This document shows positions 1-64,000 of a stretch of 64,000 nt of DNA, one piece after another. This DNA comes from Sideroxydans sp. Its GTDB lineage: Bacteria > Pseudomonadota > Gammaproteobacteria > Burkholderiales > Gallionellaceae. Every line of letters begins with the position of its first letter. Within the stretch, counting starts at the first letter, position 1. The position numbers and the translations under genes were made by a program. The notes under the pieces are model-generated. The model searched no databases. It was not told where the DNA came from and was given only the letters and a program-made list of their open reading frames with translations. The DNA lies in NCBI GenBank assembly GCA_013791855.1, contig VMTA01000047.1:124001-188000 (forward strand), given 5' to 3'.

Positions 1-322
1 AACCCTGGGTATGTCCGTTGTACTCGGTCACGATCATGATGTCGGGCTTGCTGTCGGACTCCATACCGATGTACTTTGCCAGATCGATCACCGGCACCAA
101 GGCTCCGCGCAAACTCACCATACCTTCCACCGCCGCCGGCATCTCGGGCGCGCGCGTGATCTCGGGTATGCGCATCACTTCACGCACCTTGAATACGTTG
201 ATGCCGAAGGTCTCCTCGCGAGCGGTGCGCAGGTCCTTGCCCAGCGAGAACATCAGGATCTCCAGCTTGTTGGTGCCCGCCAGCTTGGTACGCGCATCGA
301 TATTCTTTAACAGTTCAGACAT
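1..322 (-). CDS. CheW-domain chemotaxis coupling protein, CheV-like (partial, runs off window start)
   Basis: Reverse-strand reading from ATG at 322: MSELLKNIDARTKLAGTNKLEILMFSLG...TFGINVFKVREVMRIPEITRAPEMPAAVEGMVSLRGALVPVIDLAKYIGM, typical of a CheW domain and a CheV N-terminus. Confidence 0.85.
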   Translation of the reverse strand, partial: MSELLKNIDARTKLAGTNKLEILMFSLGKDLRTAREETFGINVFKVREVMRIPEITRAPEMPAAVEGMVSLRGALVPVIDLAKYIGMESDSKPDIMIVTEYNGHTQG

Positions 323-336
323 TGCTCTCTCCTTGC

Positions 337-2421
337 TCAGCCTTGGTTCCGCATGCCGCACTTGGTCAGCGGATAACCTGCCTTGCTCAATTCATCGGCC
401 GATTTCGCCAGTTCTACAGCCGCATCACGCGTCTGCTGCGAAGAGCGGGCATTCTCGTCCACCAAACCGGAGATATGCTCCAGGCTCTTGGCCACATTCT
501 CGCCGGCCACCGATTGCTCCTTGGACGCCATGGTGATGTGGTCGATGCGCTGCGACATGCTGACCGTGGCCTCCATCACTTCTTGCAGCCGCTCACCGTT
601 ACTCCGGATCAGCGTGATGCCGCTTTCGACCTCGACCACCGCCTCACCCATAGACTTCACTGCCTCCTCGGAGATTGCCGTGATGTCGGCGATGGTCTTG
701 GTGATGTCCTTGGTACTGGAAGCCGTGCGCTCCGCCAGCTTGCGTACTTCGTCCGCCACCACCGCGAAACCGCGCCCCTGCTCGCCGGCACGCGCTGCCT
801 CGATGGCTGCATTCAAGGCCAACAGGTTGGTCTGGTCGGCAATCTCCTTAATCGAATTGGCTATTTTACCGATTCTTTCTATGGAAGCCCCCAGATCCGA
901 GATGGTCTTGCTGGAGCGCTGCACAGTCTCTGCCACCTTGGTGGTCGCGTCGATACTGAGCCCCATATTGGCATTGTTCTGTTCCACGATACCTTGGGTG
1001 CGCTTCATCTCGGTCAGCGAATCGGACGCCATGTTCGCCACCTCGGCAATGGACTGACTGAACTGTTCCATGGTCGCCGCGATACTCTGTATCTGAGCCT
1101 GCTCGGTCACGGCGTTACTGGCCACCACGCCCACCTTCTCATCCACCGATTTGACTTTGTCCCGCATCTTTACCACCGGCGTGACGATCTCGTCCACCAT
1201 GGTGCGCAGATAGGTCTGCATGGTCTGGATCGCACATAGCAGCTTGCCCATCTCGTCCTGGATAGTGATGTCCAGTTCGGTGTCCAGATTGCCTTCCATG
1301 ATATTGCGGAACTCTTTCTCGACCTGCGACAGCGGGCGATGGATGAAGCGATCCACACAGTAGCCGATGAAGAAGAACAGGAACAGTTGCAGCACGATCT
1401 GCCCGGCCAGCACCTTCATCTCCATCAGATGGATGCGGTCGAAATCGTCCTTGAGATCGATAGAGATGTCTGATGCTCCTGTCACCCAATTATCCGGCCC
1501 GGCGTGACACAAGGTGCAGTCGGTACCATGGAAGTCCTTGCTGGCCAGATATGGTGTGACGACACGCAGAACCGGCGAACCGGCACTGTCTTCCCCATAA
1601 CTCACTTTGGCTTTACCGGATTTCAGCACCTCGCGCTGGACGTCATCTCTGGCCTTCTGCTCCGGCGTGCCCGCGCCGTACTGGTCGATCAGATGATCCG
1701 AACGCAGTATGACTGCCGACTGCACATGACCCGATGATGTGACTTTCTCGATCAGCAGTTTGCGGTTCTCTTCGATACCGATCTGCCCGGTCACCATCAG
1801 CATATTGGCGTTATCGATGATCTGGGTGGCGATCTGAGCCCCCTTGGATTCCGCCTGCAGCTTCGCCTCTTCCTGCATGCTCCCAGTCAGGTATATCTGC
1901 GCCACGGTCAGGATGAGCAGCAGCGGGATCTGGATCGCAGCTTGCAGTTTGGTCTTCAATGACCAGTTCTTGACCTTGAGCCGCTCGTAGCGGGAAACGA
2001 CCTCACCACCGTTCTGATTGAGCGCCCGATACACCGATTCCGCTTTGGCGATCTGCGCGCGCGTGGGCGGCCGACGCACCGAGACGTAGCCGATGAGACT
2101 TCCGCCTTCCAGAATGGGCGCGACCGTAGCGCGCACCCAATAATGGTCGCCGTTCTTGCAGCGGTTCTTCACCAAGCCGCGCCATGGGCGTTCAGTCTTC
2201 AGGGTATCCCACAGCCATTTGAATGCCTGTTTCGGCATATCGGGATGGCGCACTATATTGTGGCTCTTGCCGATCAGTTCATTCCGCGAGTAACCGGACA
2301 ACCGCTCGAAAGCGTCATTGCAGTAGGTGATGATGCCCTTGGTATCTGTCTTGGAGATCAGCACCTCTCCATCCGGAAAGGTGACCTCCTTCTGCGACAC
2401 ATATGCATTTTTATTTTGCAT
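337..2421 (-). CDS. Methyl-accepting chemotaxis protein with N-terminal Aer-like PAS and a periplasmic domain containing CXXCH (CTLCH)
   Basis: PAS ([32 protein letters not shown]), two TM segments, periplasmic CTLCH, MCP signalling hairpin ([40 protein letters not shown]). Confidence 0.93.
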
Positions 2422-2448
2422 GATCTTCCTCCTGGTGCGACTGAAGCA

Positions 2449-4080
2449 TCAAATCTTGAACTTGCCCACCGTCGATTTCAGACTCTCGGCGACTTGTTCC
2501 ATCGTTTGCGCCGATGCCACCGTACGCTGCACCACTGCATTGCTTTGCTCTGCCATGGTGGCGATGTTCTCGACGTTGCGGGCGATCTCCTGCGCCGCAT
2601 CGCGCTGTGAATTGATGGAGCGGGATATCTCTTCCAGACCTTCATTCACACCGCCGACCGACTGGTTGGACTCGATCAGAATCTTGGTCACATCACCCAC
2701 ATGCGTCTGGCTGGTCTGCAACGCGCTCATACCGGTCTGCACCGTGCGTTCGACCTGCTCGGACTGGCTGCCCAGCGATTGCGTCACTTCGTCGATCTGG
2801 GTGGCGGACTGGGCGGACTTCTCTGCCAGCTTGCGCACTTCATCCGCCACCACCGCGAAGCCACGACCCTGTTCACCCGCGCGAGCCGCCTCGATCGCCG
2901 CATTCAACGCCAGCAAATTGGTCTGCTCGGCGATGTCGCGCACTTGCTGCGTCATGCTGGTGATGCTCTGCGTATTGGCAACGAACTGGTTGACCGAGTT
3001 GGCGATCTCCCCCACTGCCCGCTCGACATTGCTCAGTTCCTGCACCATCTCCTGCAAACTTTCCTGCCCGCGGTTGGCGCGCTCCAGACTCTCATGGGAA
3101 AGTTTTGCAACGCGACTGGTGCTTTCCGCGACCTGACCGATGCTGCTGCTCACTTGCGAGACTGCGCTCGCCACGACAGCGGCCGCATCACTCTGCTTCT
3201 GCACACTGGTCGCCAGCGTTGCCGCATCACCGGACAGGGAATGTGCAGCACTCGCCACTTGCGAAGCCTGGCCGTCGACTTGCGCCACGATCACCTGGAA
3301 GTTATTGGCCAGCGCGTTGAATGCCTGCACTGTTTGCCCGACTTCGTCCTCGGTGCTCACCGGCACGCGCTTGGACAGATCACCGGTCGCTTGCATGGCC
3401 AGCATGGCTTGCTGCAGCGTCCGTGTCGGTCCGGTGACGAAACCGATCAACCAACCTATCATGAAATACAGGAACACTTGGATCGCGATCTGTATCCCCC
3501 AGAGAGCGGTATTGGCACGCGCCATCAGATCGAATTCCTCGGAGACGTCGAGCGTGATGCTGGCTGCACCGTTGACGGAGCCTTCGGGAACGATGTGACA
3601 CATCAGGCAATTGGTGCCGCGGAAATTCGCCTGGGCGATGAACGGCACCACGACGCGCAGCGTATGCAAGTCACCCTGCTTTTCCACGCGGGTCTGCTGT
3701 TTTGCAGTGGTCAGCGCCTCCCGGTCCATCTCATCCTTGGCCTGCTCGGAAGGCAAACCTGGACCGAACTGTTCGATGACCGGTGTATGACGCATCACAC
3801 GCAGATCGACCACCCTGTTTGAAGCGCCCATCTTTTCGACATACAGCTCGCGCTGTTCCGCATCGCTGATGATGCCGTTCAGCATCAGCATATTGAGACC
3901 GTTCAACACACCGTCTGCTGAAACGACCGCCTTCTGGCGCGCTTCTTCGAGGATGCGCTCTTCGAAAGTATCCAGTGCCGCGCGTTGCGCCAGCACCATG
4001 ATGGCCAGCAGGATCAGCTGGATCGGGATCTGAAGTTTGCTCTTCAGAGAAAGTTTGCTCCACCATTTGTTCATGTTCAT
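2449..4080 (-). CDS. Methyl-accepting chemotaxis protein with periplasmic CXXCH (CLMCH) sensor domain
   Basis: TM, periplasmic domain with CLMCH, TM, HAMP-like region, MCP hairpin [40 protein letters not shown]. Confidence 0.93.
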
Positions 4081-4135
4081 TCCCCCTGCGTAAATTGTCG
4101 CTTATGCCTGACTAACGGCCGATTTTCTGGCTTCT

Positions 4136-5164
4136 TTAATTCATCCCGGCTGGCAAAGCCTGCTGTGATGCGGTTTCCGGCAGATCGCTAACGGCCGTAA
4201 CCCCCTCTGCCGAAACTGCGGTTACGCCCGAAACACCCAACACTCCTGCGGCATCACCGTCCTCGGCATCGATCTGCACAGTGCCACCATCCTGCTGCGC
4301 AGCCTCTTCAGCCTTCTTGTTCATCACGATGATGCTGATGCGCCGGTTGATCGGGTTAAGCGGCGCATCCTTGTCGAACAACACCGCCGAAGAAAGTCCG
4401 ACCACGCGCACGATCTTTTCATCTGCAAGGCCGCCGGAGATCAATTCCCGGCGCGACGCGTTGGCACGGTCAGCTGATAACTCCCAGTTGCTGTAGCGCC
4501 CTCCCCTTATACCGAAGGGCTGCGCATCGGTATGGCCTGACAGGCTGACCTTGTTCGGCATCTCGTTCAAGGTCTTGCCGATCTCGCGCAATATGTCGCG
4601 CGTGTAATCTTCAAGTTGCGCACTGCCGCTCTGGAACATGGGGCGATTCTTCTCATCCACGATCTGGATGCGCAGCCCTTCAGTAGTCAGATCGAGCAAT
4701 ATCTGGTTCTTGAATTTCTCAAGCTTCTTGTTGTTCTCGATCGCCGCCTCGATGTTCTTCTTCAGCTGGCGCAACTGTTCGATCTCTTTCTTCGCCTCCA
4801 GGCGCAGGAATTCCTGTTTCGCGGCTTTGAGGGTGATGGTCTTTTTGGGCGCCTCAATCTCTCCCTTCTTCACCTGCCCTTCAGTGCGCGTCAGATCTTG
4901 CCCGCCCCCCTTGATGATGCTGGAACTGTCACCACTGCCCGAACCGCCCATCAGCGCCACCTTGAGGGGCGTCTTGAAATATTCGGCGATCCCCACCAGA
5001 TCGCCTTTGGCCGTCGAGCCCAGCAGCCACATCAACAGGAAGAACGCCATCATCGCCGTCACAAAGTCCGCGTAAGCGATCTTCCATGCGCCACCGTGAT
5101 GGCCGGCCGCCACCTTCTTGATGCGCTTGATGACGATGGGGCGCTTGTTCTTGTCTTCGGCCAT
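4136..5164 (-). CDS. motB: Flagellar motor stator protein MotB
   Basis: GGAWKIAYADFVTAMMAFFLLMWLLGS N-terminal TM plus OmpA-like peptidoglycan-binding C-terminus; directly downstream of motA. Confidence 0.95.
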   Translation of the reverse strand: MAEDKNKRPIVIKRIKKVAAGHHGGAWKIAYADFVTAMMAFFLLMWLLGSTAKGDLVGIAEYFKTPLKVALMGGSGSGDSSSIIKGGGQDLTRTEGQVKKGEIEAPKKTITLKAAKQEFLRLEAKKEIEQLRQLKKNIEAAIENNKKLEKFKNQILLDLTTEGLRIQIVDEKNRPMFQSGSAQLEDYTRDILREIGKTLNEMPNKVSLSGHTDAQPFGIRGGRYSNWELSADRANASRRELISGGLADEKIVRVVGLSSAVLFDKDAPLNPINRRISIIVMNKKAEEAAQQDGGTVQIDAEDGDAAGVLGVSGVTAVSAEGVTAVSDLPETASQQALPAGMN

Positions 5165-5182
5165 GTTTCAACTGCTCCCGGA

Positions 5183-6037
5183 TCAGCGCTTCTGCTTCAC
5201 GTGCTCTTCCAGCTCAACAAAGCCCGGACGGACGGAGGAAGTCAACACCTTGCGTCCGAACTCGACCGCCATCGCCGGCGCGTAACCGTTCAGATTGGCC
5301 AGCAGCACGACCTTGGCCGCCTGATAGATCTTGCTCTCCTCATCCGCCTTCTGCTCCAGCAGACCTGCCAGCGGCCCCACAAAACCGTAGGCCAGCAGGA
5401 TGCCGAGGAAGGTACCGACCAGCGCATGCGCGATCAGGATGCCGAGCTCGGCGGGCGGGATGCCCACCGACTCCATTGTGTGCACCACGCCCATCACAGC
5501 GGCGACGATACCGAAAGCCGGCATGCCGTCGCCCAGTTTGGCGATGACGTGGGACGGCACCAATGCTTCATGGTGGTGCGTCTCGATCTCCACATCCATC
5601 AGATTCTCTATCTCCATCGCGTTCAGGTTACCGCTGACCATGATGCGCAGGTAGTCGGTGATGAACTCCACCACATGATGGTCGTTCAGGATCTTGGGAT
5701 ATTTCCCGAATATCGCGCTCTCATGCGGGTTCTCGACATCGCCCTCGATGGACATCATGCCTTCCTTGCGCACCTTGCCCAGCAGCTCATACATGAGTGC
5801 CATCAGCTCCATGTAGGTCTCTTTGGTGTACTTGGAGCCCTTGAAAATTACGGGAATCGCCTTGAAAGTGGCCTTGATAGTGGTCATGTTGTTGCCGACG
5901 AAGAATGCGCCCAGCGCACCGCCACCGATCATCAGCAATTCCACCGGCTGGTACAGACCGCCAAGATGGCCGCCCGCTATGGCGTAACCACCAAAAACTG
6001 CGCCCAGCACCACTATATATCCAACGATTACCAGCAT
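5183..6037 (-). CDS. motA: Flagellar motor stator protein MotA
   Basis: MLVIVGYIVVLGAVFGGYAIAGGHLGGLYQPVELLMIGGGALGAFF..., with conserved VMGVVHTMESVGIPPAELG. Confidence 0.95.
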   Translation of the reverse strand: MLVIVGYIVVLGAVFGGYAIAGGHLGGLYQPVELLMIGGGALGAFFVGNNMTTIKATFKAIPVIFKGSKYTKETYMELMALMYELLGKVRKEGMMSIEGDVENPHESAIFGKYPKILNDHHVVEFITDYLRIMVSGNLNAMEIENLMDVEIETHHHEALVPSHVIAKLGDGMPAFGIVAAVMGVVHTMESVGIPPAELGILIAHALVGTFLGILLAYGFVGPLAGLLEQKADEESKIYQAAKVVLLANLNGYAPAMAVEFGRKVLTSSVRPGFVELEEHVKQKR

Positions 6038-6232
6038 GGTTCACCTCTACATATGCCTATCCAAGGCTCAATCGTATCCTAGCAGGAGTGTTTTGGCTTC
6101 ATTACACGAACAAACCTTGATATCTACAGCTATTCAGTACTTTCACCACCCAGAAACTGCATCGCCGCCACACCGATGATTCCTCGGTAGTAGCGGCGAT
6201 GGATCTCAGCACCATGCATCACTTACAGGCGA

Positions 6233-6775
6233 TCATGCCATTGCAGCCGCTGCCTGGGCTGCCTTGCGGGTCTTGCCTGCTCGGGAGGGCGGGCGGCAGA
6301 TGCCGCAGCTATATTCATCGCACAACTCGTTGGTGTGCACCACGAACTGACCGCCGCACTCCTTGCAGCGCGTCAATTGCATCATGCCGGCCTCGAAGAA
6401 ACGGATCAGGAACCAGGCGCGCGTGATGCTCAGGGTCGGCTCATCTTCTCCGACTTCGGCCTGCTCCAGATACAAACGGTAACTCTTGATCAGCGCCTCG
6501 ACGCCGGAGACATTCGCATTCTTGACCAGGAACTGGTGTATGCCCATGAACAACGAGGAGTGGATGTTCGGCAACCAGCTCATGAACCAGTCGGTGGAAT
6601 AAGGCAGCATGCCCTTGGAGGGGGACTCACCTTTGACTTCCTTGTAGAGCTTGAGCAGACGCTCGCGGCTCAAGTGGGTCTCTTCCTGCAGGAGCTGCAG
6701 GCGCGCCCCCAGATTGATCAGGTCCACCGCGATCTGGATCTCGCGCGCCTCGTTCACCACACTCTTGTTGCGCAT
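6233..6775 (-). CDS. flhC: Flagellar master regulator subunit FlhC
   Basis: FlhC-like sequence with C-terminal Cys motif (CKECGGQFVVHTNELCDEYSCGICRPP); adjacent to flhD. Confidence 0.95.
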   Translation of the reverse strand: MRNKSVVNEAREIQIAVDLINLGARLQLLQEETHLSRERLLKLYKEVKGESPSKGMLPYSTDWFMSWLPNIHSSLFMGIHQFLVKNANVSGVEALIKSYRLYLEQAEVGEDEPTLSITRAWFLIRFFEAGMMQLTRCKECGGQFVVHTNELCDEYSCGICRPPSRAGKTRKAAQAAAAMA

Positions 6776-6787
6776 GATCGTGTCTCC

Positions 6788-7108
6788 TTAAGCAGCCAGT
6801 GCTTCGACCTGCTGCCCCGCCATCAGGATGGTGGCATGCGCATGGGACATCATGCGGTCCTTGTTGTAATCGGTGATCATGTTCAGCAACAGTTGTTCGT
6901 CGAAGCGGAAACGGCACAACAGCATATTGGAGCCTGTCATCTTCAGCATCTGCGCCGGCGACAGACCATCGATCAGCTCGGCCAATTCTTCGCTCACACC
7001 CAGACGGAAGATCGCGCTGGCCTTATCGCTGCGGATCATCTGCTGTGCCAGCATCATGTAGGAAAGATTGATCTCTCTGATCTCTTCGTGAACTTGATTC
7101 GTATTCAT
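6788..7108 (-). CDS. flhD: Flagellar master regulator subunit FlhD (start at MNTNQVHEEI within the longer ORF)
   Basis: EEIREINLSYMMLAQQMIRSDKASAIFRLGVSEELAELIDGLSPAQMLKM. Confidence 0.92.
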   Translation of the reverse strand: MNTNQVHEEIREINLSYMMLAQQMIRSDKASAIFRLGVSEELAELIDGLSPAQMLKMTGSNMLLCRFRFDEQLLLNMITDYNKDRMMSHAHATILMAGQQVEALAA

Positions 7109-7403
7109 TGCAGTCCCCTCGCAAAAAACATTGATGTCTTGAATCGACGGTTGCATTTTGCGGGGACGATGGGAATAAGAAAATCGGAGGTTTTCCGATT
7201 TTTCGGTAGGAAGAGTTCCTACAAGACCTGTGAACCACACTTGCCTGTCTGATCAGGCAAACAGCGACTTGAGTGCAACTGCGAGGGGACACAGTAATGG
7301 ATACACTCAAGCCAACGGAGTGCATTGTAGGAAGTTTATAGCCATGTCAAACAGGGAATAGCACGGTATATCAGGCCGTATTTTTTAAATGTGGCCTGTT
7401 TGC

Positions 7404-9023
7404 TTACTTAGTCAGTTTGTCGCAACCTTTCCGTGCTATCTGGCATGAAAGCTCGTAGTTCTGTCTTGCAGCTTCTTCATCCCCCATGGCTTCGTATGTC
7501 TTAGCCTTGCCGAAAAAGGGGCGGCTATCCAAATTCTTACCTGACTTTCGCATGATTTCTATGGCTTGGTTAAAGGCAGCGATTGCATTATTAAACTGCC
7601 TCTCCGAAAGGTATGTCGCCCCCAAATTTGTGTAGGCGAACGGAGAAACCGGATTCATCCTGATAGCCAATTCAAAATCAATTTTCGCATCGGGGAACAA
7701 GCCTAGGTTCAGTTTTTCCAAGCCACGGTTATTGTATATTCGCGCAAAACTGATCTCATCCTCTTTACCCTCCAGTAGTTTCGCCGCATCCTGCCACAAT
7801 GTTAGAGGGTGCGAGAATGTAGCCAAGCGTTCCATGGAAATTGGAAATATCGCCAATGCCACAACACCCACGATGACTGCTGCGACACGTTTATCAAGCG
7901 CATCCAATACAAGCGGCAGCAGTGCACATGCGCCTACAACCCAGATATAGCTGCGGTAAAGAACAAAAGTTTCCTGGATACGCACAGTGGAGAATTCAGG
8001 AATGAACATCAACCATGGGAATATTAACGAAAATCCCAGAAGGCCCAAGCGGCCACGCTTGAACAACAGCCAAATTGCCAGTCCACCCCATGCCAGAAAA
8101 ACAAACAAAGCAAGCAAGTACACTGACCATAAGGATGTAGCGAATGGCTCTCGCATATCAACCGACATCCATTGCGGATTGGGAAACAACCACAGCGCCG
8201 CATATTTAAAGAACAACCAGCTCTGGGTAAGGATGCTTAATGGCCAGTTCAAATCACTTTCAGGATTGGCTAGCATTTCGGGCGCACTGGTTTCATACGC
8301 ATGCCCCAGTACACCTTTTTGCGCGAAGATCACCAACACTGCAATGATGACGAAACCCAAGCCAAGCCGCCAGCGCTGCTGCAGCTTCATTCTCCAGTCT
8401 TCGTGCAACAACACGGTCATAGCCACGAAAATGACCGGCAGCATGATGGCATGCTCTTTTGAAAACACTGCCATGTAGTAGAACAGCACACTCGACCACA
8501 ACCAAGGTTTGCTATCGCGCTCACTGCCATGCAGGTATGACAGCATCGCCAAAAGGCTGAACAGAGTCGCCATCAACATGGTGCGCTGCGCCAGATAGCC
8601 AGTCGCATAAACCGCCAGTGGATGCAGAACGAAAAGTAGCGCCGCGCTGAAAGCAAGTGCGGCATGGCGCATTTGCAGTTCAGCGCGAACCGGAATAATC
8701 AGCAAGAAAAGTCGCTGCAGAAAATAAAATAGCGCAACCGCAACTGCCGAGTGCAGCACCAAGTTTTCGATGCGAAACACCATCATATCCAAGCCAAATA
8801 TTTCCTTGCTCCAGGTCAGAGTGACATAAGGAAGCGATCGCAATTCAAATGGGGAATAGCTAAAAGCATCCAGCGGCTGGTGTCCCGCTGCATCTTCTGC
8901 AAAGAACGGAAGATCATCAAAAACGATAGGATTCACCAAAAACTGACCATATAGCAACGCAGCAGCCAGCAACAGCAACAGAACAACCCCAGAATTTCGC
9001 TTGATAAACATTATCACTCCCAT
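7404..9023 (-). CDS. Polytopic membrane protein with C-terminal TPRs, resembling TMTC/DUF1736-type GT-C glycosyltransferases
   Basis: Many TM segments, early VFDDLPFF acidic pair, YLAQRTMLMATLFSLLAMLSYL and SKEHAIMLPVIF, then TPRs (ARIYNNRGLEKLNLGLFPDAKIDFELAIRMNP...). Start may be 9023 or 9011. Confidence 0.65.
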   Translation of the reverse strand: MGVIMFIKRNSGVVLLLLLAAALLYGQFLVNPIVFDDLPFFAEDAAGHQPLDAFSYSPFELRSLPYVTLTWSKEIFGLDMMVFRIENLVLHSAVAVALFYFLQRLFLLIIPVRAELQMRHAALAFSAALLFVLHPLAVYATGYLAQRTMLMATLFSLLAMLSYLHGSERDSKPWLWSSVLFYYMAVFSKEHAIMLPVIFVAMTVLLHEDWRMKLQQRWRLGLGFVIIAVLVIFAQKGVLGHAYETSAPEMLANPESDLNWPLSILTQSWLFFKYAALWLFPNPQWMSVDMREPFATSLWSVYLLALFVFLAWGGLAIWLLFKRGRLGLLGFSLIFPWLMFIPEFSTVRIQETFVLYRSYIWVVGACALLPLVLDALDKRVAAVIVGVVALAIFPISMERLATFSHPLTLWQDAAKLLEGKEDEISFARIYNNRGLEKLNLGLFPDAKIDFELAIRMNPVSPFAYTNLGATYLSERQFNNAIAAFNQAIEIMRKSGKNLDSRPFFGKAKTYEAMGDEEAARQNYELSCQIARKGCDKLTK

Positions 9024-9027
9024 GAAA

Positions 9028-9049
9028 AAGCCCCTCCGAAGAGGGGCTT
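9028..9049 (-). terminator. Rho-independent terminator or attenuator downstream of pilA
   Basis: Perfect 9-bp stem aagcccctc-cgaa-gaggggctt followed on the minus strand by TTTTT; it abuts the next gene's start codon. Confidence 0.85.
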
Positions 9050-9069
9050 CAGTTTCCTGCAGCTACAAT

Positions 9070-9540
9070 TTACTTACAGATATTATCTGTGAAGCAAGTG
9101 CTGTTTGGAGTAGAAAGTGCCCAAGACACACCTTCTGTAGCACTGAAAGTCGGCACGTATGCAATGGTTTGACCAGTCAAGCCATTGGCATTCTTCGCAG
9201 TAGCGAGGACGTGCATGCTAGCGTAAGCACCGTCAGCTGTGTTACCTGTTGTAATAGCAGTTGCGAGCGAACCGATATACTTGGAATTCGCGAAACTGGC
9301 CACATCTGCAGGTACACCACCAGAACCACCTGGCGCACAATTGTCCACAATACCATTCTCATCTGCCAAACAGATTTCAATTGCTGTTTTGAGGGCTTGA
9401 GTAGCCTGCACCACTTCGGTGAATTTGGCTTTCTTGGTGTAGTCGCTGTAAGCAGGGATCGCCACAGCAGCCAGAATACCGATAATCGCGACCACGATCA
9501 TCAGTTCGATCAGGGTAAAACCTTTTTGAACTTGTTTCAT
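9070..9540 (-). CDS. pilA: Type IV major pilin
   Basis: [40 protein letters not shown]: class III signal (G/F cleavage, E5) and pilin helix; C-terminal Cys pair [10 protein letters not shown]. Confidence 0.96.
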
Positions 9541-9606
9541 TGTTTATCTCCTTAGCGGGTTAGAACGTTGCCCTTGCGGGCACACACGAGGTGTGCGGGT
9601 GAATAG

Positions 9607-9623
9607 TAGCAGGTTGCGTGCCA
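9607..9623 (-). promoter_or_regulatory. Candidate sigma-54 promoter for pilA
   Basis: Minus strand TGGCAC-GCAAC-CTGCTA; GG-N10-GC spacing is exact; about 70-80 bp upstream of the pilA ATG. Confidence 0.7.
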
Positions 9624-9710
9624 TCGTCAAAGGCTGGATCGGATGGGTTTCAAGCATGCATAACTGTACGTAGTGACTGATTTAGGGTGGCATGTGACGA
9701 TTTTTGTCAC

Positions 9711-11345
9711 TTACGGCTGGTAACCGGGTATCTGCCCCTCGTCCACATCGTCTATCTGTTCCGGCGACAGGAAGTGTTGCGCGTATTCCAGATAGACCCG
9801 TTCACGGATAAAGGCATCGAACAGTTCGGGATCGATATGGCCGTTCAGTTTGAAGTTGCCGAGGATGTTGAGCGATTCGGTCAACGTCTTGCCCGGCTTG
9901 TAGGGACGGTCTTTGGCGGTGAGGGCTTCGAAGATGTCCGCGATACCCATCAACCTAGCCTGAATGGACATCTGCTCCCTAGTCAGACCTTTCGGGTAGC
10001 CCTTGCCGTCCATGCGCTCATGGTGGCCGCCTGCATATTCGGGCACGCGCTTGAGGTGCTTGGGCCAGGGAAGCGATTCGAGCATCTTGATGGTCACCAC
10101 GATATGGTGGTTGATGATCTCGCGCTCTTCCGCGGTCAACGTGCCGGCACGTATGGTCAGGTTATCGGTTTCGTTAGCAGACAGGAAGCTGCGCATCACA
10201 CCATCCACATCGCGCCATTGATAGGCTGCTATCGCGCGCACCCTTGCGATGTCCGCATCGGACATCTTCTCGCCACCTATGTTGGTACGCCGCAGAAATT
10301 CTCGATCATCATCAAGCTGGCGCACGCGTGATTCATATTCTCCTTGGTTCGATTCACCGCGCAGCATAGCGATCTCCGCATCGCGCTTGAGCACCTCGAA
10401 ACGGGTGTCGAGCAACTGGATGCGATCGAACAGGGTATGCAACTTGGTCGCCTTGTCCACCACATGGACGGGCGTGGTGATCTTGCCGCAGTCGTGCAAC
10501 AGGCCGGCCATCTTGAGCTCATACCTGTCCTGGTCGGTCAGCTTGAATTCCTTTAGCCCGCCTCTGTCACTGCGACTGGCCGCCTCGGCCAGCATCATGG
10601 TCAGCGCCGGAACGCGCGCGCAGTGACCACCGGTGTAGGGAGATTTATCGTCGATCGCGGTGTTGATGAGTTTGATGAAGGACTCGAACAGTTCTTCCAT
10701 CTGCAGGATGAGCCGCCGGTTACTGATGGCGATGGCTGCCTGCGACGCGAGCGATTCCAGCAGCTTCTGATCATCTACCGAGAATTGCTGCATGCCGCCC
10801 TGTTCATCCAAGGCATTGATCAGTTGCAGTACACCGATGACTTCGTGCTCGTGGTCACGCATCGGCACAGCCAGGAAAGAGCGCGAGCGATAGCCCGTCT
10901 TGGCGTCGAAATGCTTGGTGCCGGTAAAATCGAAACCCTCGGCGATGTAGGCGTCCGGGATGTTGACCGTCTCGCCGCTCAAGGCGGCATGGCTCACCAC
11001 CATGGCATGATTGGGTTGACCGTCCTTGCCGATCAAGTGGATGGGGTAGAACGGGATGGCTTCGCCGGAAGTGCCGCCCATGCTGATGCCGAGCGAACGG
11101 TTGCGCAGTATCTCGAAGGTGAGCTCTTGTTTTTCCACGTCGAGCAGATATAGCGTACCCGCATCCGCATTGGTGATCTTCATCGAGGCGCTCAGGATGT
11201 TTTCGAGCAGCTTGTCGATATTGCGCTCGCTGGAAAGCGCCGCACCGATCGCGTTGAGGTCGTTCAGGCGGTTGAGCAGGCTTTCCAGCATGGTGCGCTG
11301 CACCTGCTCTTGCGCCATGTAGGCCTTGACCTTGGTCGTGTCCAC
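9711..11345 (-). CDS. GAF domain plus HD-GYP cyclic-di-GMP phosphodiesterase
   Basis: N-terminal GAF; HDCGKI, HHERMDGKGYPKGL (HD and GYP motifs). Confidence 0.92.
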   Translation of the reverse strand: MDTTKVKAYMAQEQVQRTMLESLLNRLNDLNAIGAALSSERNIDKLLENILSASMKITNADAGTLYLLDVEKQELTFEILRNRSLGISMGGTSGEAIPFYPIHLIGKDGQPNHAMVVSHAALSGETVNIPDAYIAEGFDFTGTKHFDAKTGYRSRSFLAVPMRDHEHEVIGVLQLINALDEQGGMQQFSVDDQKLLESLASQAAIAISNRRLILQMEELFESFIKLINTAIDDKSPYTGGHCARVPALTMMLAEAASRSDRGGLKEFKLTDQDRYELKMAGLLHDCGKITTPVHVVDKATKLHTLFDRIQLLDTRFEVLKRDAEIAMLRGESNQGEYESRVRQLDDDREFLRRTNIGGEKMSDADIARVRAIAAYQWRDVDGVMRSFLSANETDNLTIRAGTLTAEEREIINHHIVVTIKMLESLPWPKHLKRVPEYAGGHHERMDGKGYPKGLTREQMSIQARLMGIADIFEALTAKDRPYKPGKTLTESLNILGNFKLNGHIDPELFDAFIRERVYLEYAQHFLSPEQIDDVDEGQIPGYQP

Positions 11346-11387
11346 GTAAATCCCTTATTCACTTCGCGCCGGCGAACCGGCGTCTCG

Positions 11388-13784
11388 TTACTTGATACAG
11401 ACTGCACGCACTTGGTGCATGTCGGTGATGCCCAGTAGCACTTTCTCGATACCGTCCTGTTTCAGTGTACGCATCCCTTCTTCCAGCGCGATGGCGAACA
11501 ACTCGGCGACACGCGCGTGCTCCTGAATAGCCTTCTTCACCGGATCGGTACCGATCAGCAATTCATGCAAACCAACGCGGCCTGCATAGCCGGTATTGGT
11601 ACACTTTTCACAACCGACTTTTTCATACAGCGTGATCTGTCCTTTGTCGTCACCGAATAGTCTCAGCCATTCGGCGTACAAGGCTTTGCTCGCGGCGCCT
11701 GCATCCTTTTTCCATGTTTCCGTACTCTTCAGTTCTTCGGCGTATTCCGCCATAAGCGATTTGAGGTCTTCCTGCGTCGCGACATGCGGTTTCTTGCAAT
11801 GCTTGCACAGACGTTTTGCCAAGCGCTGCGCCAGAATACCCAGCAATGCATCAGCGAAGTTGAACGGATCCATACCCATATCCAGCAGACGGATGATGGA
11901 TTCCGGCGCACTGTTGGTGTGCAGGGTGGCGAACACCAGGTGACCGGTAAGTGAAGCTTCGATACCGGTTGAAACGGTTTCCTTGTCGCGCATCTCGCCG
12001 ACCATGATCACATCCGGGTCGGCACGCAAGAAGGCGCGCATGATGGTAGCGAAGTCCAGTCCGGCCTTCTTGTTGATCTGTACTTGGCGCAGGCCCTTTT
12101 GGGTGATTTCCACAGGGTCTTCCGCCGTCCATATCTTTGTGTCCGGCGTATTGATGTGTTTCAGGATTGAGTGCAGCGTGGTTGTCTTACCGGAACCGGT
12201 CGGGCCACACACGAAGAATAGTCCGTAGGGTTTGGCGATCGTCTTTTTGATCAGATCAAGATTGCGATCCGAGAAGCCCATCTTGTCCAGCGGGATCGGC
12301 TCACCCGATGCCAAGATACGCATCACCACGTCTTCCACGCCGCCCTGCGAGGGGATGGTCGCCACACGCAACTCGATATCCAGCGGGCCGAATTTTTTGA
12401 ACTTAATCTTACCGTCCTGCGGTCGGCGCTTCTCGGAGATATCCAGATCGCACATGATCTTCAGACGGGTGACCAAAGCATTTCGATAGGTGGACGGGAT
12501 CTCGATGTAGTTCAGCAAGGAACCATCCTTGCGCACACGGATCTGCGTCTTCATCTTGCCGGGGCCGGGTTCGATGTGGATATCGGACGCGCCCATCTTG
12601 TAGGCATCGACGATGATCTTGTTGACCAGCTTGACCAGTTCGTTGTCCGCAGCTGCATTCAGGTCATCCTGATTGACGCCGCTGAGTTCTTCATCCTCTT
12701 CTCCGCCCAAGGAAGTGAGCAGATCGTCCACCGAGGAATCATCCATGGTGCCGAAAACACCCGTTCCCTCGCCTGCAGTACTACCGCCACCATAGAAATG
12801 GTCCAGCGTCATCTTGAATTCGCGCTGGGAACAGACTTTGTAGATCAGGCGATTCTTGGGAAAGATGTTGTTTACGACGCGTGAAGCCAATATCCGCTCG
12901 GGGTCGGTAGTCAGTATGACCAGCCCCTCGGGGGTGTCGTCGATGGGGACCCAGTGGCTGCTTTCCACATATTCCCGGCGCAGATTGCGCAACAGCTCGC
13001 TAGGCTTGACCCGGTCCCCTTGGAACGGCTCATACGGGACGCCGAAGAATTTAGAAAGTGCATTACCCAGCGCATCCAGCTTGATCTGGAATTCGTCGAT
13101 CAACACATTCTCAACGTCAACGCCCTTGCGACGCGCGGTGCGTGTGGCTAGTTCGAATTCCGCTGCCGACATGACCGCATCCGCCACCAGATAGTCGTAT
13201 TTGGTCTTGATGGCACCACTCTGTTGTTGACGCTGCCGCAAAGCCACGGCCAATGTCTGCGCCAACTCTTTTACGCCCTCCTCGACCATGCTCGGGAAAG
13301 GCACGCCTGCTTTGTTGTTGATGACCTGCATCACCCCGACCAGCTCACCGCCTTCATCCACGATAGGCGCGACCAACATATGCTTGGTGCGATAGCCGGT
13401 GCGTTTATCCACATCCTGCAGGAAGCGCAAGGTCGGACTATGTGCAGCCAGCTCCTGCTGGTCGTATACGTCCTTGATGTTGAGCAACTTCTTGTTCACC
13501 GCGCTGAAGCCAGCGATACTTTGCTCGGCGATGGGCAGCTTCAGATCCTTGAACGAGTTCAGCCCCGTTTTGACCTTGGAGACCAACGAAGCTTTGTCAT
13601 CTCCCACAACATAGATGGTCAGACGGTCGGCATTGAACAGGGAGCAGATATCCTTGCTGACATCGAGCATGATCTCGTCGATGTTGCTGGTTGCATGGAT
13701 CTTGTTGGTGACGTGATTGAGGTTCTTGGTGAACTCAAGCCGCACGCTCATTTCATTCGGGTTGCCTTGCACAGGACTATTCAT
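11388..13784 (-). CDS. GspE/PilB-family secretion/pilus ATPase with N-terminal GAF domain
   Basis: GAF-like N-terminus; Walker A GPTGSGKTTTLHSIL; MVGEMRDKETVSTGIEASLTGHLVFATLHTN; Cys pairs LCKHCKK and GCEKCTNTGYAGRVGLHELL. Confidence 0.92.
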   Translation of the reverse strand: MNSPVQGNPNEMSVRLEFTKNLNHVTNKIHATSNIDEIMLDVSKDICSLFNADRLTIYVVGDDKASLVSKVKTGLNSFKDLKLPIAEQSIAGFSAVNKKLLNIKDVYDQQELAAHSPTLRFLQDVDKRTGYRTKHMLVAPIVDEGGELVGVMQVINNKAGVPFPSMVEEGVKELAQTLAVALRQRQQQSGAIKTKYDYLVADAVMSAAEFELATRTARRKGVDVENVLIDEFQIKLDALGNALSKFFGVPYEPFQGDRVKPSELLRNLRREYVESSHWVPIDDTPEGLVILTTDPERILASRVVNNIFPKNRLIYKVCSQREFKMTLDHFYGGGSTAGEGTGVFGTMDDSSVDDLLTSLGGEEDEELSGVNQDDLNAAADNELVKLVNKIIVDAYKMGASDIHIEPGPGKMKTQIRVRKDGSLLNYIEIPSTYRNALVTRLKIMCDLDISEKRRPQDGKIKFKKFGPLDIELRVATIPSQGGVEDVVMRILASGEPIPLDKMGFSDRNLDLIKKTIAKPYGLFFVCGPTGSGKTTTLHSILKHINTPDTKIWTAEDPVEITQKGLRQVQINKKAGLDFATIMRAFLRADPDVIMVGEMRDKETVSTGIEASLTGHLVFATLHTNSAPESIIRLLDMGMDPFNFADALLGILAQRLAKRLCKHCKKPHVATQEDLKSLMAEYAEELKSTETWKKDAGAASKALYAEWLRLFGDDKGQITLYEKVGCEKCTNTGYAGRVGLHELLIGTDPVKKAIQEHARVAELFAIALEEGMRTLKQDGIEKVLLGITDMHQVRAVCIK

Positions 13785-13796
13785 TTCCTCTCCTTC

Positions 13797-14873
13797 TTAC
13801 TGCTGAAGTGCCTTGGGCACCGACCAGAGGCCGTTTTCCAGCACGTATACGTCATATCCAGCCTGCGCCAGAATGAAAGCGGCTGCCGCGCTGCGGCGTC
13901 CGCTCTGGCAATAAGCGATGTACGGCGTCACCTTGCTCAACACACCGATCGCATTGCGGATGTCGTTGAGTGGCACATTGATGGCACCGGGCAATTTGTC
14001 ATAGCGGTATTCGGGCGGATGGCGCACGTCCAGCCACACGGCCCCCTGCTTTACTTTTTCTTTCGCGTCTTCGAAGGAGATACGATGCAGCAGCGGCTCT
14101 TGCATCAACTCCAGGAAATCCTGCTTCTTCAACCGCAATAGCACACCGTTGCTGCGCATGGTCACAGTGGCGTTACGCTTGGTATCGGAGATGAGTGCTT
14201 CCTCACCGAACACATCACCCGCTTTCAACTCCGCCAGAACCAGATTTGCGCCGCCCACCAGACGGGTGACCTGGGCGCGCCCGCTTTCCACAAGATAGTA
14301 ATAGTCGCCCTCTTCACCCTCGCGGATGATCACGTCCTTTTCCCATACAGCGATAGCCTCGACGCGATTGAGCAGCTTGCCGATATTGGCGGGCGGCAAG
14401 TGGGCGAACGGACCGTGATTCAGATTCTCGGCACTGAACATGCCGGAATTGAGCAACCGCCGCACAGCGGCATCCGTCCCGCCTTTGTCCATCCTGGGTT
14501 TGATATCGTCATGGCTGGCGAACTGATCCCAGGTCACCATGCGATCCAGCAGGTCGTCATCCACGCGCAGCAACATCACGTTGCTCACGGCCTTGGCGTT
14601 GCGGATATCGGGTTGGCGTTTGCCAATCGGATGGCGCGCCCACTCTGAATCTGCACGCATCGTCACCTTGTTATCGTCGGCAAAATCCAGCTCGATCTCG
14701 CCCCGTAACAGATAAACGGACTGGCCATGCAGAGGCCGACTCTCGAAAGGATTCTCACCAGGCGCCACGTTCTCCACATGGCAATAATCCAACAGTTCGC
14801 GCAGCCGCGCAGGACTAAAGCTGGAGATGGGCTCCAACGCGGCGAGTACTCGTATGTCCAGTATGTCGTTCAT
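13797..14873 (-). CDS. Cyclic-nucleotide-binding domain protein with C-terminal rhodanese domain
   Basis: cNMP cassette GDVFGEEALISDTKRNATVTM; a preceding degenerate cNMP-like repeat; rhodanese WLDVRHPPEYRYDKLPGAINVPL with active loop CQSGRRS. Confidence 0.88.
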   Translation of the reverse strand: MNDILDIRVLAALEPISSFSPARLRELLDYCHVENVAPGENPFESRPLHGQSVYLLRGEIELDFADDNKVTMRADSEWARHPIGKRQPDIRNAKAVSNVMLLRVDDDLLDRMVTWDQFASHDDIKPRMDKGGTDAAVRRLLNSGMFSAENLNHGPFAHLPPANIGKLLNRVEAIAVWEKDVIIREGEEGDYYYLVESGRAQVTRLVGGANLVLAELKAGDVFGEEALISDTKRNATVTMRSNGVLLRLKKQDFLELMQEPLLHRISFEDAKEKVKQGAVWLDVRHPPEYRYDKLPGAINVPLNDIRNAIGVLSKVTPYIAYCQSGRRSAAAAFILAQAGYDVYVLENGLWSVPKALQQ

Positions 14874-14885
14874 ATCATTAATCGC

Positions 14886-15650
14886 TCAAAATTCGAACGT
14901 CTGCCCGTTCTGCAGGATCTTGGGATTCACGCCCTGCACTCTTTCGCTGATCTCACGCATGGTCAGCTCAACCTCTCCCGGTTTTAGATGAGTGATGAAT
15001 ATCTCCGGAGCGAGCTTCAGCTTCTTGAGTTCATCCGCCAGCATGCTGGGGCAAAGGTGTTTGGACAGCACAGCCAGTTCTTTTTCCGCATCGGAGAATG
15101 CTGTCTCAACGATCAAGTAACGCAGATTCGGTATTTGATTCACCGCCTCCCACAGTTCATCACAAGTAGTGGTATCACCGCTGAAAGCCAGACTCGCCTT
15201 GCCGCTGTCGATGCGGAATCCGACCGCAGGCACAACATGATTGACAGGAAGAGGGGTCAGCTTGCGCCCCCCCACATCGATGATTTCGCCCACTTTGATC
15301 TCTTCATAGCGCATCACGGGCTGGTGAAGATTCGGGATCTCCGCGAAGTCCGGCCATATCTCCCAGTTGAATACATGCGCTTGCAGGATAGCCAACGTTT
15401 CAGCAGTCGCATGGATCAGCAATGGTTTGTCGCGCATAAAGCCCACGCTATCGACCAGCAAGGGCAGACAGGCGATATGGTCCAGATGCGAGTGTGTGAT
15501 GAACACATGGTCGATGACGCTCATCTCGGCAAGACTCAGGTCGCCCAGTCCGGTACCGGCATCGATCAGCACATCATGATCGAGCAGCAGCGAAGTGGTG
15601 CGGAAATTCCCACCGATCCCGCCACTACATCCAAGCACGCGCAGTTTCAT
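14886..15650 (-). CDS. Metallo-beta-lactamase-fold protein, class II cAMP phosphodiesterase-like
   Basis: MKLRVLGCSGGIGG...LLDHDVLIDAGTGLGDLSL...THSHLDHIACLPLL. Confidence 0.85.
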   Translation of the reverse strand: MKLRVLGCSGGIGGNFRTTSLLLDHDVLIDAGTGLGDLSLAEMSVIDHVFITHSHLDHIACLPLLVDSVGFMRDKPLLIHATAETLAILQAHVFNWEIWPDFAEIPNLHQPVMRYEEIKVGEIIDVGGRKLTPLPVNHVVPAVGFRIDSGKASLAFSGDTTTCDELWEAVNQIPNLRYLIVETAFSDAEKELAVLSKHLCPSMLADELKKLKLAPEIFITHLKPGEVELTMREISERVQGVNPKILQNGQTFEF

Positions 15651-15661
15651 CGTTCGTCAGC

Positions 15662-17893
15662 TCATTTCGTTTTGAAGGTGAACGCGCCATCCCAGTCCTC
15701 GCCGGGCGGATTGTTCCGGTAATACGTCACACGCTCAGCGTAGACACGGTACAACTTGCAATCCGGTGACATGTTTTGCAGGCTCAGCAACTCCAGGTCC
15801 GCCTTGTCCCAATCCTGCTTGCGATAGGTTCGCAATGCCTGATGGAACAACTTGATCTCGTCGAGCTTCTGCTTGTCGACCTCGCCGACCAGCCCATGCG
15901 GATCGAAGATAGCCACGGGCTGTTCTTTGCCTTTCACCCGCACCATATCCACCTCACGGTAGACGATCTGCGGTGTGGCCTGTTTGGTCGTCTCGCCCAC
16001 CAGCATCAAGACCCCGTACTCCTTGGTGATGCCCTCCAGACGTGAAGCGAGGTTCACTGCATCCCCCATCACCGTATAGGCCACGCGCACCTCGGAACCC
16101 ATGTTGCCTACGCTGACCCGACCGGTATTGACCCCGACACCGATATGGATCTCCGGCCAACCTTTTGCTTTGAATTGTGGCTGCAACTCGTTCAGTGCGC
16201 GCTGCATCTCCATGCCAGCCAGCACCGCATGGTGCGCATGATCCGGGTCAGGCAACGGCGCCCCCCAGAATGCCATGATACAGTCGCCCATGTATTTATC
16301 AATCGTGCCGCGCTGCTTGTAGATCACGCGCGAAAGCGGGGTAAGGAACTCGTTCATCAGTTGCGAGAGTTCCTTAGGATCCAGCCCTTCGGAGATGGTG
16401 GTGAAGCTGCGCACATCCGAGAACAGGATGGTCATTTCCCGGCTATCGCCCTCCATCGAAACACTCTCCGGTCGCTTGGCCATTTCATCCACCAACTCAC
16501 CGGGCACATACTGTCCGAACAAGCCGGTTATCTGTCGCTTGGCACGCGATTCCACGAAGTAGCCAAAGCTCATGTTCAGCGCGAACAGTGACAGGATGAT
16601 CAGTATCCCGCCCGCCATCGGCATAGCGAGATCCGCATAGTTCCAGAGCGCGAGGTTCAGCGCGATATCCCCTGAAAGGAAGATCAATGACAGCAGCATG
16701 CCGCGTATCGGACTCAGCAAGGGCAGCAAGACGCTCAGGCTGATGCCGATGAGCAACATCAAAACCACATTGGCCCCAAGCATGTAGGGAGGATGTTGTT
16801 TGATATCCTGATTGAGGATGCCGCTGATCATGTTCGCGTGCACTTCCACCCCCGGGTAGACCTCTCCGACGGGTGTGCTCCGCATATCCATCAGGCCGGG
16901 GGCGGATGTGCCCACCAGCACGATCTTGTTCTGCAGTGCAGCCTGTTCGATCTTGCCGTGCAATACATCGGTCGCCGAAATATATGTAAACGTGTTGCGC
17001 TTACCACTGTAAGGGATCAAGGCACTGACCTCGGCATCGACCGGTATCGTCAATCCGCCTTGTACGGATTCCACCGTCAACCATTCCAGACCTCCATAAC
17101 CCTGGCGCTGTTCGCCCGCAAATCCAGGCACCAGTCTGGGCATATCCATTACGCTACGCACGACCGCGAGGGAAAGGGATTCGTAGATCTGACCATCATG
17201 TTCAACCAGCATGGGGATGCGTCGAACCACACCGTCGAAATCCACCAGTGGATTGAAGTGACCTGCCGAAGCCGCACTCGACTGCAACGCTTGCAGATTG
17301 GCGCCATATCCATCCCATGTCGCCAAGCCCACGGCACGTCCACGGAATATGTCTGCAGGAAATACCGGTGCAGGCAAGGCGCCTGATTTGCTGGTAGTCA
17401 AACCGCTTTCACTATTGCTGAAATAGTAGCCGAGGACCACCTTGCGTCCCTTGAGCTTTTCCGCGAACAGCGCATCGTATTGCAACGCAGGTTGGATCTG
17501 TTTCAGAACGGAGTGGAACTGCTCGACATCGCGAAATTGTTTTTCGCCCAAAGCCTGCAAGACGCTCAGGCCGGAACTGTTGTCCGGTTCGGCGAAGACG
17601 ACGTCGAAGCCGACAGCCGCCACACCGTATCTGTCGAAAAGCGAATCCACCAGTCTCGCCATCTTGTCCCTGCCCCAGGGCCAACGGCCTTCCTGCTTCA
17701 GACTTTTTTCATCGATATCGAGGATCACGATGCGATCGTCACCTTTGTTGGGCAACGACAATCTCAGGCGATAATCATATAGCTGGGCGTCGCCATACTG
17801 GACGAAGCCCAGACGATAGAACCCAGCAGCATCGCCAAGGAACAGCAACACTGCCAGCATGCCCAACATGATCAGTAGCGCATGCTTCTTCAT
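15662..17893 (-). CDS. CHASE2-domain class III adenylate cyclase
   Basis: CHASE2 (RIVILDIDEKSLKQEGRWPWGRD), multiple TMs, cyclase domain ILFSDVRSFTTISE, DKYMGDCIMAFWGAP, YTVMGDAVNLASRLE (K/T purine-specifying pattern suggests ATP). Confidence 0.93.
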   Translation of the reverse strand: MKKHALLIMLGMLAVLLFLGDAAGFYRLGFVQYGDAQLYDYRLRLSLPNKGDDRIVILDIDEKSLKQEGRWPWGRDKMARLVDSLFDRYGVAAVGFDVVFAEPDNSSGLSVLQALGEKQFRDVEQFHSVLKQIQPALQYDALFAEKLKGRKVVLGYYFSNSESGLTTSKSGALPAPVFPADIFRGRAVGLATWDGYGANLQALQSSAASAGHFNPLVDFDGVVRRIPMLVEHDGQIYESLSLAVVRSVMDMPRLVPGFAGEQRQGYGGLEWLTVESVQGGLTIPVDAEVSALIPYSGKRNTFTYISATDVLHGKIEQAALQNKIVLVGTSAPGLMDMRSTPVGEVYPGVEVHANMISGILNQDIKQHPPYMLGANVVLMLLIGISLSVLLPLLSPIRGMLLSLIFLSGDIALNLALWNYADLAMPMAGGILIILSLFALNMSFGYFVESRAKRQITGLFGQYVPGELVDEMAKRPESVSMEGDSREMTILFSDVRSFTTISEGLDPKELSQLMNEFLTPLSRVIYKQRGTIDKYMGDCIMAFWGAPLPDPDHAHHAVLAGMEMQRALNELQPQFKAKGWPEIHIGVGVNTGRVSVGNMGSEVRVAYTVMGDAVNLASRLEGITKEYGVLMLVGETTKQATPQIVYREVDMVRVKGKEQPVAIFDPHGLVGEVDKQKLDEIKLFHQALRTYRKQDWDKADLELLSLQNMSPDCKLYRVYAERVTYYRNNPPGEDWDGAFTFKTK

Positions 17894-17954
17894 GGTTCAT
17901 TCGCCAGGCAGGCGATGAGGCGTGAGTAGGGCGACAAGGTCATATCAGCCCCTG

Positions 17955-18689
17955 TCAGTTCTTGAGGTAAAACTCCATCTTGATACCAGCCAGTTCGATC
18001 ACGTCGTGATCGTTCAACTGATGAGGTTGCTCACCGATGGAAGAGCCATTCACCAACGGGAAACTTCCACCCTCGACGTGGGTGATGAAATAGCCATGCG
18101 GTCGGCGCGCAAGGACAGCCACCTGCACGCCCGGCTTGCCCAGCGTGGTCAGGTTCTTGCTGAGCTCCAGTTCCTTGCCAAGATTCGGGCCATTCAAAAT
18201 CTGGATCACCGCCACCGGGGTCGGGGCTGCTGCCGGGGCGACAGCCGAAGCGGGCTTGGGAGCCGTCGCATTGTATTGCGTGGTCGATTCGAATTTTGCG
18301 CCCGACTCGGCCACCGGCACGACTGAAGCAGCTGATGGTTTGATCGGGGCACGCAACACCATGGTCTTTTCGAAATCCGCTGCAGAAGTCTGCGTCGGCT
18401 GATCGTTCAGATATTTCAGCTTGTATTTGCCGATCTCGATCACATCGTTGTTCTGCAGGAAATGCTTCTGCGTCGGCGCGCCATTCACCATCGAACCATT
18501 AGTGCTGTTCAGATCCTCGAAGAACGAATCATTGAGGATGGTGATGACAGCGGCATGCTCGCTGCTGACAGCAAGATTGTCGATGGTTATGTCGTTGTGC
18601 GGTTTGCGCCCGATGGTCGTCCGCTCCTTGGTCAGCGGATATTCCTTGATCACCGAACCGTCCATGCTGAGTATCAATTTTGCCGGCAT
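17955..18689 (-). CDS. FHA-domain protein (one canonical and one degenerate FHA domain)
   Basis: TIGRKPHNDITIDNLAVSSEHAAV...DLNSTNGSMVNG; second copy TTLGKPGVQVAVLARRPHGYFITHVEGGSFPLVNGSSIG. Confidence 0.9.
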   Translation of the reverse strand: MPAKLILSMDGSVIKEYPLTKERTTIGRKPHNDITIDNLAVSSEHAAVITILNDSFFEDLNSTNGSMVNGAPTQKHFLQNNDVIEIGKYKLKYLNDQPTQTSAADFEKTMVLRAPIKPSAASVVPVAESGAKFESTTQYNATAPKPASAVAPAAAPTPVAVIQILNGPNLGKELELSKNLTTLGKPGVQVAVLARRPHGYFITHVEGGSFPLVNGSSIGEQPHQLNDHDVIELAGIKMEFYLKN

Positions 18690-18714
18690 TTTATTTCCCC
18701 GTATTAGCTTTTAT

Positions 18715-19542
18715 TCAATTCCTGAACCAGGATACCAACTTCGCCCACACGCCTCGCGGCGCAGCGTAGCCGCCCTTGATCTTTACCAGTATGACCGACA
18801 CATTGTCCCGGCCACCGTTGTCATTCGCCTGCTCGATCAACTGGCTGGCCGCCAATGTCAGATTCCCCTGCAACATCTGCAAAGTCGCGCCGATGTCTTC
18901 ATCCTCCACCATGTCGTTCAGACCATCTGAGCAGAATAGATATATATCCCCCACCGCGACGTCATACACATGGACTTCCGGCACGACATCGGCATCGATA
19001 CCGACTGCGCGCGTCACCAGATTCTTGTTTTGCGAGAGCCGCGCCAGCTCTTTGCTGATGACGCCGCTATCGATTTGTTCCTGCAGCAGGGAATGGTCAC
19101 GCGTGATCGTCTCGAAAACCTCGCCGCGCAGTCGGTACATGCGCGAATCTCCAACATGTGCCACGGCGACCCTATTATCGAAGAACAATCCTGCAACGAT
19201 GGTGGTGCCCATGCCTGCATATTGGGGCTGGCTTTGTGCCGCATTGAAGATGGACAGATTCGCCTTCTTGACGTTATCGCGCAACAGTACGACGCCCAAC
19301 TCTTCCTCACTGCCCGCCACTTTCTGCTCGGGTGTATCCGATTCCAGACGATGTCGTATCTCGCTCGCCAGCACCGATACCGCTATCCCGCTGGCGACCT
19401 CGCCTGCGTTGTAGCCACCCATGCCGTCCGCCAACACTGCCAGACCATATTCGGCATCGAATGTGATGCTGTCCTCATTATGAGAACGCACCATGCCGGG
19501 ATTGGTTTGCCCGACGATTTCCAGCGCTTGGTTCAGATTCAC
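18715..19542 (-). CDS. PP2C-family Ser/Thr protein phosphatase (GTG start at 19542 with a GGGGG Shine-Dalgarno)
   Basis: VRSHNEDSI, LADGMGGYNAGEVASG, VAHVGDSRMYRLR, CSDGLNDMVEDEDI, NDNGGRDNVSVILV. Confidence 0.93.
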   Translation of the reverse strand: MNLNQALEIVGQTNPGMVRSHNEDSITFDAEYGLAVLADGMGGYNAGEVASGIAVSVLASEIRHRLESDTPEQKVAGSEEELGVVLLRDNVKKANLSIFNAAQSQPQYAGMGTTIVAGLFFDNRVAVAHVGDSRMYRLRGEVFETITRDHSLLQEQIDSGVISKELARLSQNKNLVTRAVGIDADVVPEVHVYDVAVGDIYLFCSDGLNDMVEDEDIGATLQMLQGNLTLAASQLIEQANDNGGRDNVSVILVKIKGGYAAPRGVWAKLVSWFRN

Positions 19543-19558
19543 TCGTTCCCCCTGTCGA

Positions 19559-22081
19559 TCACTGCAACGAGGATGCACACTGACGGATGGCATCTGCCAT
19601 CGCGGCGCCGCTCTCATAGCGCTCTTCCACTTTCTTTGCCAACGCCTTATTGAGGATGGCGACTACACATGGCGGAATATCCGCCTTGATACTCAGTATG
19701 TCTTTGGGGGGCTCATTGGCGATCCTGAACATCAATTGCGCCATGGAATCCCCTTCGAACGGGAGCTTACCACAGGCCAATTGATACAGACTCACGCCCA
19801 GCGAGAACAGATCGGAATGCCCCTCGATCTTGGCACCCGACAGTTGCTCCGGCGACATATACGACGGTGTGCCCAAGACCATCCCGGTCTTGGTCTTGGA
19901 AGAATCAGTGATACGCGCGATGCCGAAATCGGTCACTTTAACCGTATCGCTTTCGGTGTCGTACATGATGTTGGCCGGCTTGATATCCCGGTGCACCACG
20001 TTCAGACCGTGCGCATAACCCAATGCATCCGCCACGCGCGCCACGATCGACAGCACCTGCGGCAAAGGAAGCAATGCATCCGGTTTGGTGTAGGACACCA
20101 GATCCTTGCCTTTGAGGAATTCCATGGCGATATACGCCAGATCATGCTCCTCGCCCGCGTCGTACATAGTGACGATATTGGGATGGTTCAAACGTCCTGC
20201 CGTTTCAGCTTCACGGAAGAAACGCGCTTTCACATCTTCCAGTTCATCAGGCTCGAACTCCTGTGCCAGCGCCATGGTCTTGATTGCCACGACACGGCTG
20301 ATCTTGGGATCCTTGCCCAGATACACCACCCCCATCGCGCCTTTGCCCAACTCCTTCTCGATCTGGTAGCGCCCCAGCATGGGCTTGGCGATGCCCGCCT
20401 GATCCAGCTTCATCGTACTGTCGTTGCTACGCCCTGAACTGCCCCCCAGGATGATGGTCTCCGACATCGTCTTGGCCTGATTCATGCGTTGTTCCAGGTC
20501 GCGGAACTTGGGGTTGTGTTCGGACATGTACTTGAACACCGCCTCAGCCTTGTTGAACTGACGCTTGCGCTCGAAATCCAGCCCCAGGTTGTACAGCACA
20601 TCCATCAGGCTATCGTCCAACGGCACCTTGCGGAACTTGTCGAACGCCATATCCAGCTGACCCTGCCCCTGGAATGCCAGGCCCAGCATGCGATTGCTCT
20701 CGGCCGAATCGGCATCGGATTTTTCTTTACCCTTCTCGGTCACCAGGAAGCGCTTGGTAGTCAGCAGCAAGTGGCCGACCAGCAGCAGAGCTGCGGGCAA
20801 CATCAGTTGCAGCCACATCGCTTGCGTAGTCATCAAGGCAAAGTGCACGCCCAGCAATGTCATGAACAGCACCGCTGTGATCGCCGCCCCCAGTCCCGCG
20901 CCAAGACGCGGCAACAACAAGATCAGGTAAATTGAAACCGCTGCGAACGCGCCGATCTCGGCCCATAACCCCCATGACGGAATGACGAAGAAGTCCTGCT
21001 TCAGTATGCTGGAGACCGAATGCGCCAAGGTCACCACCGGAGGTGTCACTGCCGACACCGGGGTGACCTGCGACGAGCCCACCCCCGCGGCGGTAGCGCC
21101 GATCAGCACGATCTTGTCGCGGTATTTGTCTGCAGGGATCTTACCGGTCAATACATCGTAGAAGGAGTCCACCTGAAATGCCGGACGGCCATCCTGATCT
21201 GCGTAAAAATATGTGTTCATGCGCAGAGCGGGATCGGTCGCAATCTTCAGGTTACCTACGCGCACCCCCTCTCCCAGTGTCACCTGAATATCCTGCGCGC
21301 CGAGATTCAGACTTTTCGCCGCCAGCATCAGCGACAAGGAAGGGTAGAACTGGTCATAAAAACTCAACACCAGCGGCTCGGTGCGGATCGCCCCGTCCAC
21401 ATCAGGCGTGGCATTCAAATGACCTAACGCAAACGCCTGCTGACCCAACATGGGAATGGGCACCAATGCATTGAATGACGGGATAGGGAAAGCTGCCTCG
21501 GCGCCGCCCTGCACATTCATCAGACTGTTCTTCAATACATAATCGGGCAACGGCGCATCAGGATTGCCTTGCGGCTCGCCCAATTCAAAATACATGCCCA
21601 GCAGCACGTTATGGATCTGCCCCATGCTCTCAGACAGCTTCTGGTCGTTATCCAGATGCAACAAGGCTTCCTGCATCAGACCTTGCAGTTCGAGCCACTG
21701 TTCGGGGTTTGTCTCGGCAAGCTTGGTCTGTTCGAGCGCGGCCGCGATGTTCAGGATGTAATCCAGACCGGCATCGACCTGCGGCTCAAAGAACAGGGCG
21801 GTGTGGCCGACCACTTTGGGTTTGCCTTCGGCCAGCACATCCAGCAGTTTTCCCTGGATCTCGCGCGGCCACGGCCACCGTCCCAGATTGGCGATGCTCA
21901 CATCATCTATCGCGATGACGGCGACCTTGTCACTCGGTTGCCGGGCAGAAGCCAGCACGCCCCAGTCATAAGCTTTGCGCTCCAGACTCTGGATCAGATC
22001 GGTGTTGGCACTGAACAGAAAGACCAGCGCCACCACCAATGCAGTGAACCAGTCCGTCTTCCAAAACGACGTTTTTCTCAT
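19559..22081 (-). CDS. CHASE2-domain Ser/Thr protein kinase
   Basis: CHASE2 (KVAVIAIDDVSIANLGRWPWPREIQ), TMs, TPR-like segment, kinase with GKGAMGVVYLG, VVAIK, VVHRDIKPANIMYD, VTDFGIARI. Confidence 0.95.
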   Translation of the reverse strand: MRKTSFWKTDWFTALVVALVFLFSANTDLIQSLERKAYDWGVLASARQPSDKVAVIAIDDVSIANLGRWPWPREIQGKLLDVLAEGKPKVVGHTALFFEPQVDAGLDYILNIAAALEQTKLAETNPEQWLELQGLMQEALLHLDNDQKLSESMGQIHNVLLGMYFELGEPQGNPDAPLPDYVLKNSLMNVQGGAEAAFPIPSFNALVPIPMLGQQAFALGHLNATPDVDGAIRTEPLVLSFYDQFYPSLSLMLAAKSLNLGAQDIQVTLGEGVRVGNLKIATDPALRMNTYFYADQDGRPAFQVDSFYDVLTGKIPADKYRDKIVLIGATAAGVGSSQVTPVSAVTPPVVTLAHSVSSILKQDFFVIPSWGLWAEIGAFAAVSIYLILLLPRLGAGLGAAITAVLFMTLLGVHFALMTTQAMWLQLMLPAALLLVGHLLLTTKRFLVTEKGKEKSDADSAESNRMLGLAFQGQGQLDMAFDKFRKVPLDDSLMDVLYNLGLDFERKRQFNKAEAVFKYMSEHNPKFRDLEQRMNQAKTMSETIILGGSSGRSNDSTMKLDQAGIAKPMLGRYQIEKELGKGAMGVVYLGKDPKISRVVAIKTMALAQEFEPDELEDVKARFFREAETAGRLNHPNIVTMYDAGEEHDLAYIAMEFLKGKDLVSYTKPDALLPLPQVLSIVARVADALGYAHGLNVVHRDIKPANIMYDTESDTVKVTDFGIARITDSSKTKTGMVLGTPSYMSPEQLSGAKIEGHSDLFSLGVSLYQLACGKLPFEGDSMAQLMFRIANEPPKDILSIKADIPPCVVAILNKALAKKVEERYESGAAMADAIRQCASSLQ

Positions 22082-22183
22082 GTTTGCCCTGAGCTTTTAT
22101 TCAACTTTTGTGAACTTGCCGGGCAGATACTAAAACAAATTTGAATGTCAATCCATACCTGATTGATTTATCAGCGCTTTGCC

Positions 22184-22612
22184 TCAGCGAACGACCGTCA
22201 CAGGGAGCGTTGAAGTTTCCAGCACTTGGGCCGCTACCGAACCAAGCAGACGCTTGCCCAATCCCCCCTCGCCACGTGCCCCGATCACAATGTGCGATAC
22301 CCCATGCTCGGTCGCGAACTGTGCGATCGCTTCAGCCGGATGGCCGGCACTCAGGTGATACTGATAAGCGATCCCGCTTTCGTCCAGCATCTGACGCGCC
22401 GATTGCAACGCAGTCATGCCTTGTTCGCGCTGATAGTCGTCTATGGTCTGCGCATCGATCAACAATTTGACGTTGCCCTGCGCCACACTGCGTTGCACGT
22501 TGAGCAACACCAGCTGGGGCGGCACCTTCAACAAGTCTGTCAGATTCAAGGCATGCTGCAGCGCATGCAGGGAATGCTCGGAGCCATCCACCGGAACCAG
22601 TATCTTCATCAT
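22184..22612 (-). CDS. Universal stress protein (UspA family)
   Basis: MKILVPVDGSEHSLHALQHAL...HIVIGARGEGGLGKRLLGSVAAQVLETSTLPVTVVR. Confidence 0.92.
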   Translation of the reverse strand: MMKILVPVDGSEHSLHALQHALNLTDLLKVPPQLVLLNVQRSVAQGNVKLLIDAQTIDDYQREQGMTALQSARQMLDESGIAYQYHLSAGHPAEAIAQFATEHGVSHIVIGARGEGGLGKRLLGSVAAQVLETSTLPVTVVR

Positions 22613-23361
22613 GCTTCCCCCTCCTGCGTTATCCGTTTTGCCGGCACTTCGCCATCGGCCAGGTCACGCACGGCTGCCACCGCCTCCTTGCGCGTAGCCA
22701 ACCACTTGCCCACGCCCAACACCAGCAGCGCACACACGGCAGGCACTATCCAATGCAAAGCATGTTGCGCCTCGATCAATGGCTTGAACAACGCCTCGCC
22801 CAGCAACATCTCGCCCGCCACATAACCGAGCAATGCACCGCCCGCGTAGATGATCACCGGATAGCGGTCGATCAGCTTGAGCACCAACTGGCTGCTCCAG
22901 GCGATCATCGGGATGCTGACCAGCAAGCCGAACACCAGCAGCCACACATTGTCTTTGGCTACCGCTGCCACCCCCAGCACGTTATCGAGACTCATCACGA
23001 AGTCGGCAACGATGATGGTCTTCACCGCCCCCCACAGGTGCGCCTCGGCCTTGATACCGCCATCACCGTGTGCCTCTTCCTCCGGCAGGAGCAGCTTGAT
23101 GCCGATCCACAGCAACAGCACTGCGCCAATCAGCTTCAAATAAGGCAAGGAAAGCAATCCGACCGCGAAGAAAGTCAGCACGATACGCAGGCCAATGGCG
23201 CCGCCCACCCCATAAAGTATGCCTTTCCTGCGTTGCGCCGCCGGCAGGTTGCGGCAGGCCAGCGCGATCACCACTGCATTGTCACCAGACAGTAACAGGT
23301 CGATCAGGATGATCTTGAACACGTCCGCCCAGAACTGGGGGGTTTGCATCATTTCCAGCAT
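22609..23361 (-). CDS. TerC/YjbE-family integral membrane protein
   Basis: LIDLLLSGDNAVVIALACRNLP...ADFVMSLDNVLGVAAVAK. Confidence 0.9.
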   Translation of the reverse strand: MLEMMQTPQFWADVFKIILIDLLLSGDNAVVIALACRNLPAAQRRKGILYGVGGAIGLRIVLTFFAVGLLSLPYLKLIGAVLLLWIGIKLLLPEEEAHGDGGIKAEAHLWGAVKTIIVADFVMSLDNVLGVAAVAKDNVWLLVFGLLVSIPMIAWSSQLVLKLIDRYPVIIYAGGALLGYVAGEMLLGEALFKPLIEAQHALHWIVPAVCALLVLGVGKWLATRKEAVAAVRDLADGEVPAKRITQEGEA

Positions 23362-23362
23362 G

Positions 23363-24240
23363 TCATCCCTTTAGTATTCTTTTCATCGTACGGCCCATCT
23401 CGGCTGGATTACGTGTGATATGGATCCCACTCGCCTCCATCACCGCCAGCTTGTCTTCCGCACCGCCCTGTCCGCCAGAGATGATGGCACCGGCATGACC
23501 CATGCGTTTACCCGGCGGTGCAGTGATACCTGCGATAAAACCAACCACAGGCTTACTCATATTGTCCTTGATCCAGCGCGCGCATTCTTCCTCGTCGCTG
23601 CCGCCGATCTCGCCCACCATGACCACCGCGTCCGTCTCGGGATCGTCATTGAACATCCGCAACACATCGATATGCTTCAGACCGTTGATTGGATCGCCAC
23701 CGATGCCCACGCACGAAGACTGCCCATAACCCAGTGCGGTCAGTTGCCCGACCGCTTCGTAGGTCAACGTACCAGAACGCGACACCACACCTATACGACC
23801 CTTCTTGTGGATGTGCCCCGGCATGATGCCGATCTTGATTTCGTCCGGCGTGATCAGACCGGGACAGTTCGGCCCGATCAGCAAGGTCTTCTTGCCCTGC
23901 ATCTTGTAGCGGGTCTTGATCATGTCGTGCACCGGAATGCCTTCAGTGATACAGATCACCAGATCCAATTCCGCCTCGACCGCCTCGTCGATAGCCGCCG
24001 CCGCACCCGCAGGGGGCACATAGATCACCGACACCGTCGCGCCGGTCGCCTGCTTTGCATCACGCACCGATGCGTACACGGGTATCCCCTCGAACTCCTC
24101 ACCCGCTTTTTTCGGATTCACGCCCGCAACAAAACAGTTCGCCCCGTTCGCATAAGCCTTGCATTGCTGCGTATGGAATTGGCCTACCTTACCGGTCATG
24201 CCCTGTGTGATGACTCGGGTATCTTTATTGATGAGGATGC

Positions 24241-24244
<4 letters not shown>
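23363..24244 (-). CDS. sucD: Succinyl-CoA ligase subunit alpha
   Basis: [34 protein letters not shown]...[16 protein letters not shown]...[17 protein letters not shown]. Confidence 0.96.
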
Positions 24245-25410
<1,166 letters not shown>

Positions 25411-25477
25411 AAAGCCCCCTGATGAGACGAGTCTGCAATTTACCAGAGCGGGACCGCCCCTGTCGTTATGATCACTA

Positions 25478-25509
25478 TAAAAAAGGCTGCCGGATCGCTC
25501 CGGCAGCCT
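25478..25509 (-). terminator. Rho-independent terminator downstream of the porin gene
   Basis: 11-bp stem aggctgccgga-tcgc-tccggcagcct with T-tract on the minus strand. Confidence 0.88.
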
Positions 25510-25532
25510 CTTGTGCAAAATTTCTACAGAGT

Positions 25533-27665
25533 TTAGAAGTCCCAGCGCAAACCAGCCGAGCCGAAGACGCGCAAGATCTTGGTTGTCACTTGAGCACCTT
25601 CGCTCTTGGTGCTTTCAAAGCCCAAGTCAGCATCGAAAGTAAGCTGTTCCTTCAAACGATATGAACCGCGTACCGTCGGTGAGAAACGTGTCGTGACGGC
25701 ATTGAACTGATCGGTCTGCTTGTACAACTGTACCGAACTATCCAAACCCCAGCCATATTGCATATCCATGTGGTTGTACACGAAGAACGAGTTTCCTTTG
25801 ACGGTGCTGCTGGTGTTCAAGGTGGCGCTGAACGACCAGATATCACCCGCCTTGTACAGGCCAGTACCGATCAATTGACCAGTCACACTCTTCTCCGTAC
25901 CGCGACTTGGATTCGCCGCCAGATAACCTTGGATGCTATTCAGCACGCCGCTTGCGGCCGTACTCGTAGTATTGGAGAGCCGCACATCACCGCCGACTTG
26001 CCATTTTGAACTCAATGGCTTGGTGATACCGACTTGCCCCATATTAGTGGTGGCCGTACGTTCCAAAGCAAGATCGCGCACCGCACTGGCAGACAACGCC
26101 TGTTGCAACACGCTGATCGAAGATGTCGTTGCACCATACAAAGCATTGCGTATGCTCAACGAAGGTGTTTTGCGATGATCCAGCATGAAGTTCCAGGAAG
26201 CATCGAATGCATTCATGGTGCCCATCACTTGGGCCGCGTTCAACGCCTTGAAATTGACGTCGTAATCCACCAAGGCAAAGAGTGATTTCTTGTCCTCGTA
26301 ATAGCGCCATTCGCCACCGATCGCGCGACGATCCAGCACCCCATCCACCGACTGATTGATGCCATAGCCGGTGAATGCCCCACTATCCACACTGGCACCG
26401 AAGAATGAAGGCGAGGTGCTATCACTGTAGTCGGCTAGTCTTCCGACCACACCGTTCACCCGTATATCTGCCGCATCGCCATACGAACCGGACAAGCCAT
26501 CGAAACGCCCCAGTACGCCGGCACCATTGGACGACTGACGTCCCACACGCAGCAGGTAATCCTGTTTGCGCCCTTTGATCTCACCATACAGGGAACTGAT
26601 GCGATTTTGGCTGGACTTGTTGGCCAGGAAATTCTGCGTGTTGTTGCCGCGGAACACCAAACGGCCGTCCAAATCATCGCTGGTATAGCGAGCGGACACA
26701 TCCTCTGTCGTAATCAACATGGACTGATCGGTCATCGTCACAGATTGAGTCTCTGGAGCAGCGTTGAATGTTGTCGTCGAATCGATCTTGCTGGACCCGA
26801 AATAATAATGCCCGGAGATGCTGCCAAAGGTGGTCCATCGCGCCGCACGTTTCTGCTCTGTTGCCTCAACGATGCCGGGCCCGCTCTTGGTTCCAGACAA
26901 TCCAGCCAGACGCTGCATCACGCGCGGCACACCTTCGCCCTTGGGATACAGGTTCAGATACAGGTCGTATTCTGTCTTGGCTTTATCATATTGCCCTGCA
27001 CGTTCACGTGCCACACCCACCCATTCCTGGGCATCTTCCGTGTAATCGTTGGGCGGCAACATCAGCAGCTTGTTCAACACGCCAACCGCCTCTTCGTTCT
27101 TCTTCGCTGACAGAGCGGCACGTGCCTGCTGCATCAGATCGAAAGCCTGCTTGTTGTTCTCGGCAAGGTTTGCATCACCCGGCGTTGCGCGAACGGCACT
27201 CACTGCAGGCAAATAGGGCAATGCCACTTCGCCGCTTGAACGATCTGGGCGAATAGTGATCAGGATGCTGCGCTGATCCTTACCGGCAGAGACGCTGAAT
27301 TGCGCTTCTCGGGAAAACTCCACGACCAGCTTGGGCTTGGTCGCTGTATCGCGCGATGTGACCGTAAAAGATGGAATCAGGCTGGAAGGCGGTGAATTAC
27401 GCGTCTCGTTGTCCACCCATTTCTCGTCGACGGCAACGCCTGACACTCGCTCAAAATAGATATCCAGCGTCTTGCCATTGTTCGCTGGAAAATGGCGCAC
27501 ATAACGTACGGGCGAGGTCGTGCGAATGGTCGCAACGATGCCGTCGGTCTGATACTCCAGTGTCACATCATCAAGAGGCTGCGAATTTGCAACGACTGGC
27601 ATGATTGCCAAAATCGCCGCCCCCAAACAGAATCTAATCGATTTGCTTACTTCAAGGCTTTTCAT
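25533..27665 (-). CDS. Outer-membrane beta-barrel protein with periplasmic TPR-like N-terminal region (porin of a multiheme cytochrome cluster)
   Basis: Start [29 protein letters not shown] preceded by AGGAGAG; TPR-like [28 protein letters not shown]...[17 protein letters not shown]-terminal half has alternating beta-barrel pattern ending GLRWDF (terminal F). Confidence 0.8.
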
Positions 27666-27758
27666 GCCTCTCTCCTCATTGTCATTCTTATTCATTGTCA
27701 TTGCAGTGCAATAGAAGTATAGGCTTGGCCCAGCTTGATGCTGGGCCAATACGCCCCA

Positions 27759-28814
27759 TCAATCCCAAGTAACGTAGGATGTACCCCTATTCCCAAGCGG
27801 CTTATGACAACCAGATTTAGAACAGTCATCGCCTGGATTCATCCCTTCATGACCGATCGATTTCGTATCTTGCCCCCAAGCCGCGTACGGGTTGTTCTTC
27901 AAATGACAGGTCGTACAAGCTGAGTTAGATACATACACGTGCATGGAAGCTCCGCGCAGCACCGAGCCGCCAACATGACAACTTGAGCATGATGTCCCTG
28001 CATTCTCAGGGATGTGGTTGGTCGGTTTTGCACCTAAAGCTGGCAGCCACGCGGTGGTGGAGGTGTGGCACTGATTACATTCGGTTGGCCAACCAGCGAA
28101 ACTCGTGTGGCCAGCTTTCGCACCAATAGCCAATGTGCCATTGTGGCAGCTTGAGCACGCCGCAGCAGAAGTATGCTTATAACGGTTCGGATACCAGCCA
28201 ATATAGTTATGGCATGAATCGCATGCCAGCTGCCCCTTCAAAGCAGCCGGACCATGTCCCACTGGTTTCAAGTTAGCTGCACTGACTGTCGCTGCATTGG
28301 TATGGCAAGTCGAACATACGCCCGGACTCAGATTGTGATTCCAGCTGGCAGGCGTCCAAGCAAAGGTCCGGTGGCAACTATCGCAGGATTCTGTCGCTTT
28401 CTTGCCCGTTCCGTGACTAGCTGCTTTGCCTTCAGCCTGCCGCCCGTTATGACAGGTTCTGCACTGACCGACCACTGCAGAGCCGTGGTTGTAACGAACC
28501 CCCAACCAGGTCGCTGTATTGAAGTGACAGGATTCGCACGGCGCATCGGTCACGATGTGTCTGTCATTCTTGGGGGTGGCGACTACGCGCTTGCCGACTG
28601 CATGACAGCCATCACAGGCACGCGGCGTGCCTTTGAACACACCGCCGACGTGACACGTCTCACATGCTGCCGCAGCATGACCGCCTGAAAGCGGGAAGCC
28701 GGTTGTCATGTGATTGAAATCACGCCCGATCTGCTCCGCAGCGCTTGCAGACAGCGTCATCACTGCCAGCAAGACGGCCAACACAGCACCGAAAATCCCT
28801 GTTTTTCTCTCCAT
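27759..28814 (-). CDS. Periplasmic/exported multiheme c-type cytochrome (11 CXXCH + 1 CX4CH)
   Basis: Signal peptide (GAVLAVLLAVMTLSASAA); hand-counted CETCH, CDGCH, CESCH, CRTCH, CDSCH, CSTCH, CDSCH, CSSCH, CNQCH, CSSCH, CTTCH, plus CSKSGCH. Confidence 0.93.
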   Translation of the reverse strand: MERKTGIFGAVLAVLLAVMTLSASAAEQIGRDFNHMTTGFPLSGGHAAAACETCHVGGVFKGTPRACDGCHAVGKRVVATPKNDRHIVTDAPCESCHFNTATWLGVRYNHGSAVVGQCRTCHNGRQAEGKAASHGTGKKATESCDSCHRTFAWTPASWNHNLSPGVCSTCHTNAATVSAANLKPVGHGPAALKGQLACDSCHNYIGWYPNRYKHTSAAACSSCHNGTLAIGAKAGHTSFAGWPTECNQCHTSTTAWLPALGAKPTNHIPENAGTSCSSCHVGGSVLRGASMHVYVSNSACTTCHLKNNPYAAWGQDTKSIGHEGMNPGDDCSKSGCHKPLGNRGTSYVTWD

Positions 28815-28892
28815 GACAACCTCCTCGATAGTTCACTGACTAATTGTTTAGTCTGCCCCGACTGCTGTCGAATGCAAACTTGACTTTTTCCG

Positions 28893-30704
28893 CTATTTCT
28901 TCTGGGGCACGACTACGCCCATCTTAACTGTCTTCCAATCATTGCCCTCATGGCAACGCTCGCATCGATCACCGAAGTTGCCGTTGTGCACATCGTCGCG
29001 CTCATGGCAGCTACCACATGCCGTAGAGGCCACCACCTTCTTGCTCATCGGCTTGGAGTGGCATGCATAGCACTTGTTGGCAGTCTTCTTGTGCGGACCA
29101 TCCAGCTTGAAGTTGGTCTTGTTGTGATCGAAGTCCCATGCCGCCCACGAACGCGTGGAGTGGCAAACCTGGCATTCGGTTCCCAAGCGGCGACGGTGGA
29201 CATCTTCGTCATCCTTTTCATGGCATGACCAGCAGTCCGACTTGGCGTCCTTGAAGGTCGGCTTTTCGTGGCATTTCTTGCAGGCGACCAATGCATGCCG
29301 CCCCAGTAACGGGAAGGTCGACATGCGGTTGTGGTTGAACTTGTCCGTTTTCTTCCAGTCGTCCTCGACGTGGCAAGTCTCGCACTTCTTGCCTTCCTGG
29401 CCCTTGTGTGACTTGTCGTCATCCTTCTGGTGACAGCTGATGCAATCTTTCTGCAGCTTATCCTTGTACAAATCGCCCTTGTGGCAGTCGGTACATTTGG
29501 CCTTCTTGTGCTTGCCGAGCAAGGGGTACTTGGTCTCCTTGTCATGGTCGAACTTGATGTCCTTCCATTCGTTCGCGGTGTGACAGGTCTCGCACTTGAT
29601 ACCGAAGTTGCCCTTGTGCGCCTTGTCGTCATCCTTCTTGTGGCAGGAGACGCAGGTCATCTTCAGCTTGTCCTTGTACAGGTCACCCTTGTGGCAATCG
29701 GTACACTTGGTCTTCTTGTGCTTGCCGAGCAAGTCAAACTTGGTCTGCTTGTCGTGATCGAACTTGATGTCCTTCCACTCTTTTTCAGTGTGGCAGGTCT
29801 CGCACTTGGGACCGAACTTGCCCTTGTGCGCTTTGTCGTCGTCCTTCTTGTGGCATTCATTGCATTTCGTCGGCGTGCCCTTGTATTTCTTGTTGATGTG
29901 GCACTTGTCGCACTTCACTTCTTCGTGCTTACCCAGCAATTTGAACTTGGTCTTGTCGTGGTCGAATTTGGTCTGCTTCCAGTCCTTTGCCGTATGGCAG
30001 GTTTCGCACTTCTTACCCAGCTTGCCGTTGTGCGCCTTGTCATCGTCCTTCTTGTGGCAGGCGACACATTCCATCGGCGTTTTTTTGTATTTATGGTCGA
30101 TGTGGCACTTCAGACACTTCACGTCGACGTGCTTGCCTTCCAGCTTGAACTTGGTCTTGCCATGATCGAAGTCGGTGGTCTTCCAGTCCTTGTCCACGTG
30201 GCACTTGGCGCAATCCTCACCCAGACCGCCTTTGTGTTTATCGTCCTTCTTGTGGCAGCTGAAGCAGAGTTGCGGCGCTTCGCGGAATTTCTTGCCTGCC
30301 TTATGACAACTTTCGCACTTGACCTTGTCCTGCTTGCTGTTGACGAGGTGACCGCCTTTGAGCTCAAAGTCTGTCAGTTTGTGATCGAACTTGTCGTGAT
30401 CAAATTCCGCCGCCTTGAAATCGCGTCCCTTGTGTTCGGCGTGACACTCTTTGCAATCTTTCGCCGTATCGATACGACCGTGATGGCCTTTCTTCTCGGC
30501 GACATCCTTGCCCACATCCTTATGACAATCCGTACACAGACGATTCTGTGCCTTCTTGTCGAACTTCTTGTGGCAAAGCTCGCACTTCTCCTCTTCCTTG
30601 GCATGGCCCTTGATGACATCGCCGGGCATCAGCAGTTTGTTGGCGTTCGCCTGCATGGGCAGCGCGAACAGGAAGAAGATGAGGGCTAGGGTACGCAGCA
30701 GCAT
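28893..30704 (-). CDS. 24-heme c-type cytochrome, Lys-rich, built from repeated tri-heme units
   Basis: Signal peptide MLLRTLALIFFLFALPMQANA at 30704; 24 CXXCH motifs counted by eye; repeated KCETCH...W(K)xxxFDHDK...LLGKHxxxKCxxCH...CxxCHKKDDDKAHKG. Confidence 0.95.
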   Translation of the reverse strand: MLLRTLALIFFLFALPMQANANKLLMPGDVIKGHAKEEEKCELCHKKFDKKAQNRLCTDCHKDVGKDVAEKKGHHGRIDTAKDCKECHAEHKGRDFKAAEFDHDKFDHKLTDFELKGGHLVNSKQDKVKCESCHKAGKKFREAPQLCFSCHKKDDKHKGGLGEDCAKCHVDKDWKTTDFDHGKTKFKLEGKHVDVKCLKCHIDHKYKKTPMECVACHKKDDDKAHNGKLGKKCETCHTAKDWKQTKFDHDKTKFKLLGKHEEVKCDKCHINKKYKGTPTKCNECHKKDDDKAHKGKFGPKCETCHTEKEWKDIKFDHDKQTKFDLLGKHKKTKCTDCHKGDLYKDKLKMTCVSCHKKDDDKAHKGNFGIKCETCHTANEWKDIKFDHDKETKYPLLGKHKKAKCTDCHKGDLYKDKLQKDCISCHQKDDDKSHKGQEGKKCETCHVEDDWKKTDKFNHNRMSTFPLLGRHALVACKKCHEKPTFKDAKSDCWSCHEKDDEDVHRRRLGTECQVCHSTRSWAAWDFDHNKTNFKLDGPHKKTANKCYACHSKPMSKKVVASTACGSCHERDDVHNGNFGDRCERCHEGNDWKTVKMGVVVPQKK

Positions 30705-30721
30705 AGTCGGTATCAATTCAA

Positions 30722-31618
30722 TCAGTAAGCGTGGACCGCATACACGTGATAGATGGCACTGAACACCATCATGAACACCAGCGGGATATGGAAGATGTGC
30801 CACCAAGAGAACAAACGCTCATAGGTATGGAACTGGGCGGCATCACGGACAGCATGCAAGTAGGCAGTGATCTTCTCTTTGTATTCGTCGAACAGCTTCT
30901 CCAGGCCTTTGCTCTGATCGGCATTGAAATGCTTCTCGGCACCCTGCGCACGCATCACCTGATGCAAATCTGCAGGCAAGCGACGTGACAACACCGCCGA
31001 CTTGAATCCCATCTTGGCAAAGCTGATGAATCCGTAACCGGTCTCCTTGGCATATTTTTCAGCCTCATCATGAAATGACTGCAGTTGCTGTTCGATATGC
31101 GGCGCAAAACTGAACATGGACTTGATATCGCCGGTCTGCTCCATTTCGGCATGCAGCTCGTTCACCGTCGCCTGGCGGCCATACAGACCATGGTGGATCT
31201 TGGTATAGAAGAAACGACCGAAAGTACCGCTGCCCGACACCAGCAGCATGCAGTACATCGCCACCGCCGCATTAATCGAGCCCGTCGGATGGATGAACGG
31301 AATGTAAACGTGATAGGTGGAATGGAAGATGATGAACAGCGGCCCCAGGATACCCAGCACCATGTGCCACTTAAACCAGACCGGCAGGAAGCCGAAGTTC
31401 TCCAGAAAGGTCCAGCGCTTGCGCAGGGGATACAGCAGCAACAGCAGCATCATCGTGCCGCCGATCAGCCCCAGGTTGTAGCCGAAATCGAACAGCTCTT
31501 CGCCAGGCTTATAATAAGTCTGAGGATAAACAATGAAGTAACCGGCCAGCGTAATCACGCCGACGATACTGATGAAGATCATCCACATCAGGTGTTCAGA
31601 TTGTTTATTCGTTCTCAT
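30722..31618 (-). CDS. Polytopic inner-membrane protein with TM histidines, putative b-type cytochrome
   Basis: Start MRTNKQSEHLMWMIFI; TM His residues in WFKWHMVLGILGPLFIIFHSTYHVYIP and SWWHIFHIPLVFMMVFSAIYHVYAVHAY; immediately upstream of the 24-heme gene. Confidence 0.6.
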   Translation of the reverse strand: MRTNKQSEHLMWMIFISIVGVITLAGYFIVYPQTYYKPGEELFDFGYNLGLIGGTMMLLLLLYPLRKRWTFLENFGFLPVWFKWHMVLGILGPLFIIFHSTYHVYIPFIHPTGSINAAVAMYCMLLVSGSGTFGRFFYTKIHHGLYGRQATVNELHAEMEQTGDIKSMFSFAPHIEQQLQSFHDEAEKYAKETGYGFISFAKMGFKSAVLSRRLPADLHQVMRAQGAEKHFNADQSKGLEKLFDEYKEKITAYLHAVRDAAQFHTYERLFSWWHIFHIPLVFMMVFSAIYHVYAVHAY

Positions 31619-31841
31619 TTTTCCCTGTCTACAGTGCCCGGCCAAAACGGCACAAATTTTAACTGCGATCACTGAACCTGTCTTAATAAATTTGTCTTAA
31701 TAACGCGACAACCCTAGAATGCCGCTGCCTGCGACAACGCCTTGTACAATAAAGTTCGCATTTATTTTGAAATAGTCTGACAGGCGGCTAGGTCATTCAG
31801 ACCAGTGGCGCACCCCATTCAACAACTCAAAGACCAAACCT

Positions 31842-33149
31842 ATGGACCTCCTCGATCTATCCGTATACCTGATCCCATTGATCATCATCATGTTCTTTTA
31901 TTTGGGCAGCAGGAAGAAGAAAGAAACCAGTTCCGTCGAACAGATGAAAGACGCGATCACTCAGGGCTTGACCGAGCCATCATCACTGCACCCGGTGATC
32001 GATCCGCGCTTGTGCCTGGGATCGGGCAGCTGCATCAAAGCATGCCCCGAAGGGGCCATAGGGATGATCAAGGGCAAAGCGGTACTTATCAATCCGACCC
32101 ACTGCATCGGCCATGGCGCTTGTGCGGCTGCGTGTCCGCATGACGCGATCACTCTGGTATTCGGCACCGAAAAACGCGGCATGGATATCCCGCAGGTCGA
32201 TCCGACTTTCGAGACCAATATCAAAGGACTGTTCATTGCCGGCGAACTGGGCGGCATGGGACTGATTCGCAAATCTGCCAGCCAGGGTTCACAAGCAATG
32301 GATTCCATCGCCAAACTCAAAGGCAGCGACAACGACTACGACGTAATTATCGTCGGGGCCGGCCCGGCCGGCATGGGTGCGGCACTTGGCGCCATCCAGC
32401 ACAAGCTGCGCTATCTGGTTGTTGAGCAGGAAAGCTCGCTCGGCGGCGCCATCTTCCAGTACCCGCGCAACAAGATCGCCATGACCGCACCGGTCAAGCT
32501 GCCTGTTGTGGGCGAGATGCATTTCAAGGAAGTCAGCAAAGAACGCTTGCTGGAATGGTGGCTGGGCATCATCGAACAGACCGGCATCAAGCTGAATTAC
32601 AACGAGCGCATGGAGAACGTGACGCCGACCGACAACGGCTTCATCGTCAAGACCAGCAAGGGGGAATACAAAACTCGCGCTGTCCTGCTGGCCATCGGCA
32701 GACGCGGCACACCACGCAAACTCGGCGCACCCGGCGAAGAGTTGCCTAAAGTGGTGTATCGCCTGATCGACCCCGAGCAATATCGCAACATGCATGTGAT
32801 CGTGGTCGGCGGGGGCGACAGCGCGGTCGAGGCTGCCATGGCCGTGGCAGAGGAGCAAGGCACTACCGTTTCACTGCTGGCACGCGGCGAAGACTTCGGC
32901 AAGGCTTTCGGCGGCGCCAAGCCTAAGAACCGCGACAAACTGAAGGCCATGTCCGATGCCGGAAAATTGAAGATCTACCTGAAATCCGGCGTCAAGCAGA
33001 TCACCCCGGGAACAGCTGTCATCAAATTCGGAGATGAGGAAGCAGAGATCCCGAATGACGGTGTCATCGTGTGCGCCGGTGGCACCCTGCCCACACCTTT
33101 CCTGAAGCAGATCGGCGTGATGGTGGACACCAAGTTCGGCACGGCTTGA
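31842..33149 (+). CDS. Membrane-anchored ferredoxin-like/FAD-NAD(P)-dependent oxidoreductase (TrxR-like fold)
   Basis: N-terminal TM (YLIPLIIIMFFYLG), two ferredoxin-like motifs (CLGSGSCIKACP, CIGHGACAAACP), FAD motif VIIVGAGPAGMGAA, NAD motif VIVVGGGDSAVEAA. Confidence 0.88.
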   Translation: MDLLDLSVYLIPLIIIMFFYLGSRKKKETSSVEQMKDAITQGLTEPSSLHPVIDPRLCLGSGSCIKACPEGAIGMIKGKAVLINPTHCIGHGACAAACPHDAITLVFGTEKRGMDIPQVDPTFETNIKGLFIAGELGGMGLIRKSASQGSQAMDSIAKLKGSDNDYDVIIVGAGPAGMGAALGAIQHKLRYLVVEQESSLGGAIFQYPRNKIAMTAPVKLPVVGEMHFKEVSKERLLEWWLGIIEQTGIKLNYNERMENVTPTDNGFIVKTSKGEYKTRAVLLAIGRRGTPRKLGAPGEELPKVVYRLIDPEQYRNMHVIVVGGGDSAVEAAMAVAEEQGTTVSLLARGEDFGKAFGGAKPKNRDKLKAMSDAGKLKIYLKSGVKQITPGTAVIKFGDEEAEIPNDGVIVCAGGTLPTPFLKQIGVMVDTKFGTA

Positions 33150-33167
33150 TACGCCGTAGCAAAGCAA

Positions 33168-33197
33168 AAGGCCTGCAAGATTTGCAGGCCTTTTTTA
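33168..33197 (+). terminator. Rho-independent terminator after the FeS/FAD oxidoreductase gene
   Basis: aaggcctgcaa-gat-ttgcaggcctt followed by TTTT. Confidence 0.9.
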
Positions 33198-33198
33198 T

Positions 33199-33274
33199 TG
33201 GTGCCGCTTGTCGGATTCGAACTGACGACCTACCGCTTACAAGGCGGTTGCTCTACCAACTGAGCTAAAGCGGC
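33199..33274 (-). tRNA. tRNA-Thr (TGT)
   Basis: GCCGCTTTAGCTCAGTTGGTAGAGCAACCGCCTTGTAAGCGGTAGGTCGTCAGTTCGAATCCGACAAGCGGCACCA; cloverleaf folds, anticodon loop CTTGTAA, encoded CCA. Confidence 0.97.
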
Positions 33275-33289
33275 GGTAAATCATGAAAC

Positions 33290-33365
33290 TGGTGGGTCGG
33301 CCGAGATTCGAACTCGGGACCAACGGATTAAAAGTCCGCTGCTCTACCGGCTGAGCTACCGACCC
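33290..33365 (-). tRNA. tRNA-Lys (TTT)
   Basis: GGGTCGGTAGCTCAGCCGGTAGAGCAGCGGACTTTTAATCCGTTGGTCCCGAGTTCGAATCTCGGCCGACCCACCA; anticodon loop CTTTTAA, encoded CCA. Confidence 0.97.
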
Positions 33366-33426
33366 GGTAAAAAGAGAGCGCGCATTATACGGGTTTGCAC
33401 TCCAGAGTCAAAGCATCAAATGCGAT

Positions 33427-34107
33427 TTATGCATTTTGATAATGAGTCGGGTCGTCTACTTGTGCCGCGCGGAATCCTTCTTGTCGCAAACGGCATGAAT
33501 CACAGCGGCCACAGGCACGCCCCGACTCGTCCGCCTGATAACACGAAACGGTCATCGCGTAATCGACGCCGAGTTGCATACCCAACCGAATGATCTCCGC
33601 CTTGCTCAGATGCAACAGCGGCGCGTGCAATGTCAAAGCTTTGCCTTCGACTGCAGCCTTGGTCGCCAGATTCGCCATGCGCTCGAACGCCTCGACGAAT
33701 TCAGGGCGGCAATCCGGGTAGCCGGAATAATCCACGGCATTCACACCGATAAAGATATCCTGTGCCTGCAGCACTTCAGCCCAGGCCAACGCCAATGACA
33801 ACATGATGGTGTTGCGCGCCGGCACGTAGGTCAGCGGGATCCCGCTTGTAGCCGTCTCGGGGACTGCGATGCTGGCATCGGTCAGGGCCGAGCCTCCGAA
33901 TGCCGTCAGGTCGATATTGATAACCCGGTGCGCAGTCGCCCCCAGACCGGAGGCGACACGTTGTGCAGCCGCAAGCTCCGCATGATGGCGCTGGCCGTAA
34001 TCGACGCTCAGGGCATGGCACTGAAAACCCTGCGCACGCGCTTGCGCCAGCACCGTGGCCGAATCCAGCCCGCCCGACAACAACACCACCGCTCGTTTAT
34101 CGCTCAA
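33427..34107 (-). CDS. queC: 7-cyano-7-deazaguanine synthase
   Basis: [18 protein letters not shown]-terminal [24 protein letters not shown]. Confidence 0.95.
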
Positions 34108-34760
34108 CGCCCCACCTCATTACCCCACAATACCTTGTGCAATTGCACCTGCATACGCACCGGCAAACGATCGCGCAATATCCATTCCGCCAGATCGCGT
34201 GCAGCCAATCCGTCATGGACCGGCGAGAACAGGACTTCGCAACGATGCGCCAGGTCCCGCTCGATCAGGACCTGCTTCGCCCACTGATAATCCGCCTCGT
34301 CGCACAACACGAACTTGATCTCGTCTTTACCGGTGAGGTGCACAAGATTCTCCCAGAGGTTCTTGCGCGCCTCACCGGAGCCCGGCGTCTTGATATCAAG
34401 CACCTTCACCACACGCGTATCCACACCGCTGACATCCACCGCACCGCTGGTCTCCAGCGACACCGCATAGCCGCCATCGCACAAGGCACGCAACAGGGGC
34501 AGGCTGTTCTTCTGCGCCAGCGGCTCACCGCCGGTGACACAGACATAATGTGCACCGTATTTTTCCACGGCGTGCAATATCTCCTGTATCGACATACTTT
34601 TCCCGCCACTGAATGCGTGCGCACTGTCACAGTATCCGCAGCGCAACGGACAGCCGGTAAGCCGCACGAACACGGTCGGCAAGCCGATACGGGAACTCTC
34701 GCCTTGCAATGAGAAGAAGATTTCGCTGATGCGCAGCGTACTGCCTGAATCGGGTTTCAT
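34104..34760 (-). CDS. queE: 7-carboxy-7-deazaguanine synthase (radical SAM)
   Basis: [40 protein letters not shown]. Confidence 0.95.
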
Positions 34761-34773
34761 GAACTACAGCGGA

Positions 34774-35601
34774 TTACTTTAAGGTAGCCAGACGTTTCTT
34801 GGCTTTGTCCGAAGCATCGCTGCCCGGGAACTGGGAGATGAGATTCTTCAATGTACTGCGCGCAGCAGTTCTTTTCTTGAGTGACAACTGACATTCCGCC
34901 ATATTCAGCATGGCCTCGGGCGCGCGCGGGTGGTCGGGATACTTGCTCAGCAGATTCTTGTAAGCGGCGAAGCTACCTGCATATTCCCTCGAGAGGAAAT
35001 TCGCATTCCCCAGCCAGTAATACACATTGGCTTCATGCACAGACTGCGGGTACTGGCGCAAGAAATCACGGAAGGCGAGTGCCGCCTCGCGATAACTCTC
35101 TGCCCGATAGAAGCCGTAGGCCGTCTCGAATGCGCGATTCTCGCCCGACTGGCCATCGACAGCCCCCCCATCTGCAGGCGTGGCGGCCATGCGGGATGCC
35201 CCGCCGGTACCGCCCGCCTCCATCTGCCTCAAGCGGGAATCAAGATCGATGTAGAAGTCCTTCTGGCGCTTCTCGGCTTCTTGTTGAGCATGCCCGAACT
35301 CTTCGAACAGACCGCGCTGCTTGCGCATCTCGCTGGACTGCATCTCAAGCTGCATCTGCAAGCCGAGCAGGGAGCGCACTGCAAGTTTGTTCTGCAGCTC
35401 TACTTCAACAAGCTGCTTCTCCAACGACACAACGCGCGCCTCCAACTTCTGGATCAGCTTCCGGGCGTCGTCATCAGCGAACAGCCCCGCATAAGCGGGG
35501 CTGCACACCAGCAACAGACCACCCAACAAGCGGGAGGCTGTGATCTTCACGCTTACTGCGCGCTGTAGTTGATGTCTGCGCGACGATTCTGCGCCCAGCA
35601 A
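34774..35601 (-). CDS. cpoB: Tol-Pal system protein CpoB/YbgF (coiled coil + TPR)
   Basis: Signal peptide, coiled coil, C-terminal TPRs (YREAALAFRDFLRQYPQSVHEANVYYWLGNANF); downstream of pal. True start may be internal. Confidence 0.88.
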   Translation of the reverse strand: MLGAESSRRHQLQRAVSVKITASRLLGGLLLVCSPAYAGLFADDDARKLIQKLEARVVSLEKQLVEVELQNKLAVRSLLGLQMQLEMQSSEMRKQRGLFEEFGHAQQEAEKRQKDFYIDLDSRLRQMEAGGTGGASRMAATPADGGAVDGQSGENRAFETAYGFYRAESYREAALAFRDFLRQYPQSVHEANVYYWLGNANFLSREYAGSFAAYKNLLSKYPDHPRAPEAMLNMAECQLSLKKRTAARSTLKNLISQFPGSDASDKAKKRLATLK

Positions 35602-36092
35602 GCTTCGTTATGCTCGCTGCAACGCGGCTTCTCTTCGCCGTAGCTGACTGTTTCGATCTGGGAATCCGAAGCGCCGCCCAACACCAAGGCACGCTTGGTG
35701 TTCTTGGCACGACGTTGACCCAGGCCGAGGTTGTACTCGCTGCTGCCGCGCTCGTCAGCGTTGCCTTCTACACGCACCTTGGCATCGGGGTGGCTTGCCA
35801 GATATTCAGCATGATTCATGATGGTCTCGCGGTCCGCATCCTGCACGGCATCCACATCGAACGGGAAGTACACGCTGTTCTTTTCCATCAAGGCAGCTTG
35901 TGCATCGGCAGCGGCTTGGGCATCTGCAGCAGCCTGAGCATCGGTAGCAGTAGCACCCTGAGCATCTGCAGCAGGCGCTTCAGTAGTAGCGGCGGAAGTA
36001 GTTGCAGGTTCTGCGACCTCTTCTTTCGGCGGATTGCTGCTACAAGCAGCCAGCAGGTTCAACAACAACACACTGAGGATCAGTTTCTTCAT
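35553..36092 (-). CDS. pal: Peptidoglycan-associated lipoprotein Pal
   Basis: Lipobox LLNLLAACSS; OmpA-like VYFPFDVDAVQDAD...VEGNADERGSSEYNLGLGQRRA. Confidence 0.95.
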   Translation of the reverse strand: MKKLILSVLLLNLLAACSSNPPKEEVAEPATTSAATTEAPAADAQGATATDAQAAADAQAAADAQAALMEKNSVYFPFDVDAVQDADRETIMNHAEYLASHPDAKVRVEGNADERGSSEYNLGLGQRRAKNTKRALVLGGASDSQIETVSYGEEKPRCSEHNEACWAQNRRADINYSAQ

Positions 36093-36115
36093 CTCGCATA
36101 CTCCTTCTCAATTAT

Positions 36116-37369
36116 CTACTTCAGGAACGGGCCCCACATCGGCTCACGGATATCACCGCGCTGGGCAACCATCTTTTGCTTCACGCGACCATCGCTTGAC
36201 ACGGTCGCCAATATACCACGACCCTGCACCTCGGTTGCAAACAGGATCATCTTGCCGTTGGGCGCAAAACTTGGTTTTTTCTCCCAGCCACCGGCAGTAA
36301 GTATCTGCGTTTGCCTGCTTTCCAGATCGTGTACCGCGATATGAAAGACCCCATCGCCGAAATGTGCAAATACAAAACTCTTTCCATCCGGATGGAAACG
36401 TGGCGAGAAGGCGTTGCCCGACTCGAAGGTCAGCCGCTCAACACTCCCGCCTTCGATTGACACACGATATATCTGCGGACTGCCGCCGCGATCCGAGGTG
36501 AAAAGCAGCGATTGCCCATCCGGCGAAAAGGACGGCTCGGTATCGATCGCATCGCTATAGGTGATCCGGCGCAGGCGGCCGCCGTTGCTGTTTGCCACAT
36601 ATATCTGCGATTCGCCATCACGCGTCAGCACCATAGCGATCTGCGTACCATCCGGCGACCACGCCGGCGCACTGTTGCTGCCGGGGAAGTCGGCGATCAA
36701 AGTACGTTTGCGCGAGGACAGTGATTGCACATAGACCATGGCACGCCGCTTCTCGAAACTGACGTAGGCAATCTGCCTGCCGTCCGGCGACCAGGAAGGC
36801 GACATGATGGGCTCTTTGGAGGTAAGCAGCGCCTGTTCGTTATCGCCGTCGCTATCTGCCACTACCAGACGATAGACCCCCTCATCCCGGCTGACATAGG
36901 CGATGCGCGTACTGAACACCCCGGGACTACCTGTCAAACGCTCATACACCATATCGGCGATGCGGTGTCCGATCGCACGTACCTGATCCTCCTTGGCCGT
37001 CACCACCTGCGACAACAATTCGGCATTGCGCACCAGATCCAACAACCGGAATTTGACCGCGACTTTGCCGTCATCCATCGACTGGATGCTGCCGATGAGT
37101 ACCGCTTCCACGCCGACCCACTCGGAGGGCCGGATATCGCGCGGCTCATGCGGCGTCTTCCCCGCCGGATCAACCAGTTTGAACAGACCGGTACGGATCA
37201 GATCACTGCCCACGATATCCAGCAGCCCCTGGGCAGTCGCAGCATCCCCGGCAAAGCGCACCAGCGAAACCGGCGTCTGATGCTCACCCGCACCGGTGAT
37301 CTCGATATTCAGCACAGCATGTGCCGGCACCACGAAAAACGACAAACACAACAATATCCAGCGTCTCAT
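36116..37369 (-). CDS. tolB: Tol-Pal system beta-propeller TolB
   Basis: Repeated SWSPDGRQIAY/AWSPDGTQIAM/SFSPDGQSLLF motifs; tol operon position. Confidence 0.96.
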   Translation of the reverse strand: MRRWILLCLSFFVVPAHAVLNIEITGAGEHQTPVSLVRFAGDAATAQGLLDIVGSDLIRTGLFKLVDPAGKTPHEPRDIRPSEWVGVEAVLIGSIQSMDDGKVAVKFRLLDLVRNAELLSQVVTAKEDQVRAIGHRIADMVYERLTGSPGVFSTRIAYVSRDEGVYRLVVADSDGDNEQALLTSKEPIMSPSWSPDGRQIAYVSFEKRRAMVYVQSLSSRKRTLIADFPGSNSAPAWSPDGTQIAMVLTRDGESQIYVANSNGGRLRRITYSDAIDTEPSFSPDGQSLLFTSDRGGSPQIYRVSIEGGSVERLTFESGNAFSPRFHPDGKSFVFAHFGDGVFHIAVHDLESRQTQILTAGGWEKKPSFAPNGKMILFATEVQGRGILATVSSDGRVKQKMVAQRGDIREPMWGPFLK

Positions 37370-37372
37370 TCT

Positions 37373-38077
37373 TTATCTATCCTCCGGCCTGATGGTCAGG
37401 TTTATTTCGCGAAAGCGCTTCTTCAGCACTGGGTCAGACGGTATCGGCAAAGGTTGTGCCTTGTAGATGGCGCGCTCGGTCGCCTCGTCATACGCCGCAT
37501 TGCCGCTGCTCTTTAGCAATACAGCATCCAGCACCGACCCGTCCGGCAACAACGTCACCTTGAAGAAAGCAGAGGCCTGAGGCTGCACATCGGGCGGCAT
37601 CACGATATTGTGTCTGATTTTGCTGCGTATCATGTCCTGATATCGCCCCATCTCGGCCGATGTGGCAGCAAGCACTTCCGCACGCACCCGCTCGCGCTCT
37701 GCCAAACGCTGCTTCTCGACATACGCTTCCATCATGCGCTGTTCTTCGCGCAACTTCTTTTGACGCAACTCTTTGACACTAGGCTGCGGCTTGCTCGCCT
37801 TCTTGTCTCGCAGTTCGATATCCGCTTTTTGTGGTGCAGCCGCGCGATTTGAAGCCTGCTCGACCGCCTGCTTGGGCGCCACGACCTCCTGCGTCGGTTC
37901 CTCTATCGGCTGTTGCACCGGCAGACTATCCCACAACTCGACCGAGAATCGATCCGGCTGGTGGGTCTGCCAACGCACCCCCATCACCAACATGGCAAAG
38001 AACGCCACGTGCACCACCATCGCCAGCATGCCGGCCGAAAAACGATAGGGCTCACGGTAGCGGAGTGTCGCGCTCAT
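37373..38077 (-). CDS. tolA: TolA
   Basis: N-terminal TM, central charged helix, TonB-like C-terminus (VTLLPDGSVLDAVLLKSSGNAAYDEATERAI). Confidence 0.88.
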   Translation of the reverse strand: MSATLRYREPYRFSAGMLAMVVHVAFFAMLVMGVRWQTHQPDRFSVELWDSLPVQQPIEEPTQEVVAPKQAVEQASNRAAAPQKADIELRDKKASKPQPSVKELRQKKLREEQRMMEAYVEKQRLAERERVRAEVLAATSAEMGRYQDMIRSKIRHNIVMPPDVQPQASAFFKVTLLPDGSVLDAVLLKSSGNAAYDEATERAIYKAQPLPIPSDPVLKKRFREINLTIRPEDR

Positions 38078-38493
38078 CGCACCTTGGTGAGCAGTCCGAC
38101 TTTCTTGACGTTCTGCTGCTGCAGCATATCCATCACATTGATGACTTCCTCGTAGCGGATCTTCTTGTCGGCGGAAATAACCACCGACTGCTCCGGATTC
38201 CCGGCGAGTTTCTGCTTGATCAGCGCCGCCAACTCTGTAGCCGAAACCGGCTTCTCTACACCGCCTTGCGTGTGGTCACGCAGCACCAGTGTCGAGTCTT
38301 TCTTGATCATCACCTCCAGCGGTGCGACGGGCGGCGCCGAAGATTTCCCCACACTGGGCAGCTCGATCTGACCGGGATTCATCATCGGCGCCGTGACCAT
38401 GAAAATCACCAGCAGCACCAGCATCACGTCGATATAAGGCACTACGTTGATCTGGCTCAACGGACGATGCGCCACACGACGAGAATTCATCAT
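38074..38493 (-). CDS. tolR: TolR (ExbD family)
   Basis: INVVPYIDVMLVLLVIFMVTAPM. Confidence 0.95.
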   Translation of the reverse strand: MMNSRRVAHRPLSQINVVPYIDVMLVLLVIFMVTAPMMNPGQIELPSVGKSSAPPVAPLEVMIKKDSTLVLRDHTQGGVEKPVSATELAALIKQKLAGNPEQSVVISADKKIRYEEVINVMDMLQQQNVKKVGLLTKVR

Positions 38494-38587
38494 GGCTGCA
38501 CCTCCGCTACGTTCGGCAAGAAATCAGGAAAGTGTAGTTGGAGGTGCACCGCAACCATTCCCGCACCCACCGCTTGCGCGCACCGTG

Positions 38588-39265
38588 TCATGGCTGCCTC
38601 TGCAACACGTTGGAGAATTCTTCGATAAAGCTTTCAAAACGGGACGACAGTCGTGCCACATCATGCACATAACGGTTGTAAGCCACCACTGCCGGTATCG
38701 CCGCAAACAGACCCATCGCCGTCGCCACCAGCGCCTCGGCGATACCGGGCGCCACTTGCGCCAAGGTCGCCTGTCCCACACTGGACAAACCACGGAATGC
38801 GTTCATGATGCCCCACACCGTACCCAACAGACCGATATAGGGGCTGACCGAACCGACCGTCGCAAGGAATGACAGATGCGATTCCAGATGGTCCATCTCG
38901 CGCTGATAGCGCGCGCGCATCGCCCGTCGCGTGCCTTCCATCAGCGCCGCGCTGTCTACGCCATGCGTCTTCTTCAATTTGACGAACTCGGCGAAACCGG
39001 CGGCGAAGATATGTTCCAGCGCCCCCTGGTCATGGCGCAACTTGCTGCCTGCTTGCTGGTACAGAGCCACAAGATTCGGGTTGCCCCAGAAAGCATCTTC
39101 GAACTCTTGTGTATGCGACTTCGCCGCGCGCACAGCGAACATCTTGAGGAAGATGTACCACCACGACATCAGCGACACACCCAACAGCAAGCCCATCACC
39201 AACTGCACCAGCAGACTGGCGTTGCCGATGAGTTGCACCAGAGACAAATCCCGTATCAGATCCAT
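38588..39265 (-). CDS. tolQ: TolQ (ExbB/MotA family)
   Basis: Start MDLIRDLSLVQLIGNASLLVQLVMG; LATVGSVSPYIGLLGTVWGIMNAFRGL. Confidence 0.94.
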   Translation of the reverse strand: MDLIRDLSLVQLIGNASLLVQLVMGLLLGVSLMSWWYIFLKMFAVRAAKSHTQEFEDAFWGNPNLVALYQQAGSKLRHDQGALEHIFAAGFAEFVKLKKTHGVDSAALMEGTRRAMRARYQREMDHLESHLSFLATVGSVSPYIGLLGTVWGIMNAFRGLSSVGQATLAQVAPGIAEALVATAMGLFAAIPAVVAYNRYVHDVARLSSRFESFIEEFSNVLQRQP

Positions 39266-39269
39266 GAGT

Positions 39270-39677
39270 TCAATCCCATTGTTTGCGTAACATTTCCGGC
39301 ACGCTGACCGGCTTGAAACTGTCTTTGCCGACGCATACCAAATGCACATCGGCTTGCGTCAGCAACTCTTCCCCGCGCCTGACTTCCTGCGCCAGCGTCA
39401 TCTGGCTGCGCCCCACCTTGGTGAGATGCGCCGTCACTTCCAGCATATCGTCCAGCAAGGCAGGCTTGAGGTAATCGATCTTGATCGAACGCACCACGAA
39501 CATCACACCCAGTTCTTTCATCAGTCCGGCGTTGCTGTGACCGAAGCTGCGCAGCCACTCAGTCCGCGCGCGCTCCATAAAGTTCACATAGTTGGTGTGA
39601 TACACCACGCCACCCGCGTCCGTGTCCTGGTAATACACCCGCACCGGCCAGGCGAAGGGCTTGTGCGACTTACTCAT
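39270..39677 (-). CDS. ybgC: Acyl-CoA thioesterase YbgC
   Basis: [33 protein letters not shown]. Confidence 0.94.
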
Positions 39678-40722
39678 CCCACAACTCCTTGTTGCCGCGC
39701 TTCACCACGGTCAGACCGAAATGCTCGTAGGCGTTCGCTGTCGCCATGCGGCCGCGCGGCGTGCGCTGCAGATAACCCTGCTGAATCAAATAAGGTTCCA
39801 GCACATCTTCAATGGTGTCGCGCTCTTCGCCGATGGCGGCGGCGAGGTTGTCCACGCCTACCGGCCCGCCCATGAACTTCTCGATCACGGTCTGCAACAG
39901 TTTCCTGTCCATCACATCCAGTCCGCGCGAATCCACGTCCAGCATGGTCAGCGCGGCATCCGCCACTTCGCGCGTGGCATTGCCATCGGCACGCACATCG
40001 GCGTAGTCGCGCACACGGCGCAACAGGCGGTTGGCGATACGCGGCGTGCCGCGCGAACGGTTGGCGATCTCCAATGCGCCATCCGGCGAGATGGGCAGTT
40101 CAAGCAGACCGGACGAACGGGTGACGATGCGCTGCAATTCCTGCGGCGTATAGAACTCCAGCCGCGCCACGATACCGAAGCGGTCGCGCAGCGGATTGGT
40201 GAGCATGCCCGCACGGGTGGTCGCACCGACCAGCGTGAACGGCGGCAGATCGATCTTCACCGAGCGTGCGCCGGGCCCTTCGCCGATCATGATGTCGATC
40301 TGGTAATCCTCCAGCGCGGGATAGAGGATCTCTTCCACCACGGGGGACAAACGATGGATCTCGTCGATGAACAATACGTCATGCGGCTCGAGATTGGTGA
40401 GCAGCGCGGCCAGGTCGCCGGCACGTTCCAGCACCGGACCGGAGGTATGACGGATATTGACACCCATCTCGCGCGCGATGATCTGTGCCAGCGTGGTCTT
40501 GCCCAGCCCGGGGGGCCCGAACAGCAGCACATGGTCGAGCGGTTCTTTGCGCTTCTTCGCAGCCTGGATGAATATCTCCAGCTGCCCGCGTATCTTCTCC
40601 TGTCCGACGTATTCGTCGAGCTGCTTGGGACGCAGCGCGCGTTCCATCGCCTCTTCCTGCGGAGAGGCCGGCGCAGCGGAGATGATGCGCGGTGGCGCGG
40701 TAAGATCGTCGTGCTGGATCAT
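39670..40722 (-). CDS. ruvB: Holliday junction helicase RuvB
   Basis: [66 protein letters not shown]. Confidence 0.97.
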
Positions 40723-41300
40723 GCCTTGGATAATAACTTAAGCGCCTGGCGAATGCCGTCCGAGAGTCCGACATCCTTGGGCAATTGCTTGGCCGCCCAT
40801 TCCGCCTCTTTGTCCTTGTAGCCCAATCCCAGCAAGGCATTGAAGATGTCATTGCCTGCCGCCTCCATCGCTAGCGATGTTGAAGCGCCGCCAACACTCG
40901 CCACGAACTTGCCTTGCAGCTCCAGCAACAAACGCTCGGCGGTCTTCTTGCCCACACCGGGGATCTTGGTCAGACGCGCGGCATCCTTGTTCGCCACGGC
41001 CATAGCCAGATCACTCATGCTCAATCCGGAAAGTACCGACAAGGCCAGCTTGGGGCCGACACCGCTGATCTTCAGCAACTGGCGGAAGGCGACGCGCTCT
41101 TCCTGCGTGAGGAAACCGAACAGCAGATGCGCATCCTCGCGCACGATGAACTCGGTATGCAGCACCACTTTTTCGTTCAGCCCAGGCAGGTTGTAGAACG
41201 TGCTCATCGGCACATCCACCTCGTAACCTACGCCTTGCACATCCAGCAATATCTGCGGCGGATTCTTCTCCAGCAGCGTGCCGCTCAGTCTTCCTATCAT
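40719..41300 (-). CDS. ruvA: Holliday junction protein RuvA
   Basis: [46 protein letters not shown]. Confidence 0.96.
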
Positions 41301-42247
41301 GTGCTTCCTTTAGTGAATATCAATGCCAGCGACAGCAGCGCACCATGCGCCATCATCGCGGCGATGGTGAGTCTGATCGCATCGGCCAGTAGTTGCGGTT
41401 GCGCAGCGTGGCGCAGCAATTCGCGCGACGCCTTGATGCTCAGTGGCAAAGCGAACAGCGCCAACAACGCCAACAGGGGCAGCCAGCCGACCAGCACACT
41501 GGCCACCAACCATATATAAGCCAATGCCACGATCAGCACATAACCCCAGCGCGCTTTACTCACTTCCAGCCGGGCGACCCAGTGCAACTTGCCCGCAGCC
41601 ATGTCTGCCGTACGGTCCGGGAACTGGTTGATATAAAGCAGATTGGCGGTCAGCAAGGAATATGAAAGACCCGCCACGAAAGGTGCCGCATCGAAGCCTT
41701 TGCGCTGCACGAAATCCGCGCCGACCGTAATCGACAGGATGCCCGCTGTCACACAGAATTCTCCCAATCCACGACCGACCAGTTTGAACGGCGGCGCGGA
41801 GTAGGCCCAGCCGATGAACAGCCCCGCCAGCCCGATATACATCAGTTGCGCGTCGGTGCGCGCCATCAGCCACAGCCCGGCTGCGACCACCCCCGCCATC
41901 AAGGCAAAACCGAAATTGCGTGTCTGTGCAAGGCTCAGCACACCGTTCTGGATGAAACGGCTGCCGCCGGTGAAAGGAAAGATGCGGTCGGTGTTCTGCG
42001 CGTCAGTGCCGTTGAGCGCATCGTAGTAATCATTGAGCACGTTCACCCCTGCATGCGCCAACAGCGCAAACAGCAAAGTGACCAATGCCAGCGGGATATC
42101 GAAAGCCAGACCGCCGTGCCAAGCGATGGCCAGTCCGATCAGACATGCCATCAGACTGGCGCTCAGGAATGCCGGGCGGGTCGCGGCAAAATAGCGGGCC
42201 GCAGGATTGGCGAATAACTCCAGCGTCGGTTCCAGCGGTTGCGTCAT
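41297..42247 (-). CDS. UbiA-family prenyltransferase (MenA-like)
   Basis: [31 protein letters not shown] (NDxxD-type motif), multiple TMs, [19 protein letters not shown]. Confidence 0.87.
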
Positions 42248-42771
42248 ACCAGTCTTCCTCCCCGTACTCGATATCCCTTGGTCCCGTGTGCACCCAATCC
42301 GCCCAGACCACCGTGTGCATGACAGATGGCACAAGCCAGCGCATCCGCCGCGTCCGGACTGGGGGTGCCGGACAGATTCAACAAGCGCTGCACCATCGCC
42401 TGTACTTGTTCCTTGTCGGCATGGCCGTTACCGACTACCGCCTGCTTGATCTGTAATGCCGTGTACTCCGCCACCGGCAGTCCTGCCTGCACGGCCGCAC
42501 AGATCGCCGCACCACGCGCCTGCCCGAGCAACAGGGTCGATTGCGGATTCACGTTCACGAACACCTTCTCCACCGCCGCCAGTTCCGGCTGATGCAGCGC
42601 GATGACCTCGCCCAGCGAGGACAGGATGACTTTCAATCTTTCCGGCAACTCACCCGCCGGCGTCTTGATGCAGCCGCTGGCGACGTAATGCAACTTCTGG
42701 CCTTCTTTATCAATTACTCCAAAACCCGTCACCCTCAGGCCGGGATCGATTCCCAGAATCCTTATCGCCAT
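42244..42771 (-). CDS. ruvC: Crossover junction endodeoxyribonuclease RuvC
   Basis: [21 protein letters not shown]...[29 protein letters not shown]. Confidence 0.96.
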
Positions 42772-42893
42772 GTTCTGCTATACAACCAGAGCGCCATGTG
42801 ACGGGTTTCAGTGAAGACTAACTTGCACAGGCAAGTTATGTCGGAACTAAAACCGGCAATATGAATTCCGGGATCGATGCCGAGGATGCGCAT
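42762..42893 (-). pseudogene. 43-codon ORF beginning with a RuvC-like N-terminus ([15 protein letters not shown]...), a ruvC 5' remnant
   Basis: Manual minus-strand translation: [43 protein letters not shown]; its ATG overlaps the yebC stop (TGATG) and its 3' end overlaps the ruvC start. Confidence 0.75.
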
Positions 42894-43618
42894 CAGTCCT
42901 CTATCACCGCATTGGTGTAGACCTCCTGCACATCGCCAAGGTCTTCTAGCGCATCCAGCAGCTTCTGCATCTTCACCGCATCGTCGCCGGTGAAACTGAT
43001 CTCGTTCTCCGGCTTCATGGTGACCTCGCCCATCTCAGGCTTGAAGCCGGCCCCTTCCAGTCGCTGCTTCACCGCCACGAAATCATTGGGCGAGGTGATG
43101 ACCTCGATACTGCCGTCGTCGTTGCTGACGATGTCTTCCGCCCCCGCGTCCAGCGCCACTTCCATCAGCGCATCCTCGTCGGTGCCGGGCGCGAAAATCA
43201 TCTGGCCGCAATGCTTGAACAGGAACGCCACCGAACCGTCGGTGCCCAGGTTGCCGCCGTATTTGGTAAATGCATGGCGCACGTCGGCCACGGTGCGCGT
43301 CTTGTTGTCGGTCATGCAATCGACCATCACCGCCGCGCCGTTGATGCCGTAGCCCTCGTAGCGCAGTTCCATGTAGTCCACGCCTTCCAGTTCGCCCGCA
43401 CCGCGCTTGATGGCGCGCTCGACGTTGTCTTTGGGCATATTCTGGTCGTATGCCTTCTCCATCGCCAGACGAAGGCGCGGATTGGTGTCCGGGTCACTGC
43501 CGCCGAGTTTCGCCGCAACGGTGATCTCCTTGATCAGGCGCGTGAATATCTGGCCGCGCTTGGCGTCCTGACGCCCTTTGCGGTGCTGGATGTTCGCCCA
43601 TTTACTGTGTCCTGCCAT
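42893..43618 (-). CDS. yebC: YebC/PmpR family transcriptional/translation factor
   Basis: [32 protein letters not shown]. Confidence 0.96.
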
Positions 43619-43772
43619 GTTGCTTCCTTATGCTGAATTTGCCGCGCGCATGGTAACACCTGCTCCTTGTCCGACCCAAATGCTGCGCTATTCGCAATAG
43701 CGCTTCCCCGCCAAAAAAAATCGGGAGTAGAATGCCTGCAATAGTTTTGTTAACCACCTGAAGGAGTTGATC

Positions 43773-44090
43773 ATGAAAGTCCAACACGCACTGATGCTGA
43801 CCGCTGGCTTGATGTTGTCGGCACCGGTTCTGGCCGATGACGGCGAAGCGCTGATGAAGAAGAACAACTGCGGCACCTGCCATCAAATGGACAAGAAGAC
43901 GGTCGGCCCGTCGATCAAGGCGATCGCGGAAAAGTACGCTGGCGATGCCGGCGCTGCTGCCAAGCTGGAGAAGAAGGTGCGCGTAGGTGGTGCAGGCAGC
44001 TTCGGCACCATGCCGATGCCGGCCACACCGGCCAAGGCATCCGACGCGGACATCAAGGCCATGGTGGCACACATCCTCGCCGCCAAATAA
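43773..44090 (+). CDS. Monoheme class I cytochrome c (c551/c552-like)
   Basis: Signal peptide; NNCGTCHQMDKKTVGPSIKAIAEKY...GGAGSFGTMPMPATPAKASDADIKAMVAHIL. Confidence 0.92.
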   Translation: MKVQHALMLTAGLMLSAPVLADDGEALMKKNNCGTCHQMDKKTVGPSIKAIAEKYAGDAGAAAKLEKKVRVGGAGSFGTMPMPATPAKASDADIKAMVAHILAAK

Positions 44091-44110
44091 GTCTTTAGCC
44101 GCACAAAACA

Positions 44111-44136
44111 AAAGGGCCGGTTCATACCGGCCCTTT
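44111..44136. terminator. Intrinsic terminator between cytochrome c and EF-hand genes
   Basis: 11-bp stem aaagggccggt-tcat-accggcccttt. Confidence 0.85.
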
Positions 44137-44159
44137 GCTATGGTGCAAGTGGATCTGAA

Positions 44160-44648
44160 TCAGTTGCGCATCATGCCCGGCCCGCGCATGGGACGCGGAT
44201 CGCGCATCACTTCATCCTTGGTGATCTTGCCGTCCTTGTTGGCATCGTTCTCATCGAAACGTGCAAACAGGATAGGCATCCCCTTTTCAGCCTCTTCCTT
44301 GCTCAAGGCACCGTCATGGTCGGTATCAGCCGCATCGAAATGCTGTTCGATGCTCATATTGCGCATGCTTTTCATCTGCCCGCGCATCCCTTGATGCAAT
44401 CCTTCCATCTCTTCGCTACTGATCTTGCCGTCCTTGTTGCTGTCCATGTCCTTGAATCGTTCCGCATGGAAGGCATTGAATTCCTTCTTGCTGACAGCAC
44501 CGTCGCCATCCTTGTCCATCTGCTGCACCATGCCGCCCCCCTTCGGGCAGGCATCGTTCTGACCGTGCGCCTTGCCGGGACAGGCTGAGGCTTGCTGGGT
44601 GATCGCCATCAGTCCGCCCGCCGCGATCAATGCCATTATTTTCTTCAT
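44160..44648 (-). CDS. Exported EF-hand protein with four EF-hand loops
   Basis: Start MKKIMALIAAGGLMAITQQASA; loops DKDGDGAVSKKE, DSNKDGKISSEE, DTDHDGALSKEE, DANKDGKITKDE. Confidence 0.9.
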   Translation of the reverse strand: MKKIMALIAAGGLMAITQQASACPGKAHGQNDACPKGGGMVQQMDKDGDGAVSKKEFNAFHAERFKDMDSNKDGKISSEEMEGLHQGMRGQMKSMRNMSIEQHFDAADTDHDGALSKEEAEKGMPILFARFDENDANKDGKITKDEVMRDPRPMRGPGMMRN

Positions 44649-44776
44649 ACTGTTCTCCTGATGTGATTGATGGATACGCCCGCATACTGGCGCCGGGTTC
44701 ATGGACAGACGAACAGGATGGAAGTTCGCCGCCGGACGGCAGGTTATAATCTCCGCAATCTTTTCTGTACTCCCCC

Positions 44777-46624
44777 ATGAACATATTCTACGAAGAAGAC
44801 GGCAGTTTCAAGGTCGGCAGCATCATGACCGATAACACCTCCTCCCTGCAGGTCGAGAACCTCCACGGAAAACGCTGCAAGATCAAAGCCGCCAATGTCA
44901 TGCTGCGCTTTGAACAGCCCAGCCTGAGTGAATTCATGGCAAAGGCAGATCAGGCTGCCAACGATATCGATCTCGATTTCCTGTGGGAAGCTTGCCCGTC
45001 GGATGAGTTCGCCTTCGAGGAATTGGCACAAGATTACTATGGACATAAGCCCACGCCGATCGAGGCTGCCGGTGCGCTGATCCGTCTGCATGGCTCACCC
45101 ATGCACTTCTACAAGAAGGGCAAGGGGCGCTATAAAGCCGCCCCAGCCGATGCATTGAAAGCAGCACTGGCCAGTGTGGAGAAGAAACGCATCCAAGCCG
45201 AACTGCAAGCGCGCTATACGGAAGAGCTGACGCATTTCAAGCTGCCTGAAGAATTCTCCGACAAACTCAAAGCGATCCTGTACCAACCGGATCGCAACAC
45301 CCTCGAGGTCAAAGCGCTGGAAGCGGCTTGTGCCGCCACGCATCTTTCCGTCCCGCACCTGCTGGAAAAGTGCGGCGCGCTGCCCTCTTCGCACGATTTC
45401 CACCTGAACAAGTTCCTGTTCGAGAACTTCCCGCGCGGCACCGGCTTCCCCGAGGTGACTGTTGAAGAGCATCCCGAACTGCCCAAAGCGACAGTCAACG
45501 CCTTCAGCATCGACGATGCCGCCACCACCGAAATCGACGATGCCTTCTCGATCGAAACGCTGGCGAACGGCAACCATCGCATCGGCATCCATATCGCAGC
45601 ACCTGCGCTCGGTATCGCGCCCGGATCGGACATCGACGCCATCGCCGCTCAGCGCATGTCCACCGTGTACATGCCGGGCGACAAGATCACCATGCTGCCG
45701 GACAACGTGGTGCAAGCATTCACGCTGTGCGCGGACAAGGTCTGCCCCGCGCTGTCTTTATATGTCGAAGTGAACGAAGCACTGGAGATCGTGAGCAGCG
45801 ATAGCCGCATCGAGCGCCTGCACATCGCCGCCAACCTGCGCCATGACACGCTGGAACCTCTGTTCAACGACGGATCCGTGGCCGCACGCCAGTTCGACTA
45901 CGCCTACGGCCCCGAGCTGGAACTGCTGTGGGACTTCGCCAACAAGCTGGAAGCCGGTCGCGGCAAGTCGTCTGACACCAATCAGCAGCAGATCGACTAC
46001 ATCTTCAACGTCGAGAACGACCGCATCACCATCGGCCACCGCCTGCGCGGTTCGCCCATCGACAAGGTGGTGTCGGAGTTGATGATCCTCGCCAACAGCA
46101 GTTGGGGGAAGTTGCTGGATGACAACAGTGTCGCCGGCATCTATCGCACACAGAACAACGGCAAGGTGAAAATGAGCACCGTCGCCGCGCCGCATCAGGG
46201 CTTGGGCGTGGCGCATTACGCCTGGTCCAGCTCGCCGCTGCGCCGTTATGTCGATCTGGTGAACCAGCGCCAGATCATGAGCGTGCTACGCGGCGAAGAA
46301 CCCGCCTACGCGAAGAACGACACCGCACTGTTCGCCATCCTGCGCGATTTCGATGCCGCCTACACCACCTACAACGAGTTCCAGCGCAACATGGAACGTT
46401 ACTGGTGCCTGCGCTGGCTGCAGCAAGAGCACATTGCGCAGCTTGATGCCGTTGTGTTGCGCGAGAACCTGGTCAAGTTCGTGGACATCCCGCTGGTCGG
46501 GCGCGTTTCCGCGCTGCCTGAGACTGCAGCCAATACACAAGTGACACTGGAGATCGTTTCCGTCGATCTGCTCGACCTCAACTTCGAAGCGCGGCCCGTC
46601 GCGGTCGCTGCCGGTGAGGCATGA
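44777..46624 (+). CDS. RNase II/RNB-family exoribonuclease
   Basis: SIDDAATTEIDDAFSIETLANGNHRIGIHIAAPALGI (RNB motif); YAWSSSPLRRYVDLVNQRQI. Confidence 0.92.
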   Translation: MNIFYEEDGSFKVGSIMTDNTSSLQVENLHGKRCKIKAANVMLRFEQPSLSEFMAKADQAANDIDLDFLWEACPSDEFAFEELAQDYYGHKPTPIEAAGALIRLHGSPMHFYKKGKGRYKAAPADALKAALASVEKKRIQAELQARYTEELTHFKLPEEFSDKLKAILYQPDRNTLEVKALEAACAATHLSVPHLLEKCGALPSSHDFHLNKFLFENFPRGTGFPEVTVEEHPELPKATVNAFSIDDAATTEIDDAFSIETLANGNHRIGIHIAAPALGIAPGSDIDAIAAQRMSTVYMPGDKITMLPDNVVQAFTLCADKVCPALSLYVEVNEALEIVSSDSRIERLHIAANLRHDTLEPLFNDGSVAARQFDYAYGPELELLWDFANKLEAGRGKSSDTNQQQIDYIFNVENDRITIGHRLRGSPIDKVVSELMILANSSWGKLLDDNSVAGIYRTQNNGKVKMSTVAAPHQGLGVAHYAWSSSPLRRYVDLVNQRQIMSVLRGEEPAYAKNDTALFAILRDFDAAYTTYNEFQRNMERYWCLRWLQQEHIAQLDAVVLRENLVKFVDIPLVGRVSALPETAANTQVTLEIVSVDLLDLNFEARPVAVAAGEA

Positions 46625-47487
46625 AGAGCTACCTGCTCATGGCTTTGCTGCGCGAACGCCTCTCGTTCGCGACAGGCTTTTCATTGCTGCTGCATGCTTT
46701 CGTATTATTTGGCATCACCTTCACCGTGCCGGATGCCAAGACACTGGCGAAACGGCTGGAGCCGCTTGAAGTCACGCTGGTCAACAGCCAGTCGCGCAAC
46801 AAACCGACCAAGGCCAATGCCTATGCGCAGAGCAATCTGGACGGCGGCGGCAACACGCCGGAGGATATGCGCGCGGGAACACCGTTCCCGGTGGTCAGCA
46901 ACGACACACGCTACACACCGGAGCAGGCTGCCAAACGGGTCAAGGCACTCGAACAGGAAGTGAAATCGCTACTCACCCGTGGCAAGAGCGACTATCGGGT
47001 GGAGCAGCAAAAGCAGGCACCCAAGCCCCAGGACAGCAGCAAGAGCGGCGAAGATTTGGTGCAGCGTTCACTGGAGATCGCGCGACTGGAAGCCGAGATC
47101 AGCAAGAACATCAATCTCTATGAGAAACTGCCCAAGCGCAAATTCATCGGCGCGCGCACCGAGGAATACAAATACGCGCAATATGTCGAAGACTGGCGCG
47201 CCAAGGTCGAACGCATCGGCAACCTGAACTATCCCGAAGCCGCACGACGCCAAAAACTCTACGGCAGCCTCACGCTGACGGTGAACATCCGTTCCGACGG
47301 CAGTGTGGAGAACATCGAGATCAATCGCACTTCCGGTCATCGCATCCTTGATGCCGCCGCCCAGCGCATCGTCAAACTCGCTGGCCCCTACGCGCCCTTC
47401 CCGCCCAACATCAGCAAGGAAGTCGACGTGCTGGGCATCACCCGCACCTGGACGTTCACCACCAGCGACCGGCTTGAAGCGAAATAG
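46621..47487 (+). CDS. TonB/TolA C-terminal-domain energy transducer
   Basis: N-terminal TM; YPEAARRQKLYGSLTLTVNIRSDGSVENIEINRTSGHRILDAAAQRIVKLAGPYAPFP. Confidence 0.88.
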   Translation: MKSYLLMALLRERLSFATGFSLLLHAFVLFGITFTVPDAKTLAKRLEPLEVTLVNSQSRNKPTKANAYAQSNLDGGGNTPEDMRAGTPFPVVSNDTRYTPEQAAKRVKALEQEVKSLLTRGKSDYRVEQQKQAPKPQDSSKSGEDLVQRSLEIARLEAEISKNINLYEKLPKRKFIGARTEEYKYAQYVEDWRAKVERIGNLNYPEAARRQKLYGSLTLTVNIRSDGSVENIEINRTSGHRILDAAAQRIVKLAGPYAPFPPNISKEVDVLGITRTWTFTTSDRLEAK

Positions 47488-47501
47488 TCGCGCGCCTGCG
47501 C

Positions 47502-50279
47502 TTATTCATCTGCATACACCCGGTTGCGTCCCGCCTGCTTGGCGTGATACATCGCTGTATCGGCCTGCTTGAGCAATTCATCGACACCAGTCTCGTTTGC
47601 ACCGAACAGCAACAGACCGATGCTGGAAGTACAGAAATGCTCGACTTCCCTCGTCTCTCCCGATGGCAACCGCATCTGCAGCAGATAGGGATCGGCCAGC
47701 GCAGCGCGGACCTTCTCCGCCACCAGCAGAGCCTGCTGCATGGCCGATGAACGATCCCCTTCCAGTTCGCTCAGCACCACCACGAATTCGTCGCCGCCCA
47801 GTCTGGCGACGGTGTCCGTCCTGCGCACACAAGCGGTGATGCGCCGCGCCACTTCAGCTAGCAGCAGATCGCCCATGTCGTGGCCATGCTGGTCGTTGAG
47901 CGGTTTGAAATTATCCAGATCGAGGAACATCAGCGCGCCATAACGCCCGCTGCGTGCACTGGCAGCCATCGCCTGCTGCAGGCGGTCATTCAGCAAACGC
48001 CGGTTGGGCAAGCGCGTCAGCACATCATAGAACGCCATCTGCCGGATCAGCGTCTCCATCTCATGACGGTCGCTGATGTCCAGGCAGGAGCCGATATAGC
48101 CGATGAATCCGCCTGCCGCATCATGGTTGGGCACGCCATGATCGATGATCCAGCGGTATTCGCCATCGTGTCGGCGCAGGCGATATTCCATGGTGAATGG
48201 CTGCCGTGCCTCGAAGGCTGAGGCATAGGTATCCAGGCAGCGCAGGCGGTCCTCCTCGTGCACGCTATCCAACCATCCGTCACCCAGTTCCTGCTCAAAC
48301 TGGCGCCCAGTGAACGCCAGCCAGACCTGATTGAAGTAGGTACATCCCTTGTCCGCACCGGCGATCCAGATCATCACCGGCACGCTGTCGGCCAGCGTAC
48401 GGAAACGGTTCTCGCTCTCCCGCAGGGCGTTCTGCGCTTCCACCATCGCCGACACATCGCGGCTGACGCCGAAGATACCGATCACCGTCTTGCCGTCCGT
48501 GTCGAACAACGGCCACTTGTTGGTCAGTACCCAGCCTTTGCGTCCGGACTCGTCGTAATACGGGGCGATCTTGTTCAGTAACGCCTTGCCTGTGCGGAAT
48601 ACCGGCAGCTCTTCCTCGATGTATATCTGTGCGGTATCCGGCGGGAACACTTCGCGATCATGCTTGCCGATCATGTTGCGCCAGTTCGCATGCCCGGTGA
48701 TCTTTGCCAGTGTCTGGCTGCAGAAGCGGAAACGGCTGTCCCTATCTTTGAAATACACGAAATCCGTGGTGTTCTCCAGGAACGACACGAAATCACGGTT
48801 CAATTCGCGCAGTTGCGCCTCGGCCTGTTTGCGCGCGGTGATGTCCTGTTTCACCGCGATGAAATGCGTGATTTCACCGCCCTCGCCCGACACCGGCGTG
48901 ATGGTCATTTCCTCGTCGTACAGCGTGCCGTCCTGGCGGCGATTGACCAGTTCACCATGCCAGATGCGCCCGGCGCGTATGGTCTGCCACATCCGGTCGT
49001 AGAACGCCTGATCCTGCCTTCCGGAACGCACCAGCTCCTTGGGCGTGCGGCCGACCGCCTCGTCCACACCGTAGCCGCTCAGCGTCTCGAATGCATGGTT
49101 CGCCCATTCGATGCGACCGTCCCGGTCGGTGATGAGCACCGCGTTCGCTGCCGCATTCAGTGACAGATCCTTTATACGCAAGGCCGCCGTCAATTCGGCC
49201 GCAATGAGCGCGGCATTGCGCCGCGTATTGAACCAAGACAGTGCCAGGAAGAACATCAGCAGGCTCATCCCCAGCCCGAACCACATATAGCCCCAAGCCT
49301 TGCTGTAATCCAGACCGGTCAGATCACCGCCGTGCTGTTCGAAATTCAGCGTCCACACCCTGCCGCTGAAATCGATATGCTGAACGACGCCGAACAGCGG
49401 CTGCGGGTTGGAGAGACCGGGACGGCTGTCATACAGCAAGGCAGCGGGATCCACGGCCGCACCGTCATAGACCTGCATATGGATATGCTGGATGGTGTGA
49501 TCATCCCAGCGTGCCAGCACACCATCCAGCAGGTCGTTCATGCGGAAAGGGCTGTACACCCAGCCCCGCAATGCGGCACGGCGTTGTTGCACGGTATCCA
49601 GCAGAGCTCCGTTGCGATACACCGGCGCATACATCAGCGTTCCGGCCTGCACATCCCGGTCAGTCTCCTGCACCAGCGTGACCTTGCCGGACAAGGCGAC
49701 CGTATGATCGTCGCGCGCCTGCGCCATCGCCGCACGGCGCACCGGATCGGAATACATGTCATAGCCGAAGGCGCGCAGGTTGCGGCCCTGGAACGGTTCA
49801 AGATAGAGGATGGTGGTGTATAGCTCGCGCTGGCCAGAAGGATACAAGCTGTATTGCGGGAAGCCCTGCTTGCGGACGGCCGCGACATGGGCAGGCAGTT
49901 GCGCGGGCAGGATGACCTGCGCGTAGCCCAGCCCCTGGATGCCGTTGAAATGCTCGTCGATACGCACCCGTTTGGCATAGACACGCCACTCCTCGCGCGA
50001 CACGAAATCCGACGCATCGAACATCGCGGCACCGCCCAGCAGCACCTGCTTGTGCGCCTGCAGGCGCGCTTCCACCTTCAGTCTGACCTCCTCCGCCTCG
50101 GCGGCGAAATCACGCATCGCCGACTGCTCGATGTCGGACTTGGCGACATAAACAGCATACGAGGTCGCCATCAGCCCGACCAGCAACAGTAGCCATGCCA
50201 TGCTGGCATGCTTGGACACGAAGCGCATGCCCAGTGCCTGTTCGACCGACTGTGAAGTGTAAGACGCGTTTTGCGCCAT
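47502..50279 (-). CDS. CHASE-PAS-PAS-PAS-GGDEF diguanylate cyclase
   Basis: Periplasmic CHASE region, repeated PAS/PAC segments, LTRLPNRRLLNDRL and RLGGDEFVVVLSELEG (GGDEF). Confidence 0.93.
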   Translation of the reverse strand: MAQNASYTSQSVEQALGMRFVSKHASMAWLLLLVGLMATSYAVYVAKSDIEQSAMRDFAAEAEEVRLKVEARLQAHKQVLLGGAAMFDASDFVSREEWRVYAKRVRIDEHFNGIQGLGYAQVILPAQLPAHVAAVRKQGFPQYSLYPSGQRELYTTILYLEPFQGRNLRAFGYDMYSDPVRRAAMAQARDDHTVALSGKVTLVQETDRDVQAGTLMYAPVYRNGALLDTVQQRRAALRGWVYSPFRMNDLLDGVLARWDDHTIQHIHMQVYDGAAVDPAALLYDSRPGLSNPQPLFGVVQHIDFSGRVWTLNFEQHGGDLTGLDYSKAWGYMWFGLGMSLLMFFLALSWFNTRRNAALIAAELTAALRIKDLSLNAAANAVLITDRDGRIEWANHAFETLSGYGVDEAVGRTPKELVRSGRQDQAFYDRMWQTIRAGRIWHGELVNRRQDGTLYDEEMTITPVSGEGGEITHFIAVKQDITARKQAEAQLRELNRDFVSFLENTTDFVYFKDRDSRFRFCSQTLAKITGHANWRNMIGKHDREVFPPDTAQIYIEEELPVFRTGKALLNKIAPYYDESGRKGWVLTNKWPLFDTDGKTVIGIFGVSRDVSAMVEAQNALRESENRFRTLADSVPVMIWIAGADKGCTYFNQVWLAFTGRQFEQELGDGWLDSVHEEDRLRCLDTYASAFEARQPFTMEYRLRRHDGEYRWIIDHGVPNHDAAGGFIGYIGSCLDISDRHEMETLIRQMAFYDVLTRLPNRRLLNDRLQQAMAASARSGRYGALMFLDLDNFKPLNDQHGHDMGDLLLAEVARRITACVRRTDTVARLGGDEFVVVLSELEGDRSSAMQQALLVAEKVRAALADPYLLQMRLPSGETREVEHFCTSSIGLLLFGANETGVDELLKQADTAMYHAKQAGRNRVYADE

Positions 50280-50419
50280 GCCTCTCCCTCCTCCGGGAAT
50301 CGCTGAGTTATTCTATTCATGCGTGCGACATATATTGATTATATGCTCGGCAAATGCAACTGCATCACCCTTGTACCGCATTGTGGTCGCCCTGCCTATT
50401 TGCTATGGTGCCAGCCGTT

Positions 50420-50725
50420 ATGAATAAGGTCCGCCTGCTCCAGCCGCTGCTCCTCTCCCTCGCCCTGCTGTTCGTCCAGCAGGGGGCGGCCACGCACGCG
50501 ATCGCGCACGCGCTGGCCGAGCAATCCCAGGATCAATCCCTGCCGCACGACTCGCAGTGCGAACTGTGCGCCGGCTATGCGCAGGTCGGCAGTGCAGTCG
50601 GCAGCAGCACCGTGCATTTCGATCTCCTTGCGTCGTGCACGTCGGCATACCAACGCACCCGCAGCGATCCTCACACCCTCACCATTGCGGCATTCGCCGC
50701 TCGCGCCCCACCCCGCTCCGCCTGA
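50420..50725 (+). CDS. Small exported protein with conserved CELC/His features (DUF2946-like)
   Basis: MNKVRLLQPLLLSLALLFVQQGAATHAIAHALAEQSQDQSLPHDSQCELCAGYAQ; first gene of the Zn/Mn transport locus. Confidence 0.6.
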   Translation: MNKVRLLQPLLLSLALLFVQQGAATHAIAHALAEQSQDQSLPHDSQCELCAGYAQVGSAVGSSTVHFDLLASCTSAYQRTRSDPHTLTIAAFAARAPPRSA

Positions 50726-50787
50726 ATCCCGATCTGCCCTCGCCGCATGATGCAGCGAGGAATGTCTATCCATTCAAGGAGTGAACC

Positions 50788-51975
50788 ATGTTCAAAATAT
50801 TCGGCCTGTGCAGCGCGATGCTGCTATGCCAATCCGCTTACGCCGCAGGCAACGAATCCGCTTTCAATCCGGCGTTCTCGCTCATCCTGTCCGGCACTTA
50901 CGGCAGCCTGCAACAAGACCCGGCGACGCCAGCCACCGGCTTCGCCATGAACCCCAACCCGGTGCACGAGCAGGGCTTCAACCTCGGCGAGTCGGAGATG
51001 GGCATCTCCGCCAATATCGACCCGCAGTTTCGCGGCGTGGCCACGCTCGCGCTCGACCCGGCCGGCGGCGTCAGCGTCGAGAACGCCTATGTGCAGACCA
51101 CATCGCTCGGCGACGGCCTCAAGCTGAAGTTCGGCCGCTATTTCTCCGGTCTCGGCTATCTCAATGAGCAGCATGCGCATGCCTGGGACTTCGTCGATCA
51201 GCCGCTGGTGTATGCCGCGTTGTGGGAGAACCAGCTGGGTGAGGATGGCGTGCAATTGAAATGGCTGGCACCGACCGAGATGTTCATCGAACTCGGTGTC
51301 GAAGCAGCAAAAGGTCGCGGCTTCCCCGGCACGGAACGGGCCAAGAACGGCAGCGGTGCGGGCGTGCTGTTCGCACACATCGGCGACGACATCGGTATCG
51401 AACAGAGTTGGCGCGCGGGATTCTCCCTGCACCGCACGCGCGCTGTCGAACGCAGCAGCGATGATGTGCCCGACCTGATTGGCAATAACGTGAGCACCGC
51501 CTTCAGCGGCGACAACCGCACCGCCGGTCTTGACTTGGTGTGGAAATACGCACCGCACGGCAACCTCAAGGAAAGTTACTTGAAGCTACAAGGTGAATAT
51601 TTCCGCCGCAGCGAGAGTGGCGAGTTGAGCTACGACACCGCCGGCGCGAACATCACCGACAGCTATGCCGTCACGCAAAGCGGTTGGTATGTACAAGGCG
51701 TGTATCAGTTCACGCCACAATGGCGTAGTGCGCTACGCTACGACAGTCTCGACCCCGGCATCGCCAGCGTGGGTGCCGCGAACGCTGGCAACGTCATTGC
51801 CGACTACGCCTTCCAACCCAGCCGCACCACTTTCATGCTGGACTACAGCGCCAGCGAGTTCTCGCGCATCCGTTTGCAACTGGCGCATGACAGCGCGCGC
51901 CAAGGCTTGCCGGACAATCAACTGTTCGTGCAATACCTCATGAGTCTGGGTGCGCATGGCGCGCACAGCTACTAG
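50788..51975 (+). CDS. Putative outer-membrane beta-barrel protein in a metal-transport locus
   Basis: Signal peptide, alternating beta pattern, LKFGRYFSGLGYLNEQHAHAWDFVD, upstream of znuA-like gene. Confidence 0.75.
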   Translation: MFKIFGLCSAMLLCQSAYAAGNESAFNPAFSLILSGTYGSLQQDPATPATGFAMNPNPVHEQGFNLGESEMGISANIDPQFRGVATLALDPAGGVSVENAYVQTTSLGDGLKLKFGRYFSGLGYLNEQHAHAWDFVDQPLVYAALWENQLGEDGVQLKWLAPTEMFIELGVEAAKGRGFPGTERAKNGSGAGVLFAHIGDDIGIEQSWRAGFSLHRTRAVERSSDDVPDLIGNNVSTAFSGDNRTAGLDLVWKYAPHGNLKESYLKLQGEYFRRSESGELSYDTAGANITDSYAVTQSGWYVQGVYQFTPQWRSALRYDSLDPGIASVGAANAGNVIADYAFQPSRTTFMLDYSASEFSRIRLQLAHDSARQGLPDNQLFVQYLMSLGAHGAHSY

Positions 51976-51984
51976 GAGCACGCC

Positions 51985-52881
51985 ATGTACAAGATGATCT
52001 TCTCTCTCGTTTTGCTGTCATTCAGCAGCCTCTCGCACGCCGCTCTCAAGGTGTTCGCCTGCGAACCTGAATGGGCGGCACTCACACAGGAGCTAGCCGG
52101 AGACCAAGCCAATATCTATACCGCGACCGGCGCACTGCAGGACCCGCACCGTGTCGAAGCGCGCCCCAGCCTGATCGCCAAGGCACGCCGCGCCGATCTG
52201 GTGGTGTGCACCGGTGCCGAGCTGGAGATGGCCTGGCTGCCGGTGGTGCTGCGCGAATCGGGCAACGCCAGGGTGCAGCCCGGCGGCGACGGTTATTTCG
52301 AAGCCGCTTCGGCGGTGCACATGCTGGAAGTGCCGACCAGCTTGGATCGCGGCGATGGCGATGTGCACACGCTAGGCAATCCGCACATCCAGACCGACGC
52401 GCGCAACTTCCTGCCCATCGCCAGCGCCCTCGCGCAGAGACTGATGCAAAACGATCCGGCCAATAAGGCGCTCTATCAACAACGACTGGGAGCGTTCGAA
52501 CAGCGATGGCGTGCCGCACTCGCGCGCTGGGAAAAACAAGCAGCACCGCTCAAGGGTGTCGCCGTCGTGGTGCAACACAAGGGCTTCCCCTACCTGTCCA
52601 ACTGGCTGGGACTGCACGAAGTAGCGGTGCTGGAACCCAAACCCGGCATGGAACCCAGCGCCGCCTGGCTGTCTCAGGTGCTGGACACTTTGCAGCGACA
52701 TCCCGCCAAGATGGTGCTGCGCGCCGCCTACCAGAGTGATCGCCCCGCGGCATGGATCACGCAACGCGCGACCATCGCCGCCGTGGAACTGCCCTACACC
52801 GTGGGTGGCAGCGACGCCGCACAAGACCTGTACGGATTGTTCGATGACACGCTCGCCCGCCTACTGAAAGGGGCGCAATGA
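51985..52881 (+). CDS. Zn/Mn ABC transporter substrate-binding protein (ZnuA-like)
   Basis: LKVFACEPEWAALTQELAGDQANIYTATGALQDPHRVEARPSLIAKARRADLVVCTGAELEMAWLP. Confidence 0.9.
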   Translation: MYKMIFSLVLLSFSSLSHAALKVFACEPEWAALTQELAGDQANIYTATGALQDPHRVEARPSLIAKARRADLVVCTGAELEMAWLPVVLRESGNARVQPGGDGYFEAASAVHMLEVPTSLDRGDGDVHTLGNPHIQTDARNFLPIASALAQRLMQNDPANKALYQQRLGAFEQRWRAALARWEKQAAPLKGVAVVVQHKGFPYLSNWLGLHEVAVLEPKPGMEPSAAWLSQVLDTLQRHPAKMVLRAAYQSDRPAAWITQRATIAAVELPYTVGGSDAAQDLYGLFDDTLARLLKGAQ

Positions 52882-53621
52882 ACATCGAACTCGACATCCT
52901 GCTGCCCGCCTTCCTCGCCGGTCTGCTGGTGCTGTCCACGCACATCCCGTTCGGCATGCGCATCCTGCAGCGCGGCGTGATCTTCGCCGACCTGGCGGTG
53001 GCGCAGATCGCCGGGCTGGGTGTGATCATCGCCGAGCTGTTGGGATTGCTGGGACAGCCGCTGCTGGTGCAATTGGTCGCCGCGAGCAGTGCCTTGTGCG
53101 GTGCCGCATTGCTGGCCTGGATAGAGCGCAGCGTGCCGCAGGTGAAAGAGGCCGCCATCGGGCTCACCTTCGTGCTCGCCGCCAGCCTCGGCATCCTGCT
53201 GCTGAGCCGCGACGTGCATGCGGGCGAACATCTGCGCGATCTGCTGGTCGGGCAGATCCTGTGGGTGGATGGGCAACAACTCATCGCCACCGCACTGCTC
53301 AGTGCCGCGCTGCTCGTTGTCTGGCGACTGTTCCGCCAACGTCTCGGCGAGTTCGGCTTCTACGCACTGTTCGCCCTCGCCATCACCGCCTCAGTGCAAC
53401 TGGTCGGCATCTATCTCGTGTTCGCCAGCCTGATCGTGCCTGCGCTGGCGACGCATCGCCTCTCCACGCAACGCATGCGCCATGCCTTTGCCGTCGGCAT
53501 CTCGGGCTATGCGCTCGGCCTGCTGCTCTCGATATGGTTCGACTTGCCAGCGGGTGCGGCCATCGTGTGGGCGATGGCTGTCAGCGGGGGGCTGCTCAGC
53601 GTTCTGAAACCGCGCCACTAA
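52878..53621 (+). CDS. Zn/Mn ABC transporter permease (ABC-3 family, ZnuB-like)
   Basis: LQRGVIFADLAVAQIAGLGVIIAELLG; SVQLVGIYLVFASLIVPALATHRL. Confidence 0.9.
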   Translation: MNIELDILLPAFLAGLLVLSTHIPFGMRILQRGVIFADLAVAQIAGLGVIIAELLGLLGQPLLVQLVAASSALCGAALLAWIERSVPQVKEAAIGLTFVLAASLGILLLSRDVHAGEHLRDLLVGQILWVDGQQLIATALLSAALLVVWRLFRQRLGEFGFYALFALAITASVQLVGIYLVFASLIVPALATHRLSTQRMRHAFAVGISGYALGLLLSIWFDLPAGAAIVWAMAVSGGLLSVLKPRH

Positions 53622-53660
53622 CCCGCTATAATCCGCCGAACTTTCGCCTCCCATACCAGC

Positions 53661-54506
53661 ATGACCGACCGTTACGCCGTCATCGGCAATCCCATCTCGC
53701 ACAGCAAATCACCGCTGATCCACCGCATGTTCGCCGAACAGACCGGACAGGACATCAGCTATGAAGCCATCGAAGCACCGCTGGACGGGTTCGCCGCGGC
53801 CGTCGAACGTCTGCGCAATGAAGGCTACAAGGGATGCAATGTGACGGTGCCGTTCAAGTCGCAAGCCCATGAAGTAGCGTCAATACTCAGTGATCGCGCG
53901 CAGATTGCCAAGGCAGTGAATACATTAACCTTCGATACGGAGCGCATCTTAGGTGACAACACCGATGGTGTTGGATTGGTGAGAGATATCGAACAAAACC
54001 GTTCCATAAAACTACGCGGTAAGAATTTGCTTTTGCTTGGTGCAGGTGGCGCAGCGCAAGGGGTATCACTCCCCATTCTGGAAGTAGGCGCGAACTTGTT
54101 TATTTACAATCGCACTGCCCAGAAAGCTCAAGAATTAAGTTATGGACTCCAAGTCTTTCTAAATCGCCAGATCGTTACGAAACATGGGCTTAATTACGGG
54201 CTGCCAAATTACATAAATAGCTTTACCGAATTATCGGCAAAGAAGTTCGACCTTATCGTCAATGCAACATCCACAGGGTTGTCAGACGAAATGATCCCGC
54301 TACCAGACTCAATCTTCGCTCCCGGCGCCCTCGCCTACGACATGATGTACGGACGTGAGACACCGTTCATGAAGTTCGCGCGTGACCATGACGCACAAGT
54401 GGCGGACGGGCTAGGCATGCTGGTAGAACAAGCCGCCGAGGCGTTTCTCATCTGGCGTGGCGTGCGCCCGGACACAAGCCCAGTACTCGAAGTCCTGCGC
54501 AAGTGA
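53661..54506 (+). CDS. aroE: Shikimate dehydrogenase
   Basis: MTDRYAVIGNPISHSKSPLIHRMFAEQT; GCNVTVPFKSQAHEVA; GAGGAAQGV. Confidence 0.96.
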   Translation: MTDRYAVIGNPISHSKSPLIHRMFAEQTGQDISYEAIEAPLDGFAAAVERLRNEGYKGCNVTVPFKSQAHEVASILSDRAQIAKAVNTLTFDTERILGDNTDGVGLVRDIEQNRSIKLRGKNLLLLGAGGAAQGVSLPILEVGANLFIYNRTAQKAQELSYGLQVFLNRQIVTKHGLNYGLPNYINSFTELSAKKFDLIVNATSTGLSDEMIPLPDSIFAPGALAYDMMYGRETPFMKFARDHDAQVADGLGMLVEQAAEAFLIWRGVRPDTSPVLEVLRK

Positions 54507-55201
54507 AGAACCCCATACGCAGTCTCTTCTGGCGCTTCCTGCTGGCGCTGTTCCTGATCTTCGTGCTGTACCAGTTGTGGCTGTTCGCCCATATCTGCTG
54601 GTGGGTCAAGTTCGACCCGTCCAGCAGTGCCTTCATGACCGATCGTCTGGAAGTGATGCAGGACAGCGACCCCAGGGCGAAGCTCAAGCATAAATGGGTG
54701 CCATACAAGAATATCTCCGCCAATCTCAAACGCGCACTCATCGCCGCAGAAGATGCGAAATTCGTCGACCACGAGGGGTTCGACTGGGAAGGCATCCAGA
54801 AAGCCTACGCAAAGAATATGAAACAGGGCAAGATCGTCGCGGGAGGTTCGACCATCAGCCAGCAGTTGGCCAAGAACCTGTTCCTGTCCACCAAACGCAC
54901 GCCGTGGCGCAAGGGTGAGGAGATCATCATCACGCTGATGCTGGAAGCGGTGATGGACAAGCGGCGCATCTTCGAGATTTATCTGAATGTGATCGAATGG
55001 GGGAACGGCGTGTTCGGCGCCGAAGCGGCGGCCCGTCATTATTTTGGTGTCAGCGCTGCAAAGCTCACCGCCGAGCAAGCCGCCCGCTTGGCCGCCATGG
55101 TGCCCAACCCGCGCTATTACGACCGTCATCGCCAGGCGCGCGGTATGTTGCGCAAGACACAGATCATCCTCGACCGCATGCCGGATGCCGAGATTCCCTG
55201 A
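54503..55201 (+). CDS. mtgA: Monofunctional biosynthetic peptidoglycan transglycosylase
   Basis: ALIAAEDAKFVDHEGFDWEGIQKAY...GGSTISQQLAKNLFLS (GT51 motifs). Confidence 0.95.
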   Translation: MKNPIRSLFWRFLLALFLIFVLYQLWLFAHICWWVKFDPSSSAFMTDRLEVMQDSDPRAKLKHKWVPYKNISANLKRALIAAEDAKFVDHEGFDWEGIQKAYAKNMKQGKIVAGGSTISQQLAKNLFLSTKRTPWRKGEEIIITLMLEAVMDKRRIFEIYLNVIEWGNGVFGAEAAARHYFGVSAAKLTAEQAARLAAMVPNPRYYDRHRQARGMLRKTQIILDRMPDAEIP

Positions 55202-55252
55202 CGCCGCCGGGTTAATTTCCTTACAATAGCGCGCAATTTTTCGAGGTGCGCC

Positions 55253-56704
55253 ATGACCGAGAACCACGAACACCATTACACCGATAATGTGCAGGAACAC
55301 CTGCATCAGGTTCAGCACCTGCTTGATAAGCAGGCGCTGGTGGAAACCGTGGTCCACAATCAGGCGCTGCCGCGCGACGAGCGCCACGAGCTGCTGGACA
55401 AGATGCTGCACAAAAGGCATCTGGCCGAGCTGAGCGACAAGCTGGAAGAATTGCACTCGGCCGATATCGCCTACATTCTGGAAGCACTGCCGATCGAGCA
55501 CCGTCTGCTGGTGTGGAACCTGGTCAAGACCGAACGCGACGGCGAGATCCTGATCGAAGTCTCCGACGCAGTGCGCGAATCGCTGATCGCCAGCATGAGC
55601 CGCGACGAGCTGCGTGTGGCTGCCGAGCAACTCGATACCGACGAGATCGCCGACCTGGCACCCGACCTGCCGCAGCACGTCATCCGCGACGTGTTCAAAT
55701 CACTGCCGATCGAAGAACGCGAACAACTGCGTGCCGCGATGTCCTACCCGGAGGATTCGGTCGGCGCCTTGATGGACTTCAACATCGTGCATGTGCGACA
55801 GGACGTCACGCTGGAGACCGTCTCCCGCTACCTGCGCCGTTTCGATGAACTGCCCGACCACACCGACCAGGTGTTCGTGGTCGACCGCGACGAACGGTTC
55901 GTGGGCGTGTTGCCGATCAATCTGATCGTGGTGAACGAGCCAGAGACCGAAGTCGGGACCTTGATGATCACCGACGTCATCCAGTTGCATCCGGATGAAA
56001 AAGCCGAACATGCAGCCCAGGCGTTCGAGCGCTATGATCTGGTGTCTGCACCGGTTGTGAACGAAGACGGCAAGTTGTTCGGACGTGTGACCGTGAACGT
56101 GGTGCTCGATTACATCCGCGAAGAATCGGATACCGAACTGCTCAACCAGGCCGGCCTGATCGAAGAGGAAGACATCTTCGCTTCTGTGTGGAAATCCGCC
56201 CAGAACCGCTGGGCCTGGCTGGCGCTCAATCTTTGCACTGCATTCTTCGCCTCGCGTGTGATCGGCGAATTCGAACAGACCATCGCGCAGATGGTCGCAC
56301 TCGCCACCTTGATGCCTATCGTCGCGGGCATCGCGGGGAACTCAGCCAACCAGACGACGACCATCATCATCCGCTCACTCGCGCTCGGACAGATCAATCA
56401 GAGCAATGCAAAACGCCTGATGCTGAAGGAACTCGCCATCAGCGGGCTGAACGGTCTGGTGTGGGGAGGGTTTGCCGGACTGTTCGCATACTTCCTGTAT
56501 CGCAGCGTACCGCTCGGCGTGGTGATGACTGCAGCCATGATGCTCAACCTTACGCTGGGCGCACTGGTCGGCATCGGCATACCGCTTATGATGCAACGAC
56601 TGGGACGTGACCCCGCGATCGGGGCCAGTGTCCTGCTCACCGCCATCACCGACAGTGGCGGCTTCTTCATCTTCCTTGGACTGGCGACCGTCTTCCTGGT
56701 CTGA
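55253..56704 (+). CDS. mgtE: Magnesium transporter MgtE
   Basis: MgtE N domain, CBS pair, TM region with GIAGNSANQTTTIIIRSLALGQI and TDSGGFFIFLGLAT. Confidence 0.95.
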   Translation: MTENHEHHYTDNVQEHLHQVQHLLDKQALVETVVHNQALPRDERHELLDKMLHKRHLAELSDKLEELHSADIAYILEALPIEHRLLVWNLVKTERDGEILIEVSDAVRESLIASMSRDELRVAAEQLDTDEIADLAPDLPQHVIRDVFKSLPIEEREQLRAAMSYPEDSVGALMDFNIVHVRQDVTLETVSRYLRRFDELPDHTDQVFVVDRDERFVGVLPINLIVVNEPETEVGTLMITDVIQLHPDEKAEHAAQAFERYDLVSAPVVNEDGKLFGRVTVNVVLDYIREESDTELLNQAGLIEEEDIFASVWKSAQNRWAWLALNLCTAFFASRVIGEFEQTIAQMVALATLMPIVAGIAGNSANQTTTIIIRSLALGQINQSNAKRLMLKELAISGLNGLVWGGFAGLFAYFLYRSVPLGVVMTAAMMLNLTLGALVGIGIPLMMQRLGRDPAIGASVLLTAITDSGGFFIFLGLATVFLV

Positions 56705-56893
56705 AGTGCTTGCCCTGCATCAAGCAGGCGCAACGATTCCGCACGCATAAATACGCGCTCTGTATACCCATTCGGGAAGGTCAGGAGAAAATCAAAAGGA
56801 AAGGGAATGCGTGGGGTTCACGCCCCTTGGTGAAACAGAAAAGGTAGAAAGGGCGAAACGCAACAGCTCGGCGCCCGCCCCAATCTACCAAGC

Positions 56894-57352
56894 TCAGGCG
56901 CCGAGAATGCCTTTTCCTGCCACTTTTTTGACTGCAGGCTTCTTAGCAACAGCCTTCTTAGCTACAGGCTTTTTCGCTGCCGGCTTCTTGGCAACGACTT
57001 TTTTCGCTACCGGCTTCTTGGCTGCGACTTTCTTTGCTGCCGGCTTCTTGGCAACTGCCTTCTTCGCTACCGGCTTCTTGGCTGCGACTTTCTTCACTGC
57101 CGGCTTCTTGGCAACTGCTTTTTTCGCTACCGGCTTCTTGGCGGCGACTTTCTTCACTGCTGGTTTCTTAGCAACGGCCTTCTTCGCTACCGGCTTCTTG
57201 GCGGCGACTTTTTTCGCTGCTGGTTTTTTGGCGGCGACAGCTTTTTTCGCTACCGGCTTCTTGGCTACAACTTTCTTTGCTGCCGGTTTCTTTGCTGCCA
57301 CTTTCTTGGTTGCAGGACTTTTCGCTTTGGATTTTGCAGTTGCCATTTTCAT
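56894..57352 (-). CDS. Histone H1-like Lys/Ala/Pro-rich DNA-binding protein
   Basis: Repeats of KKPAVKKVAAKKPVAKKAVA; about 60-bp tandem nucleotide periodicity. Confidence 0.88.
   Translation of the reverse strand: MKMATAKSKAKSPATKKVAAKKPAAKKVVAKKPVAKKAVAAKKPAAKKVAAKKPVAKKAVAKKPAVKKVAAKKPVAKKAVAKKPAVKKVAAKKPVAKKAVAKKPAAKKVAAKKPVAKKVVAKKPAAKKPVAKKAVAKKPAVKKVAGKGILGA
56940..57310. repeat. ~60-bp imperfect tandem repeat array inside the H1-like gene
   Basis: Recurring cggcttcttggcaac..cttcttcgctaccggcttcttggc..cgactttctt in the same register every 60 bp. Confidence 0.85.
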
Positions 57353-57519
57353 TCCTTATTAAAGTTTGATGGACTAAGTTGGTGCAATTTCTATCGTGCT
57401 ACCACTGCACTCCCGATGCGCTTTCAACCTAAAGAAACCTCCCAATACGCACGGTGATTGCATTCTATGCGCGAATATTTTTTTTACGCAATAGATTTGT
57501 GCACTTATGTGCAAAAAAA

Positions 57520-58767
57520 TCAATCGACGATCTTTTCGAGCGCGTACAACTGATCTGTTCTTTCACGCTCGCGAACAAGCTGCACACGCTCGCCGTCGAC
57601 CATCACTTCGGCCGCGCGCGGTCGCGTGTTGTAGTTGGAACTCATGCTCATGCCATACGCACCTGCCGACATGACTGCCAGCACATCGCCCGCTGCCACG
57701 GCCATTTCACGGGCATGACCGATGAAATCGCCCGTCTCGCAGATAGGTCCGACCACTTCGTAGCGCTGTTTCGGCGATGCATCTTTTTGCACCGGACGGA
57801 TCGCATGGAAAGCATCGTAAAGCGCCGGACGCATCAGGTCGTTCATCGCCGCATCGACGATGGCGAAGTTCTTCTCTTCACCGTGCTTCAGATATTCGAT
57901 ACGCGTCAGCAAGACACCGGCATTGCCCACCAGCACCCTGCCCGGCTCCACAATCAAAGATTCCGCACGGCCATGCAATGCCTGCAGCAACGCTTGCGCG
58001 TATTCGGCGATCGAGGGCGGTGTCTCGTCGTCGTAGCAGATCCCCAGCCCGCCGCCAAGGTCGATGTGTTGCAGCGTGATGCCTTCTGTTTTCAATTGAT
58101 CGACCAGCGCCAGCACCTTTTCGGCCGCCGCGATGAAGGGACTCACCTCGGTGAGCTGCGAGCCGATATGGCAGTCGATACCGGTCACGCGCAGATGCGG
58201 CATCGCTGCCGCCTTGCGGTACAGATCCAATGCCTCTGTGTAAGCAACGCCGAATTTGTTCTGCTTGAGGCCAGTCGAGATATAGGGATGTGTCTTGGCA
58301 TCGACATCCGGATTCACGCGCAAGCTGATCGGCGCGATCTTGCCCATGCTTCCCGCCACGTCGTTCAGCCGATCAAGTTCCGGTGCGGACTCGACATTGA
58401 AGCAACGGATACCAGCCGACAACGCCAAACGCATCTCTTCTTCGCTTTTCCCGACACCGGAGAACACCACCTTGCCGGCCGCACCGCCTGCGGCCAGTAC
58501 ACGCTGCAGTTCGCCGCCCGAGACGATGTCGAAGCCCGCCCCGAGTCTGGCGAACAGATTGAGAATGGCCAGATTCGGGTTGGCCTTAACCGCGTAACAG
58601 ATCAGATGTTCGCGACCTTTGAGCGCATCGGCGAACTGATAGTAAGCATCGGCCAGGGCGGCACGCGAATAGACGTAGCACGGCGTACCGAAACGCTGCG
58701 CAATGTCGATCAGCGACACTTGCTCCGCATGGAGTGCATCGTCACGGTAGTTGAAATATTCACTCAT
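57520..58767 (-). CDS. lysA: Diaminopimelate decarboxylase
   Basis: CYAVKANPNLAILNLFARLGAGFDIVSGGEL; HIDLGGGLGICYDDE; VGPICETGDFIG. Confidence 0.96.
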   Translation of the reverse strand: MSEYFNYRDDALHAEQVSLIDIAQRFGTPCYVYSRAALADAYYQFADALKGREHLICYAVKANPNLAILNLFARLGAGFDIVSGGELQRVLAAGGAAGKVVFSGVGKSEEEMRLALSAGIRCFNVESAPELDRLNDVAGSMGKIAPISLRVNPDVDAKTHPYISTGLKQNKFGVAYTEALDLYRKAAAMPHLRVTGIDCHIGSQLTEVSPFIAAAEKVLALVDQLKTEGITLQHIDLGGGLGICYDDETPPSIAEYAQALLQALHGRAESLIVEPGRVLVGNAGVLLTRIEYLKHGEEKNFAIVDAAMNDLMRPALYDAFHAIRPVQKDASPKQRYEVVGPICETGDFIGHAREMAVAAGDVLAVMSAGAYGMSMSSNYNTRPRAAEVMVDGERVQLVRERERTDQLYALEKIVD

Positions 58768-58903
58768 GTTGAAGTTCTAAAGATTGGGATTGATGGGGAA
58801 CGGCCGAGAATTGGGATTGCGCCGGCGGCAAATAAAGCGGTCCTTTGCGTCCGCATCCTTGCAAGCCGACAAGTAACAGCAACATAATGCACACTGTACG
58901 CAT
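58760..58903 (-). CDS. lptM: LptM-like lipoprotein (LPS translocon maturation chaperone family), not in the ORF track
   Basis: Manual translation MRTVCIMLLLLVGLQGCGRKGPLYLPPAQSQFSAVPHQSQSLELQHE*; lipobox LQGC followed by GRKGPLYLP; overlaps lysA start by 8 nt. Confidence 0.88.
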   Translation of the reverse strand: MRTVCIMLLLLVGLQGCGRKGPLYLPPAQSQFSAVPHQSQSLELQHE

Positions 58904-58941
58904 CTGTATCTTCTTCCTTAATTCGAAACGAGCGGGATTAT

Positions 58942-60246
58942 ATGACGGAAAGCGCCAGCGACGCTGCGGGAGACGCCTTGTTTACCCGCATCCGGCAGAT
59001 GGTGGCGGCACGCGGCGTGGATATCCGCCTGCAGCAGGAAGCATCTACACTCAAACTGATCTTTGCCGACGGCCAACGCATCCTGATCAACCTTGATCGA
59101 CAATCCCGGCATGTGTGGTTGGCTGCGGCGGATGGCGGCAGCGAGTTCGTCCCGCAAGGCACAAGCTGGCTATCACCGCAGCATGGCGAACTGCTCACCC
59201 GACTCGGCGAGTTGCTGGAGCAGACCGTCGCCAGCGACCCGCGCAATTCGCGAGCACCGATTCCTGCGTCAGCTGCGGAAACGCCTGTCATCATCCAGCA
59301 TATCCAGTCCGGCGGCGGGCACGGGCTACGCAATGCGATGATCATCATCTTGCTGGCTGCCGTCGCTTTCTTGCTGACACAACGACCGGGTCAGCCATCC
59401 CCTGCCGGAGAGCCTGCCGCTGTTCAGGCAGAACCTGCGGCATTCGCAGATAGCGAACGTCGCTGTGAAAGTGGCTTCCCGCAAAATGGCAGCACCACCG
59501 TCTTTCCCGAGAGTGGCTTGCAGATCGGTGGCACAGGCACCGAACTCACCCTGCACAACGAGCATGCCCACCCTCTGCTGCTGGTACTGACCGCCCCGCG
59601 CACCCTCATCCCCTCCTTGTCGGTACTGGTGCATGCACGCCAACAGGCAAGCGTACGCATACCGCCCGGACAATACGACCTGATGTTCGCTGCCGGTACG
59701 CGTTGGTGTGATGCGCGCAGCGGATTCTCCGATGGGCGCATGCTGAAGTTCAACGACTCGCTCTCGGTTCAGCATGACGCGCCGGTGCGCATCGCTATGC
59801 AATCCTCCGGTGCCGGGCCGGAAGATTTTCGCGCGCTGATCTCCACCTTTGTAGCCGCAACACCGCTGCCCACCCCATCGTTCAGCGGTGACGGCAGCAT
59901 GGCTGTCAAACGCCATGGCAACGGCCACTTCTATCTGCCCGGCAGCATCGCGGGCGTACCTGTCACCTTCATGCTGGATACCGGCGCCTCGGTGACCTCC
60001 ATCACCAGCGAGATCGCGCGTGAAGCAGGCGTGCGCAACTGCAAGGAGATACAGGTGCAGACCGCCAACGGCAGCACGACCGGCTGCATCGCGCTGATCC
60101 CGCAGATGACACTGGGCAACTTCACGCTGAAGAACATCACGGTGGCAGTGATGCCGAACATGGATACCAATCTGCTCGGCGCGAACGTACTGCGCAACTT
60201 CCGCGTCGGACAGGACGAAGACACCCTGCTGATCGGGCGCAACTGA
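58942..60246 (+). CDS. Fusion protein: N-terminal frataxin/CyaY-like domain, TM helix, C-terminal retropepsin-like aspartic protease (clan AA)
   Basis: N-terminus LKLIFADGQRILINLDRQSRHVWLAAADGG...SW...GELLTRLGELLEQT aligns with CyaY two ORFs downstream; TM NAMIIILLAAVAFLL; protease FMLDTGASVTSITSEIA...LLGANVLRNFRV. Confidence 0.85.
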   Translation: MTESASDAAGDALFTRIRQMVAARGVDIRLQQEASTLKLIFADGQRILINLDRQSRHVWLAAADGGSEFVPQGTSWLSPQHGELLTRLGELLEQTVASDPRNSRAPIPASAAETPVIIQHIQSGGGHGLRNAMIIILLAAVAFLLTQRPGQPSPAGEPAAVQAEPAAFADSERRCESGFPQNGSTTVFPESGLQIGGTGTELTLHNEHAHPLLLVLTAPRTLIPSLSVLVHARQQASVRIPPGQYDLMFAAGTRWCDARSGFSDGRMLKFNDSLSVQHDAPVRIAMQSSGAGPEDFRALISTFVAATPLPTPSFSGDGSMAVKRHGNGHFYLPGSIAGVPVTFMLDTGASVTSITSEIAREAGVRNCKEIQVQTANGSTTGCIALIPQMTLGNFTLKNITVAVMPNMDTNLLGANVLRNFRVGQDEDTLLIGRN

Positions 60247-60256
60247 TAATGGAGAG

Positions 60257-60565
60257 ATGATGACAGAGAGCGAATTCAATACCCTGGCCGACCAGGTCTT
60301 CCAGCGCATCGAACACGCGCTGGATGCGACCGACATCGACTACGACAGCAACGGCATGGTGATGGAGATCGAGTTCGATGACGGCAGCAAGGTCATCGTG
60401 AACCGCCATGTACCCAACCGTGAGATCTGGCTGGCGGCCCGTTCAGGCGGCTTTCATTTCGGCTGGCAGGACGATAGCTGGATCAACCAGCGCGATGGCG
60501 ACGAGCTGTATGCCAAACTGGCCGCACTGATACAGACCGGATCGGGAAGCGCATTCGAATTCTGA
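60257..60565 (+). CDS. cyaY: Frataxin homologue CyaY
   Basis: MTESEFNTLADQVFQRIEHALD...EFDDGSKVIVNRHVPNREIWLAARSGGFHFGW. Confidence 0.95.
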   Translation: MMTESEFNTLADQVFQRIEHALDATDIDYDSNGMVMEIEFDDGSKVIVNRHVPNREIWLAARSGGFHFGWQDDSWINQRDGDELYAKLAALIQTGSGSAFEF

Positions 60566-60699
60566 GAGGTTGCCAGATGTCCGGCGGTGCGATCCGCAAG
60601 GAGGGGGCCTTTAGTTTCGGACACCTGACGCAGGGAATGTAACCCGGCACGCCCATCGATGGAATGCGGCATATTGTCGCATCCGGTCAGGACCGATTC

Positions 60700-61440
60700 T
60701 CAGCCGACCCTGATATCGCGCAACGCGGTCCTGAGTTCCTTGTGATCCGGACAGACCGATGCCACGACACGCCAGAATGCGGCGGAATGGTTCATCTCCT
60801 TCAGATGGGCCAGTTCGTGTATCACCACGTAATCGATCAGGGGCAGCGACAGCTTCACCAGCTGCCAGTTCAGACTGATCACGCCGCGCGCACTGCAGCT
60901 GCCCCACTGGGTACGCGCCGAAGACAAGCGTATGGTGCGCGGGGCGACTTCCATCAGCGGCGCGAAATGCGCCACACATTCCTCGAACACCTGTAAAGCC
61001 TGTTCGCGATACCACTGACTGACGAGTTTCTCGATACGCTGCGGCGTGGCGACACCATTCAATTGCAGCAGCAAGCTCTCACCCAGCAAACGCGGCGGCG
61101 CGCCGAACAGGTCGGGCACGACACACAAGGTGATCTCCTCGCCGCGAAACGGGATGGTTGCCCCATCCTGCCAGACGATGGGCATCACCTTGGCGACCTG
61201 CCAGTTCTCCAGCTTGTCCAGCACCCAGCTCGCCTTGTCCTGCAACACACTGTGCAGCCACTGCTCGGAGGCACGCAAAGGCATGCTCACCGTCAGCCCG
61301 CGCTCGTCGATGCGCAGGCCGATACTGCGGCGCTTGCCGCTGCGCTTCAATGTGTAAGTGATGTGTTGATCGGAGAGTTGCAGCGAACGCTGCTCGACAG
61401 CGGGAAGGACAGGCTTGCTGCGGGAGCGCAGGAACATCAT
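60700..61440 (-). CDS. YgjP/SprT-like zinc metallopeptidase (M48/DUF45)
   Basis: VVIHELAHLKEMNHSAAFWRVV (HExxH); start placed at the internal ATGATG, approximate. Confidence 0.88.
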   Translation of the reverse strand: MMFLRSRSKPVLPAVEQRSLQLSDQHITYTLKRSGKRRSIGLRIDERGLTVSMPLRASEQWLHSVLQDKASWVLDKLENWQVAKVMPIVWQDGATIPFRGEEITLCVVPDLFGAPPRLLGESLLLQLNGVATPQRIEKLVSQWYREQALQVFEECVAHFAPLMEVAPRTIRLSSARTQWGSCSARGVISLNWQLVKLSLPLIDYVVIHELAHLKEMNHSAAFWRVVASVCPDHKELRTALRDIRVG

Positions 61441-62141
61441 CCCAAACGCGTCATCTCGTCTTCGATCCACGCTTCTGTGCGGGCATTGATCTCTTCCGCC
61501 TTGAGTCCCGTGGTATCGATGACCGGCCCGATCACCATGACGATGGTGCCCGGCTTCTTGATGAAGGCATTGCGCCCCCAGAACTTGCCCGCGTTATGCG
61601 CCACCGGCAATACCGGCACGCCGGCATGCGAGGCCAGCAATGCCCCGCCGATCTTGTACTTGCCACGCTCACCGTATGGGATGCGCGTGCCTTCAGGGAA
61701 CAACACGATGCTGAAACCCTGCTGCAGCTTTTCCTTGCCCTTCTGCAGCAACTGTTTCATCGCCGCCTTGCCCTTGCTGCGGTCCAGAGAGATGGGACTG
61801 GACAAGGCCAACAACCAGCCGAAGAAGGGGATCCACAACAACTCGCGCTTGGCCACCCAGGCATGGGCCGGCAACACCAGTTGCAACGCCAATGTCTCCC
61901 AAGCCGACTGGTGCTTGCTCAACACCACGCACGCCTGTTGCGGGATGTTCTCCCGCCCACGCACTTCCATACGGATACCGCAGATCACTTTCAGCAGCCA
62001 CAACATGCCGGGCGCGAAACCGGACAGCAGGCGGTGACGCATATGCTGGCCGAACGGGAAGATGAACGGCGAGAACAGCGCATAGGACAATGTGTACAGC
62101 GCCTGGGCCAGCGCAAAGATGACGGAACGGATCAGATTCAT
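61437..62141 (-). CDS. plsC: 1-acyl-sn-glycerol-3-phosphate acyltransferase
   Basis: VVLSKHQSAWETLAL (HX4D-like), VLFPEGTRIPYGERGKYK. Confidence 0.94.
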   Translation of the reverse strand: MNLIRSVIFALAQALYTLSYALFSPFIFPFGQHMRHRLLSGFAPGMLWLLKVICGIRMEVRGRENIPQQACVVLSKHQSAWETLALQLVLPAHAWVAKRELLWIPFFGWLLALSSPISLDRSKGKAAMKQLLQKGKEKLQQGFSIVLFPEGTRIPYGERGKYKIGGALLASHAGVPVLPVAHNAGKFWGRNAFIKKPGTIVMVIGPVIDTTGLKAEEINARTEAWIEDEMTRLG

Positions 62142-62668
62142 AACAGGCTGGCCGTCACCGCGGCGAGATCGGCGAAAATCCGCGTGCCTTCCGGCAGCCC
62201 GCCCTTCTCTTTCGTTCTATTTCCCTTACCGGTCAGCACCAGATAGGGGATGGCACCCAGCCGGGCGGCGGATTCCAGATCGCGCAAAGAATCTCCCACC
62301 GCGGGTACGTCGCCCAGACCGACACCATAGCGGGCCGATATCTCCAGCATCATGCCGCTCTTGGGTTTGCGGCAACTGCACTCGGCCTCATTGGTATGCG
62401 GACAGAAGAAGATCGCATCGATGCGACCGCCCACCTGCGCCAGCGACTTGTGCATCTTGTCGTGGATGGCATTCAGCGTGGGCATATCGAACAGACCGCG
62501 TCCGATACCGGACTGGTTGGTGGCGACCACCACGCGATAACCCTCCTGATTCAGGCGTGCGATGGCCTCAAGGCTACCGGGGATGGGCTTCCATTCATCC
62601 GGGCTTTTGATGAACTGATCGGAGTCGTAGTTGATGACGCCGTCGCGGTCGAGGATGATAAGTTTCAT
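62138..62668 (-). CDS. gmhB: D-glycero-beta-D-manno-heptose-1,7-bisphosphate 7-phosphatase (HAD)
   Basis: MKLIILDRDGVINYDSDQFIKSPDEWKPIPGS; CPHTNEAECSCRKPKSGM Zn loop. Confidence 0.94.
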   Translation of the reverse strand: MKLIILDRDGVINYDSDQFIKSPDEWKPIPGSLEAIARLNQEGYRVVVATNQSGIGRGLFDMPTLNAIHDKMHKSLAQVGGRIDAIFFCPHTNEAECSCRKPKSGMMLEISARYGVGLGDVPAVGDSLRDLESAARLGAIPYLVLTGKGNRTKEKGGLPEGTRIFADLAAVTASLL

Positions 62669-64000
62669 GCCGCGAGCTTGGAGATGTCGGCCGACTGGTT
62701 CATCAAACGGCCCAATTGTTGCAACAGCAAGGCTCGGTTGATACGCAGCGCCTTGTCCTCGCACATCACCATCACCTTGTCGAAGAAATCGTCGACGAAG
62801 GATTTCAGCGTGACCAGCGTCTTCAGATTGTTGCTGTAATCGCCGCGTTCGAAATAGCCGCGCGCCATCGGCGTGATATCCAGCATGGCCTGATACAGCT
62901 CGCGCTCCGCTTCATCCTGGAACAATGTCACATCGATGGAGGCAGGCAACTCGCCCAACTCTTCGGCGTTCTTGCGCATGATGTTCTGCACGCGCTTGTT
63001 GGCAGCCGCCAGGTCCTTGGCCGCCGACATGGCAGCAAAGGCGCGCACGCCCTGCAAGCGGGGCAGCACCTCGTGCAAACGTCCGCCCAACACCGCCAGC
63101 ACCGCTTCGATATGCGTGCCTTCAAAACTCTGGTCACGCAGATAGCCACGCAGGCGATCGATCATGAAGCCTTCCACATCCGTTGCCACGGTCGCGCTCA
63201 ACATGCCTTGCGGGAAATTGTCGGCGGTCGCTTTCAACAGTGCGGGCAAAGTCAGATCCAGCGGCGTCTCGATCAGGATACGCAGGATGCCCAGTGCCTG
63301 ACGGCGCAGACCGAACGGGTCCTTGTCGCCGGTCGGCACCTGACCGATACCGTAGATGCCGACCAGTGTCTCCAGTTTGTCGGCCAGCGCCACAGCGCAA
63401 GCCAGCGGCCCCTGCGGCAAGGTATCGCCGGCAAAGCGCGGGTGGTAATGCGCCTCGATGGCACTCGCCACTTCCGGCTTCTCGCCATCATGCAGGGCGT
63501 AGTAATGACCGATGATGCCTTGCAGTTCCGGGAACTCACCAACCATGTCGGTGATCAGGTCGGCCTTGCTCAAACGTGCGGCCAGTTCGGTATCTGCCTT
63601 GTCCGCGCCAAGCAGGCGTGCGATGGTGCCGGCCAGCGTGGTGATGCGCTCCACGCGCTGCAACTGCGTGCCCAGTTTGTTGTGGTACACCACGTTGCCC
63701 AGCTTCTCGACGCGCGTTTCCAGTTTTTGTTTGCGATCCTGATTGAAGAAGAATCGGGCATCGGCCAGACGAGGACGCACCACGCGCTGGTTGCCCTCGA
63801 TGATGTGATGCGGATCGGCGATCTGCATGTTGGACACGATCAGGAACTTGTTCAGCAGCTTACCCGTCTGCGCATCCAGCAGCGGGAAGTATTTCTGGTT
63901 CTGCTGCATGGTAAGGATCAGACATTCCTGCGGCACTTCGAGATACTCCTCCTCGAACTGCCCGACATACACTTCCGGCCACTCCACCAGCGCGGTCACT
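62665..64000 (-). CDS. glyS: Glycyl-tRNA synthetase beta subunit (partial, 5' end beyond window)
   Basis: LTMQQNQKYFPLLDAQTGKLLNKFLIVSNM; KADLITDMVGEFPELQGIIGHYYA; DKLETLVGIYGIGQVPTGDKDPFGLRRQALGILRI. Confidence 0.96.
   Translation of the reverse strand, partial: VTALVEWPEVYVGQFEEEYLEVPQECLILTMQQNQKYFPLLDAQTGKLLNKFLIVSNMQIADPHHIIEGNQRVVRPRLADARFFFNQDRKQKLETRVEKLGNVVYHNKLGTQLQRVERITTLAGTIARLLGADKADTELAARLSKADLITDMVGEFPELQGIIGHYYALHDGEKPEVASAIEAHYHPRFAGDTLPQGPLACAVALADKLETLVGIYGIGQVPTGDKDPFGLRRQALGILRILIETPLDLTLPALLKATADNFPQGMLSATVATDVEGFMIDRLRGYLRDQSFEGTHIEAVLAVLGGRLHEVLPRLQGVRAFAAMSAAKDLAAANKRVQNIMRKNAEELGELPASIDVTLFQDEAERELYQAMLDITPMARGYFERGDYSNNLKTLVTLKSFVDDFFDKVMVMCEDKALRINRALLLQQLGRLMNQSADISKLAA

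Follow-up and report, generated by a model that had tools for sequence, protein, structure and literature searches.

One intact gene in the window (the whole stretch of 64,000 nucleotides analysed here) joins a frataxin-like domain to a predicted transmembrane (TM) helix, a beta-sandwich domain and a retropepsin-like aspartic protease, and this fusion is a new architecture of known parts. Frataxin fusions are known already, as are membrane-bound or secreted retropepsin-like proteases; their combination, of which the earlier note knew no described case, did not turn up in the searched literature (covering few subscription papers), nor did any description linking frataxin with a retropepsin or with Sideroxydans. 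Our favoured reading, held with about even confidence, is that the frataxin fold was repurposed as a cytoplasmic docking or gating domain of a periplasmic protease or pseudoprotease, within a single-pass protein that arose by fusion of a cyaY copy.

Gene locus and predicted domains

The fusion gene (58942..60246, + strand, 434 aa) is an intact open reading frame of 434 codons and is followed after a gap of 10 bp by cyaY (60257..60565, + strand), which encodes a canonical bacterial frataxin (TIGR03421, 115.1 bits; cut-off 53.25); the two genes are likely co-transcribed. They are preceded by a divergent pair consisting of an lptM-like gene for a small lipoprotein (MRTVCIMLLLLVGLQGCGRKGPLYLPP...; 58760..58903, − strand), orthologues of which are also present at the empty site described below, and a lysA-like gene (57520..58767, − strand), which is a conserved flank of the locus. 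As the start codons of the divergent lptM and fusion genes are only 38 bp apart (58903-58942), the promoter of the fusion gene and cyaY must overlap lptM. A GATTAT stretch located 5' of the fusion start is conserved in nearly all of 26 loci. Upstream of lysA, a 152-aa Lys-Ala-Pro-rich repeat protein resembling histone H1, with AAKKPVAKKAVAKKPA repeats, is encoded at 56894-57352 (− strand).

The frataxin-like domain (residues 1-98, 58942..59235, + strand) was detected with PF01491 when residues 1-107 were searched (E 1.7e-8, 35.0 bits; gathering score 21.3), and the whole fusion protein still scored above this threshold (30.8 bits), with the Frataxin_Cyay match spanning residues 5-93 and retropepsin-like families spanning residues 333-419 (Pfam). 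Searches of the PDB with phmmer matched the N-terminal domain to CyaY structures at E-values between 4e-7 and 1e-5; with a profile of the fusion family, CyaY chains (4e-12) as well as the Rickettsia APRc protease (1.6e-11) were matched. AlphaFold2 modelled residues ~8-98 with the alpha-beta6-alpha order of frataxin (helix 8-24, six strands, helix 84-98; pLDDT mostly 84-93), and Foldseek retrieved the CyaY structures 4jpd, 1ew4, 4hs5 and 4lp1 for this part (target TM 0.78 for 4hs5_A). Pfam, PDB searches, AlphaFold and Foldseek hence agree on a frataxin-like N-terminal domain beside cyaY, as the earlier note had read from the translation. Against the CyaY equivalog model TIGR03421, the fusion scored 43.8 and 47.8 bits, i.e., under the cut-off of 53.25 (NCBIfam).

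The frataxin-like domain is followed on the same (+) strand by a low-confidence linker (residues 99-127, 59236..59322), which together with the TM part is the fastest-evolving region, and by the predicted TM helix (residues 128-144, 59323..59373). The latter was assigned from hydropathy and an AF2 helix; its hydropathy is modest and nearly matched by that of another hydrophobic stretch, and the charges on its flanks are ambiguous. The beta-sandwich middle domain (residues 166-314, 59437..59883, + strand) contains the invariant Cys175 and Cys256, and had no Pfam or NCBIfam family and no confident PDB match; weak fold matches (E ~1e-3) to the PepT ectodomain and to the AlgF C-terminal domain were not relied upon. 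The retropepsin-like protease domain (residues 315-434, 59884..60243, + strand), which like the beta-sandwich is seen in the AlphaFold2 model, contains Cys367, Cys382, the DTGAS motif (residues 346-350, starting with D346) and L411-L412-G413, which is invariant among the fusions. It was recognised by PF13975 (E 1.2e-20, 74.3 bits; cut-off 28.2) and by TIGR02281 (75.3 bits; cut-off 57.95, NCBIfam), which, along with the predicted TM helix, bears out the membrane-anchored retropepsin-like protease that had been proposed from the sequence. The four Cys, all C-terminal of the TM helix, are invariant in the aligned fusions and in Nitrosomonas relatives and may form disulphides. At a whole-chain pTM of 0.36, the relative placement of the domains in the AF2 model is unreliable.

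Occurrence and origin of the fusion

Full-length fusions were found in 26 of 34 genomes of the Sideroxydans genus and in three genomes of the Nitrotoga group (genus g36), and C-terminal pieces adjoining cyaY in three further Sideroxydans-genus genomes. The fusion was present in every genome of the Sideroxydans genus with a completeness of at least 89%; its absence from G007, G009 and G029 is uninformative, these genomes being 63-73% complete. An assembly error or frameshift joining two genes, a doubt raised in the earlier note, is ruled out by the full-length genes of the 26 + 3 genomes, i.e., 29 orthologues without internal stops. No full-length fusion was found in the other genera of the host family, the large genus g32 included, and a class-wide sample of 369 genomes provided no additional full-length match. 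In an order-wide sample, the frataxin domain was detected in 247 of 399 genomes, with two copies only in the four sampled members of the Sideroxydans genus, and the middle domain in nine of the 399, namely four Sideroxydans-genus members, four members of genus g19 (classed as Nitrosomonas-like because they resemble the named loci L059 and L061), and G407.

The best history for the fusion is a tandem duplication of cyaY followed, presumably in that order, by fusion to a Nitrosomonas-type protease gene. Tandem duplication and fusion had been suggested before, and the suggestion stands, because the fusion gene and cyaY are adjacent and both begin with MTES, because the fusion frataxin domains form one clade beside the CyaYs (support 100/99 in a tree on about 100 columns, in which the exact placement of this clade among the CyaYs is not fixed), because lysA, lptM and cyaY are directly adjacent at an empty site without the fusion in G011 and G002, and because relatives without frataxin exist. 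Among these, the Nitrosomonas relatives consist of a TM helix, the middle domain and the protease, and the G407 relative of a middle domain and protease in a secreted-looking protein; in the relative L168, a signal-peptide-like N-terminal stretch stands directly ahead of the middle domain. The most divergent fusion carrier, G163, has the most CyaY-like start (MTESDFNELT), and its fusion is still located in the lysA-cyaY locus, with one additional gene in between. This gene (L119:4502-5926) encodes a secreted-looking protein of 474 aa that is DUF4139-like by eye.

In the Nitrotoga-group genomes G161 and G169, the fusions are located elsewhere, beside ubiG-like and gph-like genes. In the frataxin tree these copies nest within the fusion clade of Sideroxydans, and in the tree of middle domain and protease they stand among Sideroxydans, where their exact branch is not fixed. 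They were probably acquired from Sideroxydans by transfer.

Remodelling of the frataxin surface

Residues were compared in E. coli CyaY numbering across 29 fusion domains, 40 CyaYs of the host family, and 20 further CyaYs; the numbering follows what we take to be the E. coli reference sequence, which agrees with the stretches seen in the PDB matches. Over the equivalent of E. coli 8-36, the mean net charge was −5.9 in the 40 family CyaYs, −4.5 in the 20 further CyaYs, and 0.0 in the 29 fusions; the acidic ridge on helix 1 and strand 1, the CyaY site for iron and IscS, is neutralised in the fusions. Arg53 is replaced and His70 is changed to Glu in 29/29 fusions, and position 54 is occupied by Asp (26) or Asn (3). 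Trp61, Ala63 and Trp78 are retained in all 29, Asn52 in 28/29, and the Gly-Gly is retained as well. In CyaY, acidic residues are among the IscS-affected positions, Arg53 and IscS Glu334 form a salt bridge in a modelled complex, and Trp61, Arg53 and His70 are among the IscU-affected positions, Asn52 also lying on the IscU-facing surface (PMC5346568).

Two derived residues, Gln45 and Glu68 (fusion numbering), are fixed in the fusion frataxin domain, and across the compared pairs its dN/dS was 0.07-0.27 vs 0.27-0.83 for the linker (here and below, rough values, each obtained for a single pair with a simple counting method). With new residues fixed and a dN/dS that is low relative to the linker, the comparison indicates that the canonical CyaY surface is rebuilt and not left to decay. 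The same fixed residues and the same constraint argue against the frataxin domain being a mere inherited cytoplasmic tail for stability or anchoring, with all function residing in the periplasm as in the Nitrosomonas relatives. This reading would suit the frataxin-less combination of middle domain and protease in the Nitrosomonas and G407 relatives as well as the mean identity among fusions, which is highest in the protease (0.76, vs 0.59 in the frataxin part); we regard it as unlikely.

Natural variants without ISC or without the protease active site

ISC is present in Sideroxydans, with IscU and HscA in the window's genome and IscU in G163. In G161 and G169, the fusion is the sole frataxin match and cyaY is absent; neither HscA above cut-off nor an ISC-type IscU was found in these two genomes, and their NifU_N matches are weak (about 74 bits vs about 180 in Sideroxydans). 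The dN/dS of their frataxin domain was 0.11 (7 nonsynonymous and 15 synonymous changes). A frataxin-like protein can also serve SUF systems, which leaves some room for an Fe-S role in the Nitrotoga group. Across the order, G153, G161, G167, G168, G169 and the Nitrosomonas-like G051 and G336 (cyaY being absent altogether from G051) had no canonical CyaY, ISC-type IscU or HscA above cut-off; what these seven genomes did have was a weaker NifU_N match of the SufU-like kind. In nitrifiers of this order, ISC and frataxin seem to be missing together, as one unit.

Retention of the fusion in genomes without ISC weighs against a role as a membrane tether, in which the frataxin domain would hold ISC (IscU/IscS) at the inner membrane and the protease part would be a partner in envelope Fe-S or cytochrome assembly. 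Although Trp61 and Asn52 of the IscU-facing surface are kept, the gene is co-located with cyaY, and IscU and HscA occur in the window's genome, the charge of that very surface is altered (Asp/Asn at position 54, Glu in place of His70), and we consider such a tether improbable.

The DTG is kept in 26 of the 29 fusions, whereas L022, L023 and L026 have DTDSP or DPDTP in place of DTGAS; in L022 and L023 the conserved TANG motif is changed as well. These three form one clade (97/89, tree of middle domain and protease), and their protease domain is still constrained (dN/dS 0.16-0.32). The protein of this clade is a predicted pseudoprotease, and its periplasmic part probably acts by binding and not by cutting. 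Because the fusion is kept without ISC in G161 and G169 and without the DTG in this clade, ISC-type frataxin activity and proteolysis are each dispensable for retention in some lineage. As the gene is missing from two members of the genus and the DTG from one clade, the protein is not essential, and proteolysis is not essential either.

These variants also bear on the coupling of envelope proteolysis to iron status that the earlier note had envisaged. In such a reading, the frataxin domain would continue to sense the state of iron or of Fe-S assembly and relay it to the periplasmic protease. The genuine frataxin homology adjoining cyaY, the intact fold with Trp61, Asn52 and Gly-Gly kept, and the many hosts belonging to the iron-oxidising genus Sideroxydans are in its favour. 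However, the carboxylate surface is gone (neutral acidic ridge, Arg53 and His70 replaced), two Nitrotoga-group genomes retain the fusion without CyaY, IscU and HscA, and the protease active site is lost in one clade. In addition, the best 19-mers within 200 bp upstream of 26 loci had 10-12 matches to the Fur box, which was no better than shuffles. The proposed coupling to iron is not supported by these results, and we hold it to be very unlikely.

Working model

The favoured reading, a docking or gating role of the cytoplasmic domain, would start from a tandem cyaY copy joined to a gene encoding a periplasmic beta-sandwich and retropepsin-like protease. The product would be a single-pass inner-membrane protein with a cytoplasmic N-terminus and a periplasmic C-terminus, an orientation suggested because frataxin is cytosolic, the four Cys are only C-terminal of the TM helix, one relative looks secreted, and APRc has the same predicted orientation. 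The frataxin-derived domain would have given up the work of iron donor and IscS regulator, and would either dock the protein at a putative partner or control whether two copies pair. Since a retropepsin has to dimerise to be active, a pairing or docking cytoplasmic domain could, by analogy, gate the periplasmic protease, so that cytoplasmic pairing would switch its action on a putative substrate. A more far-reaching version, which we put forward tentatively and with considerable doubt, is that the frataxin-derived domain, released from its part in Fe-S assembly, may be a transmembrane signalling input controlling the pairing, and thereby the activity, of the periplasmic retropepsin, an inside-out protease switch not previously described.

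Work on frataxin has centred almost exclusively on Fe-S assembly and Friedreich ataxia, and it is debated which elements of its fold have to do with iron. The fusion domain is a natural duplicate in which the core is kept, the acidic ridge and partner surface are dropped, and selection persists even without ISC, and it hence provides a natural mutant series for telling frataxin fold from function. It also offers a tractable system in which to study the control of a periplasmic retropepsin by a domain in the cytoplasm.

Relation to known proteins

The frataxin part resembles bacterial CyaY (PF01491, TIGR03421) in its fold, the core of Trp61, Trp78 and Gly-Gly, its position next to cyaY, and its single-clade origin beside the CyaYs of the family, but differs from it in scoring under the equivalog cut-off, in the neutral ridge and replaced Arg53/His70, and in the added membrane and periplasmic domains. 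The protease domain scores above the cut-off of the TIGR02281 clan AA proteases, in which we know of no frataxin domain; Caulobacter PerP is presumably a periplasmic example of this type. The Nitrosomonas proteins L027, L059 and L061 have the middle domain, the protease and the four Cys in common with the fusion, but carry a short N-terminal cytoplasmic part without frataxin.

Among proteases of known structure, Rickettsia APRc (5c9b/5c9d/5c9f) shares the fold (Foldseek E 2.8e-9, target TM 0.80), the DTG and hydrophobic-hydrophobic-Gly motifs, and an anchor ahead of the protease; it is dimeric, with a predicted N-in/C-out orientation (PMC4140852). Unlike the fusion, APRc is predicted to have three TM helices, with neither a frataxin nor a beta-sandwich domain, and the loss of the active site in one clade sets the fusion family apart from it. 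Frataxin-rhodanese-glutaredoxin fusions are bacterial multidomain proteins in which the acidic iron-binding residues are mostly kept (PMC2679010); they join domains related to Fe-S, whereas here the partner is an envelope protease and the acidic residues are lost.
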